Part shown: positions 1-58,115 of the stretch, piece by piece | How the letters are laid out: each line of letters opens with the position of its first letter | How positions within the stretch are numbered: position 1 is the first letter of the stretch | DNA from: a virus | IMG/VR virus record: IMGVR_UViG_3300025806_000029 | Coordinates: 1-58,115 of that record | Direction: 5' to 3' (one strand) | Length of the DNA: 58,115 bases | The notes under the pieces: model-generated | What the model was told of the DNA's origin: nothing | Databases searched by the model: none | What the model saw: the letters and a program-made list of their open reading frames with translations, nothing else | Position numbers and translations under genes: made by a program

Positions 1-762
1 TTCGGAATGGATCACGCGCCCACCGTCCGTGGTTTTTTCCGTGCCGCGCATAACCGCCCGGAAATATTCCAGCGCCTCGCCATCGGTCAAAGCGCGGGCC
101 GCCATCGCTTTCGCCGCGCCAACAAAAGACCCGAACGATTCCGCGTTTAAACCCAACGCGGTTTCTACCGCTTCGGGGTCCAGTGCTACGCGGTGATCGT
201 GCCGGAATATGTCGGCCTCTTTCTCACTCATTGCAAACGTAAGGGTATTATTGCAAACAACGCGAGTCTGAACGCTGGCGAAAGTGTTAGCATCGCGGCC
301 CGTGTGCCGGACCGTAAACAAGGGGCGGCTAGTCACGGTGTCCCCGTCGCCAATATCGGCGGACAGTCCCGCCTCCAGTTGTACCCATGCCGCCGCGCCG
401 CCGAACAACGCGCCCGCCGTGATAATGTCGTGCCCGTGCTTTGCCCGAATATCGTCGGCGACTTCGAGGATGGCGCGATTTTGCACGGGTTGCCATTGCC
501 CGGCGATGTAAGGGCCGGTCACGTGATTATTGTCGGTGCGCTCTATGTAGAACGAATCCGGAATCGGCGTACCGTCGGTGCGGTGGTTCGGGCGGCACTC
601 AACGTTATAATTTAAACCGGCGGCGGCGGCCCATGTATCTATAGAAGCGCCCGCCTCTACAATCTGCGGGGAGGTCTCGGCGGCGTGCCATGGGGCGGCG
701 TCGCCCGCCCGATATGCCATTGCGATTGTGCCGTCTGCTTGTGTTGCTAATTCGTGGGACAT
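1..762 (-). CDS. DUF932 family protein, partial (allele A, C-terminus cut by window edge)
   Basis: Open frame from an ATG at 762 to the window edge with no stop, about 254 codons. It is the N-terminal two thirds of the same protein encoded complete at 56962-58089, sharing the MSHELATQADG start. The family (DUF932, 'phage/plasmid-like' proteins) is common on phages and plasmids; its biochemical role is unknown. Compared with the other copy there are many substitutions but no net indel, and the frame stays open, so this is a functional allele or paralogue, not a decayed one. It is truncated only because the window starts here. I read it as a strain variant of one gene in a circular genome rather than a second gene; see the findings. 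Confidence 0.85.
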   Translation of the reverse strand, partial: MSHELATQADGTIAMAYRAGDAAPWHAAETSPQIVEAGASIDTWAAAAGLNYNVECRPNHRTDGTPIPDSFYIERTDNNHVTGPYIAGQWQPVQNRAILEVADDIRAKHGHDIITAGALFGGAAAWVQLEAGLSADIGDGDTVTSRPLFTVRHTGRDANTFASVQTRVVCNNTLTFAMSEKEADIFRHDHRVALDPEAVETALGLNAESFGSFVGAAKAMAARALTDGEALEYFRAVMRGTEKTTDGGRVIHSE

Positions 763-788
763 TGGTCTAGTTCTCCATGATAAAAAAA
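662..788. repeat. Exact 127-bp match to the last 127 bases of the window
   Basis: Bases 662-788 are identical to 57989-58115; position 661 (a) differs from 57988 (t). The match covers the start of DUF932 and its upstream region. Bases 1-99 are likewise identical to 57328-57426, with the first mismatch at 100. Together they bracket a diverged stretch. The pattern suits a contig that ran round a circular genome and stopped on re-entering an already used k-mer. Confidence 0.9.
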
Positions 789-811
789 ACGGGGCGAGAT
801 TACCCCGCCCC
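782..811 (-). terminator. Rho-independent terminator
   Basis: Read leftward, a GGGGCG/CGCCCC stem (806-811 with 791-796) is followed by eight T (782-789). It lies between the stop of the gene ending at 849 and the DUF932 start at 762, so it ends the upstream transcript or acts as an attenuator for DUF932. Confidence 0.75.
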
Positions 812-813
812 AT

Positions 814-842
814 TTTATCGCATGTTCTCGCATGTATGTAAA
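814..842 (-). promoter_or_regulatory. Possible promoter with TGTTCTCGCAT box
   Basis: Leftward TTTACA (837-842), 17 bases, GATAAA (814-819). The spacer holds TGTTCTCGCAT (823-833), an 11-mer that recurs at 56878-56888 upstream of another leftward gene. The terminator directly downstream makes promoter use uncertain. Confidence 0.3.
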
Positions 843-848
843 GCGGTT

Positions 849-1568
849 TTATTTGATGCGCCCCATGTCGCCCGCGATATGGGCACGCAGGATAGAGCCC
901 GGCGGTAAACTACGCGCGAATCGTTTGTGCTGTTCGGCGTCGGTCTCGGCGGGTTCGGCCCTATTGGATAAACCGCGCCAGTGTAGCGCGACGTTTCCGC
1001 CGCCCGCATAACAGCCGCCCGGGTCGCGGTTGTCGCCCGCCTTTCTTTTCGACGCGCCATGCGCGGTGAAGATCACAAAATAATCACGTTCTGCCCGGGC
1101 GCACAAAGGGCGGCCATTGCCGCAATTCGCACAACTAACGTCGCGCAATTCTGCCGGGCAACGGACGCCCCGCGTTCTGCCGTCTGTCATTACCTTATTA
1201 GACGCGCGGCGGTCCCAATAGTTCGCCGGAACAACGGCAACGGACGCGACCCCGTGGCGGGTTTGTTCTGCCGCGTCGTTTGTCGAGGTCGCGGAATAAT
1301 TAAAAACAGCCTGACCGGGTGCGCCGGTATTTTGTTCAGACCATTTCGGCGGCGGAAAATGCGTGTACAAATAAGCCTGCCCCCGCTTCGGGACACCGGC
1401 CCGCAATGCGGCCTCATATTCTCTGTCTATTTCGGTCGTCGAGGTCGCCGCCGGTTTAAGCGGGCAACTATCCGGGCAAGTGCCGTACATGTCGCCGGGC
1501 GCGGCGCGGTATGTCACAGCAAGCCCTGCGGTTTTTTTAGAGCGGGAGCGTTCAACGGTGTTAAGCAT
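849..1568 (-). CDS. Cysteine-rich phage protein, unknown function
   Basis: 239 aa. I do not recognise a named enzyme. It contains spaced Cys motifs: TCPDSCPL near residue 33, CANCGNGRPLC in the middle, and GGCYAGGG followed by ALHWRG near the C-terminus. The TCPxxCPL plus GCYA...HW combination occurs in hypothetical proteins of other phages, where it suggests metal binding or disulphides. The product is hydrophilic, with no signal peptide or membrane segment. It overlaps the end of the upstream small gene by 8 nt, so the two are co-translated, and it is followed by a terminator. A DNA-processing or anti-host role would fit the early/accessory setting but cannot be shown. Confidence 0.75.
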   Translation of the reverse strand: MLNTVERSRSKKTAGLAVTYRAAPGDMYGTCPDSCPLKPAATSTTEIDREYEAALRAGVPKRGQAYLYTHFPPPKWSEQNTGAPGQAVFNYSATSTNDAAEQTRHGVASVAVVPANYWDRRASNKVMTDGRTRGVRCPAELRDVSCANCGNGRPLCARAERDYFVIFTAHGASKRKAGDNRDPGGCYAGGGNVALHWRGLSNRAEPAETDAEQHKRFARSLPPGSILRAHIAGDMGRIK

Positions 1569-1755
1569 CGGTCAGCACCTCCCGCACAAAAACGGTGTCC
1601 CGTTCGCCCGGGTGGTCATAACAAAGCCGCGCATATGTCAGCGCCTCGTCAAGCGTGTCGTATTGGCGGGGCATCGGCTTTCCGAGTCGGACAATTTCCC
1701 ACGCGGTCGGACCGGTCGGGTTTTCTAATCGTTTGAATCGAACACTCTTATACAT
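1561..1755 (-). CDS. Small hypothetical protein
   Basis: 64 aa starting MYKSVRFKRLEN; this ATG at 1755 has GGAGAG nine bases upstream. An in-frame ATG at 1770 would add five residues (MERNQ) but has a poorer ribosome site. The protein is mixed alpha/beta in character (a WEIVRLG strand, a DTLDEALTYARL helix, a VFVREVL strand), as in small host-takeover proteins. No family recognised. Its stop overlaps the start of the Cys-rich gene at 1568. It is the first gene after a terminator/promoter element and an inverted repeat at 1771-1792. Confidence 0.6.
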   Translation of the reverse strand: MYKSVRFKRLENPTGPTAWEIVRLGKPMPRQYDTLDEALTYARLCYDHPGERDTVFVREVLTDA

Positions 1756-1770
1756 TTGGTTTCTCTCCAT

Positions 1771-1819
1771 GGTATGGGTTAACTCCCATACCTTAGCGCA
1801 AGAAAAAACCCGGCGTCAA
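1771..1819 (-). promoter_or_regulatory. Operator-like inverted repeat and candidate promoter
   Basis: GGTATGGG (1771-1778) and CCCATACC (1785-1792) form a perfect 8-bp inverted repeat around TTAACT, placed just upstream of the start at 1755. A leftward TTGACG (1814-1819) sits in the loop of the adjacent terminator hairpin; at 17-18 bases the -10 (CTAAGG or TAAGGT) is weak. The TATGGGA half-site recurs at other early promoters. Confidence 0.45.
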
Positions 1820-1829
1820 TACCGGGTTT
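1803..1829 (-). terminator. Rho-independent terminator
   Basis: AACCCGG (1807-1813) pairs with CCGGGTT (1822-1828) and is followed leftward by a T run. It ends the TerS/VRR-NUC/miniprotein operon just after the stop at 1838. The 8-base loop contains TTGACG, a possible -35 for the next gene. Confidence 0.7.
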
Positions 1830-1837
1830 AATCTTTT

Positions 1838-1951
1838 TTAATAACCGCGCCGCCGCGTTCGTCGTCGCATTGCACGCGGCGGTTTGGCGTTCGCGTACTT
1901 TTTCCAATCGGGGCCGTATAACAGGCGGCCTAGAATGCTAAAGAGAAACAT
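1838..1951 (-). CDS. 37-aa basic miniprotein
   Basis: Starts MFLFSILGRLLYGPDWKKYA and ends in an arginine-rich tail (RRRTRRRGY). Its ATG overlaps the upstream TGA in a TGATG junction at 1951-1953, supporting translational coupling. The N-terminal dozen residues are hydrophobic, then strongly basic: a possible amphipathic membrane or nucleic-acid binder. No family recognised. The terminator follows at once. Confidence 0.45.
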   Translation of the reverse strand: MFLFSILGRLLYGPDWKKYANAKPPRAMRRRTRRRGY

Positions 1952-2205
1952 CACGCGGCCTCCGTCTCGGGCAAAACCTTACAGTCCCAAACATACTCGC
2001 TTTGGTTTTCCACCCCGACAAATTCCAAGTCACGATCTTGGCGCAAACCCCAAATGAAATCGGGGTCGCTTTCAGCATCCGGCACAAGGTTTCCATAAAG
2101 ATCAAAGTCCGCTCCAAACCGGTCTTTATCGTGCGGGTCGGACAAGTCTATTTCAGCGACGTGCGTCTCTAAGTTAACTTGCTTGATTTCAATTCTAATC
2201 TTCAT
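1951..2205 (-). CDS. Small acidic hypothetical protein
   Basis: 84 aa starting MKIRIEIKQVNL. I chose the ATG at 2205 because GGAGAAA lies at a normal distance; a longer frame to 2256 lacks such a site. Acidic, probably alpha/beta, with FIWGLRQDRD and EYVWDCK near the end. Its start overlaps the upstream 46-aa gene by 11 nt and its stop overlaps the downstream 37-aa gene. No domain recognised. Confidence 0.6.
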   Translation of the reverse strand: MKIRIEIKQVNLETHVAEIDLSDPHDKDRFGADFDLYGNLVPDAESDPDFIWGLRQDRDLEFVGVENQSEYVWDCKVLPETEAA

Positions 2206-2335
2206 CGCTAAATTTCTCCGTGGTTTTGCGATTGATGCAGGATTGAACGAAAGCAATGCCCGCGAATATCACGAATCCTGTCCACGCGATAATAAGGTAA
2301 TCAACGGCAAAGCTGGTAATGGCGTCATACTCCAT
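2195..2335 (-). CDS. 46-aa single-span membrane miniprotein
   Basis: Starts MEYDAITSFAVDYLII, with one hydrophobic span over about residues 12-33 and a polar C-terminus (NRKTTEKFSDED). The ATG at 2335 has GGAGGA eight bases upstream and lies inside the end of the nuclease gene (stop at 2325), so the two overlap by 11 nt. Size and topology would suit a holin-like or antiholin-like peptide or a small membrane regulator; nothing identifies which. Confidence 0.6.
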   Translation of the reverse strand: MEYDAITSFAVDYLIIAWTGFVIFAGIAFVQSCINRKTTEKFSDED

Positions 2336-2714
2336 GTCTTAGTTCCTCCGTAAGGTTTATAGACTCGCCGTTTATATGCGACCTTATCGGACATATCAAC
2401 CCCATAATTTCGTCCCAGTCATAGGGCGCTTCGACAAACAGGTCTGGCGGGCAGTCGGTGCCTTCCATCCTAACGTCGATAGCCTTAGACGCGTGGTAGA
2501 CCCGGACGGTATCGGTCTGCTTCGCTTTCGACTGGCGGACCAGTATCCACGCGCTACCGTTCTTGTGCAGGTCCAGCCACGTAACTTGATGCGGCGATAG
2601 CTCCACGGCCCTGCCACCAGTGTGCTTCAATTCGACAAAATGAAAGAGCCCTAGCTCGTCCTGAATTACAACGTCAGGAACCCCGGGCGTCGCCCACGTC
2701 TCCAGCCTCGTCAT
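2325..2714 (-). CDS. VRR-NUC type (PD-(D/E)XK) nuclease
   Basis: 129 aa from the ATG at 2714. Recognised by the VRR-NUC pattern: TPGVPDVVI near residues 8-16 (PxGxPD with the catalytic Asp), a strand, then FHFVELKHTGG (catalytic E-x-K) and a following helix with SPHQVTWLDL. These single-domain nucleases act on branched or structured DNA and often lie near phage terminase or replication genes. The start is uncertain: ATGs at 2714, 2753 and 2840 are all in frame and the first two both have GGAAG upstream; 2714 gives a family-typical length. It overlaps the end of the small terminase gene, so it may act in concatemer processing before packaging (inference). Confidence 0.8.
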   Translation of the reverse strand: MTRLETWATPGVPDVVIQDELGLFHFVELKHTGGRAVELSPHQVTWLDLHKNGSAWILVRQSKAKQTDTVRVYHASKAIDVRMEGTDCPPDLFVEAPYDWDEIMGLICPIRSHINGESINLTEELRHGV

Positions 2715-3336
2715 CGTCAGCTTCCGGCTGCTCTTCGATATCCCCTCCTTCATCGTCTTCCACAAGCCGCTCTCGCGCTTTGCTGCGGTTTGCGGAATTG
2801 TCCGGCTCTTCGGGAGTGATGTCGATGGTAATCGGGGCATAGCTTTGTTTTATATCCTCTAAGGCTTTCAGTACTTCGTCTTTGGACATGGAGTCTATCG
2901 ACCCATGACGAATCTCGCTTTTGCTAACGTAGATGTCGCCCTGCGCTTGACCCCGCCGATACTCGGCTTGGACCGCCGCGCTGTACGCGCCATTTTGAAG
3001 TGCCATGTCTCGGATCGTTTGCAGGTCGCGCAGGTGCCGTTGATAGGTGACGCCGAACTTAACGTCTAGCTCGTCCCGGTACGCTCGGATGGCGGCTACA
3101 ACGTGCGGAGAGCGGTCAGGGTTGGTAAGTTCGTACGCCCGGCTATGGGCACTGCTGGCAGGGTAGCCCGCGTTTATGGCGGCCTCCCGGAGCGTTATCT
3201 GACCATCCTTACTGACCAGTTCTTTGACAAACAGTTCCTGCTTGCGGGTCAGGGTGGTCTTGGTGCTGACCTTTTTCCGGCCCCTCGTTTCAACCCAATC
3301 CGGGTCGTCAGATTTGCGGACAGTCTTGCGCGGCAT
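2674..3336 (-). CDS. terS: Terminase small subunit
   Basis: 220 aa. Residues 27-75 match the Terminase_2 helix-turn-helix region: LTRKQELFVKELV, then a second helix with TLREAAINAGYPASSAHSRA. Such proteins recognise the packaging start on phage DNA and hand it to the large subunit. The middle is helical (oligomerisation core) and the C-terminus very acidic (DDEGGDIEE...DDDEAGD), usual for the part that contacts the ATPase. The gene follows the repeat-rich noncoding segment at 3.4-3.7 kb, which may hold its promoter or recognition site. On the closed circle the large subunit lies about 5 kb downstream, separated by accessory genes, an unusual split. Confidence 0.85.
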   Translation of the reverse strand: MPRKTVRKSDDPDWVETRGRKKVSTKTTLTRKQELFVKELVSKDGQITLREAAINAGYPASSAHSRAYELTNPDRSPHVVAAIRAYRDELDVKFGVTYQRHLRDLQTIRDMALQNGAYSAAVQAEYRRGQAQGDIYVSKSEIRHGSIDSMSKDEVLKALEDIKQSYAPITIDITPEEPDNSANRSKARERLVEDDEGGDIEEQPEADDDEAGDVGDARGS

Positions 3337-3385
3337 GGCGGGTATCTTTCAATAGTTAATCCGCACTAGTCTTGCCACAAAACCG

Positions 3386-3608
3386 CCTATATATATAGGG
3401 CCAAAATCAGATTTTTTTCGAAAACAAACTGCTCGCGCGGGTCACGTGGAATATTCCATGGAACACATGGAACAGAATCGGGTACACATGGAACAGACTT
3501 TGTTATTCAATTACAGCGGGTTACTCTTTTCTGTTCCGTTGTTCCACGTGTTCCACGCTAAAAATTTTTTTTTCAGAAAAAAATAATTTCAGCCCTATAT
3601 ATATAGGG
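3386..3608. repeat. Palindrome-bounded TGGAACA iteron array
   Basis: Gene-free. Two nearly identical palindromes bound it: CCTATATATATAGG at 3386-3399 and CCCTATATATATAGGG at 3593-3608. Between them CATGGAACA occurs at 3457, 3466 and 3487, within ACACATGGAACAGA repeats at 3463 and 3484 (21 bp apart, two helical turns). TGTTCC-type inverted copies lie at 3532, 3540 and 3549 (TGTTCCACG twice in tandem). GGAATATTCC (3448-3457) and two CACGTG cores are also present. The arrangement resembles an iteron origin, centromere or operator array. Confidence 0.7.
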
Positions 3609-3634
3609 AGAACTAAAACTGATCTCTGAGAAGA

Positions 3635-3743
3635 ACCGTGGGCCGTGATTGGTGGTCTCTAGCTAGCTAGCTTCGGCATCGTTTTAACTCCAACCTGTTA
3701 AGAGGCCCGTGGGCCGTGATTAGTGGTTACTGATTAGTGGTTA
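3635..3743. repeat. Direct repeats of CCGTGGGCCGTGATT and TGATTRGTGGT
   Basis: CCGTGGGCCGTGATT occurs at 3636 and 3706, each followed by a GTGG block. TGATTAGTGGT recurs at 3731, giving three copies of TGATTRGTGGT (3646, 3717, 3731). A CTAGCTAGCTAG run lies near 3659. There is no credible gene here. The CCGTGGGCC core belongs to a motif family scattered through the genome. Confidence 0.6.
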
Positions 3744-4142
3744 AGCTGCGTTCTCGTTCTTTTCTATCCAGTACGCGACATCCTCTTCAATGTCGCTAGC
3801 TGTCTGGTCCATCCATTCTTCGTGGTCTGGATGGTCTGGACCCATGTCGCCTTTTTTCATCGGCTTGATGGTTCGGCCTTTACAGAAGAACAACCCTATC
3901 GGGGTTGGCCTCTCTTCCGGCGTGGCTTGGTAGGTGAAGCCGCCCAGCGGGCCGCAGTTTAGCGTTTCGCTCGGGCCGTACATTACCATGACGGCGACGC
4001 CGTTCTTGGTGGCTTGGCCCCCGCTGTTTGACGCCGCGTCTTTGATAGCGGTGATCGGGTCGCGGGCCTTGGCCCAGCCTCCGTAGCTCCCGCCTGTAAT
4101 GGCAAAGAAGGTACGTCCGTTTTTAAGTGTGTGGTCTGTCAT
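3741..4142 (-). CDS. Hypothetical early protein
   Basis: 133 aa starting MTDHTLKNGRTFFAITGG. Glycine-rich N-terminal half with aromatic residues (GGSYGGWAK), a PTPIGLFFCKG segment, and an acidic helix at the C-terminus (EEWMDQTASDIEEDVAYWIEK). No transmembrane segment or catalytic motif seen and no family recognised. The ATG has GGAG upstream inside a TTAACCATGGAG box shared with other early genes. It is the last gene of the leftward early block and has its own large regulatory region. Confidence 0.65.
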   Translation of the reverse strand: MTDHTLKNGRTFFAITGGSYGGWAKARDPITAIKDAASNSGGQATKNGVAVMVMYGPSETLNCGPLGGFTYQATPEERPTPIGLFFCKGRTIKPMKKGDMGPDHPDHEEWMDQTASDIEEDVAYWIEKNENAA

Positions 4143-4309
4143 TGAGTTACTCCATGGTTAATGGTCCACGGGTCACTCAACAGGTTGGTTTCTTATTTAC
4201 AATGAGAAAGAGCCGGGCGCTTTTGTGCCTCTTTATTATGTATTATAATAAAGCATCTTATCCCATATGTACATGCGACATAGTGTCGCACCCTAAGTCA
4301 CTGATTTCA
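4143..4309 (-). promoter_or_regulatory. Regulatory region with TATAAT, TATGGGA and inverted repeats
   Basis: Upstream of the start at 4142. Leftward it contains a consensus TATAAT at about 4242-4247, TATGGGA at about 4262-4268 in the -35 region, an inverted repeat GCGACA-TAG-TGTCGC (4275-4289) and a 9-bp inverted repeat CTTTATTAT/ATAATAAAG (4231-4253) around the -10. The leader carries TTAACCATGGAG as ribosome site. No gene fits in it. Confidence 0.55.
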
Positions 4310-4453
4310 TTACGTTTTACCTGATCTTAGGTGCCTAAGATAATCATACATTTTTTTCGAGAGTCCGCACTTTTCGCAAGTCGGGAATTTTTTGCCGTAC
4401 CGGTCGGACACTTCTCGACCGGTGAAACCGCAGGGCGTTTTTTCTGCTTCCAT
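4310..4453 (-). CDS. 47-aa zinc-ribbon-like miniprotein
   Basis: Starts MEAEKTPCGFTGREV and holds TCEKCGLSKK, so three Cys with one CxxC pair; it could be half a zinc ribbon. Lysine and arginine rich. The ATG at 4453 lies five bases past the stop of the upstream 42-aa gene, with AAAGG as ribosome site. I prefer this frame over a longer 70-codon one in the same place because of the coupling and the Cys pair. Function unknown. Confidence 0.45.
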   Translation of the reverse strand: MEAEKTPCGFTGREVSDRYGKKFPTCEKCGLSKKMYDYLRHLRSGKT

Positions 4454-4457
4454 AAAT

Positions 4458-4586
4458 CTACCTTTCTTTTCGAGGGAATAATGCCTGCCACCACATGGCG
4501 GGAGGGAACATGTAAAAGACGCGCCAAATTTCGTCCCAAGTGTGGAACTGAGAACGCCGACGGCGGCTTATAAGCCCGTTACTCAT
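4458..4586 (-). CDS. 42-aa hypothetical miniprotein
   Basis: Starts MSNGLISRRRSQFHTWDEIW and ends FPRKER; rich in Trp and Arg (MFPPAMWWQALF). The ATG at 4586 overlaps the last codons of the oxygenase gene (stop at 4579), the junction style seen throughout this genome. Possibly an amphipathic membrane-active peptide; no family recognised. Confidence 0.4.
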   Translation of the reverse strand: MSNGLISRRRRSQFHTWDEIWRVFYMFPPAMWWQALFPRKER

Positions 4587-5118
4587 TTTCCGGTTTCCAT
4601 TTGTTGGGGTTGACGTTCATCGTCCAGTTGAAAGCTAGGGTCATGCGTTCGTCGGGAGCCGCGGGCACCGAATGCCGCAGCGAGGACGGTAAGGTGAGGA
4701 CGTGGCCTCTGAGGTTGTTAAAAACAACGTCGCCCGCGAATATATGACTGGGGCCAAAATATATTATCGTGGCGTAATCCGTCCCTTCGGCAACGTGGGC
4801 GTGTTCGGTCACGCTTTCTCCCGGCTTTAAAAGGTTACCCCAAGCGTCAAGGATGTTAATGCCGGTAAAATTAGGCTCGTTAAATATATTCGACGACAGA
4901 AGTTGCTCCCCGAACATTCCGACATATTCGTGGAAAACCGGATCGTTGTTAAAGTGCCTGAAGTCGGTCATCTGGCCTCTTACGTTTGTGACGTAATCCA
5001 TTGGTCCGACGCCCTCGCGGATAGCTCTTTCAAAATGTTGAAGATGGGGCTCTGATGGAACGTAAGCTCGAACTACCTCGGTAGGCGCGTTGATCCAGTG
5101 CTTTTCAATAACTTCCAT
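4579..5118 (-). CDS. Putative Fe(II)/2-oxoglutarate oxygenase or cupin-fold enzyme
   Basis: 179 aa; the ATG at 5118 has a full AGGAGGT site. The C-terminal half is a double-stranded beta-helix: HAH at residues 106-108, strands ATIIYFGP and GDVVFNN, then a distal His in LRHSVPAAP (149) and R158 with AFNWTMN. His-x-His plus distal His and Arg is the metal and cosubstrate layout of phage 2OG oxygenases (2OG-FeII_Oxy_5-like), though having His rather than Asp at the second position leaves a plain cupin possible. Such enzymes hydroxylate proteins, nucleic acids or small molecules; the target here is unknown. It is one of four related folds between 4.6 and 10.1 kb. Confidence 0.65.
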   Translation of the reverse strand: MEVIEKHWINAPTEVVRAYVPSEPHLQHFERAIREGVGPMDYVTNVRGQMTDFRHFNNDPVFHEYVGMFGEQLLSSNIFNEPNFTGINILDAWGNLLKPGESVTEHAHVAEGTDYATIIYFGPSHIFAGDVVFNNLRGHVLTLPSSLRHSVPAAPDERMTLAFNWTMNVNPNKWKPENE

Positions 5119-5119
5119 T

Positions 5120-5308
5120 TTACCTCCTGTAGAGTTGAGGGGAGGGCCAGTAAGTAAACCCTCCCCCCGATAGTGCGGTTGCAGCCTTAACCTCCAAATG
5201 CGCCAACGACACGGCGGGAACCCGGGGTTTTGACGGACGTTTAATCCGCAGGACTGCTTCATCGCTTTCGCACCGCTCGGCGAAAGCTGAGTATGTGGGC
5301 TCCTCCAA
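5120..5308 (-). CDS. Small hypothetical protein with possible TTG start
   Basis: 62 aa, ending two bases before the downstream oxygenase start. The only start giving this length is a TTG at 5308, without a clear ribosome site, directly after the TAA of the gene at 5310. The frame fills the gap exactly and has plausible composition (EVKAATALSGGG), but may be spurious. No domain. Confidence 0.35.
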   Translation of the reverse strand: MEEPTYSAFAERCESDEAVLRIKRPSKPRVPAVSLAHLEVKAATALSGGGFTYWPSPQLYRR

Positions 5309-5309
5309 A

Positions 5310-5642
5310 TTAAAAGCGAGGGGCGGCTCGGTAATCGTCTAGCACCTCAACGTCCTGTTCCCGAAGAGCGGGCTTTTCCCTTTCGTGCCGGTGCTGCTCG
5401 TCCAGCCAAGCCGCATATTCGGCCTCTCGCCGATAAAACTTCTCTTCCTCCCACGCGCACTTCGCGCAAATGTAGAATGGAAATTCCCCGGTAATCGGAT
5501 CAGGATTTTCGTACCACCGGCTCTCTGCTTTCGAGGCTGCCGCCCCGCAGTTTTCGCAGTGCGTGTCGAGTTGACCCTTACTGCTTCGCCCTTTGATAGG
5601 GGCTAAATCGTAGCCCCAGCCAATGTTTAAACGACTAGGCAT
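5310..5642 (-). CDS. Zinc-ribbon protein
   Basis: 110 aa from the ATG at 5642, chosen for the AGGAGA site upstream. CENCG near residue 29 and CAKC near residue 62 form a two-knuckle zinc ribbon, followed by a charged helix (EEEKFYRREAEYAAWLDEQ). Phage zinc ribbons of this kind usually bind nucleic acid or host protein. It belongs to a run of small Cys-pair proteins between 4.3 and 10.8 kb. Confidence 0.65.
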   Translation of the reverse strand: MPSRLNIGWGYDLAPIKGRSSKGQLDTHCENCGAAASKAESRWYENPDPITGEFPFYICAKCAWEEEKFYRREAEYAAWLDEQHRHEREKPALREQDVEVLDDYRAAPRF

Positions 5643-5650
5643 GTCTTCTC

Positions 5651-5839
5651 CTATATAACCCATTCAACCTTTGAACATTTCTGTTCCAGTTCCGTGGCCC
5701 GTGAACGGAGGCGCTCGGCCTCTGCTTCGTCGCCACCGGTCCATTCTTCGTCTGCTGCACGTTCGCGCAGCTTACGGACTAGATACTCGTTCGTTACGAG
5801 GGCCAGCCCGAGGATGTCTGCCGCACTTCTATTCGACAT
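5651..5839 (-). CDS. Small helical hypothetical protein
   Basis: 62 aa from the ATG at 5839 (MSNRSAADILGLAL), ending eight bases before the next start. Charged and helical (EYLVRKLRERAADEEW, EAERLRSRATELEQ), probably a short coiled coil. It overlaps the upstream zinc-ribbon gene by 11 nt. No family recognised. Confidence 0.5.
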   Translation of the reverse strand: MSNRSAADILGLALVTNEYLVRKLRERAADEEWTGGDEAEAERLRSRATELEQKCSKVEWVI

Positions 5840-6110
5840 ATTCCACCAACCAATCGTTTTTATCGTTTGTTGCATCGCAGGCGCTGCACTGGAGCGCTGA
5901 CCACGCGAAGTGATATACCTCGGTCCACGCGCCGCAGTCCGGGCAGTATATTTTTTTAGGCTTCTTACCGGCCCGGGTATAGCGGTTGACGTTCGTAAAT
6001 TTCTTCGGCTCTTTTTCCAGAAACTCGGAGATCGCTTCGCCGCGCTTATCGTCGTCAAACGATAAAACGCGGTTTAGCATCTTCCGCCAAAAACGAAGCG
6101 GGTCCATCAT
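5829..6110 (-). CDS. Zinc-ribbon protein with helical N-terminus
   Basis: 93 aa. CPDCG near residue 56 and CSAC near residue 75, separated by an aromatic stretch (WTEVYHFAWSALQ), make a standard treble-clef or ribbon knuckle pair. The first 50 residues are basic and helical. It overlaps the upstream RHH gene in an ATGATGG junction. It may modulate transcription or translation; not provable from sequence. Confidence 0.6.
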   Translation of the reverse strand: MMDPLRFWRKMLNRVLSFDDDKRGEAISEFLEKEPKKFTNVNRYTRAGKKPKKIYCPDCGAWTEVYHFAWSALQCSACDATNDKNDWLVEYVE

Positions 6111-6346
6111 TTGCGCCCCCGCAGCCTGTCAAGCTCATCAGAGGCCGGTGGGAGACTTTCCGCCGGTGCAATTTCGGCGACGTGGTAGAGCGTTTCCATC
6201 TTCTGGGATATGAGCGACTCAATTACCTGCCGACGGCTAAGTTTGATAATCCCGGTTTTAATCTCAAGGTTGGTGCGGATTTCGTCTAGCATTTCTACTG
6301 TCGCCTTGGGCAGAACAATCGTTGTTCCCGCATATTTCTTGTCCAT
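6107..6346 (-). CDS. Ribbon-helix-helix-like DNA-binding protein
   Basis: 79 aa. TTIVLPKATVEMLDEIR (strand then helix) followed by LSRRQVIESLIS (turn and second helix) resembles MetJ/Arc-type dimeric repressors, which recognise short inverted operator half-sites. The ATG has GGAG within the TTAACCACGGAG leader shared with other early genes, and its own promoter region carries TATGGGA. It is therefore a candidate regulator of the TATGGGA sites and possibly of itself (inference). Confidence 0.55.
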   Translation of the reverse strand: MDKKYAGTTIVLPKATVEMLDEIRTNLEIKTGIIKLSRRQVIESLISQKMETLYHVAEIAPAESLPPASDELDRLRGRK

Positions 6347-6370
6347 AATAATCTCCGTGGTTAATTGAGG

Positions 6371-6405
6371 TATGGGACATTACTGGACATCCGCAACCCG
6401 GTCAA
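6371..6405 (-). promoter_or_regulatory. Promoter of the RHH gene
   Basis: Leftward TTGACC (6400-6405), 17 bases, TAATGT (6377-6382). TATGGGA (6371-6377, plus-strand reading) overlaps the downstream edge of the -10. The leader then reads TTAACCACGGAG before the ATG at 6346. Confidence 0.6.
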
Positions 6406-6415
6406 CAGAAAACGA

Positions 6416-6982
6416 CTAAAACGGAATCCAATTAAAATTTATGACTCGCCGGTACGGCACGTCGGTCGCGGTCCAAGATCCGTGGCGCACGAAGGCGGGG
6501 AAGGTAACCAGCCGATTAGCCACGGCGTCTACTTTTTTTCCGCCTTCAAACTCGGTAGGACCGTCGCACGTGTCTAGGTACAGAATACCGGTCACGCATA
6601 TATCTTCCCGATGAGTGTCTGTATGAAACCCGCCGAAAAAAGAAGTTTCCCCGGAGTACGTCAACAAATTTACTTTAGCGCGAACTAAAATAAAGGGGTC
6701 AATTTCTTGTAAAACCGGCGCAATAATTTTTGCAGGCTGCGGACAGTCTTCCCGCGCCCGGTCTCCTAGCTGACCCATAACATCAAACGGTATTTCTAGC
6801 GGCTCATGTTGGTATAAAACGTGAGAAAACTGGTTGTTTCGTAAGTGAATTTCTGGACCGAGTTCCGCGACGTTTGAAAGGTGAAAACCCCACGGAAATC
6901 CACCGCCCGGATGAAGGGCGCTTTTTAAATCAAAGAAAACCTCGTCATTCAAAAAGTTTTCAAAGATTTTAATCTCCGTCAT
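6416..6982 (-). CDS. Fe(II)/2-oxoglutarate-dependent oxygenase
   Basis: 188 aa, the length of a minimal 2OG oxygenase. Iron ligands are visible: H120-T-D122 in GGFHTDTH, and the distal H167 in FPAFVRHGSW, with R178/R179 in PYRRVINFNW suited to binding the 2OG carboxylate. The order strand-HxD-strand (ILYLDTCDGPTEFEGG)-H-R is canonical. Single-domain enzymes like this are frequent in marine phages and hydroxylate proteins or bases. It overlaps the next oxygenase gene by 14 nt, so two different oxygenases are translated as a coupled pair. Confidence 0.8.
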   Translation of the reverse strand: MTEIKIFENFLNDEVFFDLKSALHPGGGFPWGFHLSNVAELGPEIHLRNNQFSHVLYQHEPLEIPFDVMGQLGDRAREDCPQPAKIIAPVLQEIDPFILVRAKVNLLTYSGETSFFGGFHTDTHREDICVTGILYLDTCDGPTEFEGGKKVDAVANRLVTFPAFVRHGSWTATDVPYRRVINFNWIPF

Positions 6983-7775
6983 TTTTATCGACTATTTGCT
7001 CTTTCGTAAAAAGGGCGACGTTCCCTGCGATTGATCTGCGGTCCCGTTCCGGCTGCTGGTCAGAGTTGATTGTTTCCTTGTAAGGATAGACCATGTGGTT
7101 GAGCCAATGCGGGAATATAACGAACCGGCCCGGCTGCGGGTCCATGGTCATCACTTTCGAGGTTCTAAATTCAGCGTGTGAGGTTTGAAGCGTTGGACCG
7201 TTAACAAAGGTCAGGCAGCCGTCCAGTTGCCGAGAAGCGCTCTTCAGGTTAACTGCTTCCGAGTTACGCATATTTTCCGGCACTCGCGTCCAGTAAACAA
7301 AGCTTAAACCAGCAGCGGTGCGTTTGCCGTGATCGTGAATTGGGTTGTAGTCACCGGGCAGACTGTCAACCACCCAAGCTTCGTAGCAGTTCGCCGCGAC
7401 GTAAGGACAGTTAGGGTCTTCTTGCGAGGCGTAGAACTGCTGAACGTACTGCATAGCCATGGACTCGGCGACCCCGTAAACACCGTGAAACGGGTCGCAG
7501 TAATCTTTGTCGAGATATATCTGCTCGCCTTCGTTGATTTGACCAACCAGTTGGTCTGAGAAATCTACCTGCTCCTTTTGAAGCTTTATCTCATCGATTT
7601 CATGGTTAACTCCTTGGTTAAACCAAAAAGGTAATGTGGTCTCCAACACAAAAAAATCGATAATCGAATGTGCTTTTAAGTCGGCAGAAAAATTACCCTT
7701 GTAGTTGCGATGCGCCTGTCCGACGTCGCGCCTAACCACCTTCCGTTCGTCAGCGGATGCTTGAGCCCTATCCAT
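6969..7775 (-). CDS. Putative 2OG-Fe(II) oxygenase (2OG-FeII_Oxy_5 type)
   Basis: 268 aa. The core resembles the phage/marine-bacterial 2OG-FeII_Oxy_5 family: ETTLPFWF near residue 45, WVVDSLPGDYNPIHDHG with H147-D148-H149, a beta-strand GLSFVYWTRVP, then FPHWLNHMVYPY with distal H227, and RRSIAGNVAL (R246/R247) for 2OG. About 40 N-terminal residues before the fold are charged and unassigned. The GTG/ATG choice is clear: the ATG at 7775 has GGGAG upstream and overlaps the stop of the DUF6817 gene. Substrate unknown. The pairing with a DUF6817 protein suggests a small metabolic or modification module. Confidence 0.75.
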   Translation of the reverse strand: MDRAQASADERKVVRRDVGQAHRNYKGNFSADLKAHSIIDFFVLETTLPFWFNQGVNHEIDEIKLQKEQVDFSDQLVGQINEGEQIYLDKDYCDPFHGVYGVAESMAMQYVQQFYASQEDPNCPYVAANCYEAWVVDSLPGDYNPIHDHGKRTAAGLSFVYWTRVPENMRNSEAVNLKSASRQLDGCLTFVNGPTLQTSHAEFRTSKVMTMDPQPGRFVIFPHWLNHMVYPYKETINSDQQPERDRRSIAGNVALFTKEQIVDKNDGD

Positions 7776-8520
7776 CGTTTTGTTCTCCCATGTCTTTTTC
7801 GTAGCATTCTAAAAAAAGGTTTTTAGCCGTACCAGCGCCAGCGAAAACTGTTTCAAATTCTCGGTCCAAATCTGCGGCGTAGTTCGAAGCGAGAGACAGG
7901 ACTGCCTGAGTTGTCACTACCTTTGCAATCTCCTCCGCGGTGTCGGGCTCTTCCGGGAAATCAAGCGTAAGTGCTTCGATTAACCTCCTTGCCCAATAAG
8001 CCTGTACTGATTCGTGCAGGCTTAACTTCACATCGTCTATAAAGTTTTGAAAATACGGTCCAGACAGGTCCAAGGGGTCGTGCGGCTCGACCTTTACCTC
8101 GTCTCGAAAATCTCTCAAACGTATGACGTTGTCGAGAGGCACGGCATCGTTGTCTTCTTGGTTGGCAACATGAATCGCCATCAAGGCTCTTTGGAGTTTA
8201 AGGTCTGATATCTTTAAAATGTTTTCTTCACGCGGAAGCGGCATTGTCCCAAACCTAAAGGCTAGCTCTTCCGCTTTTTGCCCTATCAAATCCCGAACGC
8301 GGAAGCGGTCCTCTTCGTTTATAAGTGGAAAAGGGTAGCTCGTTGTGCCGTAAACGGCATGAAAGAGCCCGGCAAGCGCAATGTCGAAAGGTTGGTCATC
8401 CCTAAGCAGAATGTTGTACGTCCCCACAAGGTGGTCATACAGGGACTGTTCGCCGTGAGAATGTTCCTTACACCCCAACTCGTCTAAAAAACCAAACAGT
8501 TTTTTTTCTGTTTTCCCCAT
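7768..8520 (-). CDS. DUF6817-like (HD-like) protein
   Basis: 250 aa from the ATG at 8520 (GGAG at a good distance; an upstream GTG is less likely). The N-terminus shows HSHGEQSLYDHLVGTYNIL and AGLFHAVYGT, with H30 and H54 and surrounding pattern matching the DUF6817 family, whose His motifs recall HD-domain or inositol-oxygenase-like metal proteins. The remainder is helical. Function is not established for the family. In this genome it heads a block of three overlapping genes with two 2OG oxygenases, implying a joint role. Confidence 0.65.
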   Translation of the reverse strand: MGKTEKKLFGFLDELGCKEHSHGEQSLYDHLVGTYNILLRDDQPFDIALAGLFHAVYGTTSYPFPLINEEDRFRVRDLIGQKAEELAFRFGTMPLPREENILKISDLKLQRALMAIHVANQEDNDAVPLDNVIRLRDFRDEVKVEPHDPLDLSGPYFQNFIDDVKLSLHESVQAYWARRLIEALTLDFPEEPDTAEEIAKVVTTQAVLSLASNYAADLDREFETVFAGAGTAKNLFLECYEKDMGEQNDG

Positions 8521-8525
8521 CACAG

Positions 8526-8678
8526 TCACTCCATGTCAACAGTGTCGCTGGCCCACACCGCCTCCTCTTGAATAGGCTCGTGGTCCGCGGGCCGGTCTGC
8601 GTAGATCACGGCCATTACTTTTTTAAGCTCTCCTTCTGCATCAATAATCGTTATCGGCAGCCTCGTTTTTACAGTCAC
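8526..8678 (-). CDS. 50-aa hypothetical protein
   Basis: GTG start at 8678 with GAGGTG upstream, overlapping the previous stop as GTGA; its own TGA lies five bases before the next ATG. The protein starts with a beta-like segment (KTRLPITIIDAEG) and is acidic at the C-terminus. The two overlap or spacing constraints at both ends support a real gene. No family recognised. Confidence 0.5.
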   Translation of the reverse strand: MTVKTRLPITIIDAEGELKKVMAVIYADRPADHEPIQEEAVWASDTVDME

Positions 8679-8887
8679 TTCTTCACCTCTTTTATGTCGT
8701 CTGCGTCAGGATAATCTCGACGCACGTCTTCAATATTTTCGTACATCGATTCGTAAAGCGTCTCTTGACCCTCGCCGTAGCAACTTGGGCACAGGCTGCG
8801 TATTTCCAGCGTCTCGCTGGCTTGTCGGGCTAGCTGGCCGAAACCGTCGCACTCTCGGCAGCGAACGGTTACCTCAAACGGCGGCAT
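8675..8887 (-). CDS. DnaJ-type zinc-finger protein
   Basis: 70 aa. Two CxxCxGxG-type knuckles, CRECDGFG near residue 10 and CPSCYGEG near residue 33, are the signature of the DnaJ central zinc domain, here without a J domain. Such stand-alone modules bind unfolded protein or RNA. The start is coupled to an 18-codon frame through a TAATG junction. The C-terminus is acidic. Confidence 0.65.
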   Translation of the reverse strand: MPPFEVTVRCRECDGFGQLARQASETLEIRSLCPSCYGEGQETLYESMYENIEDVRRDYPDADDIKEVKK

Positions 8888-8943
8888 TAGCCGAAAACGA
8901 CGCGGAAAAAATTCTGAAGAAAAATAGTGATAAGCTGTTCCAT
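8887..8943 (-). CDS. 18-aa leader-like microORF
   Basis: Reads MEQLITIFLQNFFRVVFG and stops, with an AGGAGGAAG ribosome site directly before the ATG at 8943. Its stop overlaps the next start (TAATG). Hydrophobic and amphipathic. It may be a coupling leader or a membrane-active micropeptide. Too short to prove by composition. Confidence 0.35.
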   Translation of the reverse strand: MEQLITIFLQNFFRVVFG

Positions 8944-8952
8944 GTCTTCCTC

Positions 8953-10089
8953 CTATTTAAATGCGGGCCCGGTTACCCACCCCACGAGGGAGTGTCTGGT
9001 GCCCTTAGTTACGGGGGTTACTTCATGCAGCGCATAGCTTGGAAAGAAAGTGATAGCGCCTTGGTCGCGCTCTATCCGCTTAGGGTCAGGACTATCGTGT
9101 ATAAGCAAGTCGCCCCCTTCGTAGCTTTGCGGCGGGGATAATTGAACACTAAAACTTAACTTTCGATGCTCCAAAGTTTTAGGGTCAGAACTGGACCCGT
9201 CTACGTGTTTTCCGTAAAACCCGCCGTCGCCACAATAAGTGGTGAATTGAAGAGATTGAATATTACAAAGGTCGAAACAAAAAAAACTTTCGTTAGTTTC
9301 AAGGACTTCCCCGCACAACAACTCAAACAACCAATGGTTTTTTTCGTTGCTTGAATAGAGGAACTGAGTCGTTGAGGTTCGAACATTGTGGTTGACGCTT
9401 CCGTTTCCGTTTCCCACGGCGGCGTCTTGGGGCAGAGAAGCGCGGTCCTCTTGAAGACAAGAAGAGATGATTTCCTCGCATTGAGTAGCGCTTAAAACCC
9501 CTCTTTTTTGACTGATAAAAGCAGTTGAGGTAGAGGATAAAGCCCAACTAAAAGTCCTTTGTTCGGGAGGCTCTTCTTCTAAAGCCTCTTCCTCTAAAGC
9601 CTCTTCTTCTTTAAACGCAATTACGCACTCAAAATGCCAGTCTTGCGGTACAGGACTCCTTTTATACGTAAACTCGTCGTTAAAAAAAATTGCGGTGCCG
9701 GGCCGCATAAGTATTTGTCCGCCGTGTTCGGTTTCTATTATCCAGTCCGTCCAGACGCCAGAGCAGTGGCTGGCAAGACAGACTTTAAGCCAGTACAGCT
9801 TTCCCTCCTTCGAGGATCGCGGTCTCTTATCGGCGGGGTTTTCAGAACCGTACAAAAAACATTCAGTCGAAACGACCGAAAGAGCCTTCGGCTTCTCCGA
9901 AAAGAGTGTTTTTCCCAACTTTTCCGCGGCCTGCTCAGCGTACGGCAAAACTTCAGGAGCGTTCAATATTTGAGGAGATCGCATTTCCGCGTTACCACCC
10001 CCAGACACAGACAAAAGCTGGCGAACAAGGTTTCCGCGCTCATCACTTTTGATGAGTTCCTGCATTTCAATTATAATAGCCTCGGTCAT
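8953..10089 (-). CDS. Prolyl-4-hydroxylase-like 2OG-Fe(II) oxygenase, two-part protein
   Basis: 378 aa. The C-terminal half (about 190-378) is a PKHD/prolyl-4-hydroxylase fold: H295-V-D297 in YGKHVDGSS, strand RKLSFSVQLS, YEGGDLLI, distal H355 in FPSYALHEVTPV, and R365 in KGTRHSLVGWVTG. This is the YbiX/P4H signature. Residues 100-160 also look like the end of a beta-helix (GGQILMRPGTAIFFNDEF, then WHFECVIAF) but lack the HxD, so the N-terminal half may be a degenerate second oxygenase domain. The halves are joined by an acidic repeat linker (EEEALEEEALEEEPPEQ). The protein target is unknown. Confidence 0.8.
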   Translation of the reverse strand: MTEAIIIEMQELIKSDERGNLVRQLLSVSGGGNAEMRSPQILNAPEVLPYAEQAAEKLGKTLFSEKPKALSVVSTECFLYGSENPADKRPRSSKEGKLYWLKVCLASHCSGVWTDWIIETEHGGQILMRPGTAIFFNDEFTYKRSPVPQDWHFECVIAFKEEEALEEEALEEEPPEQRTFSWALSSTSTAFISQKRGVLSATQCEEIISSCLQEDRASLPQDAAVGNGNGSVNHNVRTSTTQFLYSSNEKNHWLFELLCGEVLETNESFFCFDLCNIQSLQFTTYCGDGGFYGKHVDGSSSDPKTLEHRKLSFSVQLSPPQSYEGGDLLIHDSPDPKRIERDQGAITFFPSYALHEVTPVTKGTRHSLVGWVTGPAFK

Positions 10090-10268
10090 TCGTCCGGCTT
10101 TCCGGGTTCGATGCTGACGTTTAGTACGGCCAGCTTTGCCGCCATTCGCCCGTGATCCAAGATCATTTTGCGGACCATCTTGCGCGGTAGACCGACGTTT
10201 TTTGAACGACCTTTTTGCGAGATAGCAGCAAGCTCGTGGTATTCGTCTTCACTTGTGTAGAGCTTCAT
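10086..10268 (-). CDS. Small basic regulator-like protein
   Basis: 60 aa from the ATG at 10268, which overlaps the upstream TGA (ATGA) and has AGAGG before it. The sequence SKNVGLPRKMVRKMILDHGRM recalls small phage DNA-binding proteins with a strand followed by a basic helix; possibly RHH-like. It overlaps the start of the large oxygenase gene by four bases and so is co-translated with it. Confidence 0.5.
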   Translation of the reverse strand: MKLYTSEDEYHELAAISQKGRSKNVGLPRKMVRKMILDHGRMAAKLAVLNVSIEPGKPDE

Positions 10269-10447
10269 CCTCTTTGAATCCTCTTCCAAGCAGCCCGGAG
10301 AGCCTCGGCTTTAAGAAAACTTTCAGGGTCTTTCAGCCCCCCGTGATCCTGTAGGCGCTCGGCCTCCGTGCGTACCGCCTTATCGACCCACCTCAAGGCG
10401 GTGGACCAGTCTTGGACCTCTTCCGTTGCGTTTAAGTAGTCGCTCAT
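10265..10447 (-). CDS. Small helical hypothetical protein
   Basis: 60 aa starting MSDYLNATEEVQDW, fully helical by appearance (ALRWVDKAVRTEAERLQD). First gene of the leftward oxygenase operon, behind a strong promoter; the ATG has AGGAG within the TTAACCAAGGAG leader. No family recognised. Confidence 0.6.
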   Translation of the reverse strand: MSDYLNATEEVQDWSTALRWVDKAVRTEAERLQDHGGLKDPESFLKAEALRAAWKRIQRG

Positions 10448-10474
10448 ATCAATCTCCTTGGTTAAAGATTACCC

Positions 10475-10503
10475 CTTATAAACTCCCATACAAAGACCGT
10501 CAA
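10475..10503 (-). promoter_or_regulatory. Strong sigma-70-type promoter with TATGGGA in the spacer
   Basis: Leftward TTGACG (10498-10503), exactly 17 bases, TATAAG (10475-10480). TATGGGA (10484-10490) occupies the spacer, where a bound protein would block RNA polymerase. It drives the gene starting at 10447 and probably the oxygenase block. Confidence 0.75.
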
Positions 10504-10504
10504 C

Positions 10505-10544
10505 AAAAAAAACGCCCTCGCACAGATGGGACGGTGCGAGGGCG
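10505..10544 (-). terminator. Rho-independent terminator, 11-bp stem
   Basis: CGCCCTCGCAC (10513-10523) pairs perfectly with GTGCGAGGGCG (10534-10544); eight T follow leftward. It closes the SleB/zinc-ribbon transcript. The 74 bases from 10545 to 10618 hold no gene I can support. The -35 of the next promoter starts two bases after the T run. Confidence 0.9.
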
Positions 10545-10618
10545 CTTCAACCACGGAGAGACGGTCAAGAACTACACTCCTTAACCTCGATAAAGGGTAT
10601 GCGAGAACCTCGCGTGAG

Positions 10619-10786
10619 TCAATTACTAAGTCCGCCAAAAATTTCGGAGTCTTTACACTCGGGGCAAATGAACATGCCTTTTTCAACAACCCTTATCTCT
10701 AGGCAAGTCAGGCATCTTCGACGCTCGTGTGTGCCCCTCTCTATCTGGGTATCTTTAAGTCTTTTTTGTTTTTCGGCTGAGACCAT
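10619..10786 (-). CDS. Zinc-ribbon miniprotein
   Basis: 55 aa from the ATG at 10786 (MVSAEKQKRLKDTQ), within the end of the SleB gene; an alternative TTG at 10840 would add 18 residues. CLTC and CPEC, 18 residues apart, form a rubredoxin-like zinc knuckle pair. No clear ribosome site, so the start is uncertain. It is the last gene before the 11-bp-stem terminator. Confidence 0.55.
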   Translation of the reverse strand: MVSAEKQKRLKDTQIERGTHERRRCLTCLEIRVVEKGMFICPECKDSEIFGGLSN

Positions 10787-11190
10787 TTGTAAAACACGTG
10801 CTGGTTTATTTGAACTACGCGGGATTTTGTTGACGCCCAACTAGGTAGCACATAGTCGGCATGATAGAAAGTTGAACCCTCGGTAGGGTCCATAATCGTA
10901 CGGGACAAAACCAGTTCCGCGATCCGTGTGGCGCGAAGCTTGGCCGCCCTGTCGCGCATAATGTCGCTCTTGCCGTCGCAGTAAAAGGAGAACTGGCATT
11001 TGTGGCGAACGGGCGCACCTGACCGGTAAAGCGGTCCTTGCTTAACTACGCTACAAACGTCGTTCGGGAAACGTCGGTCTTCGACACGGTTCATAATGAC
11101 CGCCGCGACGGCCACTTGGCCGACGGTAGGTTCTCCCCGTGCCTCGAAATACACCGCGGTAGCAAGGCACAACAAGGCCGCGGAAAGCAT
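10741..11190 (-). CDS. SleB-type cell wall hydrolase (endolysin candidate)
   Basis: 149 aa. Matches the SleB/Hydrolase_2 family: AVYFEARGEPTVGQVAVA with the catalytic Glu at 16, VIMNRV, VCSVVKQ, CQFSFYCDG, and the C-terminal TFYHADYVLPSWA. These enzymes are lytic transglycosylase-like and cut the glycan strands of peptidoglycan. The first 12 residues (MLSAALLCLATA) are hydrophobic and could be a short signal or signal-arrest segment, although the fold begins at once. It lies in the early block, far from the holin and the M15 peptidase. The start overlaps the upstream stop as TAATG. Confidence 0.85.
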   Translation of the reverse strand: MLSAALLCLATAVYFEARGEPTVGQVAVAAVIMNRVEDRRFPNDVCSVVKQGPLYRSGAPVRHKCQFSFYCDGKSDIMRDRAAKLRATRIAELVLSRTIMDPTEGSTFYHADYVLPSWASTKSRVVQINQHVFYKWSQPKNKKDLKIPR

Positions 11191-11324
11191 TACCTGCCTT
11201 GCCCGCGATACTTTTTAAAGTTCCGCTTCTTGTGCTTGTTCTTGGGCCGTGAAAGATGGCTAGCGCCTATGGCCGTCCGTTTCTTAATCGGCTTATCGCG
11301 AAAATCTGCTACGACCTTAGCCAT
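11190..11324 (-). CDS. 44-aa very basic miniprotein
   Basis: Starts MAKVVADFRDKPIKKR and ends KKRNFKKYRGQGR; about 40% Lys/Arg. Overlaps both neighbours: the RHH stop by 8 nt and the SleB start as TAATG. Similar FRDKP-containing basic peptides occur in other marine phages. Nucleic-acid binding is likely from charge alone. Confidence 0.55.
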   Translation of the reverse strand: MAKVVADFRDKPIKKRTAIGASHLSRPKNKHKKRNFKKYRGQGR

Positions 11325-11496
11325 CCAAAATCACCCGTGAAGCTTCCATCGGGTAGCTTTTCCGAAAGGCTTCGGATTCGGCAATGTGTATCTGAAGCTG
11401 ACCGCTGATACTGCGGCCCTCTTTTTGAGATCGCTGCTTTACGTCTTGGTAAGTTTGGATCGGCACAAGAATGCTTTTCCACTTAGTCGTGTCCAT
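11317..11496 (-). CDS. Ribbon-helix-helix protein (Arc-like)
   Basis: 59 aa. WKSILVPIQTYQDVKQRS then EGRSISGQLQIHI follows the strand-helix-turn-helix plan of Arc/CopG repressors, with the polar strand residues that read DNA. AGGAG precedes the ATG. It heads a short operon (RHH, basic peptide, SleB, zinc ribbon) with its own promoter and terminator. It may repress its own promoter or the TATGGGA-type sites. Confidence 0.6.
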   Translation of the reverse strand: MDTTKWKSILVPIQTYQDVKQRSQKEGRSISGQLQIHIAESEAFRKSYPMEASRVILDG

Positions 11497-11523
11497 GTCT
11501 AAGCTCCTTTTGAACTGTACGGG

Positions 11524-11552
11524 AACATATAAGAGTTCCTGCGGTTATGCAA
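11524..11552 (-). promoter_or_regulatory. Promoter of the RHH-SleB operon
   Basis: Leftward TTGCAT (11547-11552), 17 bases, TATGTT (11524-11529). GGAAC and GTTCC flank the -10 as an inverted repeat, and TACGGGAACATATAAG in plus reading resembles the TATGGGA element. It starts directly after the PolA terminator. Confidence 0.55.
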
Positions 11553-11590
11553 CAAAAAACCCCGCCGGAGAGGTCAATAACCGGCGGGGT
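11553..11590 (-). terminator. Rho-independent terminator after DNA polymerase
   Basis: CCCCGCCGG (11560-11568) pairs with CCGGCGGGG (11581-11589), with T6 leftward. It ends the replication operon. The loop contains TTGACC. Confidence 0.85.
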
Positions 11591-11621
11591 AAGTTTGCGG
11601 AGGTAACAAGCGGAGAAGGGA

Positions 11622-13514
11622 TCACTCCGCTTCGCCCCAGCTAGCGCCAATCTCAATGTCGCATCGACTGGGGACGTCCAAGTCTATCGCATTTGTCATT
11701 AGGTTTGCAATAGATTGTGCCTCTTCCTTTCCTGTAACAGAAACCGCTAGCTCATCGTGAATCTGAATAAGCGGAATCTTTCCGGTCCGGTACACGTCCA
11801 CCATGGCCTGCTTCGTCATGTCCGCCGCGGACGCCTGAATAAGCCGGTTGAGCGCCTTGTAGGTGTAGGCTCGCTTCAGCCGAGTGGTTTGACCGTACTG
11901 GCGCACCGCCTCGTGATACGGCAGTGCCTTGTTCATCTCAAACGAGTCGGGCTCCCACAGGTCAAAGCGACACTTACGACCCTTTAAGGAGCGGATAGCA
12001 CCAAAACTCCCCTTGTCGTTAAGGCGGTCTGTCACGCCTCTCATCAGCATTTTCACAAAGGGGACGCGTTGGTGATATTGGTTTATAAGCTCCTTCGCCT
12101 CTTCTAGCGGGATGTCTAACTGGTCTGCCATCTTCTTAGCACCCATGCCGTACATCATGCCGAGGTTGATCGTTTTCGCCTGCTTACGACTGATCTGAGC
12201 CATATCGGCGACCATAGTGTGAAAGTCCATTGTCGGGTCGTTGCGATAGCCGTCCACGAACTCTTCGACGCCGCGCAGGGGAAGACTGCGGCTTTTACCA
12301 AACACTGAGGCATAGTGGACCAAGATCCGTGGTTCCTGTTGCGAGAAATCAATTGAGGCCCACTTTTCGCCCTCTTCCGGCAAAAACAGACTACGGATCA
12401 TCGGCCCTAGTTCAGGGTCTCGCGCAGGGATTTGCTGAAGGTTTGGGTTATTCATCGATATGCGACCCGAGACCGTGCCTCCGTCGTCGGACCGAATCTG
12501 GTTTATGTGACCGTGGATGCGACCATCGTCTCCGACGTGCTTCATAATGCTGCTGATAAACGTACCCTGAATCTTGTTCAAGGCCCGTGCATCGACAACC
12601 ATCTTAGCCAGAGGGTGTTCGTGTGCGGTTAAAAACGCTTTCGTAAAGCTGGGAGCGCCGGTCGCCGTCCTTGGATACGACACCGAAAGTTTATCAAAGG
12701 CGTCCGCCAGACTTTTGGCTGCCCAAATTTCAACGTGATTTCCAACCAGTTTTTTAATTTCCCTGACGACGTTCTTTTCCCGACGGATCAGGGCGTCTCT
12801 CGTTTTTGCCGCAGCATCCAAGTCCACCCGCACTCCTCGCGAGGTCATGTCTACTAAGCAAGGGAGAAGGGCTAGTTCCAGATCAACAATTTCTTGCAGC
12901 CCCTCCTGCCCTACCTTTACCTTGAAAAAGTTCCAGAGTTCCAAGGTCAATTCAGCGTCCGTCTGGGCATAGGGCCCGACGTGCATGGCGGGGAGCTTCC
13001 ACATCTCAGCCTTCGGGTCTAGCCCAAACTCTCTCGCCGCAGCGATAAGGTCTTTCTCCGACTTAACCTTATCCAGATAGTCATAGGCGACAGAGTTAAG
13101 CGAGAACGAACGACGGTTCTCGTCAAGCAGGCTAGCGACCACCATCGTGTCGATGATGCGACCGTTGACCTCAATACCGTGCGCCCGGAGCCAGCCCACG
13201 TCGTATTGGGCGTTATGAAAAACCTTGTCTGCATTGGTGGCGCAGACTTTCTTCATCCAGTTCTCAACCAGCCGACGGTCTAGATTACCTCCTCCGGTGT
13301 GGCCTATAGGGTAGTAAGCGCACCAACCGTCTACCGCGACCGCGTATCCGACGACCTCGCCGTTGTTAACGGGCCAGCCGGGGCCGCGTTTCATAAGGTC
13401 CGGGTCACGTGTTTCAAGATCGATTGCGATTTGCTTAGCGCCCGACAAGTCCGGAAACTCCGACGGTGGAACCCACTCGCTATCCGGCGCAAACATAGCC
13501 ATCTGTAAACTCAT
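11622..13514 (-). CDS. polA: Family A DNA polymerase with 3'-5' exonuclease
   Basis: 630 aa. N-terminal DnaQ-type proofreading domain: D32-x-E34 (exo I), FHNAQYD around 99-105 (exo II) and YAQTDAE around 182-188 (exo III). Polymerase motif A is SIDFSQQEPR (D389), motif B RKQAKTINLGMMYG (R443, K447) and motif C IHDE (586-588). There is no 5'-3' exonuclease domain, as in T7 and other phage replicases. The residue equal to E. coli Phe762 is Leu451, a variant that viral ecologists associate with slower or temperate replication. It is the last gene of the leftward replication operon, before a strong terminator, and overlaps the upstream 77-aa gene by four bases. Confidence 0.97.
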   Translation of the reverse strand: MSLQMAMFAPDSEWVPPSEFPDLSGAKQIAIDLETRDPDLMKRGPGWPVNNGEVVGYAVAVDGWCAYYPIGHTGGGNLDRRLVENWMKKVCATNADKVFHNAQYDVGWLRAHGIEVNGRIIDTMVVASLLDENRRSFSLNSVAYDYLDKVKSEKDLIAAAREFGLDPKAEMWKLPAMHVGPYAQTDAELTLELWNFFKVKVGQEGLQEIVDLELALLPCLVDMTSRGVRVDLDAAAKTRDALIRREKNVVREIKKLVGNHVEIWAAKSLADAFDKLSVSYPRTATGAPSFTKAFLTAHEHPLAKMVVDARALNKIQGTFISSIMKHVGDDGRIHGHINQIRSDDGGTVSGRISMNNPNLQQIPARDPELGPMIRSLFLPEEGEKWASIDFSQQEPRILVHYASVFGKSRSLPLRGVEEFVDGYRNDPTMDFHTMVADMAQISRKQAKTINLGMMYGMGAKKMADQLDIPLEEAKELINQYHQRVPFVKMLMRGVTDRLNDKGSFGAIRSLKGRKCRFDLWEPDSFEMNKALPYHEAVRQYGQTTRLKRAYTYKALNRLIQASAADMTKQAMVDVYRTGKIPLIQIHDELAVSVTGKEEAQSIANLMTNAIDLDVPSRCDIEIGASWGEAE

Positions 13515-13744
13515 TTTTCTCTCCGGGGGCGACGCTGTACCCTTTTTCGTTGAACGCGAACTTTCGGCTTTACTGTCTCGTCTCGGGGTATTCGTCTACG
13601 CACGGCTTTCAAAAGATCTTCGGAGATAATCATTGCAGTGCTTGTTGAAATAGGCACCAAGAAATCGATGCCTTTGGTTTTATCAATTACCCGAAACTGA
13701 ATGGGCTCTTCGGGACTCGTGTCGTAAGGAATTATTAACGTCAA
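13511..13744 (-). CDS. Basic hypothetical protein of the replication operon
   Basis: 77 aa. N-terminal half beta-rich (MTLIIPYDTS, PIQFRVIDK, IDFLVPIST); C-terminal third very basic (KVRVQRKRVQRRPRREK), probably binding DNA. Overlaps both the helicase and polymerase genes by four bases, so it is made with them. A polymerase accessory role is plausible; no family recognised. Confidence 0.65.
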   Translation of the reverse strand: MTLIIPYDTSPEEPIQFRVIDKTKGIDFLVPISTSTAMIISEDLLKAVRRRIPRDETVKPKVRVQRKRVQRRPRREK

Positions 13745-15300
13745 AACGAGTAGGCCTCCTTTGATGATTCCGGCGCAACGAGAAAGAGGTTTTCCTTCGT
13801 ACGGGTGACTCCAACGTAAAAAGTCCGGTGCAGGTCGTTACTGCCCGCCACGTCCCTTGCTGCCTCACGAAGAGCGGCATAGCTACAGTCCGTGTACAAG
13901 ACCACGTTTCGGGCCTCTCCGCCCTTAGCTCCGTGGATTGTTGAAACGGTAATCCGAGGTTTTTGCGACAAATCTTCTCCTCGCCGCTCAGCCGCTTGAA
14001 GGTAAACAAGCTGGTTCTCTGGCGCTTTTGTCAGGACCGCGGGCCACGGTTCGTCTTTCGAAACCATAAGACCCTGTGCCTCGACCAGTTCATTATAGTC
14101 GATTTCGTCGTCGTCTTCGACATTAGGTAGTGTTTTAAAGCCCCTCCGAACCCCGTGGCCGACGTCAAGAAATGAGTACATCTTTCGCGCCTCCGAACCC
14201 GCCACCTGTTCTCCTCGCTGTAAGGCCTTCCAACAAAGAACCGCATCAATCAGCTTCTGGCTAAACCGCGTCTTGCCGTGCTTAGTGTCAAATAGGTAAC
14301 CGGAAGACCGCAGCAAATTAATTGCGTTCTCCAGCATGTAATTGCACTGGCCGAGAACGAGCCAGTCACCATCGGCCATGTCATTCAGTATCGACTCGAT
14401 ACCGTTAATGTACTGCACGGAGCCTTCAATACCCTGCGGCTGGTATACCTTGGGGAGCCGCCCTTCTACCCGCGAAACGACATTCTCGGCAAGGGCGTGG
14501 ACCTTTCGCGGAATCCGCCAGCTTGTCGCCAAAACCTCGGACGCCCCTTCAAGCCCTAAGAACTGCTCAACATCCGCCCCAGCCCATCGGAATATGGCCT
14601 GATCGTCATCCCCCGCCACAATTACGCGGTTAGCGGTTTTCTCGGCGATCTTATTGACGACGTGCCACTGAATTTTGGATAAATCCTGCGCCTCGTCAAC
14701 GAAGACTGTATCAAAGGTCGGGCAGGTACTGTCTGCCAGTTCAAGAAACAGCAGGAGCATATCCGTAAAATCAAACCGGCGTTCTCCAGACTTGTAGTCC
14801 TCGTAAGCTCGGCTGAGGTAATCGACCAGCGGCCAAGGTTGGTTATTGGTAATCCCCCACTCCTCGTACGCCTGTCGCAATGGGATCTCTTTGACCTTCG
14901 CCATATTTATCAGGCCCATGACCGTTTCCTTGTTCGGCAGGGCGACCCCAAAGTTTTCGGAGTCGGGGTCGGTCGCGGTCGCTTCAAACTCAAAGCCGGT
15001 CAACGCTGAGATGTCCCGCCAGTTCTCCGTGTCCATTAGCTGGTCAAACTTTATACCGCTGTGCATAAAACAGAAACTGTGAAGCGTCCGAAAATAAGGC
15101 AGGTCGTCGGGGCCCATGTTAAGTCGTTCTAGCGCCCTGTCGCGAGCCTCGTAGGCCGCCTTCTTAGTAAACCCAAAATAGCCGATGCGTCCGGGGGCTA
15201 CACCGCTATCAATAAGGTCGGCAACCATGTTTATCAAATGAGTAGTCTTGCCCGTTCCGGGGGGTCCGAACACGCGTAAAAATTTAGAAGGGGATGTCAT
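13741..15300 (-). CDS. UvrD/Rep-like superfamily 1 DNA helicase
   Basis: 519 aa from the ATG at 15300 (MTSPSKFLRVFGPP). Walker A GPPGTGKT near the start, GFTKKAA (motif Ia), VFVDEAQDLS (Walker B), VAGDDDQAIFRWAGA (motif III), a TSWRIP motif IV, STIHGAKGGEA (motif V) and FYVGVTRTKENL (motif VI) complete the SF1A helicase set. It unwinds DNA ahead of the polymerase or during recombination, moving 3'-5' as in the family. Smaller than UvrD, with short 1B/2B regions. Overlaps the primase stop by 17 nt. Confidence 0.92.
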   Translation of the reverse strand: MTSPSKFLRVFGPPGTGKTTHLINMVADLIDSGVAPGRIGYFGFTKKAAYEARDRALERLNMGPDDLPYFRTLHSFCFMHSGIKFDQLMDTENWRDISALTGFEFEATATDPDSENFGVALPNKETVMGLINMAKVKEIPLRQAYEEWGITNNQPWPLVDYLSRAYEDYKSGERRFDFTDMLLLFLELADSTCPTFDTVFVDEAQDLSKIQWHVVNKIAEKTANRVIVAGDDDQAIFRWAGADVEQFLGLEGASEVLATSWRIPRKVHALAENVVSRVEGRLPKVYQPQGIEGSVQYINGIESILNDMADGDWLVLGQCNYMLENAINLLRSSGYLFDTKHGKTRFSQKLIDAVLCWKALQRGEQVAGSEARKMYSFLDVGHGVRRGFKTLPNVEDDDEIDYNELVEAQGLMVSKDEPWPAVLTKAPENQLVYLQAAERRGEDLSQKPRITVSTIHGAKGGEARNVVLYTDCSYAALREAARDVAGSNDLHRTFYVGVTRTKENLFLVAPESSKEAYSF

Positions 15301-16816
15301 CCATCTCTCCAGTGGCAACGGGCGATAAGACCGCGGCTGGTTGAACCGAGAACGCAGGGATTTTGTAGACGCTCACTGTTTCACTGCTTACGCGAAGTTT
15401 TGAAGCCTCTCCGCCAATTTCGCGGAGCCTTTGCGCCAACTTGTGGCGCTTATACTCAAAAAACTTATTTCGTTGCAAGAAACTTTCGAGGTCGCGAAGC
15501 CGAAGATAGGTAACCGAACTGGTTTCATCGGTCCACGGCTTGCCGAGATGTATCTCGTCCCGAGACTGTGCCGTCTGATGGTTGATGCAGAAATCGCGAA
15601 GATATTCGTAAAAGATACCTCTGGTCGATTCTTCCTCCGCTACCGGAATAACTGCGGCGCTGTTGTCGCGAAGCTCTCCCAGCAGGGCCGCGATCCGTGA
15701 TTCCCACGTGTTCTTCGTGGACGACGGCGGCAGGAAGTTTATCTGCTCCATACACGCTTTCTGAAAGGCGGGCTGCGATAAGAGGCCATCACTATCCAGT
15801 TCGATTGGCACCCCGTTCACGTCTAGAAACCAGACCGGGGGCTGGCTATCGTACTTACGCAAGTTTGCCATCGCTGCCGACGCCGCGCCGCCGACGCCGA
15901 ACTTCCGGGTCAGGCACGTGGGCCGGTCGCAGTACGAGTTTATCGGCGCGTCATTGCACTTGTAGGCGTAGTCTTTCTTTTTCAACTGATTGACGACTAT
16001 ACCGATTTCCGTCAACCCAAGCGGCGGGTTCAGATAAGACATGTTCCACTGCATCAACTCCGTTTCCCAGCTATCCGGGTACGCCTTCTGCAAGTAGACC
16101 CCGATGTTAAACAAGCCGTTGTTTCGGCCACCCTCCGAGATTTTTTGGGGTAGCAGGGTTTGTAGGCACGGCGGGCCGTCCACCAAAAAGTCTTTCTTCT
16201 CGGTCACCGAAAGCGCGGTAACCTGCTCCGGGGTCTGGCCGCGCTCTTCGCAAAGAGCAAGAAACTCCTCCAAAGTCGCGGCGCTTCCATCAACATTAAA
16301 AGCGTGGCGTAGGCTATCTTCGTGCCCGAAATACGGCAGATTAATTGCCGAACCTACGTCGCCGCGCTCTACGTTGATAACCTCCTGCTTTGGGAATATC
16401 TCCGCATCGCCCCACCCCATCGCCGCTGCAATTTTTCGCAACGCTTCTCGCATCTTGGATGCGGGCATCCACTCTTTACAAAAAAGATAGCAGTGCGCTC
16501 CGCCGCTTTTTGAGCGGTCCACGATTAGCGGCAGCTTCTTCTCTTCGAAAAAATCAATCAGCTTTTTGTGGTCGAGGGGGTACTTGTCGATGTCAATGCA
16601 CCCAAACCGCACGTTCGATTCCGCGTTCAGCAGAAAGACCCCGATACTTGTTTCCCCATCCAGATGACCGCGGTATTGCTCCTCGGTCAGCGGCTCTCTT
16701 TTCGTTTGATATGACGCTTCGTTCTTTCCCGAACCATTGACGGCTTTGGGCACCATTTCCAAATATACGGAATCGAGGCCTGAAAAGAACGACGCAAATT
16801 TCTTTACGTGTTCCAT
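15284..16816 (-). CDS. Archaeo-eukaryotic (AEP) primase-like protein
   Basis: 510 aa. The N-terminal 200 residues have AEP motifs: FGCIDIDKY with D75 and D77, SKSGGAHCYLF with H108, and a later VINVERGDVGSAINLPYFG strand, in the style of TOTE-type primases. A Cys cluster (CNDAPINSYCDRPTC) near residue 290 could bind zinc or an iron-sulphur cluster, as in primase accessory domains. The C-terminus ends EMDDIPF, matching the acidic interaction tip of single-stranded DNA-binding proteins. It would lay primers for PolA. It sits between the SSB-like gene and the helicase, with a terminator in front. Confidence 0.8.
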   Translation of the reverse strand: MEHVKKFASFFSGLDSVYLEMVPKAVNGSGKNEASYQTKREPLTEEQYRGHLDGETSIGVFLLNAESNVRFGCIDIDKYPLDHKKLIDFFEEKKLPLIVDRSKSGGAHCYLFCKEWMPASKMREALRKIAAAMGWGDAEIFPKQEVINVERGDVGSAINLPYFGHEDSLRHAFNVDGSAATLEEFLALCEERGQTPEQVTALSVTEKKDFLVDGPPCLQTLLPQKISEGGRNNGLFNIGVYLQKAYPDSWETELMQWNMSYLNPPLGLTEIGIVVNQLKKKDYAYKCNDAPINSYCDRPTCLTRKFGVGGAASAAMANLRKYDSQPPVWFLDVNGVPIELDSDGLLSQPAFQKACMEQINFLPPSSTKNTWESRIAALLGELRDNSAAVIPVAEEESTRGIFYEYLRDFCINHQTAQSRDEIHLGKPWTDETSSVTYLRLRDLESFLQRNKFFEYKRHKLAQRLREIGGEASKLRVSSETVSVYKIPAFSVQPAAVLSPVATGEMDDIPF

Positions 16817-16825
16817 GGCTGTCCT

Positions 16826-16851
16826 AAAAGGGGCGACCCGAAGGCCGCCCC
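16826..16851 (-). terminator. Hairpin between the SSB-like and primase genes
   Basis: GGGGCG (16830-16835) pairs with CGCCCC (16846-16851), extended by two pairs and a TTCG-type loop, followed leftward by four T. A weak or partial terminator that would lower primase expression relative to the SSB-like protein. Confidence 0.65.
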
Positions 16852-16857
16852 GTATTT

Positions 16858-17637
16858 TTAAAAGGGAATGTCGCTAGAAGCGGAAGGCGTATCGCCCTCG
16901 TGCTTGACGACCACGTCACCGCTCATCACGGTATCGTGAAAATCCTTTGCGCGAGCAAAGAGACCCTGCGAGTCGATCAAGCCTTCCCGGCTAATTTCCC
17001 AGCCATGCCACGAGCCTTTACTATTCTCTTCCGAGATAGTCTTCAGTTCGTACACGTAGGCGTAGCGTGGTGGAGAAAAGACGTTACCGTTCGCCCCCTT
17101 CTCCTGCGCCGCGGCAGCCATAGAGTTCCACTTACGCGACTTCTTCAACTGAGTTGATTTCATCGCAATAAGCGCGGTCTCCGCGGTCCCGTCTTCACCA
17201 ATTACCAGAACAAAATGCTGGTGAGTTTCTTCGATATAGTCACCGTCACCGCCGACAACGTACTCCTTGTTGTCCTCGGATGACCGCTCCGTCTTCGGTA
17301 ACGCGTCGTTGGGCGTATAGATATTCAGCGGAGCGCCGGAGCCTTGGCCGCGAGGAGCCCACTGAATAAAACGCTTCTGGTAGGCGCACGGGACAACCCG
17401 GATGCCTTCTTTGCCCTTGTACACTTGTCCGGAAACGGTGTTGTACAAGTCGCCCTTTCGAGCGTCTTCACGCTCGTCCAAGATCGGATCAAGCCCGCTC
17501 AATATCTTAATGAACGGTAGCGCAAGATCGTCCTGCGTCAGGTTTTCAAGACCCGAACCAGACTCGGCCTCAAACATGGACAAGAGATCGTTTGTTGCGA
17601 CCTCCTGCTTCTTCTTCGTAGCAACCGTATTCGCCAT
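16858..17637 (-). CDS. Putative single-stranded DNA-binding protein
   Basis: 259 aa. Central region is beta-rich (GIRVVPCAYQKRFIQW, HFVLVIGEDG, RYAYVYELKTI) and the tail is acidic-polar ending SDIPF, the hallmark tip of SSB proteins that recruits partners. Not a canonical OB-fold SSB by sequence, but it resembles large phage SSB-like proteins found next to primase. The primase gene immediately downstream ends in the same DIPF, unusual for a primase. Expected role: coating template strands during replication. Confidence 0.65.
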   Translation of the reverse strand: MANTVATKKKQEVATNDLLSMFEAESGSGLENLTQDDLALPFIKILSGLDPILDEREDARKGDLYNTVSGQVYKGKEGIRVVPCAYQKRFIQWAPRGQGSGAPLNIYTPNDALPKTERSSEDNKEYVVGGDGDYIEETHQHFVLVIGEDGTAETALIAMKSTQLKKSRKWNSMAAAAQEKGANGNVFSPPRYAYVYELKTISEENSKGSWHGWEISREGLIDSQGLFARAKDFHDTVMSGDVVVKHEGDTPSASSDIPF

Positions 17638-17639
17638 AG

Positions 17640-18227
17640 TTATTTACCTCCTTTTATGACTGCGCGTTGACCTACCCAAGCTCCGAAAAGATCGGTAGGA
17701 AATTCGTCCCCATTCTCGACACGCTCTTTTACAAACGCTCGTAGCGTCGAGGGGTGAACTTCAGTTTTGGCTTCGGCGACGTAACCTTTTTGTTCGGCCA
17801 TGTCAAAAAACGCCTGCGCCTTGTTGTCTTCGTTTTGACCGAAGCTGCATGAGACAGTGTTCTTGATGATGTCACCGTAGCCGTTTTGCCTCAACCACTC
17901 ATAGACTTGCGGGCGGTCGTCCCTTCGGGGTTGAGCAGAGTAAGTCTGCTTCACCGAAAGTTCGGAGCCGTCGTCAAGCTTGAACGACTGAAGACCGAGT
18001 TCTGAAAACAAAGACGGCATTGCTTCGTCAGTAAGCCTGCGAAGTTCTGCTTTTTGATTTTTCAGATTTTGCTCGGTGGCTTCAATTTCTTGTTCTTGAA
18101 GCCTGATTTGACGAGCGCATTCTGATACGCTAGCCAAAGCATTTTGACCTATCCGTTCAACAGAAGAGGACTTCTCTTCTTCGTGCTGTTCTTCAAGGGC
18201 GTTGAGGATGTCAAACTTTTCGTTCAC
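17640..18227 (-). CDS. Coiled-coil replication-operon protein, unknown
   Basis: 195 aa. Residues 30-70 form a coiled coil (QIRLQEQEIEATEQ, LKNQKAELRRLTDEA), followed by a beta-rich part (SFKLDDGSELSV) and a helical C-terminal domain with RAFVKERVENG. Related proteins occur upstream of SSB-like genes in other phages, but I cannot name a function. First gene of the leftward replication operon, behind one of two overlapping opposed promoters, and directly followed by the SSB-like gene. Confidence 0.7.
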   Translation of the reverse strand: MNEKFDILNALEEQHEEEKSSSVERIGQNALASVSECARQIRLQEQEIEATEQNLKNQKAELRRLTDEAMPSLFSELGLQSFKLDDGSELSVKQTYSAQPRRDDRPQVYEWLRQNGYGDIIKNTVSCSFGQNEDNKAQAFFDMAEQKGYVAEAKTEVHPSTLRAFVKERVENGDEFPTDLFGAWVGQRAVIKGGK

Positions 18228-18257
18228 AGTTTTCTCCTTTCGTGTTTCGTGATACGA

Positions 18258-18311
18258 CCCCGTTTCCGGGGTTGACTGGTCCTATGTACTCGCTTAATTT
18301 CCCATAGTCAA
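18258..18311. promoter_or_regulatory. Two interpenetrating divergent promoters with TATGGGA
   Basis: Rightward: TTGACT (18272-18277), 17 bases, TAATTT (18295-18300), for the SNF2 gene. Leftward: TTGACT (18306-18311), 17 bases, TACATA (18283-18288), for the replication operon. They occupy the same 40 bp, so polymerase can use only one at a time. TATGGGA (18300-18306) lies between them. A CCCCG/CGGGG hairpin (18258-18271) sits in the leftward leader. Confidence 0.7.
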
Positions 18312-18322
18312 CAGGAAAAAAC

Positions 18323-19768
18323 ATGACCTACTCTTTTCAGACAGAACCCTTTGCTCACCAGCTTACCGCCCTGCAAGATTCGTGGTCCGCGGACTATCAC
18401 GCGCTCTTCATGGAGATGGGCACGGGCAAGTCAAAGGTGATTGTCGATACCATGGGCAAGCTTTTCGAGTCCGGCAAAATAAATGCGGCGCTGGTCGTAG
18501 CACCAAAGGGTGTCTATGACAACTGGGTTCAGAAAGAGATACCGGCGCACCTGCCAGAGCGCATCGCTCGAAAGGTTGTCCGCTGGCGGCCCGCCAAGAC
18601 AAAGTCTTTTGAAGAAGAGCTTTATGATCTGGTGGTTAACCCGTTCGACGGTCTGAAGGTATTTGTCGTTAACGTCGAAGCGTTTAGCAGTGGCCGAGGT
18701 GCCGAGGCGGCGTACGTGTTTTTAGAACAGAACCCGGACAACCTGATGGTTGTAGACGAATCGACTACGATCAAGAACCGCAAGGCGATGCGGACAAAGA
18801 ACGTGGTCAAGGCTCGACAGATATCCAAATATCGCCGCATCCTTACCGGTTCGCCTATCACAAAGAGCCCGATGGATTTGTTCGCGCAGTGTGAGTTTCT
18901 GGACCCGTCGGCTTTAGGTATTCGGTCGTACTACGCTTTTCAGAACCGCTACGCCATTATCCAGCGACGGCAAATGGGCCACAAGTCTTTTCAGGAGATA
19001 GTGGGATACCGGCGCTTGAACGAATTGTCGGAAAAGCTGGACGACTTTGCTACGCGAACCTTGAAGAAAGACTGCCTTGATTTGCCGGATAAGCTGTACA
19101 TCCGTCGCCAGATTCCGCTGAGCGCTGAGCAGAAAAAAGTTTACGACCAGATGAAAAAGCTGGCGCTCGCCGCCTTGAACGACAAGTCTGTAGCTACTAC
19201 GCAAAGCGTCCTGACACAGATCATGCGTCTTCAGCAGATTTGCTGCGGGTTTTTTCAGCCGGACGACAAGCCCGTTGAAGACATCGACAACGGCAGGTTT
19301 CAAGAACTGCTCGACGTTCTGGAAGACGCGCAAGGCAAAGTCATAATTTGGGCGACGTTTACGCATAGCCTCCGCAAGATCCGTGATGCGATATCCGAGG
19401 GCCACGGTCCGCGTTCCGTGGCTACTTATTACGGAGAGACGCCGCAGGATGAACGGCAGGAAATTGTAAACCGGTTCCAAGACCCGGACGACGAGCTACG
19501 TTTCTTTGTCGGTCAGCCGCGGACCGGGGGATACGGCATCACGCTAACGGAGGCGACCACCGTAGTTTATTTCTCCAACAGCTACGATCTTGAGATACGA
19601 CTACAGTCCGAAGACCGCGCCCATCGAATCGGTCAGAACAAGCCTGTGACGTATATTGACCTCGTGTGCCCCGACACGGTAGACGAAAAGATCCTACAGG
19701 CCCTAGAAGACAAAAACATACTGGCTGGTAAGGTTCTTGGGGAAGAGGTTAAAGGCTGGTTAAAATGA
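18323..19768 (+). CDS. SNF2-family (DEAD/DEAH-like) helicase/translocase
   Basis: 481 aa, the only gene I find on the plus strand. Motif I MGTGKS (32-37), motif Ia VVAPKGVYDNW, motif II DEST (145-148, in place of DEAH), motif III LTGSPI, motif V GYGITLTEATTVVYFSNSYD, split: GYGITLTEA then VVYFSNSYD, and motif VI AHRIGQ are those of SNF2 translocases. It lacks extra targeting domains. In phages these ATPases are thought to act in replication, repair or displacement of bound proteins. AGGA precedes the ATG. It converges on the M15 peptidase gene, leaving 30 bases between stops with no clear terminator. Being opposed to everything else, it may be an immediate-early gene or a switch arm. Confidence 0.92.
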   Translation: MTYSFQTEPFAHQLTALQDSWSADYHALFMEMGTGKSKVIVDTMGKLFESGKINAALVVAPKGVYDNWVQKEIPAHLPERIARKVVRWRPAKTKSFEEELYDLVVNPFDGLKVFVVNVEAFSSGRGAEAAYVFLEQNPDNLMVVDESTTIKNRKAMRTKNVVKARQISKYRRILTGSPITKSPMDLFAQCEFLDPSALGIRSYYAFQNRYAIIQRRQMGHKSFQEIVGYRRLNELSEKLDDFATRTLKKDCLDLPDKLYIRRQIPLSAEQKKVYDQMKKLALAALNDKSVATTQSVLTQIMRLQQICCGFFQPDDKPVEDIDNGRFQELLDVLEDAQGKVIIWATFTHSLRKIRDAISEGHGPRSVATYYGETPQDERQEIVNRFQDPDDELRFFVGQPRTGGYGITLTEATTVVYFSNSYDLEIRLQSEDRAHRIGQNKPVTYIDLVCPDTVDEKILQALEDKNILAGKVLGEEVKGWLK

Positions 19769-19798
19769 TATACAGTACGATATATCCAAGTTTACTCT

Positions 19799-20251
19799 CT
19801 AAGCGCTTAGGCCTTTGCTGTAGCCGACGCCTTTGACGTAGGTCAAAACCTCGCCCCGCGGCTTGTCCGCTATGCTGCAATGCACCCAACCGGAGTTCGG
19901 GTTTCCGGGCATGTAGCATTCCAAGATAAGCTGGTCAAAATCAAGGTTGTCTTGAATCCACTCAGCTAGCGCCAAGTTGTCAACGCTTGGTACTTCAAAG
20001 TCCGCCGCCTGCCCTTTTGCATGTTGGGACTTTCGACTGCTCCCGATTGCTTCACAAAGCTCCGGTGACCGGTATCCGGACGACGGCGAGAACGCGACCC
20101 CGTAATGCTCGCGAACAGGTTCCAATATATCTCTGCACACTTTTTCTAAATAAGCCATTTGAAAAGCGTCAGGAGTGTTTTCAATTCCTAGACGGGCGGC
20201 GGTCTGGCTCTTAACAAGTTCGCGCAGTGTAAAGTGTTCGGACAGATTCAT
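19799..20251 (-). CDS. M15-family peptidase (endolysin-like D,D-carboxypeptidase)
   Basis: 150 aa. Peptidase M15_3 pattern: FTLRELVKSQTA, SSGYRSPELCEAIG, SQHAKGQAADF with zinc ligands H77 and D84, and GWVHCS with H124; E111 is positioned as the catalytic acid. It cleaves peptide cross-links of peptidoglycan. No signal peptide, so it would need the holin or act as a virion enzyme. It is the last late gene, ending the structural transcript. Together with SleB the phage can attack both glycan and peptide bonds. Confidence 0.9.
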   Translation of the reverse strand: MNLSEHFTLRELVKSQTAARLGIENTPDAFQMAYLEKVCRDILEPVREHYGVAFSPSSGYRSPELCEAIGSSRKSQHAKGQAADFEVPSVDNLALAEWIQDNLDFDQLILECYMPGNPNSGWVHCSIADKPRGEVLTYVKGVGYSKGLSA

Positions 20252-20910
20252 TATTTTCTTCCGTAAAGAGACCCGATTCCATTTTGCAGAGGGACCGCAC
20301 CTCCGCGAGCGTAAAGACCCGCTTGACCGGCAATTCCACCAGTAACATCAACCCCGGTTTCTTCTTCAACGGCACCCGTAAGCCCTGTTACGTCCGATAA
20401 AGCGGAAAGTCCCTGAGACGCAATTACGCCACCCAACGGGCCCAAGCCTAATACGCTCGTTGCGAGACCAATCGGAGAAGGGTCAATTAAACCGGCAAAC
20501 GCCTGACCGGGAGTGACCCCGAAAGTTTCAGAAAAACTGGCGTTGCTCTCCACAGGGCTGGCGGGATCGACAAAACCGGGGTTTTCTACGTCTTCTAAGC
20601 CGATAAAACCGGTCGAAAAATCCGTTGTCTCACCCGGCCCTTCCTTGCCGGGGCTTCCCCACCCTTCAAAACCGGCTCGGCCCGCCGCCGACTGAGCCTC
20701 CGCCGCTTCTGCCGCTTCTGCGGCGTTAGCGTCGGCTTCGTCTTGAGCCTCTTGGCTAGTCGCTTCGCCCTCGTCAACGCCTTCGCCTCCGCCGCCTCCG
20801 CCGCCTCCGCCGTCGCCGCCAAAGCACCACCGGAATTGATCCTGCCACTCGCCACTTACGTGGTGACGGCTTTTCTTATATGCTTTTTCAAGTAGCCAGA
20901 GCGCGTCCAT
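20251..20910 (-). CDS. Glycine-rich late protein, probable virion component
   Basis: 219 aa from the ATG at 20910 (MDALWLLEKAYKK). A poly-Gly run follows residue 33, then an Ala/Glu helix (ANAAEAAEAAEAQSAAG), a Gly/Pro linker, and a hydrophobic glycine-rich helix-prone part (GLATSVLGLGPLGGVIA). Ends NGIGSLYGRK. Similar compositions occur in small tail or ejection proteins of marine podoviruses. Its start overlaps the acyltransferase gene by 23 nt. Confidence 0.6.
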   Translation of the reverse strand: MDALWLLEKAYKKSRHHVSGEWQDQFRWCFGGDGGGGGGGGGEGVDEGEATSQEAQDEADANAAEAAEAAEAQSAAGRAGFEGWGSPGKEGPGETTDFSTGFIGLEDVENPGFVDPASPVESNASFSETFGVTPGQAFAGLIDPSPIGLATSVLGLGPLGGVIASQGLSALSDVTGLTGAVEEETGVDVTGGIAGQAGLYARGGAVPLQNGIGSLYGRK

Positions 20911-21367
20911 TTTCTTTTCTCTTCTGTATGAGTTTGAATACACCCGGCGTCCAACGCGCATGACCGCCTTTAGCAGGCCGCCGCCAAAGAGCGCCGTCTT
21001 TAGGGTAAAGATGAAGATACCTGTCTGTCAAATCGTCTTGAACTTTACGAGCTATTTTTGCGGCGTTACTGAACGGAGCAACAAAATCGATGACCCACAA
21101 AGTGCCTTCCCCGCAATCCGTGGCCCAGTCGCTAGGCTGGAGCTTTCTCGTGCCGTCAAGATAACCCTGCTGCGCGACGTCGGTCAGAAACGTGTGCGAG
21201 TACAGGCCTTCTATTGCCCCAACGTCGTTGTAAAACAGTACCATACGTTTGTTTCTCAGAGCAGGAAAGACAAGCCGCTCAAGATCCTTCAGGTAAAAGT
21301 TTCGATGAAGCTCGGACTCCAGAAGCAAGTCTATGGCGTCACAGAAAGACTTCCTGTCTTGGAACAT
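20888..21367 (-). CDS. HlyC-like lysine acyltransferase
   Basis: 159 aa, close to the family length. Resembles RTX-toxin-activating acyltransferases: ESELHRNFYLKDLERLVFP with conserved His21, PALRNKRMVLFYN, and TLWVIDFVAPF with Asp94, the catalytic pair and signature of HlyC/TAKA proteins. The family transfers a fatty acyl group from acyl-ACP to lysines of a partner protein. Phage copies lie in virion modules, as here between the large internal protein and the M15 peptidase, so a virion or ejection protein may be acylated (inference). Start overlaps the stop of the 1428-aa gene. Confidence 0.7.
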   Translation of the reverse strand: MFQDRKSFCDAIDLLLESELHRNFYLKDLERLVFPALRNKRMVLFYNDVGAIEGLYSHTFLTDVAQQGYLDGTRKLQPSDWATDCGEGTLWVIDFVAPFSNAAKIARKVQDDLTDRYLHLYPKDGALWRRPAKGGHARWTPGVFKLIQKRKENGRALAT

Positions 21368-24300
21368 TAGCCCACGTTCCTACCTGCGCCCAGTATTGGG
21401 TCATTCGGGAACAACGTCGCCAAGCCTTGCCGCTGTTTTGGATTAGCTTGGCCCGTGGGCCGCGGAGCGGGGGCCGGGGCTGCCTCGGTAAGGCGCTGAG
21501 CCAAGGGCTTGAACTGCGGAACTTGGACCGAAGATTGAGGTCCGGGTACGGGCTGCGTGTTTGATCGTCCCGAAAATCCGGGCCTGCGAAGGGCACCACT
21601 TCGGGGAGACTCGGGAAGAGGAGAACCTCTTTCCTCGGATTCGTTAGCTTCTCTGAGAACCGCTTCCGTTCCGTAAACGAGCCCCCGCTTAGTCGGCCCA
21701 ATGATACCAGCCCGCTTCATCTGGTCTGCAAAAACCCGTAAGAACCCGCTAGGGGTCTTTTTGTCTTGTGCGGAGTCCCGCATCACTTTTGTAAAAACCG
21801 CAAGCTCTTTAGGGTCTTGAAAGAGCATTACAAGTCCGTCAAAAGCCCTAGCTGCTTTCGCATCAATAAGAACTTGTTGAGCCAAGTCTGCACCGTAACC
21901 GGGGATTTGTATGGACCCGCCGCCGCCAAGAAAAGGCGCTATTTTTGAAATAGCTTTTTGAAACGCACCCCCCATGAGAACACCAAAGGTTCGAGCGCCC
22001 TTTCTTGCTAGGACACTGTCTCCGCCTATGTCGGCCAAACCTTCTTTAGATAAGTCGCGCTGTAGCTTCATCAAGCCGTCAAAGGATCGCCCAACGCCTT
22101 CAAACTCTTGGGAACTGATAACGCCGCTATCCTTCATCCACTCCATAAGGGAGGGCATTCTTACCTCGGCTCCCGGCGTTTGAGGGGGCTCAAAAAGAGT
22201 TGCGTACAACGCCTGATAGTCTCCCCCGGCATCACTTGAAAACTTAGCCTTGTCTTTAGCGTAGTCGAAAACAAGGCTTTTAAGTCCTTTTCGAGCATCC
22301 CCTACTAAGGCCTCGGCAAGCCGTCGAGCGTCGGACTCGCCATAACTCTCAAGGTTTATTCCAAGCTCTTTAGATAATCGGTCTACACCTATACCTGTTT
22401 TTTTTGCTTCTTCAATCAAGGCCCGTGGGTCTTGCTCGGCCCTTTTTTGCATGTCCGTAATGGGGTCGAGCATTTCGTCCCAAGCAAGCCTTCTGTCTTT
22501 AGTTTTTTGACCATCAATACCTTTAATTAAAACCTGCAAAAAGTTTACGTCGTTACCGCCTCTGGCAAACTGTGACCAGACCTTTTGCTGGTCGGTTATA
22601 ATGTCGTCCAGTTGGTGAGACACAGTATTTCGATCAATGTCTACGTTAAGGGCGGCCAAATCCTCTAACTGTTTTTTCAGACCCGGGGCAAGATTTAAAA
22701 CGTCTTTTCGTTTGTTCAGTATTTCTTCAATCACCTTGCTTGGAATAATTCTTAGGTTTTCGCCTTCTTCTATTCGGCCCTCGTCTATCAACATTTTACG
22801 AAGTGTCGGGTTCAGCGCCGCACTAGCCGCTTTTGTTTTTACAATGGCCCCAAAAACTAAGTTGTCCACGAGAGCGTCTATGCTGGGAGGAACCTCGACG
22901 CCTTCTGGAGCGCCTGCCGCAATCTCGCTTGCTTCGTCAGCGGTCACGCCCGCAGGAACATTACTTCCTCCGGGAAGAAACTCTGTGTCCGGCAAAGAGG
23001 GGTTTTCTTCAAACTTTCCCGCCAGCCGAAGTTCTTCCATTCGTAGCGCGGTTTCGTCGCCAAGAGTTCTAAACTTCCGCATCAAAACATCTACGGGGGC
23101 CTTAACGCCTTGGCTATCCGTCGCCGCAATGTCTTTGAGGACGCCGCGTTGAAACACGTTCTTTCGCGCCTTGTAGTAAGACCGGGCAAGGCTAAAGGCG
23201 CTGGCAAGCTGCTCAGAAGTCATGTCGATGCCTTCGCGCTCTAGTCCTTCAACCATCATGCCTTCCTCTAGCTCAGAAGCCAGCCTACTGTCAAACAAAG
23301 CTGTTTGGTCGTCGTTTTTGCGGGAGTTAGCTAAAAGTTGGCTTCGAAGATTTTTAAGCGTTTGATAGTCGTAACCGTCGGGTATGTCATCGGGCGACGC
23401 CCCGTTTTTAATTTGGTCTTCTAGTTTTAAAAGCGAGCGCTTAGTCTCAAGAGCATCGGTCACGTTTGAATATGCGGGCGTGACTCCATCCGCCTCGGAC
23501 AAACGCATTGCGTCGGCTCGAACTCCTTTAGCGATAGCCTCGTCCAAGATTGCAATTTTTTGTTCCAGTGAACCTGCGTCGTCAACTCTTTGGTTGTACG
23601 CGTCAAAAATAACACCGTTGGGACCGGCAAGCCTTGACGACTGGTCAGAAAGATTGTCTTGAGCTTTTACCAGCAACTCTTGTTGCGTAACCTGACCAAG
23701 TTGAACCTGCTTCCAGTCGTCATATTCTTTTCCAACCCGCTTTATCAGCGATACTGCGGCATTAGCTTCGGGAGAAAGAATAATTTGAGCTTCGTCTTTT
23801 GGAAGCCCTAAACCGTCAAGGTCAAAAACCGGGCCCTCTTCAAGGTCAAATTTTATTTTGTGGTCTTTTATGCCGTCGTACAGTCGATCTGCCGTCGCTT
23901 TTGTATTGTTATAGATTTGATCGTAGGCCTGAGAAACTCTTTCGGCCAACTGCTTAAAATCAAGATCGTCGCCTTGAACCTGTTTAAAGGCTTCTTGTAT
24001 CTTCCCAACGCGGTCAAACACGGTGTTAACAAGGTTTTGAGTTTGCGCGGCGGCCAAAACCTCCGAGGCAAGACGATACCCTTCGCTAGTTCCGGTGTCG
24101 AAACCACTAAGCATATTCAAGAGTCCACGCGCCTGAATGTTAACGGCACCTTGAGTCTGCGCGTCAAAGTCCACGCCAGCCTTTTCTAGCTGCTGTACTA
24201 TTGAGTTTAAAACAGGGTTCTTGCGTATTTCTCGAAAAGCCCTCGCAGAAGCCTCCGGATCTGTCTCGTCCGATGCAATCTTTAAAAGGTTTTCTAAAAA

Positions 24301-25653
24301 CGCGTCAACCTCTTCGGGGCTTTCCATTCCCGCCTCTAGCTGATCCGCAGTAATGCGGGCACCCGCCAACTTCCGCTTGCTTTGATAAAAGGTAGAGAAA
24401 GCTTTCATTCTATCTCGTAAGTTTGGCTTGTCTCTTCCCGCTTCTTTCGCAGCCTGTTCAGCAAGAGGCGCAAGCTCGTTCTTAGTTTTGCCCGCAAAAG
24501 AACTTATGGCGGTAAGAAGAAGCTTAGACGGCACGAGATTAGCGCCAACCGCCAAGGCTGTCGGGGCTGCTACTTCGCCCGCTAGCTGCGCGGCGGTGGA
24601 GCCCGGAGCTTGCTTTGCTGCAATTGCACTTCCTGCAACGCTCAGACCCCCAACAGTCAGTTCTCCTGCGCCAGCAGCAATAGGGGTTTTCCGGTATGAT
24701 TTGCCTACGCCGCCAACTAAATTTTCAAACCCCCGAAGAAACCGCTCAGATCGACCTAGCGTCAAATTAGCGCCCGCCGCCGCCGGAAGCTCGGAGAGAG
24801 CTTTCTGATGCAGCGCAAACCCAAGGTCTATTCCTTTCTTGCCGATGGCATAAGGAAGAATCGCGCCCTCTACAACTCCAGCGGTAGTTTGAGCCGCACG
24901 GACCTTTGCAAAGTCATAGGGGTTGTAAGGCTCTCTTTCGCCAAAAAGGGCCTTTCTGAACTGCTCACCCGCAAAGCCGCTAACTATTCCGCCACCTATC
25001 GTTGTGGCAACCGGCACCGCCACTCTGGCAAGGGCGCTAAAAGGCGATGTTCCCGGTATCATTCGTGCGCCTTTAGCCCCGGCCCGCGCCCCGGCGTACA
25101 TACCGGAAGCGGCCATAAACGATTTGGGAGCCTCAATAGCTAGCTGTTCAAAAAAACCACGGTCTTGCACGTTAGAAAAGAGCTTAATAATTTCGCGGTC
25201 GCCCAGCTTGCGTTCTTCGGGAGGCAATCCCTTATACCCCGGTATTCTTTCGAAGATAGGAGCCGTGCCGTCTTGCAAAGAGCTATAAGTAAACAAACCT
25301 TGAAAAGGCTCCTTACCTTCGGCCTCAAGCGCCACTTGTTGCGCTAAAACACCGGGCGCGGCTGTGCCATATTCTGAAAAGGCGCTATCAATGTCGCCAA
25401 TTTTGAATTGATAGGCGCTTTGTCTAAAGACATCCGGGGTAATGTCCGGTCCGCCAAAAGCAAGTTCCGTAGCATCTAGACCCGAAAACCCGGGATCAAT
25501 GTATTCATAAGGCTCCGCTTGGTTCGTGGACGGCGGGCGAATAGTCACCATTAAGCGTCCCTGATCGTCAAACTGATCTGCGGGAGCCTGCTGCGCCGGA
25601 GCCTCAATAACGGGATCATCCGGGAACAGGGGCTCTGAAATTACCTCTACCAC
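21367..25653 (-). CDS. Very large internal virion (ejection) protein
   Basis: 1428 aa. N-terminal 350 residues rich in Ala/Gly with apolar helices (GIVSGFAGEQF, SVAGSAIAAKQAPG, AAPTALAVGANLV) that could enter a membrane; the middle and C-terminus are long charged helices; the end is a Pro/Arg-rich tail (PAPAPRPTGQANPKQ). No catalytic motif found. Size, position after the other internal proteins, and composition fit a podovirus ejection protein released into the cell at infection. The downstream acyltransferase could modify its many lysines. Confidence 0.7.
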   Translation of the reverse strand: MVEVISEPLFPDDPVIEAPAQQAPADQFDDQGRLMVTIRPPSTNQAEPYEYIDPGFSGLDATELAFGGPDITPDVFRQSAYQFKIGDIDSAFSEYGTAAPGVLAQQVALEAEGKEPFQGLFTYSSLQDGTAPIFERIPGYKGLPPEERKLGDREIIKLFSNVQDRGFFEQLAIEAPKSFMAASGMYAGARAGAKGARMIPGTSPFSALARVAVPVATTIGGGIVSGFAGEQFRKALFGEREPYNPYDFAKVRAAQTTAGVVEGAILPYAIGKKGIDLGFALHQKALSELPAAAGANLTLGRSERFLRGFENLVGGVGKSYRKTPIAAGAGELTVGGLSVAGSAIAAKQAPGSTAAQLAGEVAAPTALAVGANLVPSKLLLTAISSFAGKTKNELAPLAEQAAKEAGRDKPNLRDRMKAFSTFYQSKRKLAGARITADQLEAGMESPEEVDAFLENLLKIASDETDPEASARAFREIRKNPVLNSIVQQLEKAGVDFDAQTQGAVNIQARGLLNMLSGFDTGTSEGYRLASEVLAAAQTQNLVNTVFDRVGKIQEAFKQVQGDDLDFKQLAERVSQAYDQIYNNTKATADRLYDGIKDHKIKFDLEEGPVFDLDGLGLPKDEAQIILSPEANAAVSLIKRVGKEYDDWKQVQLGQVTQQELLVKAQDNLSDQSSRLAGPNGVIFDAYNQRVDDAGSLEQKIAILDEAIAKGVRADAMRLSEADGVTPAYSNVTDALETKRSLLKLEDQIKNGASPDDIPDGYDYQTLKNLRSQLLANSRKNDDQTALFDSRLASELEEGMMVEGLEREGIDMTSEQLASAFSLARSYYKARKNVFQRGVLKDIAATDSQGVKAPVDVLMRKFRTLGDETALRMEELRLAGKFEENPSLPDTEFLPGGSNVPAGVTADEASEIAAGAPEGVEVPPSIDALVDNLVFGAIVKTKAASAALNPTLRKMLIDEGRIEEGENLRIIPSKVIEEILNKRKDVLNLAPGLKKQLEDLAALNVDIDRNTVSHQLDDIITDQQKVWSQFARGGNDVNFLQVLIKGIDGQKTKDRRLAWDEMLDPITDMQKRAEQDPRALIEEAKKTGIGVDRLSKELGINLESYGESDARRLAEALVGDARKGLKSLVFDYAKDKAKFSSDAGGDYQALYATLFEPPQTPGAEVRMPSLMEWMKDSGVISSQEFEGVGRSFDGLMKLQRDLSKEGLADIGGDSVLARKGARTFGVLMGGAFQKAISKIAPFLGGGGSIQIPGYGADLAQQVLIDAKAARAFDGLVMLFQDPKELAVFTKVMRDSAQDKKTPSGFLRVFADQMKRAGIIGPTKRGLVYGTEAVLREANESEERGSPLPESPRSGALRRPGFSGRSNTQPVPGPQSSVQVPQFKPLAQRLTEAAPAPAPRPTGQANPKQRQGLATLFPNDPILGAGRNVG

Positions 25654-25668
25654 AACAACCTCCTGTTT

Positions 25669-28600
25669 CTAATTGGCTTGTTTCAGATCGATATAATCCG
25701 AAATGTAGGTGTAGTCGTTAATCAGTGCCGTAGCTAACCGAAGTCCCTTGGTCATCTCCGCAATGTCCGCGGGCTTACTTATCTTACCGCTGGTTATCTG
25801 ATCTACCGCAGCATCTCGGCTAGTCCGCAATCCCGCAACCAACGCATTGATTCGATCTTTATACATCGTGGCGTTCGTAAACGGATTTTTAACCCCCGGT
25901 ATAAGTTTGGCAAACCGCTCTTGAATCTGCACGTTGTCTCTGCCCGGAGTCATGTCCAAGAAAGCTCTGAGGGCGGAATTAGAAAGCGCTTGAGCAATAG
26001 CGCCGCCAGAAGCCACCTCTTTAGAGAAAGTATACCCGGCGGTGGGAGCGGAAATATAGTTCGCTGCCTGACCCAAAAACCCTTCGGTTCCTATCGCAGA
26101 ATAAATAGCGTCTCCGATTTTGGCCTTTTCTTGAGGAGATTGATTTTCCCCCGCCTTGTACCTTTCAAGAACGCTAAGGCTGGTTCTGTCGGCCAAAGCT
26201 CTTTCGAGCCTTTTTCGTTTGTCATCTGGGCTTGCGGTTTTATAGAAGTCCGCTTCTCTTCGCGCGTTAATAGTTGCGACAACGTAATTGTCTATGTCAC
26301 CGCGGGCGCGCTCCCGCTCAAGGATCGCATCTTCAATTTCAGGCGATAAATACCCCGTCTGTTGAATAACGGTATCCCCCGTAGACGGGTTGTATACGCT
26401 TTTGCCCCGGTAAACTTCCGCCAGCATCGACTTGACGCGATTATCTTGCAGTTCGTCCAGCTTACCTTTGCCGAAGGCCTGTATTTTGGTCATGTTTTGA
26501 CCTTGAACCTGAACTTTTTGGTTAAGAAGCGCAGGTAACGCGGCGTCTGGGTTTTTATACAAAGCTACTTCTTTGCTCAAAGCGTCGAGCTTTGCCGCCT
26601 GCCCTTTAATTAAAGCAAGGTCTTCATTTACCTTGGTTGCGCGTTCCTGCAAGGCTATCTTTTCGTCAGTTTGAGCGTTTACGATTTTGTTCTGAAGCGC
26701 TTGAGCCTCTAGGCGTTTTTCTTGAAGAAGCGTCTGAGTTTTCGCCTTGGCTGCTTGAAGTTTATCCTGTTGAGCAAAGGCGGACTTCTGCGTCTTTTCG
26801 TCAAACTTCTGAGTTTCCCGCATCTTTTTAAGGTCTTCAACGGTCTGCGCCTGCATTCCAAAAACGTTGTACGTGTGTTTGAGACCCATTTCGTCCAAGC
26901 GGTTTGCTTTTTCGTCTTCCCGGTTAGCGTCGTTAATCGTGTCCTGATACACCGCAAAATCTTTAGCAATTTTATTGTCTAGGTTTTTTTTCTCCACGTC
27001 CGTCAAGAACTGTCGGCTAGCCTCTTGCGCTGCGTTAAAGTTGTCAAAACGGGCCTTTATCTGCGCTAAGCGTGCGTCTCTATCTGCTTTAGTTTCGGTA
27101 ATCTTCATCTGGTTTTTAAACTTTTGCGAGATATCTCTAAAGCTCTGTGCCGCTTCGCTAGCGGCGGTTTGAGCCGAAAGCTTACTCTTGAAGACAAACT
27201 CTTTTTCTGCGGTCAAAGCCTTTTCTGCCGCCGATAAGGCCGCAAGGTTTCTGGCCTGCTTGCCGGAAGCTTCCTGTGCGCTAATTTTTGCTTGGTTGCC
27301 AAGGATATCTGCCCCGGTCAAAGACTCTGAAAGCTGCGACAGTGCGGACTGACCGGGCTTGGGGGCTTGAGCAAAAGCCGAACCTGCTTTCGCAAGATCA
27401 CTGTAGAACTGTAACATGCGGCTGTCCTGTACCGCTTCTTCGTCCCGTCCAAGTAACTCATTGTATATGTCCTGACGTGCTTTAAGCTCCCCGGCAAGGG
27501 TAGTGTTTAAAGCAGCCGCTTTGCCACCGGTAAGCGACGGCATCTGACTTGGCACTGTACTGGAGCTTGACGCGGTCAAAGACGCCGAAGGTTTACCCCC
27601 AAACGTAGGAACCGTAGGAACCTTGGGCATATTGAAAGGAACCGCTCCGGCGTTTTTAAAGCGGAGGACTTCTCCGCCTTGGCTAAAATTTACGGGGGGC
27701 ACTCCCCCTTCCGGAGGTGGGGGTGCTGCCATCTGCATTATGCCACCGGCCATGTCGCCCGAGACCGGTACGTTCATAGTGTCCTGCGCCATCGGGCCAA
27801 TACCACCAGTATCGACCTCGGTTTCCACGGCACCTTGAGCGCCCATCAGGAGCATGAGCGGCTGCACCATCGCCAGAACGGAATCCGGTGTCGCTGCGGC
27901 ATCTTCCGGGCCTACAACCCCTGCCAGTTCTTCGCGGCGCTCCTCTTCCGTGGCCCGTGTTCCGCGGACCGCGTCCATCATACCTTCAAGCGACTCCGCC
28001 TGTTCCGGGTCGCCAAAGTTGTTGGCTGCACCCTGCATAATGGCTACCACTTCCGGGTCCATTTGCGAGGCGATACCGGCAGTGTCCATAGATCCGAGGT
28101 CCGCGGGCGACGGAGCGCCCATCGCGGCCATCGGTTCGGCAGGCATGGCACCCTGTTCCATGGCCGCGGCCATCGGCTCACCACCCATTTGCAACCGCGT
28201 AAACGGCGGGGCTTCGGGCATTTCTTCCATAACGCCGGGCGGGGGCCGAGGTATCAGCATCTGGTCGCCCGCCTCGTTCTCCCGATAGCTATCATAATCT
28301 TCCTTAAACCTTCCCATGTCCCTCTCGGTGAAACCCTCCGGCTGCATCGGAGGAAGGCTTTCCGGGCTCTCGCCGTATCCCGGCGGGAAGTATTCCTGCA
28401 TCGGGACTTCCGACGTAACCTTAAAGCCTTCGTTAATCATCGCGGCCATGTTCGGGTACATCTTCGCAATGTCGGAAAGATCTTGGGTGTTTCCCCGAAC
28501 GTAAGCGGCAACGTCTTCCTTGGAGCCGCGCATCGACTCAACAAGACCTTGGAAAATGGCCCGTACGTCACCCGGCACCTCGCCCCCCTCGGCCATCGGC

Positions 28601-28719
28601 ACAACGCCTCGGCCCATCAGGATATCTTTCTGAGTGACCTTGCCATCTCCGCTAAGATCAGGGAACGCTGCTCCGCCTTTAGCAAACATCTGACGGCCCA
28701 TTACACTTCTGTTCATCAT
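25669..28719 (-). CDS. Large internal virion protein with EF-hand/dockerin-like N-terminus
   Basis: 1016 aa. Residues 21-32 (DLSGDGKVTQKD) are a calcium-loop pattern shared by EF hands and dockerins, inside an N-terminal block (MGRQMFAKGGAAFP) typical of marine phage virion proteins. Next come Met/Pro-rich low-complexity stretches (PMAAAMEQGAMPAEPMAA), then long coiled coils from about 480 to 720 and a mixed C-terminal domain. Probably part of the ejectosome with its two neighbours. Overlaps the 332-aa gene by four bases. Confidence 0.7.
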   Translation of the reverse strand: MMNRSVMGRQMFAKGGAAFPDLSGDGKVTQKDILMGRGVVPMAEGGEVPGDVRAIFQGLVESMRGSKEDVAAYVRGNTQDLSDIAKMYPNMAAMINEGFKVTSEVPMQEYFPPGYGESPESLPPMQPEGFTERDMGRFKEDYDSYRENEAGDQMLIPRPPPGVMEEMPEAPPFTRLQMGGEPMAAAMEQGAMPAEPMAAMGAPSPADLGSMDTAGIASQMDPEVVAIMQGAANNFGDPEQAESLEGMMDAVRGTRATEEERREELAGVVGPEDAAATPDSVLAMVQPLMLLMGAQGAVETEVDTGGIGPMAQDTMNVPVSGDMAGGIMQMAAPPPPEGGVPPVNFSQGGEVLRFKNAGAVPFNMPKVPTVPTFGGKPSASLTASSSSTVPSQMPSLTGGKAAALNTTLAGELKARQDIYNELLGRDEEAVQDSRMLQFYSDLAKAGSAFAQAPKPGQSALSQLSESLTGADILGNQAKISAQEASGKQARNLAALSAAEKALTAEKEFVFKSKLSAQTAASEAAQSFRDISQKFKNQMKITETKADRDARLAQIKARFDNFNAAQEASRQFLTDVEKKNLDNKIAKDFAVYQDTINDANREDEKANRLDEMGLKHTYNVFGMQAQTVEDLKKMRETQKFDEKTQKSAFAQQDKLQAAKAKTQTLLQEKRLEAQALQNKIVNAQTDEKIALQERATKVNEDLALIKGQAAKLDALSKEVALYKNPDAALPALLNQKVQVQGQNMTKIQAFGKGKLDELQDNRVKSMLAEVYRGKSVYNPSTGDTVIQQTGYLSPEIEDAILERERARGDIDNYVVATINARREADFYKTASPDDKRKRLERALADRTSLSVLERYKAGENQSPQEKAKIGDAIYSAIGTEGFLGQAANYISAPTAGYTFSKEVASGGAIAQALSNSALRAFLDMTPGRDNVQIQERFAKLIPGVKNPFTNATMYKDRINALVAGLRTSRDAAVDQITSGKISKPADIAEMTKGLRLATALINDYTYISDYIDLKQAN

Positions 28720-29714
28720 CCGAATAATCCTGCTTTGTTAGCTCCGGCAACCGTACTACCGACGGCAGTGAGTCCGCCGACAAGTTGCTGGAAGGGCGAA
28801 GCCTGTGGCACGGAGGCTCCCGTCAAAGACTGCTGCGTTGTCGGTGCGCCTTTGTAAATATCGCTCAAGAAACCAATACGCTGGAAGGGCTCGTAAGCCT
28901 CTTCTATCGCACTTTTACGGCTAGCGTCTAGTGTCTGCTGGTCAAGCTGACGTTGTCTCTCACCAAGATCAAACCCGAAGCCGGTTTCTTTCTGACCAAG
29001 GTTCTGGAACACTTCGCCCACGCCCGCTTCGCGCAAGCCGAGATTACTAAACGCTTCGCCCTGACCCAGAGCCGTTCGAGCCAAGGTTTCCCCCGCCCCA
29101 ATGTTCAGGGCTCCAATTCCTTGCCCCGCGCTTAGCTCACGAGCCCGCTGAGCAGAAAGCTGCTGCTGGGCGTTTAGGAAGTTCTGCGCCTGCGCTTGTG
29201 CAAGGGCACTTGCCCGGTTCCTGTCGATTTCTCTTTCGGCAATCTCAGCGCGGCTACCACCAAACGCGCCTGCGCCCGTAGCCTGTCCCCGCACTTGGTT
29301 CTGCTGAATATCAAAGCTGCGGTTGATCTCGTCGGCAACGGCCTGCTGGAACGGGTTCATATACTGAGCAATACCCTCGCCCGTGGCGGCACCCGCGCCG
29401 CTCTGCATAAGCGCTGTTCCTGCCTGCACTCCGCCCGATATCAAAGGCTCTGCCAAACCAAACGACGCGGCAGCCGGGGCTCTCGCCTCGCCAAGAAGTC
29501 CGGCGGCGCGGTCTAGATAAGCCTCGTAACCACCTATCCCCGTTATGGCACGGTCTTGCGCCACCCTTTGAAGGTCTGAGAAGTCGGCTACTTGATAGTC
29601 GGGGAGGTCAACCGGAGTCCCGGAAAGCTCTTGGGCGTCTTTGAGAAGGGCCAGCTTAATGGCCTCAATTTCCGGAGCTTCCCGGACTATTTGCTCTGTA
29701 ACAGTAGTAGCCAT
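28716..29714 (-). CDS. Virion protein, helical, probable ejection component
   Basis: 332 aa. Ala/Gln-rich helices (ASALAQAQAQNFLNAQQQLS), repeated FSNLGLREAGVGEVFQNLG-type heptads in the middle, and an apolar C-terminal helix (LVGGLTAVGSTVAGANKAG). Similar to gp14-like internal proteins by composition only. It is translated with the genes on both sides (four-base and one-base overlaps). Confidence 0.65.
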   Translation of the reverse strand: MATTVTEQIVREAPEIEAIKLALLKDAQELSGTPVDLPDYQVADFSDLQRVAQDRAITGIGGYEAYLDRAAGLLGEARAPAAASFGLAEPLISGGVQAGTALMQSGAGAATGEGIAQYMNPFQQAVADEINRSFDIQQNQVRGQATGAGAFGGSRAEIAEREIDRNRASALAQAQAQNFLNAQQQLSAQRARELSAGQGIGALNIGAGETLARTALGQGEAFSNLGLREAGVGEVFQNLGQKETGFGFDLGERQRQLDQQTLDASRKSAIEEAYEPFQRIGFLSDIYKGAPTTQQSLTGASVPQASPFQQLVGGLTAVGSTVAGANKAGLFG

Positions 29715-31591
29715 TACGCCATCCTCGCGCCGCGGGCTTCAAGATTCCGCATTACACCGTACATGTTGTTTATACCTTGCTGCAAATCTCCGTTTCCGGC
29801 ACCCTTTACAGCGTTCGTCGTAAAGATGAACTCCCCGGGCATGACCAAAGCTTTTACGCTGTCTTTGCCGGGAATACCTTCGTTGGGCATTATGCCGCCT
29901 GTCCGCCTCGGGAACACTTCACCGCCGTCCGCCGCCGCAAGTTGGGCACCGAATAGCTCAGGGAAGCGGTTGCGAAGACTCTGATTAAATCCTTGAGAGC
30001 CGAGAGCCACAGGTACGCGGGTTTGCCTTGGAGACGTCACTCTAGGAGTAAGGGCCCCCGGAGGTAACCGGTTAGCCGCGACCAACGCCTCACGCTCCTC
30101 GGGGCTAATCCTTGGGATCAGATTCGGCTCTTCCATTTCAGGGACTTCCATTAAAGAGGGAAGTGCCGCTGCTCCGGCTATGCCGCCAGCGAGCAGGAGA
30201 CCTCGGTTCTTACCAAAGAAACCGGGCTGCGCGTCTGCAACCTGTTTTGTAGCGGCAGCAATGGCCCGATTTTGAACTTCAGCCAAGGGCAATGTCGGAT
30301 TTGCGGCTTTAATTCTTGGGGCTAGTTTGCTAGCGATTTCGTTAGCTGCAACCGCCTGTTGGGCGGAGGTTTGGGTTTCTGCTCCAGAAAGGAAGCCTAC
30401 CGGGTCGTCAAAAGCCTCAGTTACCGACTTAGTCGTCTCAGGGAAGTTCCGTCCAAAGAAGCCGGTGGTTTCAGGAGTGGTGTCAGACCCCAGCGCACTG
30501 GGTGCGGCGTCTGAGAAAGATCCCGCTCTAAACACACCCGTTGAGTCGTCATAGTAATCGGGCGCGGGCGCGGGAGGTGCGCCTGTAGCGCTCGTCCTTA
30601 CCAAGAGGTCTGGCGCTTCCGTTGGAGCGGCGGTAGGCGTCACAGGGGAACCGGAAAGAGGCTTCGTTGCAAAATCGGTTCCAAAGGTTGTGTCAAACGC
30701 TTCTGCGCTTGGTTGTAGCGCAGCGCCTAAGCCGTCTGAACTGGCGGTCGTAAAGAAGTCAGAAGTTTTATCGAAATCAGCCGTAAGGTCTTGTAGTCCG
30801 CTGGTAGGGGACGTCGAGCCGCCGAGTAACCGATTGACGGAGGGGCCTGCTACCTTACCAAGGGCCGCGCCGCCCGCGCCCATCGCGCCGCCAAGCAGGA
30901 TGTCTTCCATGTCACCGCCACCTACCGCGCTGCGCGCCATGCCGCCAAGTGCGCCTGACGCTACGCTGCCAATAGAGGGCGCAATCCCCGCGGTAGCCCC
31001 GCCAATAGCTGCGCTAAACAAGGCGTCTTTTACACTTCCGCCGCCAACCAAAGTACCAATACCGCTGGAGATAGCGCCCGCTGCAATGGCGCTTAGGCCT
31101 AGACCAGCAGGCCCAAGAAGCGCGGCCCCCGCGATGGTAATAATTGTCGGAGCGGCTTTTTTAAGAAACTTGCCGACGCTCTTGACGGCTTTCTTTATGC
31201 CTCGGAAAATGCTTTTGAAGAAAAACTCCAAAGCCCCGGTTTCGGGGTTGATGGCGTTAGAGCCGTCACCGACAATATAGCGCTCCGGATCTTCAACGCC
31301 CATGTCTCGTAGATGACCAAGAATGGACTCTTTGAGTTCCGGCATCTTGTCCAGAAGAGGCTTTGGTACAACCAGTTCGCCGGTCTCAACGTGGGCTAGC
31401 GCGTCGTCTCCAAAGCGGCCCATCTCCTCCATCCGCGCACGGATAGCTCCGAGATCAGCAATGCCTCCGACATCTCCGATACTCTTTTCGTATGCTTCAA
31501 TCTCGGCGTTATAGGCTCTAGTCTCGTCGTCGTTCAGCGCAAAACTACCAAGACCGGAGGCGGCAGAGCTAATACTCATGTTTTTTCTCAC
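29714..31591 (-). CDS. Virion protein with membrane-active central segment
   Basis: 625 aa from the GTG at 31591, which overlaps the upstream stop as GTGA; an ATG four codons on (31579) is equally possible. Residues about 150-240 form a long Gly/Ala-rich apolar tract (TIITIAGAALLGPAGLGL, AIAAGAISSGIGTLVGGG) preceded by a basic amphipathic helix (GIKKAVKSVGKFLKKA), as in membrane-inserting ejection proteins. The C-terminus (DGGEVFPRRTGGIMPNEGI, KALVMPGEFIFTTNAVKG) is a conserved phage virion tail-end motif. First of the three-gene ejection block. Confidence 0.7.
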   Translation of the reverse strand: MRKNMSISSAASGLGSFALNDDETRAYNAEIEAYEKSIGDVGGIADLGAIRARMEEMGRFGDDALAHVETGELVVPKPLLDKMPELKESILGHLRDMGVEDPERYIVGDGSNAINPETGALEFFFKSIFRGIKKAVKSVGKFLKKAAPTIITIAGAALLGPAGLGLSAIAAGAISSGIGTLVGGGSVKDALFSAAIGGATAGIAPSIGSVASGALGGMARSAVGGGDMEDILLGGAMGAGGAALGKVAGPSVNRLLGGSTSPTSGLQDLTADFDKTSDFFTTASSDGLGAALQPSAEAFDTTFGTDFATKPLSGSPVTPTAAPTEAPDLLVRTSATGAPPAPAPDYYDDSTGVFRAGSFSDAAPSALGSDTTPETTGFFGRNFPETTKSVTEAFDDPVGFLSGAETQTSAQQAVAANEIASKLAPRIKAANPTLPLAEVQNRAIAAATKQVADAQPGFFGKNRGLLLAGGIAGAAALPSLMEVPEMEEPNLIPRISPEEREALVAANRLPPGALTPRVTSPRQTRVPVALGSQGFNQSLRNRFPELFGAQLAAADGGEVFPRRTGGIMPNEGIPGKDSVKALVMPGEFIFTTNAVKGAGNGDLQQGINNMYGVMRNLEARGARMA

Positions 31592-31809
31592 GTTTCGCCG
31601 CTAATTGCTTGCGGCATTGTCACACATATTACTGCATCCTGACGCTCGTTTCCAGTCCAAGGATTACCGCAGTCCGGGCAGTTTCCTTCAGGGTACGAGG
31701 CTATTTCATCGGCGGTATCTACAATATTGCCGCACGTGACGCATTTCACGGTTTGTGTGGCCGTAGACGGTAGCCAACGACCGCCATCAGGCATGACTAT
31801 AATGCTCAT
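31588..31809 (-). CDS. Zinc-ribbon virion-module protein
   Basis: 73 aa. CVTCGN and CPDCGNPW, 22 residues apart, form a two-knuckle zinc site; the remainder is short beta segments (AVICVTMPQ). It sits between two tail genes, overlapping each. A structural zinc clip in the tail is possible. Confidence 0.6.
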   Translation of the reverse strand: MSIIVMPDGGRWLPSTATQTVKCVTCGNIVDTADEIASYPEGNCPDCGNPWTGNERQDAVICVTMPQAISGET

Positions 31810-32105
31810 TATGTTACCACCGTAACAGACCCAAGGCCGCTTGCGGCGGACACGCCACTTGGGTGGGGGTTAAAAGACCGGCTAATTTTAACAAAGCCGT
31901 TCGACTCAAAGAGAGCGCCTACCTCTAATCCGCTATCGTTGTTAGGTAGGTTCGTCATCACGAAGGTCGTTGCGCGGCCCTCTCCCGGTTGCTGGGTCTG
32001 CTCTACAAAAAAACTAAAGGCTCGTATAGTGTCCGCAAAGTAAGTCTGGCGATACTCCGCGGGCGGGATCGAAAACTGCGGCGGAACAAGCGCTCTACCG
32101 GTCAT
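31809..32105 (-). CDS. Small tail-module protein
   Basis: 98 aa, beta-rich, ending GLGSVTVVT. The end resembles that of the 100-aa protein at 39016-39318 (STGIVTVVTA), hinting that both have the same short C-terminal strand for docking. No family recognised. Overlaps the 606-aa gene by four bases. Confidence 0.6.
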   Translation of the reverse strand: MTGRALVPPQFSIPPAEYRQTYFADTIRAFSFFVEQTQQPGEGRATTFVMTNLPNNDSGLEVGALFESNGFVKISRSFNPHPSGVSAASGLGSVTVVT

Positions 32106-33922
32106 CGTCTACCGTCCTGTCGTATGTCAACGCGGGGCGAACCAAGTCGCCACGTTACGCCTGTGTTAACGGATTCTATTCTAAGCCCTAAGCCGCGCCC
32201 TCGAATACGTACATGGTTTTGAGTTTCGTCTGCTGTGACGGTTGAGGTGTAACTTTGAGTAAAACCAGTTCCCGGAAAATCTTCCGCCTTCAAGGTAAAC
32301 GTAACCTCCTTGGAGGCGGTGTCCGGCGTTGTAAGAAAACTAATGTCAGGCAAAAGCCTGCGAATAAAGCCGAATTTTTCACCTTCTGAAATGTCTATAG
32401 GGCTAGATTCAATGTGCGCGGAAAGGGCTGACCCGTCGTCATCGGCTCCTATTTCATGGTTGAACAAGTACTGTTCGTTTGAGCTAGCGGCTAACGGATG
32501 AGTCCTAAGCCCGCGATCCAACCAAGCAGAGCGGTCAAGGTTTCCAAAATACCAAACTTTCTCATCATAGTTAAAGATAACGTACTTGTCATTTTCATCT
32601 GAATCCGCAGAAGGGTAAAACCAAACTACTTCTCCAAACTCTGAGTTCACCCCCGCAAAAACTTTGTCGGACTGTGCTTCATTAAAATTGTCAAAAACAG
32701 TGTCTCTAACGGTACATGGGAGGTCTTGAACCTGACCGTCGTAAACATAGAACCTGTTTTGGCCCATCCAAAAAACGGAGTCGTTGACTGCGACGGCTGC
32801 CTTAGAACCCATTATTGTAGTTCCCGCCGAAAGCTGGTTAATACCGAAAGTAAACGGCGGACCAATAAACTGCATGGAATGCACCGACACATCCGTAAAA
32901 ACCAATATCTCGCGACGAGTTTCAACTGCTTGAATTATTTCAGATCCGGAGCCTACGATTAAATCGCCCGCCGTGTTTGTAGCAGTGGGTTCCCACGTCG
33001 TAGCGCTTTCTTGGCTTGAGAACCGAATAAGAAGTTTATCTTGAGCCGTAGCTCCTATTGGGTTGCAACCAAACGCAATAACATGTCGATCCCTGTCTGA
33101 TACTAAAATTTGACGAGCAACAACGGGAGCGTTTGAATCAAGGCTATTTAAATCAACTGCTCTTGAACTGGTTCCTAAAGTTCTGTCCCAGAAGTAAACA
33201 CGAGTGTCTCGAACATTAAGCAGCAGGTCTTCGCCAAAGTTGTCTTGGCTCCAAAGACGTATATCAATCCCGCCCGCTGTTTCCGTCGCTGCCGACCCCC
33301 AAGTTCCACGGCCCCAAGTTCCCGCACCCCAACCTGTCCCCGGAACCACCGCGTTCGTTCCTACGTTTATCTGATACGCTGCGGTCACGGACGCGCCCCC
33401 GTTACTTGTATCCGATGCGTTTGCGACAACGTCTACGGTAATTGTAAAGGTATCCGTGGAGGGCGTTGTTTTTACTTCATACTCTTTGTTGAGAACGGTG
33501 GCGGTAATGTTTCCCCCTAGAGAAACCGCACCGCTAAAAGTAACAAAGTCCCCAACAAGAGCGCCATGCGAGTTATCAGTAACCGTAACTGTTGCGGAAC
33601 CATTGGAAGCTGAAAACGTGGCGGACCCCGTAGTTGTCTTTCTTAAAGGCGTTATGTCTTTAAAAGACCCACCCTCTTCAATATAAAACTTCAAATGCGT
33701 TCCAACGCCCAAAAACCTAGTGCCGTCTACGGCTCTCCAAGAGTGAAGGGAACGAGCCGTTCCGATAAAAGTGTTTAAGGAAGCTTTTTCCCACCCGCCT
33801 ATTTTTTCAGGGAAACCAAACCGGAACCTAATCTTGTCGCAGTCGTTCCAGCCGCCCTCGTTTGTGTAAGACGTGACCTCCGTATTTATACCGGGTTTAA
33901 ACTGGAGTTTACTTAAAGGCAT
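32102..33922 (-). CDS. Tail/head-completion structural protein
   Basis: 606 aa, beta-rich. Begins QFKPGINTEVTSYTNEGGWND and continues FRFGFPEKIGGWEK, the opening seen in phage tail-hub and DNA-stabilisation-type proteins of podoviruses. Repeats of W-rich blades follow (VSVHSMQFIGPPFTFG, SVFWMGQNRFYVYDG), suggestive of a propeller. An inserted Ig-like domain lies near 100-200 (ATFSASNGSATVTVTDNS), plus GWGAGTWGRGTWG. It likely closes the portal or forms the tail nozzle. Confidence 0.7.
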   Translation of the reverse strand: MPLSKLQFKPGINTEVTSYTNEGGWNDCDKIRFRFGFPEKIGGWEKASLNTFIGTARSLHSWRAVDGTRFLGVGTHLKFYIEEGGSFKDITPLRKTTTGSATFSASNGSATVTVTDNSHGALVGDFVTFSGAVSLGGNITATVLNKEYEVKTTPSTDTFTITVDVVANASDTSNGGASVTAAYQINVGTNAVVPGTGWGAGTWGRGTWGSAATETAGGIDIRLWSQDNFGEDLLLNVRDTRVYFWDRTLGTSSRAVDLNSLDSNAPVVARQILVSDRDRHVIAFGCNPIGATAQDKLLIRFSSQESATTWEPTATNTAGDLIVGSGSEIIQAVETRREILVFTDVSVHSMQFIGPPFTFGINQLSAGTTIMGSKAAVAVNDSVFWMGQNRFYVYDGQVQDLPCTVRDTVFDNFNEAQSDKVFAGVNSEFGEVVWFYPSADSDENDKYVIFNYDEKVWYFGNLDRSAWLDRGLRTHPLAASSNEQYLFNHEIGADDDGSALSAHIESSPIDISEGEKFGFIRRLLPDISFLTTPDTASKEVTFTLKAEDFPGTGFTQSYTSTVTADETQNHVRIRGRGLGLRIESVNTGVTWRLGSPRVDIRQDGRR

Positions 33923-34211
33923 TTTTTGACTCTTCTTTTGGAAGGCTTACGGTAAGCCCCAGCATGGTGTCATTAGTACAAAACACTTTCCCGTCCGGGC
34001 TAAAAAACAAGGTAAAAGTTTTTTGTCCTGCAAACAGATAAAGAGCGTGGCCTACATTATTTACCCCTAAAAATACCACGGATTCACCCTGCTCTTGTGC
34101 AAGTGTTTTAACACTTTCCCACCCCGTAAGACATACAGGTTCGGCACTGACGCTAAACGGCCATAGACAAAAGCCTAGGACCGCCAAAAAATAATTTACC
34201 GCTTTAACCAC
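33909..34211 (-). CDS. Small exported protein with signal peptide
   Basis: 100 aa. N-terminus MVKAVNYFLAVLGFCLWPFSVSAEP is a Sec signal (split here: basic end, apolar core FLAVLGFCLWPF, cleavage after VSA). The mature part has two Cys and beta strands (SVVFLGVNNVGHALYLF). Export from an infected cell suggests a role in the periplasm: superinfection exclusion, lysis or host-surface change. It overlaps genes on both sides in the tail module. Confidence 0.7.
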   Translation of the reverse strand: MVKAVNYFLAVLGFCLWPFSVSAEPVCLTGWESVKTLAQEQGESVVFLGVNNVGHALYLFAGQKTFTLFFSPDGKVFCTNDTMLGLTVSLPKEESKNAFK

Positions 34212-34995
34212 CTTCTCCTAGAAGCTCCATGCCCTTGGCGGACCAAGCTCCTCTATATGTATATGTTTCGGGGTCTGCTGCGGAACGCCACCGACCGTAT
34301 TGACCCGTCTCTTCAAAAATTGCGTCAAGCTCCGCGCCGGTTAAATCTGTTCTCTGCTTTCTTACATCGGAGTAAAGAACGGGAAGGGAGTACCTGTTTC
34401 CTGTTCCGGGGTCTACAAAAAGAGAACACACCGCGTCAGGGAGGGCTTCGTACTGTTCAAAGCGCCCCTTTAAAGTTGTTGCAACCGTGTCGTAGTTGAA
34501 AGCAGAGCCTTTCTGCATCGCAGAAAAGTTGCCCGTTCCCGCTAAATAAACGTCTACGCCGTCAACCTCTATTTCCGTCCGAAGCCTGTCATGGTTGTCG
34601 GTAGCGGTATTTTCTAAGGAAATACCCACAACAATACCGTCATACGATCCCGTATCTAATAGCTGCCGATACCCGCGGTAGCGAGGCGCAATTATTCCGA
34701 CGTCCACCCTTACTTCAAACCCTTCTCGAATAGGCTGCATGTCCTCCGCATAAGAAACCGGCCATGAAGTTGTGCTGTACTCAAAATCTCGCACATTGCT
34801 TTTTAACCAAGAAACTATAGCGTCGGCAGCGGTTTTCTGAGAAAGCTCTTTTTCAGAAGCGTTTGAAAACTTGCTCTCCAGCCACGTTTCTGTGGAATAT
34901 ACGGCTGTAATGTTGTGGGTTGTATTAGAAAGCCAATTCCACAAAGCGTACGTACTGTTAATTCCACCTGAATAAGGAATGAGTATATTAGCCAT
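34204..34995 (-). CDS. PP-loop ATP-pyrophosphatase-like protein
   Basis: 263 aa. Residues 4-14 read ILIPYSGGINS, the SGGxxS PP-loop that binds ATP in the N-type ATP pyrophosphatase fold (QueC, TilS, asparagine synthetase). Later features fit the Rossmann-like fold: ITAVYSTETW, then IVVGISLEN with TDNHDR. There is no QueD, QueE or FolE-type gene in the window, so a 7-deazaguanine pathway is not complete here. It lies between fibre and tail genes, an odd place for a nucleotide enzyme. Reaction unknown: probably adenylation of a base, tRNA or protein. Confidence 0.65.
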   Translation of the reverse strand: MANILIPYSGGINSTYALWNWLSNTTHNITAVYSTETWLESKFSNASEKELSQKTAADAIVSWLKSNVRDFEYSTTSWPVSYAEDMQPIREGFEVRVDVGIIAPRYRGYRQLLDTGSYDGIVVGISLENTATDNHDRLRTEIEVDGVDVYLAGTGNFSAMQKGSAFNYDTVATTLKGRFEQYEALPDAVCSLFVDPGTGNRYSLPVLYSDVRKQRTDLTGAELDAIFEETGQYGRWRSAADPETYTYRGAWSAKGMELLGEGG

Positions 34996-34998
34996 AAT

Positions 34999-35712
34999 CT
35001 ACGCCGTCTGCCCTTGAACAGTTCCTTGGTTAGTCACCGTCACCGTCCGACTGTTCTTGCGAACAGCGAAACCCGCCGCGCCTCCAGCGCCACCCGACCC
35101 CGCGGGCGAAAGTATACCGCAGCCGTTGGGATCGGAGGGTACGGTGCCGGACGAACCCGACGCACCCGCTTGGCCGAACCCGCCTTGAGCCCCGGCTGAT
35201 CCGTTACTGCCAAAACGAGCTTGGCCCATCATGGTACACTGAACGCCTTTACCGTCATCAATCCCACGTCGCCTAGAGCCTGCGGTGCCACCGCCGCCAC
35301 CGCCGCCACCGCCCGAGCGAACCGTGCCCTGCGAACCTACCGCCACAGCATAGGTACCCGTTGCGGGGGTGCTTGTGTTAAAGTGAATAGCGTCTCCGCC
35401 CGCGGAGCCCGCTTGGCCCGTACCGCCCGTGGCCCCCGTATATCCGGTGACCGTCCCGTTTACCGTTACTGTAAGCGGAGAAGCTGCGTTAATCGCCCCG
35501 GTTTGAAGGGCCGGGTTTGTCATTGTGGCGGTAACTTCTACGCCAGAATTTACCGTAACAAAAATAGGCGTATCGTCAGAGCCCGCGCTATAGCCATTCT
35601 GGGCCGCCACGGTAGCGATGTTATAGTTTGAAGTGTTTCCCGATATCGTAAGGTTCAAGTCGAGCTTCTGGTGCCCGCCCTGAACTATCGGCATTAATTC
35701 TCCAGTTCCCAT
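34999..35712 (-). CDS. Glycine-rich tail fibre/adhesin-like protein
   Basis: 237 aa; an ATG at 35694 (MPIVQGGHQK) with GGAG upstream may be the true start. N-terminal beta domain, then Gly-x-y stretches (GYTGATGGTGQAGSAGGDA), a poly-Gly run, a Cys-containing middle (VQCTMMGQARFG), further Gly-rich turns (GGFGQAGASGSSG) and a short beta tail. Glycine-rich lattices like this form receptor-binding tips of phage adhesins. The short Gly-x-y runs recall collagen-like fibres but hold few prolines. Confidence 0.6.
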   Translation of the reverse strand: MGTGELMPIVQGGHQKLDLNLTISGNTSNYNIATVAAQNGYSAGSDDTPIFVTVNSGVEVTATMTNPALQTGAINAASPLTVTVNGTVTGYTGATGGTGQAGSAGGDAIHFNTSTPATGTYAVAVGSQGTVRSGGGGGGGGGTAGSRRRGIDDGKGVQCTMMGQARFGSNGSAGAQGGFGQAGASGSSGTVPSDPNGCGILSPAGSGGAGGAAGFAVRKNSRTVTVTNQGTVQGQTA

Positions 35713-35724
35713 TACGCATTTCCT

Positions 35725-36771
35725 TTATTGCAGTGCTTTAACCGTTAATAGAGAGAAGGTGGAGGAACCGTCATTTACTCGTGTGATGTAGAAGAAAAAC
35801 TCGTGGCCGTTAGTCGTAGTTATACTGTCACCGTCAACTAAAGTGTATCCGGAAGTTGTGATAGTTCCAGCGGAGGCGTTATTTTTGTACAGAAGGACCA
35901 TAGTAGCGTTTTTTGCAGGCACCGCCAGCGTGTGAGCCCCACCATTTACGGCCTGCTGAAAGTTTCCGTCGTCCACATCAGGGGTGTACGTCCCGGAGCT
36001 TTTTGTCCCCGCATCGTGAATTGCGGCGCTAAAACCCGCTGTCAATTCGTCGGCGGTATCGGCCTTGAGTGTGTCGGCATCAAAAGCTTGAACATCACTC
36101 CCAATCGCCACGCCCATTGAAGTTCTAGCGGTCGAACCCGATTCCGCAACAAAGTTGGTGCCGTCACCTACAATAAAATTTCCGTCGGTTACGGCAAGAC
36201 CCGCAACATCAGCTAGCTGAGCGTCAAAAGCCTGAACATCACTCCCAATCGCCAACCCGAGGTTCGTGCGGGCGGCAGACGCCGTAGAACCACCCGTTCC
36301 ACCGTCGGCTATCGCAAGATCCGTAATCCCGGTTACTGTGCCGCCCGTTATAGCGACACTGTCAAACAGATCAGAGACGGCTGCGCCTGACCCCGCGCCG
36401 TCAGCATAAATAATCTTTGTCGCACCGTTTGGAACCGTCGCGTTCGACCCCGTGCCTTGACTGAATACCGCGCTTTGGCCGCTGCCGTTTCGAACAAAGT
36501 AAAGCTTGTCCTGATCGTTAGGGCTGATTGTAACGGTGTTTGTTCCTGTTGGGCTGCCGCCTAAAACTAGAACCTTAAACATACCGTCAGAAAGAGTACC
36601 GTCGCTAGTTGTTAGCGTATGACTCGTGCCGCTAAGGGTGACAGACCCTACGCCATTGAGCGTTCGGTCTATAATGTCCATGTTCAGGTTCGTGGTGTCG
36701 CCCCACGTACCGGACTGGTCACCCGTGGCCGGTTTCTCTATACCGGTATTTGCTGTATAAGTAGATACCAT
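35725..36771 (-). CDS. Tail fibre protein
   Basis: 348 aa. N-terminal TGIEKPATGDQSGTWGDTTN is a standard fibre opening (virion-binding). Repeats of ADGGTGGSTASAARTNLG and GSDVQAFDAQLADVAGL, present twice with variation (IGSDVQAFDADTLK), form the shaft. The C-terminal beta domain (HTLAVPAKNATMVLLYKN, GHEFFFYITRV) is likely the trimer tip. It binds the host surface. Followed directly by the glycine-rich adhesin. Confidence 0.8.
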   Translation of the reverse strand: MVSTYTANTGIEKPATGDQSGTWGDTTNLNMDIIDRTLNGVGSVTLSGTSHTLTTSDGTLSDGMFKVLVLGGSPTGTNTVTISPNDQDKLYFVRNGSGQSAVFSQGTGSNATVPNGATKIIYADGAGSGAAVSDLFDSVAITGGTVTGITDLAIADGGTGGSTASAARTNLGLAIGSDVQAFDAQLADVAGLAVTDGNFIVGDGTNFVAESGSTARTSMGVAIGSDVQAFDADTLKADTADELTAGFSAAIHDAGTKSSGTYTPDVDDGNFQQAVNGGAHTLAVPAKNATMVLLYKNNASAGTITTSGYTLVDGDSITTTNGHEFFFYITRVNDGSSTFSLLTVKALQ

Positions 36772-36783
36772 TCTTCTATCCTT

Positions 36784-37632
36784 TTACGCGGCTATTTCTT
36801 CCCACGTAGCTGTCTGATCCGGTGTTATAGCGCTATAAGAAGCTGTCTGATCCGGTGCTATTATACTCCAAACAGTTACAATTCCAACAGAACTTATTGC
36901 CTCCGCCCCTGTCGGGGAAATGATCGCTCCGCCGGTTGCAACCACCGTTCCGACGGCGGTGGTTGCGGACAGCCCTGTTTGGGGCACTTCAGCGTTACCT
37001 ACGGCGGTAGCCGTTCCAACGGCGGTCGTTCCGGCAACCCCTGTAACGTCTACGGTCTTACCAAAGACAATAAGGGGACTACCTACGCCGCCTGTCCCGG
37101 CAACCCCTGAGACAGACACAGTAAAATCAAAGTTTATGGTGGGGCTGCCTACCGCGCCCGTGCCTGCGGAGCCGGTAGCCGCCACAACAAAATCAGTTGT
37201 GACAGTTTCATCACCGACCCCGGTGGTCGCGGAAAGTCCGCTTAGAAGTACGGTGTTTGCGTCGCCCCAAGGACCGGAACCCCACGTTCCGCGGCCCCAG
37301 CCCTGTAGAGCTTCCGTCGCCACCACGGTTTCATCGCCAACTGCGGTGGTGCCTGCGGACCCTGAAACGCCGAAAACAAACTGCGTTGCTAACGTGACGC
37401 TGCCCACACCGCCCGTTCCCGAAACACCGGAAACAGCCAGAACTTGGTCAGTTACAAAGCTTAATACGTCGTCGGTGGTGCCCCAAGGATCATCGCCCCA
37501 CGCTTGACGACCCCAACCCGTATCGTGGCCCACAGAGGCAGTGGCCGAAACACCGGAAACTACTACGGGAGACGGCTGGCCCCACGGACCTTGCCCCCAG
37601 CCTGCCCGACCCCAGCCTGATAAACCAGACAT
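36784..37632 (-). CDS. Repeat-rich fibre or tail protein
   Basis: 282 aa built from roughly 27-residue repeats of the form VSGVSGTGGVGSVT or ATGSAGTGAVGSPT, alternated with WGRGTWGSGPWGD-type tryptophan blocks at three places (near the N-terminus, about 30 and 115). The repeats suit a beta-solenoid or extended shaft. C-terminus repeats APDQTASYSAITPDQTATW. The tandem coding repeats make this locus prone to copy-number change. Confidence 0.65.
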   Translation of the reverse strand: MSGLSGWGRAGWGQGPWGQPSPVVVSGVSATASVGHDTGWGRQAWGDDPWGTTDDVLSFVTDQVLAVSGVSGTGGVGSVTLATQFVFGVSGSAGTTAVGDETVVATEALQGWGRGTWGSGPWGDANTVLLSGLSATTGVGDETVTTDFVVAATGSAGTGAVGSPTINFDFTVSVSGVAGTGGVGSPLIVFGKTVDVTGVAGTTAVGTATAVGNAEVPQTGLSATTAVGTVVATGGAIISPTGAEAISSVGIVTVWSIIAPDQTASYSAITPDQTATWEEIAA

Positions 37633-37645
37633 GTCGGGTTTACCG

Positions 37646-38077
37646 CTAAGCTATACGAATGATGGCGTCAGTGGCGTTCGCCGTAGGAAACTGAATCGTA
37701 AAGTCTCCGGCAGAAGAGCTTTTATCGCCGCCAAAAGCCAGAATAAGAACGGAGGGGTCACCAGTGGCGGTTTCGTTAAAAATCATAGCCCCGTTTGCGG
37801 TGATGGTGGCAGAGCTAAAAGTAAGGTCTGCAAAGTCACCAATCGCGGTTGTACTGCTTGCCACCGGGGTAACTGAAGTCAAGGTGCCACCTTTCGCAGT
37901 GTAACCTGTTCCGCTGACCTCGTTTGAGGTTGTATACGCGGTGGTCGCCGCGCCTAAGGACGCCGAGCTAGTGTAAAGCGCCAGCTTAAAGGTGTTTCCG
38001 GTAGACGCCGTAAAATTATGCACACCTTTCAGGATCTCCACCTTGAAAGACGTACACATTGCTTGAGAGATTGCCAT
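37646..38077 (-). CDS. Small virion protein, beta-rich
   Basis: 143 aa. Pattern FKLALYTSSASLGAATTAYT and NGAMIFNETATG, with a VLILAFGGDKSS strand, as in widespread phage decoration or tail proteins of about this length. Thr/Ala/Gly rich. It precedes the repeat-rich fibre in the same direction, 13 bases apart. No enzyme motif. Confidence 0.65.
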   Translation of the reverse strand: MAISQAMCTSFKVEILKGVHNFTASTGNTFKLALYTSSASLGAATTAYTTSNEVSGTGYTAKGGTLTSVTPVASSTTAIGDFADLTFSSATITANGAMIFNETATGDPSVLILAFGGDKSSSAGDFTIQFPTANATDAIIRIA

Positions 38078-38078
38078 C

Positions 38079-38372
38079 TCAAAGTCTCCTTATTAATTCA
38101 GCCAGTTCAGGGTGGCCTGCATCGTTCAAAGCGTTAAAGACTGTCGTCCTATCGCTATTTATAGCTTCTCGCATGTAAAAACTCAATATTTTCTCTAGCT
38201 GTTCCTTAAAAGCAAAGGCTTGGTCTCTTATAACAGGAGGAGCATCCATAGAAACGCGCATAACCTTGTCCGCGCACCGCGAGGCTACTTCTTCCGGAGT
38301 ATGGCCCCTAAACTGCGTTGTGTGGACCGCAACCTTGTAGTCCGGTGCAATCTCTAAACCCGCTTGAAGCAT
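38079..38372 (-). CDS. Small hypothetical tail-module protein
   Basis: 97 aa, helical (FAFKEQLEKILSFYMREAI). Beta segment DYKVAVHTTQF at the start. Overlaps the adaptor gene by one base. No family recognised; probably a tail chaperone or minor component. Confidence 0.55.
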   Translation of the reverse strand: MLQAGLEIAPDYKVAVHTTQFRGHTPEEVASRCADKVMRVSMDAPPVIRDQAFAFKEQLEKILSFYMREAINSDRTTVFNALNDAGHPELAELIRRL

Positions 38373-39019
38373 TATGTTCTTTCCTTGTTAGGCAAACCTT
38401 TTCGATACGCGTCATTGTTCTCTCTCGCTTCCGCAAGATCTTTAAGGCGCATTAAGGCTTCTTCAAACCGTTTTTCGTACATGGCAAGCACATCCTGCTC
38501 ACCTTTCATATATATGTAGGCTTCAACCAAAGAGCCAAACAAAATAGCGTTGGGAGCATTAATGCTTAGGAACGTCGTTCCTGATTCCGCTCCGGCGGTC
38601 AGGCTAGCGGGCCTGTAATAGTAATGAAGCTCCACTGAGTACCCGGAGTCTGGTGTCGGCGCTATCAAAAAGTTTGAATCATCAAACAAGGCGTAAAACT
38701 CGGGCTCGCCGGTTAAAGAAGAGTTCGGCCAATACTCCTGCAAAAAATTCACGTCTTTTTGCAGGAGGAATTTTTTTGAGCTAGATACTTCAATAGACAA
38801 CGAGAACGAGGCTAAAAAATCTGGCGGGGCCTGCAAAAACCTGTTTGACGTGGTCATAGAGGCGCTGACGTTCTTTCTAAAGTTTTCAAGATCAACAAGC
38901 TTAAAAATACGCTCTTCTGCGGCCCGAATAAAAACGGGCAGGTTTGTCACGAAGCTTGTTTCCGTGTTTTCTGAAAAGTCCTGTATTGCTGTTTTTAGTT
39001 GTGCGAACGTAAAACTCAT
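38372..39019 (-). CDS. Phage adaptor (SU10-adaptor-like)
   Basis: 215 aa. Matches the adaptor family by FAQLKTAIQDFSENTETSF, FIRAAEERIFKLVD, FLQEYWPNSSLTGEPEFYA and FLIAPTPDSGYSVELHYYY, with a helical C-terminus (MYEKRFEEALMRLKDLAE). These rings sit under the portal and join head to tail. Translation is coupled to its neighbours (four- and one-base overlaps). Confidence 0.75.
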   Translation of the reverse strand: MSFTFAQLKTAIQDFSENTETSFVTNLPVFIRAAEERIFKLVDLENFRKNVSASMTTSNRFLQAPPDFLASFSLSIEVSSSKKFLLQKDVNFLQEYWPNSSLTGEPEFYALFDDSNFLIAPTPDSGYSVELHYYYRPASLTAGAESGTTFLSINAPNAILFGSLVEAYIYMKGEQDVLAMYEKRFEEALMRLKDLAEARENNDAYRKGLPNKERT

Positions 39020-39318
39020 GCCGTCACCACTGTCACTATACCGGTAGAAGACACCGCTTTAGTGTCCCGAAGACCTTGCGGAAAAGAAGCACCGCCAACA
39101 AAAACAGTTTGAGGCTCAACGCGGTCTGGGCGCGGGTTGAAGAGGGACTCTGCGTCAGAGACTTCTTTAAACGGCCCTAGTTGAGGGTGCTTCGGTTCAA
39201 ACTCGTCCTTACCGACAAGCGCACCCGTCCACTCGCGGCGCATGTCCTGATACCGATACCGAAAACCGGACCGGTCCGATATTGCATAAGAATTTTTGCC
39301 CGTTGCGTGTTTAGCCAT
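39016..39318 (-). CDS. Small virion protein
   Basis: 100 aa. ISDRSGFRYRYQDMRREW and GPFKEVSDAESLFNPRPD are typical of a small protein found next to the adaptor in marine phages. Ends STGIVTVVTA, similar to the 98-aa protein at 31809. Probably a head-tail joining peptide. Confidence 0.65.
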   Translation of the reverse strand: MAKHATGKNSYAISDRSGFRYRYQDMRREWTGALVGKDEFEPKHPQLGPFKEVSDAESLFNPRPDRVEPQTVFVGGASFPQGLRDTKAVSSTGIVTVVTA

Positions 39319-39320
39319 GC

Positions 39321-40223
39321 CTACCTACCGAAATAATTGTGGCTAGGCGATATTTGAAAGGATGAGCGGTCTCTGTCCTCCTGCATAGCTCTCTGCATTT
39401 CCTCTTCATAAACGGCCTTGAGTAGGTTCGTTTTTTCTGGAGAAAATTTAATCGACAGGTAGTACGACAAGCCCGCAGATACGCAGGGATAAAACCGAAA
39501 GGGCACCTCTAAAGTATTCGTCTGAGTGTCCGCGTCGTCTAACCGCGTCAAGCGGTCAAAAACTAGCTCGTACGTAGAGCTAGAATCCGGTGTGGGCCAC
39601 AACCGAACTTTCGGGGTAATCAATCGGTCAACATAAAACTGAACAGGGCGACCGGTAGATCTTTTGCTGGTGAGGCCTAAGTAAGCGTCTCGACCAATCC
39701 GAGTAATTTGAAGATCGGATTGGTTGCTTTCTCCGCTGTTTTGTCGAATTGCGGCGGATAATATATCTATAGATGCCTGAACATCTTCTAGCGAAACAAT
39801 AGATGAGACCGTGGCGGTAGCTCCCGTAGTGCCCCCTGTTATGGTCTCGGTTGCTGCGAATGTTCCGGAGGGGATTGTTATCGCGACAACTGTGGCGGAG
39901 TTTACATTCGTGATAAAAGCCGTGGCCGAGCTAGTGCCTCCGGTTATGGCTTCACCGTCTTGAAAACCCGTTGTGCTATTAACTGTCATGGTTAAGGTGC
40001 CGACCGGATAGTCAGCCACCCCGTTAGCGAGCGCCACCGTTTTCTGTTCTATTGTCCACCGATTAATGCCTCGGTTAGCCCACTCTGCAAAAAGCAGGTT
40101 AAGCGACCTCTTCGCCGTGCGAAGGTCGTAACCTGTCCGAGCCTCAAGCCCGCAGCGTTCGAACGCCTCTTCGATATGCTCGTTTACGTCGAGTTCGAAG
40201 TTTTTGCTAGAGGAAACTGTCAC
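39321..40223 (-). CDS. Head-to-tail adaptor-like protein with inserted beta repeats
   Basis: 300 aa. N-terminal helices (DVNEHIEEAFERCGLEA, DLRTAKRSLNLLFAEWANRG) and the later PVQFYVDRL, VRLWPTPDSSSTYELVFD and CVSAGLSYYLSIKF fit the P22 gp4-like tail accessory fold. Around 80-145 is an insert of two related beta units (EAITGGTSSATAFI and ETITGGTTGATATV), absent from compact relatives. It likely binds the portal and the nozzle; the insert may project outward. Confidence 0.7.
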   Translation of the reverse strand: MTVSSSKNFELDVNEHIEEAFERCGLEARTGYDLRTAKRSLNLLFAEWANRGINRWTIEQKTVALANGVADYPVGTLTMTVNSTTGFQDGEAITGGTSSATAFITNVNSATVVAITIPSGTFAATETITGGTTGATATVSSIVSLEDVQASIDILSAAIRQNSGESNQSDLQITRIGRDAYLGLTSKRSTGRPVQFYVDRLITPKVRLWPTPDSSSTYELVFDRLTRLDDADTQTNTLEVPFRFYPCVSAGLSYYLSIKFSPEKTNLLKAVYEEEMQRAMQEDRDRSSFQISPSHNYFGR

Positions 40224-40227
40224 CTAA

Positions 40228-40368
40228 CTACTTCCGCTTTTTGACCATTCCGCCGCCGCGCATACGCTTCGGACCTTTTTTGACCATTCCGCCGCCGCGC
40301 ATCTTCTTAACCATTCCGCCGCCGCGCATCTTCTTAACCGGTTTTTTCTTACGAGGTTTCATTGCCAT
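40228..40368 (-). CDS. 46-aa Lys/Arg/Gly repeat protein (MRGGGMVKK repeats)
   Basis: Starts MAMKPRKKKPVKK, then three tandem copies of MRGGGMVKK (one spaced by GPKR) and a stop. Tandem 27-30 bp DNA repeats underlie it. Its ATG lies inside the end of the 187-aa gene (stop 40349), and a stop five bases before the next gene. Small Lys/Gly repeat proteins like this are recurrent in marine phages and probably condense or coat DNA. Net charge strongly positive. Confidence 0.65.
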   Translation of the reverse strand: MAMKPRKKKPVKKMRGGGMVKKMRGGGMVKKGPKRMRGGGMVKKRK

Positions 40369-40912
40369 TGTTCAATCTCCTGTATAAGTCTTCTCTGTGG
40401 GCATATAGACCCGTGTTTTCAAAAGCTTCGAAGCTCCTGTCGTAATAACCCAAGGGTTTTAGGGCTTCTGACCTTTCATGCAAAGCCTTTAGACGTTGCA
40501 CAAAAATGATAGCATATTTTTGGTCTACCAAAGGAGAAAAAGAACCGTCGTCTATTAAATCGTCCGGATCGTCGTCCGGATGAAACCCCATAACCCAAAT
40601 ATCTTGCTGTATTAGAATACCGTCCGAAATAGCTTCGTTAAGATCGTGCAAAAAGTCTTCAAACTCTTCAGGGTTTTTTCGATAAGACAAGTCAATGACC
40701 ATGACCACGTCAAACCGGTCGTCAAAGCCCGCGATTGTCTGGTACAGAGAAAGGTTGTCGTCCTCCGTTTTAAACACAAACCCAATTTTGTCCTCGTCCC
40801 ACGCTTTCTTGGCATACGGACAGGCTGGAAGGTTGTTAAAAAACGGAGAGGGGGACTCAAGCGTATGCCTAGACCACTCCCGAAGTTCTTGTTTTATCTG
40901 CTGTTCTAACAT
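40349..40912 (-). CDS. Hypothetical protein, conserved-looking
   Basis: 187 aa. ELREWSRHTLESPSPFFNNLPACPYAKKAWDEDK opens the protein (a WS-x8-PS-F-N-LPxCPYAK pattern seen in marine phage and bacterial hypotheticals), followed by beta strands (DVVMVIDLSY) and an acidic loop (HPDDDPDDLIDDG). Resembles a small cofactor-independent redox or binding protein, but I cannot name it. Overlaps the Lys/Gly repeat gene by 20 nt. Confidence 0.65.
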   Translation of the reverse strand: MLEQQIKQELREWSRHTLESPSPFFNNLPACPYAKKAWDEDKIGFVFKTEDDNLSLYQTIAGFDDRFDVVMVIDLSYRKNPEEFEDFLHDLNEAISDGILIQQDIWVMGFHPDDDPDDLIDDGSFSPLVDQKYAIIFVQRLKALHERSEALKPLGYYDRSFEAFENTGLYAHREDLYRRLNNGNETS

Positions 40913-40913
40913 G

Positions 40914-41252
40914 TCAAGTGTATAGCGTTCTTTTCCGGCGATTAGACATTACCGCGCCGCAGCCTTTGTTAAGCTTACGGTACGGCGCTCCAACAACTAC
41001 TCCACCCGCAGCCGCTCGTGCAACTTTTGCAGCTTTTGTATTAGAAACAACAGTTTTGCCGCGAGAACCGCCCTGCTTTTTCTTACGAGCCGTAGAGGCA
41101 CGCTGAGACTTAGACAGAGAAGACGCTTTAGCTCTTGGTAAGCACCGGTCAGGGTTTTTCTTATCTTTAGACGTCCCGCACTTACCCGCGATTTTACCGC
41201 TGCTATCAATCCGAACCCAATCTTCATCTAACCACTCCTTTAATTTACCCAT
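40914..41252 (-). CDS. Small basic Cys protein, DNA-condensing candidate
   Basis: 112 aa. WVRIDSSGKIAGKCGTSKD, KNPDRCLPRAKASSLSKSQ, STARKKKQGGSRGKTVV and the end NKGCGAVMSNRRKRT match small basic proteins typical of ocean phage genomes. About 28% Lys/Arg, three Cys. First of a three-gene basic cluster. Likely packaged with or bound to DNA; no direct evidence. Confidence 0.65.
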   Translation of the reverse strand: MGKLKEWLDEDWVRIDSSGKIAGKCGTSKDKKNPDRCLPRAKASSLSKSQRASTARKKKQGGSRGKTVVSNTKAAKVARAAAGGVVVGAPYRKLNKGCGAVMSNRRKRTLYT

Positions 41253-41489
41253 CTAACGGCCTTTCCGCTTCCCGCCCTTAGATTTTTTTGCGTAGTTGGG
41301 GTCTTTACAATACTTAGAAGCTGCGAGGTTTGCATAAGCCGACGGGTATGTATCAAACGTGCGCTTTGCCCATGCTTTTCCTTCAGGGCAAATCTTGCTC
41401 CCCTTGCTTTTAGAGGAGACAGAGCCGCCCTTTCTAAAATAGGTTAGCTTAGGCTTACTGGCCTTTGGGCCTGTTCGAACTTTTGTCAT
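41253..41489 (-). CDS. Small basic Cys protein, DUF5872-like
   Basis: 78 aa. ICPEGKAWAKRTFDTYPSAY and LAASKYCKDPNYAKKSKGG: conserved Cys-W-Y-Cys layout, flanked by lysine tails. Belongs with its two neighbours to a group of small basic proteins in marine phages. Role inferred as nucleic-acid binding. Confidence 0.65.
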   Translation of the reverse strand: MTKVRTGPKASKPKLTYFRKGGSVSSKSKGSKICPEGKAWAKRTFDTYPSAYANLAASKYCKDPNYAKKSKGGKRKGR

Positions 41490-41685
41490 CTACCCTCACA
41501 ATCTTACGTGATTCAATAAACTGCTCCCACAAGGGTTTTATCATGTGGTAATTTTGATCTACTTTTAAAGCCGTTCGTTCTGTTCGCTTGTCCACGTCAA
41601 TCAACGTCAAAGACTGCCACGCAAAGAAGCCAAGAAGGGCGCTTACCACACCCGCCGCAATAACGCCAATAATGGTTTTTTCCAT
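41455..41685 (-). CDS. Single-span membrane protein
   Basis: 76 aa. One N-terminal transmembrane helix (GVIAAGVVSALLGFFAWQSL, residues 7-26), then a hydrophilic part with a helix (TERTALKVDQNYHMIKPLWE). Topology N-in with the tail in the periplasm suits a spanin-like or anti-holin protein. Overlaps the preceding gene's start by 35 nt. Confidence 0.55.
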   Translation of the reverse strand: MEKTIIGVIAAGVVSALLGFFAWQSLTLIDVDKRTERTALKVDQNYHMIKPLWEQFIESRKIVRVDDKSSNRPKGQ

Positions 41686-41689
41686 TAGT

Positions 41690-41989
41690 TTAGCACTTCC
41701 ATCTTCTGCGAGCCTGACGAATACGCGAGTTTGGATCGTTTCGCGTTTTAGCCGAGCTTTTTTTTAACTGACCCGCCGACCTCGCACAGTAACTTTTACG
41801 TCGTTTAGCGGCGGCACTACCTTTTTTAACTTTACCAGTCACAGCGGTTTTTAGCTTAGAACCCGGATTAGCTTTTTGATAACGGCGAACGCCCGCCTTA
41901 GTCATTCCGGCTCCCGAAGCGGTTTTTCGGTAGTTTGCGGATTTGCCCTTAGTGGTACGTCGAATAGCTTTTTCTTTCTTTCGAGCCAT
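41690..41989 (-). CDS. Very basic Cys protein (RKSYCARSAGQ type)
   Basis: 99 aa, about 38% Lys/Arg. Shows the hallmark block KRRKSYCARSAGQLKK and RQARRRWKC found in many marine phage genomes. Starts KKEKAIRRTTKGKS. Almost certainly DNA-binding by charge. Overlaps the 65-aa gene stop by one base. Confidence 0.7.
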   Translation of the reverse strand: MARKKEKAIRRTTKGKSANYRKTASGAGMTKAGVRRYQKANPGSKLKTAVTGKVKKGSAAAKRRKSYCARSAGQLKKSSAKTRNDPNSRIRQARRRWKC

Positions 41990-42186
41990 CAGTGAAGCGT
42001 CCCGTTAAATTCTTCAAAATCTAAAGGACTTTCTAAAATAGACTCTAACGCGTGGATAAACACACCAGCCTGCTCCGGAGAGCTAAAGCCGCTAAATTTA
42101 ACGAAAATATCCGGGGTAGGGGAATCTTCTATCGCAATGTAGTAAGTGCCGGAAAAGCCAAATTCTCCCAAGCGAAACCCGGCCAT
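41989..42186 (-). CDS. Small hypothetical protein
   Basis: 65 aa, beta-rich N-terminus (GEFGFSGTYYIAIED, FVKFSGFSSPEQA) and a helix (GVFIHALESILES). No family recognised. Lies between a capsid-region gene and the basic cluster. Confidence 0.55.
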   Translation of the reverse strand: MAGFRLGEFGFSGTYYIAIEDSPTPDIFVKFSGFSSPEQAGVFIHALESILESPLDFEEFNGTLH

Positions 42187-42192
42187 AACACC

Positions 42193-42801
42193 CTACCCTT
42201 CGTAAAACACCGTTAAAGAAGAAAGAGCGGTTTGCGTGTACGTTACAAAACCACCGTCTTTAAACAAGATGCCGTCGTCAGGTATATCCGGATACTGCGT
42301 AGTATTGGCGGAGGCCACCGTGTTAAACTGCATCCTTATGCCGCCTGTTCCGGAGCCTTCTCTAAAAGTAATCGTACCAGCCGATCCCGTGTTAACGGCA
42401 TAGATACCCCGAAGGCGCATACGGCCTTGATACATTGGAGCAGCAACAGAGGTTCCGGAACCCGCGCTCACATCACCCGCAGGGTTGCCGACTGCGGCGA
42501 TTTGAGTAACCGTCGCAAAAAACTTACTTCCCGTTGCCGTGTCCGAGTCTACGCCGGAAATAGTTTCTGTTTGAGCAGCGTTTTGCTCGTCTGTTCCGGT
42601 TACCGTAAACGAAATCCCGGAATCGTCTCCTGCGCTGAGAATGGTGACGTTTCTAGGTTCGTCAAAAGTAACGGAACCGCCGCCAGCCAAAGCGCCTCCA
42701 ATGACTAAATTGGCGTTATTGCCAACGGCTGCCGCCGTCGAGATGCCATCCGGATCTGCGGTGGCGGCCTCTACGAGGACTGATTGAATATCAGACGCCA
42801 T
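42193..42801 (-). CDS. Beta-rich virion protein
   Basis: 202 aa. Ser/Gly/Thr/Ala rich beta protein (GSVTFDEPRNVTILSAGD, GISFTVTGTDEQN), with MYQGRMRLRGIYAVNTG and FREGSGTGGIRMQF. Probably a decoration or tail-tube-like component. No motif. Followed by small structural genes. Confidence 0.6.
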   Translation of the reverse strand: MASDIQSVLVEAATADPDGISTAAAVGNNANLVIGGALAGGGSVTFDEPRNVTILSAGDDSGISFTVTGTDEQNAAQTETISGVDSDTATGSKFFATVTQIAAVGNPAGDVSAGSGTSVAAPMYQGRMRLRGIYAVNTGSAGTITFREGSGTGGIRMQFNTVASANTTQYPDIPDDGILFKDGGFVTYTQTALSSLTVFYEG

Positions 42802-42855
42802 GAAAAGCTCCTTAAAAGTTTGGTGTTACATCAGAATAAGCCACAACCTTTTTTC

Positions 42856-43338
42856 TTAGGCCGTGGGCGAGTCTGAAGAAATACCAAAGAATTTTAGGGA
42901 CAACTGACCGCCCGCTCCGGCGGTTCCGGATATTACAACTTCAACCTCGTCGGCTGTTTCGGTTGCGGCGGTGGTAGCACCACCGGACATCCCCAAAACA
43001 CCATTACACGGGAAGAAGCCTTTAAACCCGGCAGCGTTGATGGCCTCAGAAATGCCGTCCACAAAGCCGTCGGTGTCCGCATCCGTACCCACGTCAACAA
43101 GATTGACGGCATTTGCAGCGGCGGTAACAACCGTAATAGCGACCCCCATAGGGATAAAATTAGAGGGAATGCCGATGGCGGATTCTTTATGCGTAGTACC
43201 CGTAGCCGCGATATCAATCGTTGCCGTGTACGTGGAAAGGGTCATCTCGTTAGTAAGACCCCCCGTCGCTGAATTTTTAATAATTGATTTAAAACCGTTT
43301 TCGGAACGGACGGGACCATTAAAAGTCGTGTTAGCCAT
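42856..43338 (-). CDS. Virion protein, probable decoration
   Basis: 160 aa. Starts MANTTFNGPVRSENGFKSI, a frequent opening of phage head decoration-like proteins, then GIPSNFIPMGVAITVVT and AGAGGQLSLKFFGI. First gene after the capsid terminator and the strongest promoter in this block. High expression would suit a major virion component. Confidence 0.65.
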   Translation of the reverse strand: MANTTFNGPVRSENGFKSIIKNSATGGLTNEMTLSTYTATIDIAATGTTHKESAIGIPSNFIPMGVAITVVTAAANAVNLVDVGTDADTDGFVDGISEAINAAGFKGFFPCNGVLGMSGGATTAATETADEVEVVISGTAGAGGQLSLKFFGISSDSPTA

Positions 43339-43395
43339 GAGTGTCTCCTGTCGGGGCTAGTGTCAGTCGCCCATTGCGACTGTCAGGGATGCAAA

Positions 43396-43424
43396 ATTAT
43401 AGAATAAAAAAGGGCGGCTGTGAA
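43396..43424 (-). promoter_or_regulatory. Strong promoter overlapping the capsid terminator
   Basis: Leftward TTCACA (43419-43424), exactly 17 bases, perfect TATAAT (43396-43401). The -35 is the six-base loop of the terminator hairpin that ends the capsid transcript. It drives the gene starting at 43338 and the tail genes. Confidence 0.75.
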
Positions 43425-43435
43425 GCCGCCCTTTT
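43405..43435 (-). terminator. Terminator after major capsid gene
   Basis: AAGGGCGGC (43410-43418) pairs with GCCGCCCTT (43425-43433) around the loop TGTGAA, with T runs on both sides, so it can stop transcription in both directions. It isolates the capsid transcript. Confidence 0.85.
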
Positions 43436-43451
43436 CGTTAGGTTAAAAACC

Positions 43452-44357
43452 TTATGCGCCCGGCGTACCGAAAACGCAGCGCCAGTCGGAAACACCGAAG
43501 GAGTAACGCTCACGCGCTTTAAAGCGCATGTTACCCGTATCGAAGTCGCCTTCCATGGCGGTTTTGAGCGGCGAACGGTTAAAGAATTTAAACCCGTTCG
43601 GAGCATCCGTTTTAATGAAAAAAGCATCCGTATCAGTGAGGAAGTGGTTAACCACCGCACCTTCCGGAAGCATTCCCATGGAACGAACTGCGTTGGTGTC
43701 GTTATCAGCGGTCCCGCTACGCAGGTTACTGTTAATGACACGTTCCGCAATGAACTGAAGCTCTTTTGGAATAATGAGCTTCGTTCCGCGAACCGCAATC
43801 TTGAGACCACGCTCATCAGTCAGGCCAGCAACATCGATCAGCATCTGCTCCAACGAAGTCTCGTTGAGGTCCGAAGCTGTTGAAAGCTGGTTACGCTGAT
43901 TGCCCGAAATCGAAGGGTGCGCGGAAGAGCAAAGTGCTGCTCCGTCACCAACCGGGTTATCGGTTGAGAAGGCATTGTTAAGAATGCCCGCGGCCTTGAT
44001 CTGCTTGGTCTGAGCCATCGAACGAGCCAGAGCCTTTGTGTAACGGCTTGCAAGCCGGTCATAAAGGTTGTCTTCGATAGCCTCTTCCGTAATCGAAAAG
44101 GCCAGCGCAATCGTTTCGTGCGTGTAACGAGCAGTATACGTTTCCTGCGCGTCATCGAACGAAATTGCACCACCCTCGTTTTTCACGGGAGCAGTCGAGA
44201 AGCCGCCGAGCATCACTTCTTCTTCGAAGGCACGGTCCGAGGACTCTTCTTCAAAGATTTCCGAATGCTCGTTCTCATAGCGGTCGTATTCCAAGCCGAA
44301 GAGAGCATTAAGGCCGGGCTCAAGCTCTTTCGCCAGTTGGGCTCTAGAAATAGCCAT
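43452..44357 (-). CDS. Major capsid protein (HK97 fold)
   Basis: 301 aa. Features of the Mu-like/HK97 capsid family: N-arm (LEPGLNALFGLEYDRYE), E-loop region (EEEVMLGGFSTAPVKNEGG), spine helix (EEAIEDNLYDRLASRYTKALARSMAQTKQ, split: NLYDRLASRYTKALARSM), and GAALCSSAHPSISGN with LSTASDLNETSLEQML and a C-terminal KARERYSFGVSDWRCVFG. It forms the icosahedral shell. Preceded by scaffold and two head proteins and followed by a terminator, which allows high separate expression. Confidence 0.88.
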   Translation of the reverse strand: MAISRAQLAKELEPGLNALFGLEYDRYENEHSEIFEEESSDRAFEEEVMLGGFSTAPVKNEGGAISFDDAQETYTARYTHETIALAFSITEEAIEDNLYDRLASRYTKALARSMAQTKQIKAAGILNNAFSTDNPVGDGAALCSSAHPSISGNQRNQLSTASDLNETSLEQMLIDVAGLTDERGLKIAVRGTKLIIPKELQFIAERVINSNLRSGTADNDTNAVRSMGMLPEGAVVNHFLTDTDAFFIKTDAPNGFKFFNRSPLKTAMEGDFDTGNMRFKARERYSFGVSDWRCVFGTPGA

Positions 44358-44370
44358 TTATCAGCCCTCC

Positions 44371-45021
44371 TTAAATGCCGGTGGAATCAGCAGTGGTTTG
44401 AGAATCAAACCTCCGTGACCCAGCGTTAAAGTGAGCGTTCAGGCGCACGATCAACGGAATACCTGCCGCCGCGAAATCACTGTTGGCTTCATCATCCATG
44501 ATGCCAACAATACGAAGCGGAAGGGTAGCCGTCGTAGCAATCGAAGCAACGCTGAGCGCACCATTAGCCCGTCCGGTTGAAGTTGAACCGGTTCGAGCCG
44601 AGGTTCCAAGAGAGGCGTTCGCAAAAACCGCGGCCAAAGCCGTGGCACGGTCTGTGAGAGTCGCGTCACTTGCAACCTTAAACAACTGGTTTGGGTTGTC
44701 GGCAACGAGAGCCTTGACAGGTACAGTCGTGTCAACGCTAACAGAGCCGGAACCGGGCCAGTAGTTAAGGAAGGTAGTTTTCTTCGTCACCGAGTCTACG
44801 TACTCAACACCCATCAGAACGCCAAGCGCCTGAGTAGTACCACCACTGGTGGCACCAGCTTGGTCAATCACGCCAGCAGCGAGAGGGACACAAATGGAGC
44901 CATTAAAAATGGCATTGGTGTTATTTGACGCAATTTCATAGGTCGTAAGACCCGTAGAGTTTGCGCCGGAGCCGACTAGACCGATAGGGCGAAGACCGTA
45001 GGCAGTTTCCTGATTTGCCAT
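44371..45021 (-). CDS. Capsid-associated protein (head decoration/stabiliser)
   Basis: 216 aa. Starts ANQETAYGLRPIGLVGSG, a pattern typical of proteins coded next to the capsid gene in many marine phages. Beta-rich with Thr/Gly repeats; segment ALGVLMGVEYVDSVTKKT. No signal or membrane segment. Thirteen bases from the capsid gene and probably expressed at similar levels. Confidence 0.75.
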   Translation of the reverse strand: MANQETAYGLRPIGLVGSGANSTGLTTYEIASNNTNAIFNGSICVPLAAGVIDQAGATSGGTTQALGVLMGVEYVDSVTKKTTFLNYWPGSGSVSVDTTVPVKALVADNPNQLFKVASDATLTDRATALAAVFANASLGTSARTGSTSTGRANGALSVASIATTATLPLRIVGIMDDEANSDFAAAGIPLIVRLNAHFNAGSRRFDSQTTADSTGI

Positions 45022-45046
45022 TTTAGGTTTCTCCTAAAGGAGGTGG

Positions 45047-45535
45047 TCAATCTTTCTTTGAGCCACCAAAGGTTACACGAGATTGACGATCAGGTTGGTT
45101 GATCGTCATCGTTGAATGTGCATTCTCGCGCATCATATCGTGGTCAACCGCTTGCATCTGGTCTGAGTTCCTTTGACGGAAATAGGCAGTCCGTTCTGCA
45201 ACGGTTTCTTCCGGTATACGAGCAAGAAGCAATCCTCCAACGCCAAAAACGCCTTCGTATTTACCCGTGTCAATAGTCGGTGCTTCAAAATCGGGATAAT
45301 CGTCCTGTCGAACAAGTTCCCAACCTTCGCGAAGTTTCGCGCTGATGTTCTTGCGGTCGTCAAAACCACGAGTTTCAGCCCTAATCCAACGATGCTTGAA
45401 GCCATCCGGTGCGGGTGGCGCGTCTAACATTGAGGGTGGAGCCCACGGCTTACGCCTAGCCTGAGAACTCCGGTCTTTGTTTGCGCGGGAAGTGCGGTTA
45501 ACCGAAGTACCTTTTTCAATCTGTTCTTCGCTCAT
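45047..45535 (-). CDS. Head-module protein, unknown
   Basis: 162 aa. Basic N-terminus (NRTSRANKDRSSQARRK), then PPAPDGFKHRWIRAETRGF, a WELVRQDDYPDFEAP segment and a helical end with DQMQAVDHDMMREN. A conserved small protein between scaffold and capsid genes in related phages by position. Function in assembly presumed. Confidence 0.6.
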   Translation of the reverse strand: MSEEQIEKGTSVNRTSRANKDRSSQARRKPWAPPSMLDAPPAPDGFKHRWIRAETRGFDDRKNISAKLREGWELVRQDDYPDFEAPTIDTGKYEGVFGVGGLLLARIPEETVAERTAYFRQRNSDQMQAVDHDMMRENAHSTMTINQPDRQSRVTFGGSKKD

Positions 45536-45539
45536 GTCC

Positions 45540-46421
45540 TTACTCCTTCACGTATTTCGCGTATTCTTCTAGCGGCACACCCAATTTTTTAGCCATTGTG
45601 ACTTGGGTAGGGGTGAGAGTTACCCTTCTCTTGCTGCGCCCAGACGCGGATCTGTTAACAGAAGCAACCGTCTGAGCGGGTCGTTTACTTCTGGCTCCGT
45701 TATTAAACTTATGGGGAAAAGCTTCCGCCATGCGTTTGTCAAGCTCACTATAGTAATCATCGCCCGCGGGGTCAAACCCTTCATCTTCGATGAGTTGCTT
45801 GTGTATTCCGAAAGCGGCGTACGTCATTGTCTCGTCAGAGCCAAACCATTCGCGGTCCGCGGCCCACGCTTCTGCTTTAGGGTCAGGCCGACGCTGGGCC
45901 TGCTGCGGTTGGGCTTGCTGACGTTGAGCTTGCTGAGCCTCCATCGCGGCTCTTTGGGATTCTGCGTTGCGTTGCGCCTGTGCCGCCCGGTCCGCTTGAA
46001 TTGCCAGCCCTGTTATTTTGCGCTGAGACTCTACGATCTGGGCGCTGTCTCCAATCTCAATAGCGTTCTTCAGGTCGTTTTCTGCGGACTGAAGCTCACT
46101 TTGAACGCGACCACTGAACTCGTTTACATAACCGCTGTCTAAAGCATCTACGCGCTGTTTCAGTGTCTGTGCTTCCGTCTGAACTTGCGTTGCGTAGCGG
46201 ATCGCTTCCTCACGATCACGCTCCGCTTGACGCATTTTCTTCGTAAGCTGGTTAATCCTTTTTTGGGTAGAGTTCTCGGCCTTGTCGAACTGGTCCGCAG
46301 ACTCTTCGACCTCTGCCTCCGAGGCACCGACCGACACTCCGGAGTCGGCGGTCTCTTCGACCTCTACCGTAAATTCTTCGTTTTCAGTCTCTTCGACCAT
46401 ATCAAGTTGCTCATCTGCCAT
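45540..46421 (-). CDS. Scaffolding protein
   Basis: 293 aa. Very acidic N-terminal 45 residues, a long coiled coil from about 50 to 180 (QKRINQLTKKMRQAERDREE), a Gln/Ala-rich linker (QAQRQQAQPQQAQRR), a helical part and a basic C-terminus (RSASGRSKRRVTLTPTQV) that would bind the capsid. This is the usual scaffold plan. Placed just upstream of the capsid genes. Confidence 0.75.
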   Translation of the reverse strand: MADEQLDMVEETENEEFTVEVEETADSGVSVGASEAEVEESADQFDKAENSTQKRINQLTKKMRQAERDREEAIRYATQVQTEAQTLKQRVDALDSGYVNEFSGRVQSELQSAENDLKNAIEIGDSAQIVESQRKITGLAIQADRAAQAQRNAESQRAAMEAQQAQRQQAQPQQAQRRPDPKAEAWAADREWFGSDETMTYAAFGIHKQLIEDEGFDPAGDDYYSELDKRMAEAFPHKFNNGARSKRPAQTVASVNRSASGRSKRRVTLTPTQVTMAKKLGVPLEEYAKYVKE

Positions 46422-46430
46422 AACGGCCTC

Positions 46431-46883
46431 CTACATATGTAAAACGTCTTCGGGATCAGAAATCGTGGCTAAGACCTCGTCATCATTTAAGATGCGAACC
46501 TCTCCACCGTCGATCTTGAACCGAGAACCAGCGTACCGGGCGAACATCACCCAATCTTTTTCCTCGCACCACGGACCGTCGAACTTATCCGGATCTTGGT
46601 AGGCCAAGGGCCCTACCTTTAGAACATATCCAACTTGAGTGGCTATCTGGTTCTCTTCTACAACCTGATCCGGAAGTAAAATCCCACCCTCTGTTTTCCC
46701 CTTCCCCCTGTAAGGAAGAACAATAAGACGCCACCCTGTTGGGGCTGGAATGCGGTCTAAGAGAGACTGAGAGATAAGTTCGGGATCTAGTACACGGTCT
46801 TCTGGTTTTACATATGCCGCGGCTATCTTCGCGGCCTCCTCGCCAACCGATTTAAGGTCAGCGACTGCTGGGCTAGTCATCAT
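46431..46883 (-). CDS. GroES-like co-chaperonin (gp31-like)
   Basis: 150 aa. C-terminal 100 residues follow the cpn10 fold: PTGWRLIVLPYRGKGKTEGG, a mobile-loop segment GGILLPDQVVEENQIATQ, VGYVLKVGPLAY, DWVMFARYAGSRFKI and NDDEVLATI. The 47-residue helical N-terminus is extra. As with T4 gp31, it may replace host GroES on GroEL to fold the capsid protein, coded 2 kb downstream. The stop is directly before the scaffold gene, supporting an assembly role. Confidence 0.8.
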   Translation of the reverse strand: MMTSPAVADLKSVGEEAAKIAAAYVKPEDRVLDPELISQSLLDRIPAPTGWRLIVLPYRGKGKTEGGILLPDQVVEENQIATQVGYVLKVGPLAYQDPDKFDGPWCEEKDWVMFARYAGSRFKIDGGEVRILNDDEVLATISDPEDVLHM

Positions 46884-47070
46884 TTCGCTCCTGTTTTTCT
46901 AGCAGGCTCTTGAGTTCCTGTTCAATAAACTCAAGGGCACTTAATTCGCCCATGAGTTCGCGGTAATGCTCCATGTTTTTCACGCTGTTAAACTGCAACG
47001 CGTCCAAGACAACAGAGCGTCTTTCTTTTATCAAACGAAAGGTTGCCTCCGCAAGATAAATCTCATTCAT
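46873..47070 (-). CDS. Small coiled-coil protein
   Basis: 65 aa, fully helical (YLAEATFRLIKERRS, SALEFIEQELKSLLEKQE). Overlaps the co-chaperonin gene by 11 nt. Could be a minor assembly factor. No family recognised. Confidence 0.6.
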   Translation of the reverse strand: MNEIYLAEATFRLIKERRSVVLDALQFNSVKNMEHYRELMGELSALEFIEQELKSLLEKQERNDD

Positions 47071-47078
47071 TCTTATAA

Positions 47079-47555
47079 TTATCCGTTTTTAGAGGAGACG
47101 CGAGCGTGAGCCTTGCTCATCGCCCTGTTACCGAACCAAAAAGCTATAATCGCGCTAAATATGGCCTGAGTCTCTTCGTCCCAGATTGCCAACATTCCGG
47201 CGCTCAAGTCCATGCCTTCCGTGGTTACCATCGTGTACAGCGTGACGCCCTTGATCGTCGCGAAAAGCGTAAAGAAGGCGTAAGTAAGGACAGGGCGCAC
47301 AGACCCCCGAAGAGCGTTGACAAACCCTCCCGCATCAATAGCTCTATCATGCGCGTAAAGTCCTTTCGTCTCTTCTATTTCTGCTTGAGCGTCTAGCTCT
47401 TTGACCTTGAGTTCCGAAAGCTGAGACGCGTACGTAGCTTTCGCTTCCAGCATCGCTAGCTCTTGCTTGTTTGCCTGCTGTTGCTTGAAGTAGCCTAAGA
47501 CCTCTGGAACGATAGACGTTCCAAAACCTAGCAGTGTTCCAAGTAAGCTTATCAT
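47079..47555 (-). CDS. Holin, GTA-type three-span
   Basis: 158 aa from the ATG at 47555 (MISLLGTLLGFG). Matches the 3TM holin family of the Roseobacter gene transfer agent: apolar N-terminal segment, charged coiled linker (NKQELAMLEAKATYASQLSE), GGFVNALRGSVRPVLTYAFF as a membrane helix and IFSAIIAFWFGNRAMSK as another. It would form membrane lesions letting the M15 and SleB enzymes reach the wall. It is embedded in the head module, far from both lysins. Confidence 0.8.
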   Translation of the reverse strand: MISLLGTLLGFGTSIVPEVLGYFKQQQANKQELAMLEAKATYASQLSELKVKELDAQAEIEETKGLYAHDRAIDAGGFVNALRGSVRPVLTYAFFTLFATIKGVTLYTMVTTEGMDLSAGMLAIWDEETQAIFSAIIAFWFGNRAMSKAHARVSSKNG

Positions 47556-47603
47556 TCTTGTCTCCAAAAGATGCGAGGTTATACGACATATTAACCAGTA
47601 AAG

Positions 47604-47936
47604 CTAGTCTTCTAGAGGAGGAACAAAATGGATCTCTCCAGCCTCTTGATCGACGTAGGCCGTTCGAACACTCATGTCTTTTTGTAACTGGCTTTTTTTT
47701 CGGTGTATCCGGGCAGGCTTTTTTCGGCCCGGGTTTACTCTTTTTGCTTCTTTTTTTGCGTCAAAAAGAAACGCCTTTCCCATGTCGTCTAGGGCAACAA
47801 CATCTACCGGGGAATGCGGCGAGACAGGTGTGAAGACGTGAAAACCTTTCTCTACAAGAAACTGCATGAGGTATAGCTCACAAGACGTTCCGTCTATGTG
47901 GCTATTTCGCCATCCTTTCTTCAAAGGAGGCTTCAA
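47604..47936 (-). CDS. PD-(D/E)XK nuclease-like protein
   Basis: 110 aa. TSCELYLMQFLVEKGFHVF (helix with Glu), HSPVDVVALD (catalytic Asp), AFLFDAKKEAKR (D-x-K) is the order of motifs in small PD-(D/E)XK enzymes such as resolvases and VRR-NUC relatives. Basic middle (GRKKPARIHRKK) for DNA contact. It could trim packaging branches or nick host DNA. Confidence 0.65.
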   Translation of the reverse strand: MKPPLKKGWRNSHIDGTSCELYLMQFLVEKGFHVFTPVSPHSPVDVVALDDMGKAFLFDAKKEAKRVNPGRKKPARIHRKKSQLQKDMSVRTAYVDQEAGEIHFVPPLED

Positions 47937-47939
47937 GGG

Positions 47940-48230
47940 TTATTTCTTTTTAGACATGAACGCTGCTGCGCCAAAATATGCGCTAACAACCCCCGCCATC
48001 CCTATGTAGAAAAGGCTAAAAAGGTCCGCCAAGGCTTTTATCCTTGAGTCTGGAAAGACGGGGAGAAAAACAAGGGCGGTAAAAACAAGCATGGAGATAA
48101 GGGCGATCCACGCCATCTGTCGTTGCGAGTCCTGCTTATCTATTTTGCTTGCAGCGGTTGCCGACGCAACCTCCTGCTCCGACAAGACTCCATCGCCGTC
48201 CGTGTCGATCTTGCGCTTGGCGGGGGCCAT
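47940..48230 (-). CDS. EF-hand plus two-span membrane protein
   Basis: 96 aa. Residues 9-20 (DTDGDGVLSEQE) are a full EF-hand calcium loop; then two transmembrane helices (WIALISMLVFTALVFLPVF and YIGMAGVVSAYFGAAAFM). May be a calcium-sensitive holin partner or pinholin-like. Sits next to the GTA-type holin. The start overlaps the downstream 63-aa gene stop. Confidence 0.65.
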   Translation of the reverse strand: MAPAKRKIDTDGDGVLSEQEVASATAASKIDKQDSQRQMAWIALISMLVFTALVFLPVFPDSRIKALADLFSLFYIGMAGVVSAYFGAAAFMSKKK

Positions 48231-48421
48231 TAGCAGGACAGGTAGCTGCCGCCACGTTTAGCGGCACCCATGCCGCGGGCCGTGGCTTTTTTCATGGAAG
48301 TCGGGACTTTAACGTCCTGACTTTTACCGTACGGAATACGACCCTGACCTTTAATGTCGGCGTACTCTACGGCTTTCGGGGCCGCCCCCGGCTTGTTCGT
48401 TACAATCTTTACGGCAGCCAT
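48230..48421 (-). CDS. Small basic virion protein
   Basis: 63 aa. KIVTNKPGAAPKAVEYADIK and the end KATARGMGAAKRGGSYLSC match a small peptide coded next to the portal gene in many marine phages. Basic with terminal Cys. Possibly bound to packaged DNA or the portal. Confidence 0.65.
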   Translation of the reverse strand: MAAVKIVTNKPGAAPKAVEYADIKGQGRIPYGKSQDVKVPTSMKKATARGMGAAKRGGSYLSC

Positions 48422-48423
48422 TA

Positions 48424-50877
48424 CTATCTCCTGTTATTACGTTGTTTAACAATTTCACGTTCCATAGCGGAATTTATACGAGCCGCAGTCTGCGACTCTT
48501 GGCTCTGAAGCCTTTGGTTAAACTGCTGGTTCCGCATCTCCATACCCGCCTGATCTAGGTCCAACTTGGCTTTGTCGATAGCCGCGTCGTTCTCTTCAGA
48601 CTGCGCCCGTATTTTAAGCTCCTGTTCTTTAAGCTGAACAAGCGGATCAGGGCCCTGACCCTCGTTAGAGACTTGCTGGCTAAGCTGCTTGAGCGCCTGC
48701 ATACCCTGCGCGATGATCTGAGCAGTTAGCGCCTCGACCTGTAGCATCTGCTCCTCCGACAAAGGCTGCCCCTGCTGGGCATTAACCTGTTGCAGGTATT
48801 GCACCATGGCCTGCTCAGATGCTTCAATCTTCACATGTTCCATGATGTGCTTTTGAAGAGTGACCGCAATAGTAGGGGCGGACGCGATCATGGGCGTCGA
48901 ACCAAATACCATGTGCGCCATGATGTGCGCTTGGTGGTCCTGACCCTCAAAAGCTTTCAGCGGCATCATGTCCAACGAGTTAATGTTTTCCTGCGCCGGG
49001 TCTATCGGCTTCTGCTCGTCTTCGGGAATACGTCGGAGAATCTTGTCCGTGTCCTTGACGCCCAAAGCGTCGTACATGTCCCGAAGAACCTCGTACATGT
49101 TGTGCATCTCGGGAGCGGCTTGAGCAAGCTGAAGCTTAGTCTGAGCCAGCGCGATACGCTGCGCCTGACTAAACACGTTCGGGTCTGAGACCGGAAGAAC
49201 GTCTACGCGCTCGTCAAAGTCCGCAGCCATAATGTTTACGTCTTCGCCCTCCACAGCATAGGGATAGCGCTGCGGTAAGTAATCCGACATGACACGAGCC
49301 AGTATCCTGAACTCCTGCCGCATGGCGTAGTGCAGCCTCTTATGGACTGCCGACATAACGCGAGAGCCTTGCTCCAGAAGCGCGATTGTCGTTCCAACGG
49401 CAGCCTGCTGGTTGCCGTCGCCAACCTTCATGTCTGTGGTGGTGGCGAACCGACGGCCCGCGTCAACGACAAACCCAAGAAGCTGGAACAAAGTTGTGTC
49501 CGGACCCTTAAAGGGTAGCGGCATAAGGCTGTCAGAAAGTCGGCCACCGGGCGCATCAACGTCACGAAACTCACCGGGCTGTAGTGGTTCGTCATCGTCC
49601 CTGATCCTCATACCGCGGGCCTTGAACCCAGCAGGGAGATTAGAGAGAGTGCCCGCATCGATAAGCTGGCGGAGCGCCGCGGTGGCCGTTCTTGACAGGC
49701 CACCTATGGTATGGATTAAACCAAGACCGTAGAAGCCAAATCCGGGAAGAAACTTGTAGTGAACGAAGTATTGTATCTTTTGACGGAGTTCGTCGTCCTC
49801 ACGGTAATTGCGTCGGATGGAGAGAATCTGACCGTTGTCTATGGAAATCGTGACGACATAGGGAACTTTAATTCCCGTGGCATCTCCATCTTCGTCAAGA
49901 TCCTCATAGCCTTCTAAATCAAGGTCAACGTGGCACTCTAACAAAGTGCAGTCGTAATCGTTGTTCGAGGGAGAAACCCCGTCAATGCGGTCTATCTCAT
50001 TCTGTACGCTGTTGTCTTCGGATTGTCCCGGTATCACGGGTATGTCTCGGTAGAACCCCGCGACCTGTAATTTACGAAGGTCGTTGAGCGAAGTCTTCAC
50101 AACCTGACTTATGTTCGGGCAGGTTTGCAGGTCTGAAGTGTCGTACGGAACAACAAGGTTTTCCGCAGGCACAAAACGACTTACCGCACGGCCCTGCATC
50201 TCGTCATAGTACACCTTCTTAAAGGTGGAGCCCGCCAGCGGCAGGTAGAACAGCATCTGATCCAGTTCCGGCGTGTACTCTTCCATCACGTTCGTGATGT
50301 AGTAATTCATAAACTGTTCGACTCGATGCGCCTGACGGGTCGTCTCCCCCGTCTCTCTGCCTATAACCGCGGACCGGACCGGACCGCGAGCCGGGAGAAG
50401 CTCGTTAAAAGCCTGCGCCTGAAACTGTGTAGCCGCCTCCGCCAAAAGCGGGTGCGTAACCCCGGTCGCGCCGCGAAACGGTTGCGTTCTTTCTTCGTAT
50501 GAAAATCCCAGAAGCTCCAAACCGTCAGCATAAGCATCTTCCCACTCCTGCCTGCTCGCTCGATTCCCCTCGTACTCGTCCAGTAACGACCCCGACAACG
50601 AACCTAGCTCCGAGTCGGACATGCCCTCAGCAAGGTTGCCGTAGAAATCGCCCACGTCCATCTCATCGTCTTGCGGGTCAAAATCTACAACAGTGTTTTC
50701 GCCCTCTTCGTAGATTTCAATGTCTTCGGGTATCTCTTCCGAAACCATTTCCATTACGTCGTTGTCCATCGAACCCGGAAGCTCGACTTCAATCTCAGCG
50801 GCGAGATCTTCTTCGTCTAATTGCGACGGGACACTGCTGTCCATAAGACCGGCCACGGGCCGCGGTTCTCTTGCCAT
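48424..50877 (-). CDS. Portal protein
   Basis: 817 aa, near P22 gp1 in size. Acidic N-terminal 90 residues, then the portal core: SRQEWEDAYADGLELLGF, PFRGATGVTHPLLAEAATQF, FMNYYITNVMEEYTPELDQM, FYLPLAGSTFKKVYYDEM, VSRFVPAENLVVPYDT and GFGFYGLGLIHTIGGLSRTA, with MKVGDGNQQAAVGTTIALLEQ wing residues. C-terminal helices (LKIRAQSEENDAAIDKAK, not contiguous) form the barrel. It makes the 12-fold ring for DNA entry and exit. Confidence 0.9.
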   Translation of the reverse strand: MAREPRPVAGLMDSSVPSQLDEEDLAAEIEVELPGSMDNDVMEMVSEEIPEDIEIYEEGENTVVDFDPQDDEMDVGDFYGNLAEGMSDSELGSLSGSLLDEYEGNRASRQEWEDAYADGLELLGFSYEERTQPFRGATGVTHPLLAEAATQFQAQAFNELLPARGPVRSAVIGRETGETTRQAHRVEQFMNYYITNVMEEYTPELDQMLFYLPLAGSTFKKVYYDEMQGRAVSRFVPAENLVVPYDTSDLQTCPNISQVVKTSLNDLRKLQVAGFYRDIPVIPGQSEDNSVQNEIDRIDGVSPSNNDYDCTLLECHVDLDLEGYEDLDEDGDATGIKVPYVVTISIDNGQILSIRRNYREDDELRQKIQYFVHYKFLPGFGFYGLGLIHTIGGLSRTATAALRQLIDAGTLSNLPAGFKARGMRIRDDDEPLQPGEFRDVDAPGGRLSDSLMPLPFKGPDTTLFQLLGFVVDAGRRFATTTDMKVGDGNQQAAVGTTIALLEQGSRVMSAVHKRLHYAMRQEFRILARVMSDYLPQRYPYAVEGEDVNIMAADFDERVDVLPVSDPNVFSQAQRIALAQTKLQLAQAAPEMHNMYEVLRDMYDALGVKDTDKILRRIPEDEQKPIDPAQENINSLDMMPLKAFEGQDHQAHIMAHMVFGSTPMIASAPTIAVTLQKHIMEHVKIEASEQAMVQYLQQVNAQQGQPLSEEQMLQVEALTAQIIAQGMQALKQLSQQVSNEGQGPDPLVQLKEQELKIRAQSEENDAAIDKAKLDLDQAGMEMRNQQFNQRLQSQESQTAARINSAMEREIVKQRNNRR

Positions 50878-50947
50878 GGATCACGTACCTTCTATAATTT
50901 CTTAATATTAGACGTGTTTTAGTAAAATAACACCCTTTTTCACGGCC

Positions 50948-51493
50948 CTACTTTTTCAGGAGCGGGTTGTCAAGCGCCCTTTGCAGTGTTTTCTGCATTC
51001 GGGACTCCAGCACATCCAGCTTCGTGTCGATAGAACTTATCTTACTGTCAAACCTTTCCTGCGCCGAAGATATTATATCACGAATTGTCTTTTCCGACTG
51101 ACGAAGAGCTTTTCGGGTTTCTTGATCCAAAGATCTGGATCGCTTGTCTACATCGGACATGCTCGTGTGCAGGTCAGAAGCCTCGGACCGCGTGTCAACC
51201 TTAATATCTCTCACGATCTCGTGCATCTCGTTCACACGCTCCTTTAATCCGCCCATTTCGTCCCGGAAAAGCGTAATCTCGTCATTGATCTTTGTCTCAA
51301 TGACCAGCAGTCGCCTGTCAAAACCCGTCATGTCCGGAGATTTGTACTTTTGTATCTGAGACTTCATGTTCTCGTAGTCTTTGTAGACTTCAAAAGCACC
51401 GTACAGTCCGCCGATTAGCGTCGAAAAGCCAAGAGCCGCAGCTACCATGCGTCCGCCGCGGAACTTCAGCCCTGCAAATTCTATTTCTGCCAT
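50948..51493 (-). CDS. Membrane-anchored coiled-coil protein
   Basis: 181 aa. One transmembrane helix near 18-35 (AAALGFSTLIGGLYGAF), then a continuous coiled coil (RDEMGGLKERVNEMHEIV, QETRKALRQSEKTIRD, DVLESRMQKTLQRA). The topology (short cytoplasmic end, long outer coil) resembles an inner-membrane spanin. It lies between two exported proteins and the portal. The spanin role is inferred. Confidence 0.6.
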   Translation of the reverse strand: MAEIEFAGLKFRGGRMVAAALGFSTLIGGLYGAFEVYKDYENMKSQIQKYKSPDMTGFDRRLLVIETKINDEITLFRDEMGGLKERVNEMHEIVRDIKVDTRSEASDLHTSMSDVDKRSRSLDQETRKALRQSEKTIRDIISSAQERFDSKISSIDTKLDVLESRMQKTLQRALDNPLLKK

Positions 51494-52782
51494 TACTTAC
51501 TCCATTGAAGCTGAACAAAAGCCTCGTGGGCTCCGTTTGCATTGCCAAAAACAACATAGTCTTGGACCGGGTTGGACATCGGGGGCCCGTCCGGAACCGC
51601 CGCACCTGTAAAAAACCCTTGAACGTCCGGAATCTCTGTTCCGGTCACAAGCTTCGGTGAAATCATCCCCATCGCGACGATGGTCGTTGTCTGCGACGCG
51701 GCAGAATACCTCTGAGACGGAGCTATCTTGGCTACCGTCTTCTCGGCGGCCTCTTTGCGCTTCTCTTGCTGCCTCTCCGGCGCGGGCTGTTCCTGTTCCT
51801 GCGGCTCTGGTTCGGCTTCCGGCTCGGGCTGGGCCTCGGGCTCCTGCTCCTGCGGCTCGGGCTCGACTGCTTCGGGTTGTTCTTGCGGCTGTTCTTCCTG
51901 TTCTTCCGGCTCTGGCTCCTGCGGTTCTGGCTCGGCTTCCGGCTCTGGCTCCATCTCAGCCTCTATCCGCGCCTCTGCCATCTGTTCCTCCTGCCGTTCC
52001 GGCTCTGGTGCAGAATCGACCGGCGCAATTTCGACGGGTTCGATGGCTTCCACCACAGGCTCGGCGGCAGGAGGTCCGAGGTCCGCGACAACCGGGGCGG
52101 GTGCCGCGTTTACTTCGACCTGCGGAATGCTGCCTACGATTTCCGGCGGAGGTTCCGCGGCCAACGTATCGTTGAACGCTATCTGATCCAGTATCTGCTG
52201 CTCGACCACCGCCTGAAACAGGAGGCTCACGCTCGGATCAGAAAACTTGGGACCGAACGCGCCGCTGTGAAAGCCAGCGTCGATTCCAAAAAGTTCCAAC
52301 TGACCGGTCAGTGACGTGTAGTCATTCTCCAGTATCTGGTCAGAAAACGTAAACTCCCGCGTTCCGCTAAAGTCCAGTTCGACCTGATGCTCAAACTTCT
52401 CAACAACGCTTGCCGCCTCCAGAAAAACCAGCGTGGCACGAAAGATGTCGCGGCAGTCGCTGCCCTGAGTAAGGCTGGTGCAAGTAGACAGTACCGCGTT
52501 TGACGGGTGAGATGTCACGTCAATCGACGTGTTCGCCGTAAACCCCGCCTGTATCTCTGCTTCGGTCAGCGGCACATCAAAGTTACTCGTATACGTAGTC
52601 CCACCGTTCGACGCATTGCCGGTGCAAAACTCGCCAGCGCTACACCCCCGTTGACTAGAGGTAGCCGTCCCGCCCGTCACCGTAAACTCGGACATCGCCG
52701 GAGCCAAGTTGTCCGTCGTTTCCTGACAAAAAGCTGGAGAAGACAACGCACCAAGGGCAAGAAGGGTTGCAAGCCAGCGCAT
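51493..52782 (-). CDS. Exported protein with Pro/Glu/Gln-rich periplasmic linker
   Basis: 429 aa. Signal peptide MRWLATLLALGALSSPAFC ends in a Cys (AFCQ), a possible lipobox (SPAFC is atypical). Residues 20-220 form a folded domain with Cys pairs (GCSAGEFC, STCTSLTQGSDC); 220-350 is a Pro/Glu/Gln repeat region (EPEPEAEPEPQEPEPEEQ) like the TonB periplasm-spanning linker; the end is a compact domain (VQDYVVFGNANGAHEAFV). It might bridge membranes at lysis or sit in the virion. Exported phage proteins of this size next to terminase are unusual. Confidence 0.6.
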   Translation of the reverse strand: MRWLATLLALGALSSPAFCQETTDNLAPAMSEFTVTGGTATSSQRGCSAGEFCTGNASNGGTTYTSNFDVPLTEAEIQAGFTANTSIDVTSHPSNAVLSTCTSLTQGSDCRDIFRATLVFLEAASVVEKFEHQVELDFSGTREFTFSDQILENDYTSLTGQLELFGIDAGFHSGAFGPKFSDPSVSLLFQAVVEQQILDQIAFNDTLAAEPPPEIVGSIPQVEVNAAPAPVVADLGPPAAEPVVEAIEPVEIAPVDSAPEPERQEEQMAEARIEAEMEPEPEAEPEPQEPEPEEQEEQPQEQPEAVEPEPQEQEPEAQPEPEAEPEPQEQEQPAPERQQEKRKEAAEKTVAKIAPSQRYSAASQTTTIVAMGMISPKLVTGTEIPDVQGFFTGAAVPDGPPMSNPVQDYVVFGNANGAHEAFVQLQWSK

Positions 52783-53318
52783 CAGTCCGCGTATTCTATA
52801 AAGTCGTCGTTCTCTTCGACAACGGGTGCGGTCTTCTTAACCGACAGGGCCGCAGCCTGCTTTGCCGCGACACGGATCAGGGAGCCCTCCGGGGACTGGT
52901 CAGGGTTCGCGAGCCACGATTCCTTGGCCGCGTCGCCGATCTTGCCCATATACGGACACGGAGTCCCGGCCATCCACAAACCGTCAAACACCCGCACCTC
53001 CTGACACAAAATAGAGATGCCCGCCACCTTCAGCCCCATGCCAAAAACGCTACGCGCAAGCTTGATGCGCTCGCAGTTCAGGTCGCGGACCGTGGTGCCT
53101 CCTGAAAGCCCCAAAAAACCCGTCTGAACGGCAGCGCTCTGTCCCGTCTGGCACACGTCCGAATTGTTCACAACAATAGAAGGGCTCGACGCAGTCGGCG
53201 GCGTCTTGTCAATAACGGTGGAGCTACTGACCGTGGCACTCGTTACAGTGTCCGCGGCCCACGAAGCAGGAGAAAAAACAACCAGCAGCGCAGTCAGAAT
53301 AAGTCCGCGCCTAAACAT
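52782..53318 (-). CDS. Exported Cys-containing protein
   Basis: 178 aa. Signal peptide: basic start, LILTALLVVFSPASW core, cleavage near AWA-AD. The mature part has Cys in SDVCQTG, RDLNCERI, SILCQEV and GTPCPY, compatible with disulphides in the periplasm. Directly between two other non-core proteins behind the terminase. Overlaps its downstream neighbour by one base. Probable partner of the 429-aa exported protein. Confidence 0.6.
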   Translation of the reverse strand: MFRRGLILTALLVVFSPASWAADTVTSATVSSSTVIDKTPPTASSPSIVVNNSDVCQTGQSAAVQTGFLGLSGGTTVRDLNCERIKLARSVFGMGLKVAGISILCQEVRVFDGLWMAGTPCPYMGKIGDAAKESWLANPDQSPEGSLIRVAAKQAAALSVKKTAPVVEENDDFIEYAD

Positions 53319-54053
53319 TTAACCCTGCGACATTACGGACTGCATAAATACGCCAAGTCCGTTTGACGGAGAGGAAATCTCGTTCGCAGGTCCGCGGGCC
53401 ATGATCCGGTTTACCTGCTCTACGACCTTCGGGTCAGCACTCTGCATCAGCGACGCAAAGTCGCCGGGTACGCCCGCCTGCTTCAAGAGCCGTGATCCGA
53501 GGGCCGCGGACCGCGGGTCTACGTACGGGACGACTTTGCTGATTGTTACGCTTTTCTCTATGCCCATAGGCTGTTCAACCTCTCCGCCGTCTTCAAAAGG
53601 AATGGTGTAGCTTACGCGTCCGCCGTACTCGTCAGGCATATCAGAGCCTTCAGGCATGTCACGGTAATACCCCTCGAACCGAGGGCCGTCTTTCATCTGG
53701 TAGTAGCCGCTGTACTCCGGCGACTGAATGCCGCGAGCGGAATAAGTTTCACGGTCCGGGGCTCCATAGCGCTGAAGCTCTTCCGGGAAATCAACGCTGC
53801 CGCGGTAATAGCTGCCTGAAGCCGCGCCACCAAAAGTATCGCCTCCGGGAGACGTTACATCGACGCCAATCTTCCCGTAGTAGTTTTGATTGCTGATGTC
53901 CAAAAGAACGTCGCCTTCAGGCAAATCGACGGATGGGGTGCGACCCGTTTGTCGGCCTTCCACAAAAACGCGCGGGCGGACGCCGTACCCGGCAATTCCA
54001 AAGCTGTATCCCTCCGGGGCCCCTGCGCCTAAATCAACTTTCGAATCCGCCAT
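53319..54053 (-). CDS. Hypothetical protein behind terminase
   Basis: 244 aa. Gly/Tyr-rich beta protein with repeated short strands (FGIAGYGVRPRVFVEGR, GSYYRGSVDFPEELQRYG) and GYYQMKDGPRFEGYYRDMPEG, then a helical C-terminus with a conserved-looking end (GPANEISSPSNGLGVFMQS). May bind carbohydrate or form a virion lattice. No family recognised. Eleven bases from the terminase stop. Confidence 0.6.
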   Translation of the reverse strand: MADSKVDLGAGAPEGYSFGIAGYGVRPRVFVEGRQTGRTPSVDLPEGDVLLDISNQNYYGKIGVDVTSPGGDTFGGAASGSYYRGSVDFPEELQRYGAPDRETYSARGIQSPEYSGYYQMKDGPRFEGYYRDMPEGSDMPDEYGGRVSYTIPFEDGGEVEQPMGIEKSVTISKVVPYVDPRSAALGSRLLKQAGVPGDFASLMQSADPKVVEQVNRIMARGPANEISSPSNGLGVFMQSVMSQG

Positions 54054-54064
54054 GCCGTCCTGTC

Positions 54065-55525
54065 TCAGTAATACGCGTGGACACGTTGACTGGTTTCAGT
54101 GTCTTCCCAGTCGTCCGACGGCAACTGAATAAAGTTGCCCTGACGGTAACGCATCAACGCCTGTGTCATGCTATCTACCAAGTCATCATATTCCCCGTTA
54201 GGAAAAGCTGCAACTTCTTCTATCATCTCGTCCGCGAACACCTCGTCGGGGGCCCAGACCATTCCAGCCTCGAAAAGCGGCGACACAGAATGCACCCGCG
54301 TGACTTTGTCCGCCCCCTTCGACGGCGTGTAGTTCACAACAGGAATGCCAATCTGTCGTAATTCCTGCGTCAACGGCATACCGCTCGCCTTCGCCTCGAC
54401 AATTACCGTATCCGGCTCCCAGTAGCCGTACTGGTCGTACGCCTGCTCCTTCAGTTCAGGAAAATCCCACCGGCCCTTCTTACTGTCCAGCAGGATAAGG
54501 TTCGGGGGGCCCCCTTCCTGCGGATAAAACACACCCCACGTCGTTATCGCGCTAAAGTCCGCAGTCTCCCGCTTACTGAACGCCGTGTCATAACTCTGGA
54601 TGACGTACTGCAACTGCGGGACAACTTCTTTCTCCCACTTCTTCCACCACTCACGCGGGATAATCGCGTTCTCTTCGCCCGTCGGGTTCTGCTGATACTG
54701 AGCGTTCCACTTGGACGGTGGAATAGAAGCCTTGACCGCGGTCAGATCCTCAAGAGACCAGTATTGAGGCCAGCACGGCTCGTCATTATCAAATATCGCA
54801 GGTAGCTCCACAACTTCCCACTGATCTGCTAGCGGATCTTTAGCCATAGAACGAAGTAACTGACCCGTCATATCCTTCTCAGACCACCGGGTCTGAACCA
54901 AAACTATCGACCCACCCGGCTGGAGCCTCTGTCGGGGGCCCCCGGTGTACCATTCCCACGCATCGTCAAAACCACTGTTCGACATCGCCGTCTGTTCCGA
55001 GTGCGGGTCATCAATGACCACCAAATCACCACCGCGACCCGCCAAGTTCGAGCCAACGCCCACGGCGTAGTACATACCGCCCTTGTTCGTGTCCCAGCGA
55101 CCCGACGCTTTACTGTCAACAGCAAGCGCAACCTCGGGAAACACCTCCTTGTATTCGTCCGTCTCAATGAGGTTCTTGACCTTTCGACCGAAGTTCACCG
55201 CAAGCTCGGTCGTATGCGTCGCTTGAATGATCTTCATCCGCGGATCACGGCCCATCATCCACGCAGGGAACAAATAACTCGCGAACTCCGACTTCGTATG
55301 ACGAGGGGCCATGTTAATTATTAAGCGCTTTAACTCGCCCGTCGCCACACGTTCAAACTTATCTGCAATAATCTTGTGATGCCGACCCGCAATGAAGTCG
55401 GGCCACATCGCACGGACAAAAGTTAAAAAATCGTTTTGGCATTTTTCGTTTTTCTCAAGCTGCGCTAACCGCAGTTCAAGTTTCAGTCGTTTTGATTCTG
55501 CTTCGGGCGTCATTGCGTTAGACAT
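54065..55525 (-). CDS. terL: Terminase large subunit
   Basis: 486 aa. ATPase: Walker A-type APRHTKS at 73-79, Walker B LVVIDD at 168-173, ATP-coupling TRWSEKD. Nuclease: SYDTAFSKRETADFSA (first Asp), TVIVEAKASG (second acidic) and YDDLVDSMTQAL (third). All motor and RNase H-like nuclease residues are visible. Packs DNA into the prohead with the portal. The start ATG lies just past a GGGGCCCC palindrome and a parS site. The C-terminus is complete. Confidence 0.95.
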   Translation of the reverse strand: MSNAMTPEAESKRLKLELRLAQLEKNEKCQNDFLTFVRAMWPDFIAGRHHKIIADKFERVATGELKRLIINMAPRHTKSEFASYLFPAWMMGRDPRMKIIQATHTTELAVNFGRKVKNLIETDEYKEVFPEVALAVDSKASGRWDTNKGGMYYAVGVGSNLAGRGGDLVVIDDPHSEQTAMSNSGFDDAWEWYTGGPRQRLQPGGSIVLVQTRWSEKDMTGQLLRSMAKDPLADQWEVVELPAIFDNDEPCWPQYWSLEDLTAVKASIPPSKWNAQYQQNPTGEENAIIPREWWKKWEKEVVPQLQYVIQSYDTAFSKRETADFSAITTWGVFYPQEGGPPNLILLDSKKGRWDFPELKEQAYDQYGYWEPDTVIVEAKASGMPLTQELRQIGIPVVNYTPSKGADKVTRVHSVSPLFEAGMVWAPDEVFADEMIEEVAAFPNGEYDDLVDSMTQALMRYRQGNFIQLPSDDWEDTETSQRVHAYY

Positions 55526-55529
55526 CCTA

Positions 55530-55541
55530 TAGGGGCCCCTA
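55530..55541. promoter_or_regulatory. TAGGGGCCCCTA palindrome
   Basis: A perfect 12-bp palindrome between parS and the terminase start. Could be an operator for terL or part of a partition/packaging site. Confidence 0.45.
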
Positions 55542-55544
55542 GAA

Positions 55545-55562
55545 ATGTTTCACGTGAAACAT
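55545..55562. promoter_or_regulatory. Canonical parS-like palindrome ATGTTTCACGTGAAACAT
   Basis: 18-bp perfect palindrome whose inner 16 bases (55546-55561) equal the bacterial chromosomal parS consensus TGTTTCACGTGAAACA, bound by ParB. No parA or parB gene is visible in the window. A TATGGGA element overlaps its right edge (55561-55568). Confidence 0.85.
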
Positions 55563-55589
55563 ATGGGACGGTTCTTATCTTATCAAGTC

Positions 55590-55618
55590 ATATCAAAATA
55601 TCACGTATTCTATGTCAA
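55590..55618 (-). promoter_or_regulatory. Promoter upstream of large terminase
   Basis: Leftward consensus TTGACA (55613-55618), 17 bases, TGATAT (55590-55595, weak -10). The transcript would run through parS before terL, so ParB binding could repress the late operon. Confidence 0.5.
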
Positions 55619-56017
55619 AAACATGGTCTTACACCCGTGTCCCCCGGTCGCGCCGGTCGCGGGCGGCGGCGGGCCGGGCCGGGTGCCGTGATCCATGGAA
55701 ATTGACCCGATATCCCGGGGCCCCGGGGCGCTTTTTGCGGCGCTCTATCTCGCACCTGCGAACGGCCCGGACCCCGCGGAAATATGGGATTTATCGGTTC
55801 CCAGGATACCGCGCCGCACAACGGCCCGCGTTCGGCGGTGCAATATGCGTGAAATCCCGTCCGGGCTGGGCGGCGCGGCGGGCGTCACCAGTGAGCGGCG
55901 GATTCGGGGCGGGGTCCGGGGTCCGGGGCGGACAGATCGCGGCCCGCGGGCCGCGGTAGACGGTGCGCGGTACGTTTCAGGCAGGGCGCGGGCGGCGGGC
56001 CGGGGCAAGGTTAACGC
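55619..56017. other. Gene-free, GC-rich segment with large palindromes
   Basis: About 400 bases with no credible gene; open frames on both strands are the kind made by high GC. It contains CCCGGGGCCCCGGG (55714-55727) and GCGGCCCGCGGGCCGC (55939-55954), both perfect palindromes, a GGGGTCC tandem near 55911, and TATGGGATTTATC near 55784. Much more GC-rich than the coding DNA around it. Candidate packaging (pac/cos), origin or partition region. Confidence 0.65.
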
Positions 56018-56048
56018 ACAAAAAAAACCCCGGGGCGGAACCCCGGGG
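56018..56048 (-). terminator. Rho-independent terminator
   Basis: CCCCGGGG (56028-56035) and CCCCGGGG (56041-56048) pair around CGGAA and are followed leftward by a T run of about nine. It ends the small operon whose last gene stops at 56072 and shields the GC-rich segment. Confidence 0.85.
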
Positions 56049-56071
56049 CGTCGTGTGCGGATCGGATCTGA

Positions 56072-56263
56072 TCAGCTATGCGTGTACCCGTCGGACTCGA
56101 TACCCAGCCATATCCCGCACCACTGAACCATGATGCAATCGTCACACGGCAGGCGCTGGGCGGTGCGCCGCCATGCCAGATAGGACGGCTTAGGGTATTT
56201 GTACCAATCCCGATGGTAGACGCTGAGCAGGGCGACGCGCTGGGCTCTCGTGAGCGGGCGCAC
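56072..56263 (-). CDS. Small conserved-looking phage protein
   Basis: 63 aa from a GTG at 56263 with GGGAGAG upstream, overlapping the previous stop as TAGTG. RPLTRAQRVALLSVYHRDW, then YLAWRRTAQRL, CDDCIMVQWCGIWLGIESDG and YTHS: this short pattern with the final DGYTHS occurs in phages of alphaproteobacteria. A CxxC plus WC may bind metal. Function unknown. Confidence 0.65.
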   Translation of the reverse strand: MRPLTRAQRVALLSVYHRDWYKYPKPSYLAWRRTAQRLPCDDCIMVQWCGIWLGIESDGYTHS

Positions 56264-56352
56264 TAGCAATCTCTCCCGAGCTCTGCCGCGACCCAAGCGA
56301 TGACAAGCGCGCCGCCGCCCGACAACGCCAGTATCACCCATTCGCCGAACAT
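56263..56352 (-). CDS. 29-aa membrane micropeptide
   Basis: Reads MFGEWVILALSGGGALVIAW, then VAAELGRDC. One membrane helix. ATG at 56352 overlaps the upstream TGA (TGATG) and its stop overlaps the next GTG (TAGTG), so it is locked between two genes. Holin-like or regulatory micropeptide. Confidence 0.5.
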   Translation of the reverse strand: MFGEWVILALSGGGALVIAWVAAELGRDC

Positions 56353-56840
56353 CAAATCAGGTCCACCGTAACGACCAGATCGTCACGGATCACTGACCGG
56401 GCGCTTTCGGCGGCGGCATCGGCAACGCGGTCTTCGATCTCCGCCCAGATCGCGTTGCCGTCGATTTCCCCGGCGGCTTCCGATGCGGCTTCCTCGGCGG
56501 TGTCGCGGACGCGGTACTCGATTTCGGCCCATATCGCGTCGCCGTCGATTTCTGAGTCGGAGAACGCGACACTCTCGGCGACGCGCAGGGCGACACGCTC
56601 GGCGATGCCCGATATTAGCGCGACCAGTTCGGTGCCCGGGCTATTCGCGAGGTCGGCAAGTGCCCTGCGGGCAGAATCCCGCTCGTCGGTGATCTGGGCA
56701 AGGTGCGCCTCAATTTCCGCGACGGTGCCGGTGCCGAATCCGGCGATGGTAAACTCTGCCCGGCCCGCCTTGTCGGATTCCAGTTCGGTTGTCACGGTCC
56801 GGAGCAGGTCGGTGGTGCTGGTGTCATGTTCGTCTTGCAT
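56352..56840 (-). CDS. Acidic repeat protein
   Basis: 162 aa from the ATG at 56840 (MQDEHDTSTTD) with GGAGAA upstream. A 33-residue motif EIDGNAIWAEIEDRV is repeated twice (the other copy EIDGDAIWAEIEYRV), joined by Ala/Glu helices. Strongly acidic. It could be a DNA mimic or a coiled-coil decoy; no family recognised. Behind the DUF932 terminator. Confidence 0.6.
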   Translation of the reverse strand: MQDEHDTSTTDLLRTVTTELESDKAGRAEFTIAGFGTGTVAEIEAHLAQITDERDSARRALADLANSPGTELVALISGIAERVALRVAESVAFSDSEIDGDAIWAEIEYRVRDTAEEAASEAAGEIDGNAIWAEIEDRVADAAAESARSVIRDDLVVTVDLI

Positions 56841-56877
56841 AGTATTCTCCATTTGGTCGGGCGGAATTGCCCGGAAG

Positions 56878-56888
56878 TGTTCTCGCAT
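56878..56888. promoter_or_regulatory. TGTTCTCGCAT box
   Basis: Same 11-mer as at 823-833, here 38 bases upstream of the start at 56840. Further GCGATAT/TATCG repeats follow to 56905. Possible operator. Confidence 0.35.
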
Positions 56889-56911
56889 ATCGTCGCATAT
56901 ATCGCAACAAC

Positions 56912-56938
56912 AAAAAGGGGCGGCCCGAAAGCCGCCCC
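56912..56938 (-). terminator. Rho-independent terminator after DUF932
   Basis: GGGGCGGC (56917-56924) pairs with GCCGCCCC (56931-56938) around a short loop; five T follow leftward. It ends the DUF932 transcript. Confidence 0.85.
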
Positions 56939-56961
56939 GTTGTCGCTTATGTCGCCGCGCT

Positions 56962-58089
56962 TTACGCGGTCATCAATTCCAGCGCGGCTTTATGTGCGCG
57001 GGATTTCAGCGCGCCGCCCGTGCCATCGCCGAACAGATTAGACGCGACGTTGTGCGCGGTGCCGCGATTTTTCACGGGCCGCTGGTCTGCCAGCCATGTC
57101 ACGGTGTTGAGTGCGCCCCAAACGGTGCCGCGCGTTGTCGCCAGATCGTGCCCGGGGTTGATACCATCGGCGGGCGGGGCCGTGATATCTTCCGGCAGTC
57201 CGGCGGCGACGTTGCGGGCGATAGCATCAAGGCGGGCCGAGACATACCGCGCCGCCTCGCTTTCATCCTCTTTGCCTATCGCCACAAAGTCTTGGCCGGT
57301 GTAGTAGGCGAAGGCCTTTCGGACCCCTTCGGAATGGATCACGCGCCCACCGTCCGTGGTTTTTTCCGTGCCGCGCATAACCGCCCGGAAATATTCCAGC
57401 GCCTCGCCATCGGTCAAAGCGCGGGCGGCCATGGCTTTAGCCGAACTAACAAAAGACCCGAAGGATTCCGCGTTTAAACCCAGCGCGGTTTCGACGGCTT
57501 CGGGGTCCAGTGCTACGCGGTGGTCGTGCCGGAATATGTCGGCCTCTTTCTCGGAAAGCGCCTTAGCTAGGGTGTTCCGGCAAACGACGCGCTCCATCAC
57601 GCGGGCGAATGTGTTAGCGTCGCGGCCAGTGTGCCGGACAACAAAAAGCGGGCGCGAGGCTATCGCATCGCCGGGGCCTACTTCCTCCATATGGCCGGTT
57701 TCTAGTTGAACCCAAGAGGATTCGCCGCCGAACAACGCTCCCGCCGTTATAATGTCGTGCCCATGTTTGGCGCGGATATCATCGGCGACTTCAAGGATGG
57801 CGCGATTCTGTACCGGTTGCCATTGCCCGGCGATGTAAGGGCCGGTCACGTGGTTGTTGTCGGTCCGCTCTATATAAAACGAATCCGGAATTGCGGTGCC
57901 GTCGGTGCGGTGGTTCGGTCGGCACTCGACGGTGTAGTTTAAACCGGCGGCGTCGGCCCATGTGTCGATTGATGCGCCCGCCTCTACTATCTGCGGGGAG
58001 GTCTCGGCGGCGTGCCATGGGGCGGCGTCGCCCGCCCGATATGCCATTGCGATTGTGCCGTCTGCTTGTGTTGCTAATTCGTGGGACAT
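56962..58089 (-). CDS. DUF932 family phage/plasmid-like protein (complete, allele B)
   Basis: 375 aa, the family's usual length. Conserved blocks: WHAAETSPQIVEAGAS and AGLNYTVECRP at the N-terminus, IPDSFYIERTDNN, GALFGGESSWVQLETG, PLFVVRHTGRDANTFARV, RVVCRNTL, and the C-terminal TRGTVWGALNTVTWLADQ with HNVASNLFGDG. Members lie on phages and plasmids, often in the early region; reported roles are unproven. Alone between two terminators, so probably separately regulated. The upstream TGTTCTCGCAT box is seen in the other copy (base 823) because the window ends at the promoter. Confidence 0.9.
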   Translation of the reverse strand: MSHELATQADGTIAMAYRAGDAAPWHAAETSPQIVEAGASIDTWADAAGLNYTVECRPNHRTDGTAIPDSFYIERTDNNHVTGPYIAGQWQPVQNRAILEVADDIRAKHGHDIITAGALFGGESSWVQLETGHMEEVGPGDAIASRPLFVVRHTGRDANTFARVMERVVCRNTLAKALSEKEADIFRHDHRVALDPEAVETALGLNAESFGSFVSSAKAMAARALTDGEALEYFRAVMRGTEKTTDGGRVIHSEGVRKAFAYYTGQDFVAIGKEDESEAARYVSARLDAIARNVAAGLPEDITAPPADGINPGHDLATTRGTVWGALNTVTWLADQRPVKNRGTAHNVASNLFGDGTGGALKSRAHKAALELMTA

Positions 58090-58115
58090 TGGTCTAGTTC
58101 TCCATGATAAAAAAA
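57328..58115. repeat. Right terminal copy of the diverged 788-bp overlap
   Basis: Aligns base for base with 1-788: identical over the first 99 and last 127 bases, diverged in between without net length change. Equivalent positions differ by 57,327, the inferred genome length. Confidence 0.85.

Follow-up and report, generated by a model that had tools for sequence, protein, structure and literature searches.

The parS site of chromosomal ParABS systems, as in Caulobacter, Bacillus and Pseudomonas, has the same 16-bp sequence as the phage site described here, which differs in lying on a phage genome, in a single copy, in a gene leader and with no adjacent parA or parB. Elements that lack ParB and use the ParB of another replicon are already known. 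The parS mimics of SGI1 hijack the parABS system of IncC plasmids, for stability and for plasmid eviction (PMC10954446). Like SGI1, our phage is a mobile element with parS and without its own ParAB that, judging from its sequence, would use the ParB of another replicon; the system exploited by SGI1 belongs to a plasmid, whereas here a chromosomal-type site sits on a tailed phage by a putative late promoter. The DNA of phage phi29 reportedly uses host Spo0J (ParB) for entry into the spore, which would likewise be a phage without ParB using host ParB and parS, but that role concerns spores, the sites lie elsewhere in an 18-kb genome, and no late-operon leader arrangement was seen there.

Regulation by ParB and partition by phages have each been described. 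In P. aeruginosa, chromosomal ParB represses the promoters next to parS3 and parS4, a result obtained with lacZ fusions and with mutated parS (PMC5521831); our locus resembles these in having a promoter with a nearby parS, but the genes there are host genes and the phage terL promoter is putative. KorB, a ParB-family clamp, is described in PMC11790492 as exerting long-range silencing on RK2. Among extrachromosomal prophages with ParABS, RedRock encodes ParA and ParB, and its parS loci are repeats of an 8-bp motif (PMC7157519); RedRock and its like share phage-borne parS sites with our phage, which has neither ParA/ParB nor 8-bp-repeat parS loci. In the literature searched, mostly open-access papers, host-type parS was not reported from phages, and the late-operon-leader arrangement, with its repeated relocation and its breadth among phages, appears to be new.

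We analysed a virus record of 58,115 nucleotides, referred to as the window (IMGVR_UViG_3300025806_000029). The 18-mer ATGTTTCACGTGAAACAT at 55545-55562 contains the exact 16-bp consensus palindrome that defines chromosomal-type parS, and it forms the core of the 20-bp duplex GATGTTTCACGTGAAACATC that was co-crystallised with ParB (PMC7383237). The first-pass annotation had called an exact consensus parS here, and both this site, at 55546-55561, and the layout it described, with TTGACA at 55613, parS, the GGGGCCCC palindrome and terL in that neighbourhood, were confirmed (Table 1). A second copy was absent from the window even when up to 3 mismatches were allowed, a tolerance at which shuffled sequence gave a mean of 0.19 matches. 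Because terL runs from 54065 to 55525 on the minus strand, parS lies 20 bp upstream of its ATG.

Table 1. Coordinates of parS and the features around it in the window
Feature	Position	Strand	Basis or remark
parS, TGTTTCACGTGAAACA, perfect palindrome, 16-bp consensus	55546..55561	.	core of 18-mer 55545-55562
terL (terminase large subunit), first gene after parS	54065..55525	-	62.7% to phage 023Pt_psg01, 62.3% to HTVC027P; Pfam Terminase_6C
-35-like hexamer TTGACA, inferred terL (late) promoter	55613..55618	-	sequence; homologous hexamer in relatives
-10-like hexamer TGATAT	55590..55595	-	17 bp from -35-like hexamer; promoter function inferred
GGGGCCCC beside terL start	55532..55539	.	found in parS+ and parS- relatives
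Portal protein, same strand, farther along inferred late operon	48424..50877	-	phrog_1216, 4.5e-57

Conservation in relatives suggests that the TTGACA and TGATAT hexamers form the terL promoter. The counterpart of TTGACA in relatives reads TTGACA, TTCACA or CTCACA, and the -10-like hexamer was TGATAT in 32 and TGAAAT in 15 of 64 anchored leaders. A generic promoter scan did not list the pair in the terL leader because TGATAT fails the hexamer rule of the scan. In some clades another promoter, closer to parS, may be in use. The GGGGCCCC palindrome was considered as a component of the parS unit and dropped, because it is equally frequent in relatives with and without parS. The window has just 5 copies of it, all within 54016-55724, and the one preceding the terL ATG is retained in both groups of relatives; it is possibly a ribosome-binding or packaging element, with AGGGG as a plausible site for the ribosome. 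The region 55640-56050, upstream of the terL promoter, is G+C-rich, has no obvious gene and is closed by a strong terminator-like hairpin (56049-56027, minus strand), and an Rfam scan of 55400-56400 returned only sub-threshold matches, at the hairpin 56020-56083.

Conservation of the site was assessed in 80 IMG/VR loci selected by TerL peptides without reference to parS, of which 79 leaders, the window counted in, were long enough to read. The TerL family is one of viruses of aquatic bacteria. The results showed that parS was present in the terL leader in 54 of the 79 (53/78 without the window) and absent from 25, and that it was confined to this leader in 54/54 positive cases of the family, about 28-133 bp upstream of terL. 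When leaders were aligned on parS and dereplicated to 14 (flanks <75% identical), the mean frequency of the commonest base was 0.97 across parS versus 0.50 on both flanks. The only positions varying within parS in these 14 leaders were 5 and 12, which changed jointly to TGTTCCACGTGGAACA, the Pseudomonas-type parS with C-G instead of T-A at this palindromic pair. Positions 5 and 12 are the known ambiguity of parS sites, and the variation is thus confined to where chromosomal-type sites are known to vary. Some leaders carried both forms, 23-25 bp apart and in either order (L025, L076), and three had single-base departures at an end or on one side of the 5/12 pair (L032, L046, L060). Retention of the site in close relatives, the check that the first-pass annotation had set for its own proposal, was thus borne out by 54 of 79 leaders with diverged flanks.

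The pattern on the TerL tree required 5 changes of parS state, of which well-supported branches force 3, in a parsimony count that does not distinguish gains from losses. None of 500 label shuffles gave a count as low as 5 (mean 23.6), in a comparison where near-copies alone already make labels cluster. The 25 leaders lacking parS, which include a whole clade, still have an intact terL and promoter-like backbone, and cultured SAR11 relatives have no parS near terL, indicating that in some hosts or lifestyles the phages can do without parS. The mean G+C of terL was 0.46 in relatives lacking parS versus 0.51 in carriers, and this lower value may reflect different hosts.

Leaders with and without parS share one backbone, (G)GCCATGTTT-YTSACA-AAYAAT...TTTGATATGA... 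then AGGGGCCCC-ATG. In all 42 anchored leaders with parS, the site started downstream of the -10-like hexamer, at offsets of 2-3, 28, 38-40, 46, 51 or 74-76 bp, the window having 28 bp. At an offset of 2 or 3 bp, parS would overlap the expected transcription start. The existence of several insertion places in one conserved backbone indicates that parS has moved or been regained within the leader. Taken together, these results make it very likely that the palindrome is a selected site for host ParB, and a genuine chromosomal-type parS kept in the untranslated leader of the packaging and late operon would be their best explanation.

We then consider which ParB could read this site. The ParB_N domain was not found in the window or in 16 further phage records, 13 of them carrying parS, in a search that gave positives in control genomes. 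ParA and ParB were also not among the matches listed in PHROGs scans of 30 window proteins, nor among those listed (25 of 42 families) in a Pfam scan of 57 window ORFs. The earlier statement that parA and parB are missing is thus supported, and a ParB encoded by the phage, as part of a ParABS system with its own parA and parB, was rejected as the reader of parS on the basis of the 17 records searched for ParB_N. Together with the identity of the site to chromosomal parS, this points to host ParB as the reader, and the TerL family almost certainly borrows it. In having a parS under selection and no ParAB of its own, the phage belongs with elements that hijack the ParABS of another replicon. The description of the site as host-type was supported by chromosomes, with exact parS in 86 of 115 sampled genomes from the class of MAG G001 (titled Rhodospirillales) and a tabulated count of 0 for the reversed control. 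TerL matches in genome assemblies were only two, in MAGs filed as Verrucomicrobiota and Rhodospirillales, which belong to different phyla, and the window has no tRNA genes; an alphaproteobacterial host, as implied by the first-pass annotation, is therefore no more than a candidate.

The site is also widespread beyond this family. When 50,697 annotated phage records were searched by BLAST with N-padded 16-mers, exact TGTTTCACGTGAAACA was found in 286 and TGTTCCACGTGGAACA in 58, 17 of the latter being Pseudomonas phages, with many near-copies included in these record counts. Hosts of phages with TGTTTCACGTGAAACA included Listeria, Microbacterium, Arthrobacter, Gordonia, Bacillus, Lactobacillus, Ruegeria, Vibrio and Butyrivibrio, among others. 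Two control palindromes matched to TGTTTCACGTGAAACA in composition, one of which keeps the CACGTG core, occurred in 0 of the 50,697 records; in IMG/VR, each parS form was found at least 120 times versus 11 and 2 for the controls. These results indicate that carrying host-type parS while lacking ParB recurs among phages of many hosts, and that the variant carried matches the host in Pseudomonas phages. Intergenic location was dropped as evidence: parS was intergenic at 33 of 98 IMG/VR loci versus 6.7% of random positions, but the control palindromes were intergenic in 10 of 12, and intergenic position alone is therefore not evidence. The two small 'bajarodino' virus records PQ006099.1 and PQ006149.1 (H177, H178), each about 5.9 kb long, had 5 and 6 exact parS, and several Microviridae had one each. 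Klebsiella jumbo phages, including RaK2 and K64-1 (H185, H186), have TGTTCCACGTGGAACA inside coding sequence. To our knowledge, ParABS is generally missing from enteric hosts, and this occurrence is therefore probably due to chance.

For the main role of parS in the terL leader, we favour a late promoter gated by ParB and opened when phage replication titrates ParB, to which we give a probability of roughly 0.45. According to this proposal, parS would recruit host ParB, whose dimers, loaded there as CTP clamps, would cover the leader and the terL promoter and keep late transcription low. Phage DNA replication would then spread a limited host pool of ParB over many parS copies, and as occupancy per phage genome dropped, terL and the downstream late genes would open, so that parS and ParB could act as a brake on packaging that senses copy number. 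The first-pass annotation had raised silencing of the late genes, segregation with the chromosome and titration of ParB as possible roles; that parS follows a conserved promoter-like element speaks for a local action on late transcription, and binding, repression and titration at the phage parS are all inferred from sequence. Against the gate, parS is dispensable in part of the family, its spacing to the inferred promoter varies widely, and its positions in distant and unrelated phages agree no less well with a role over a region or the whole genome. The restriction of parS to the terL leader in the TerL family favours the gate, while scattered positions elsewhere favour partition or titration as the general role. 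Extending the gate to many lytic phages is more tentative still: in these, a parS operator in a late leader might make host ParB a titratable repressor, with packaging starting once genome copies exceed the ParB supply. If such a gate operates, parS may provide a compact, testable case in which a chromosome-segregation clamp regulates a virus, linking ParB biology (CTP clamps, spreading, silencing and SMC loading) to the timing of infection, and cultured phages with known hosts that carry parS can be used for testing.

The position of parS in other phages bears on a role in replicon positioning, in which host ParB and ParA would tether the phage genome to the chromosome origins or segregate it with them; like a plasmid centromere, the site would then keep the phage genome in both daughters during a slow or stalled infection. 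We consider both versions somewhat unlikely for the TerL family, although a parS exploiting the ParABS of another replicon is established for SGI1 on IncC plasmids (PMC10954446). The varied positions of the site suit such a position-independent role. In distant relatives, parS lay at -1040 (L131), -804 (L134), -1499 (L100) and -1809/+1996 (L141) relative to terL, and unrelated phages often have it at a distance from any late promoter. Where looked at in detail, parS occupies short gaps beside genes. It precedes the prohead protease in Butyrivibrio phage Bo-Finn and a major structural gene in Pseudomonas KPP25, lies in gaps between genes in DSS3P8, PatrickStar, Lana and vB_BcoS-136, and in Vibrio phage phi 3 is found in the left terminal repeat, between pre-early genes A1 and A2 (KP280063.1 position 2934; L343:2501-2516). 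Exact parS in the phi29-like phages B103, Goe1, BSP11 and Chedec 11, beside a packaging gene in the last, also agrees with partition. On the other side, partition does not require the terL-leader location found in every positive member of the TerL family, and the recognised window genes look lytic (polymerase, primase, helicases and structural genes), with no integrase or Rep among the PHROGs and Pfam matches listed for window proteins.

Alternatively, phage parS copies might draw ParB and SMC off the host origin, which would disrupt host chromosome segregation, or load SMC that compacts phage DNA for packaging. Exact sites in host chromosomes are few, most genomes sampled from the class of G001 having 1-4, and tens of phage copies would therefore outnumber them; 3-5 exact parS are clustered a few kb from terL in three phages with very divergent TerL (L103, L130 and L139, about 28% identity). 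However, copies per record were exactly one in 7 TerL-family records with parS and one to three in more distant phages, and the single copy in the family, together with a terL-leader position left unexplained, makes this reading improbable.

The palindrome might instead act as an RNA hairpin in the terL leader or bind a different protein. It folds as a 7-bp hairpin, and the paired change at 5/12 preserves pairing, but the loop and the CACGTG core are invariant, with covariation only at 5/12, unlike a free stem; this disfavours the hairpin. The recurrence of the 16-mer in unrelated phages of many hosts, where palindromes of the same composition do not recur, also argues against these readings, and we regard both as very unlikely. 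Chance, which the first-pass annotation had already judged very unlikely, is rejected as a negligible possibility: a large phage collection will contain some random 16-mer matches, the Klebsiella sites probably among them, but parS is conserved across diverged leaders, was repeatedly gained or lost on the TerL tree, and far outnumbers the control palindromes.

Other features of the window were also recorded. Its ends, 1-788 and 57328-58115, match in direct orientation at 86% identity over about 790 bp and hold two paralogous phrog_1221 genes; given this direct repeat, the record probably represents an almost complete genome that was broken at a repeat. Pfam matches among the 57 ORFs included an HlyC-type acyltransferase, a Cpn10 co-chaperonin, several 2OG-Fe(II) oxygenases and proteins like gp33 and gp34 of phage Pam3.
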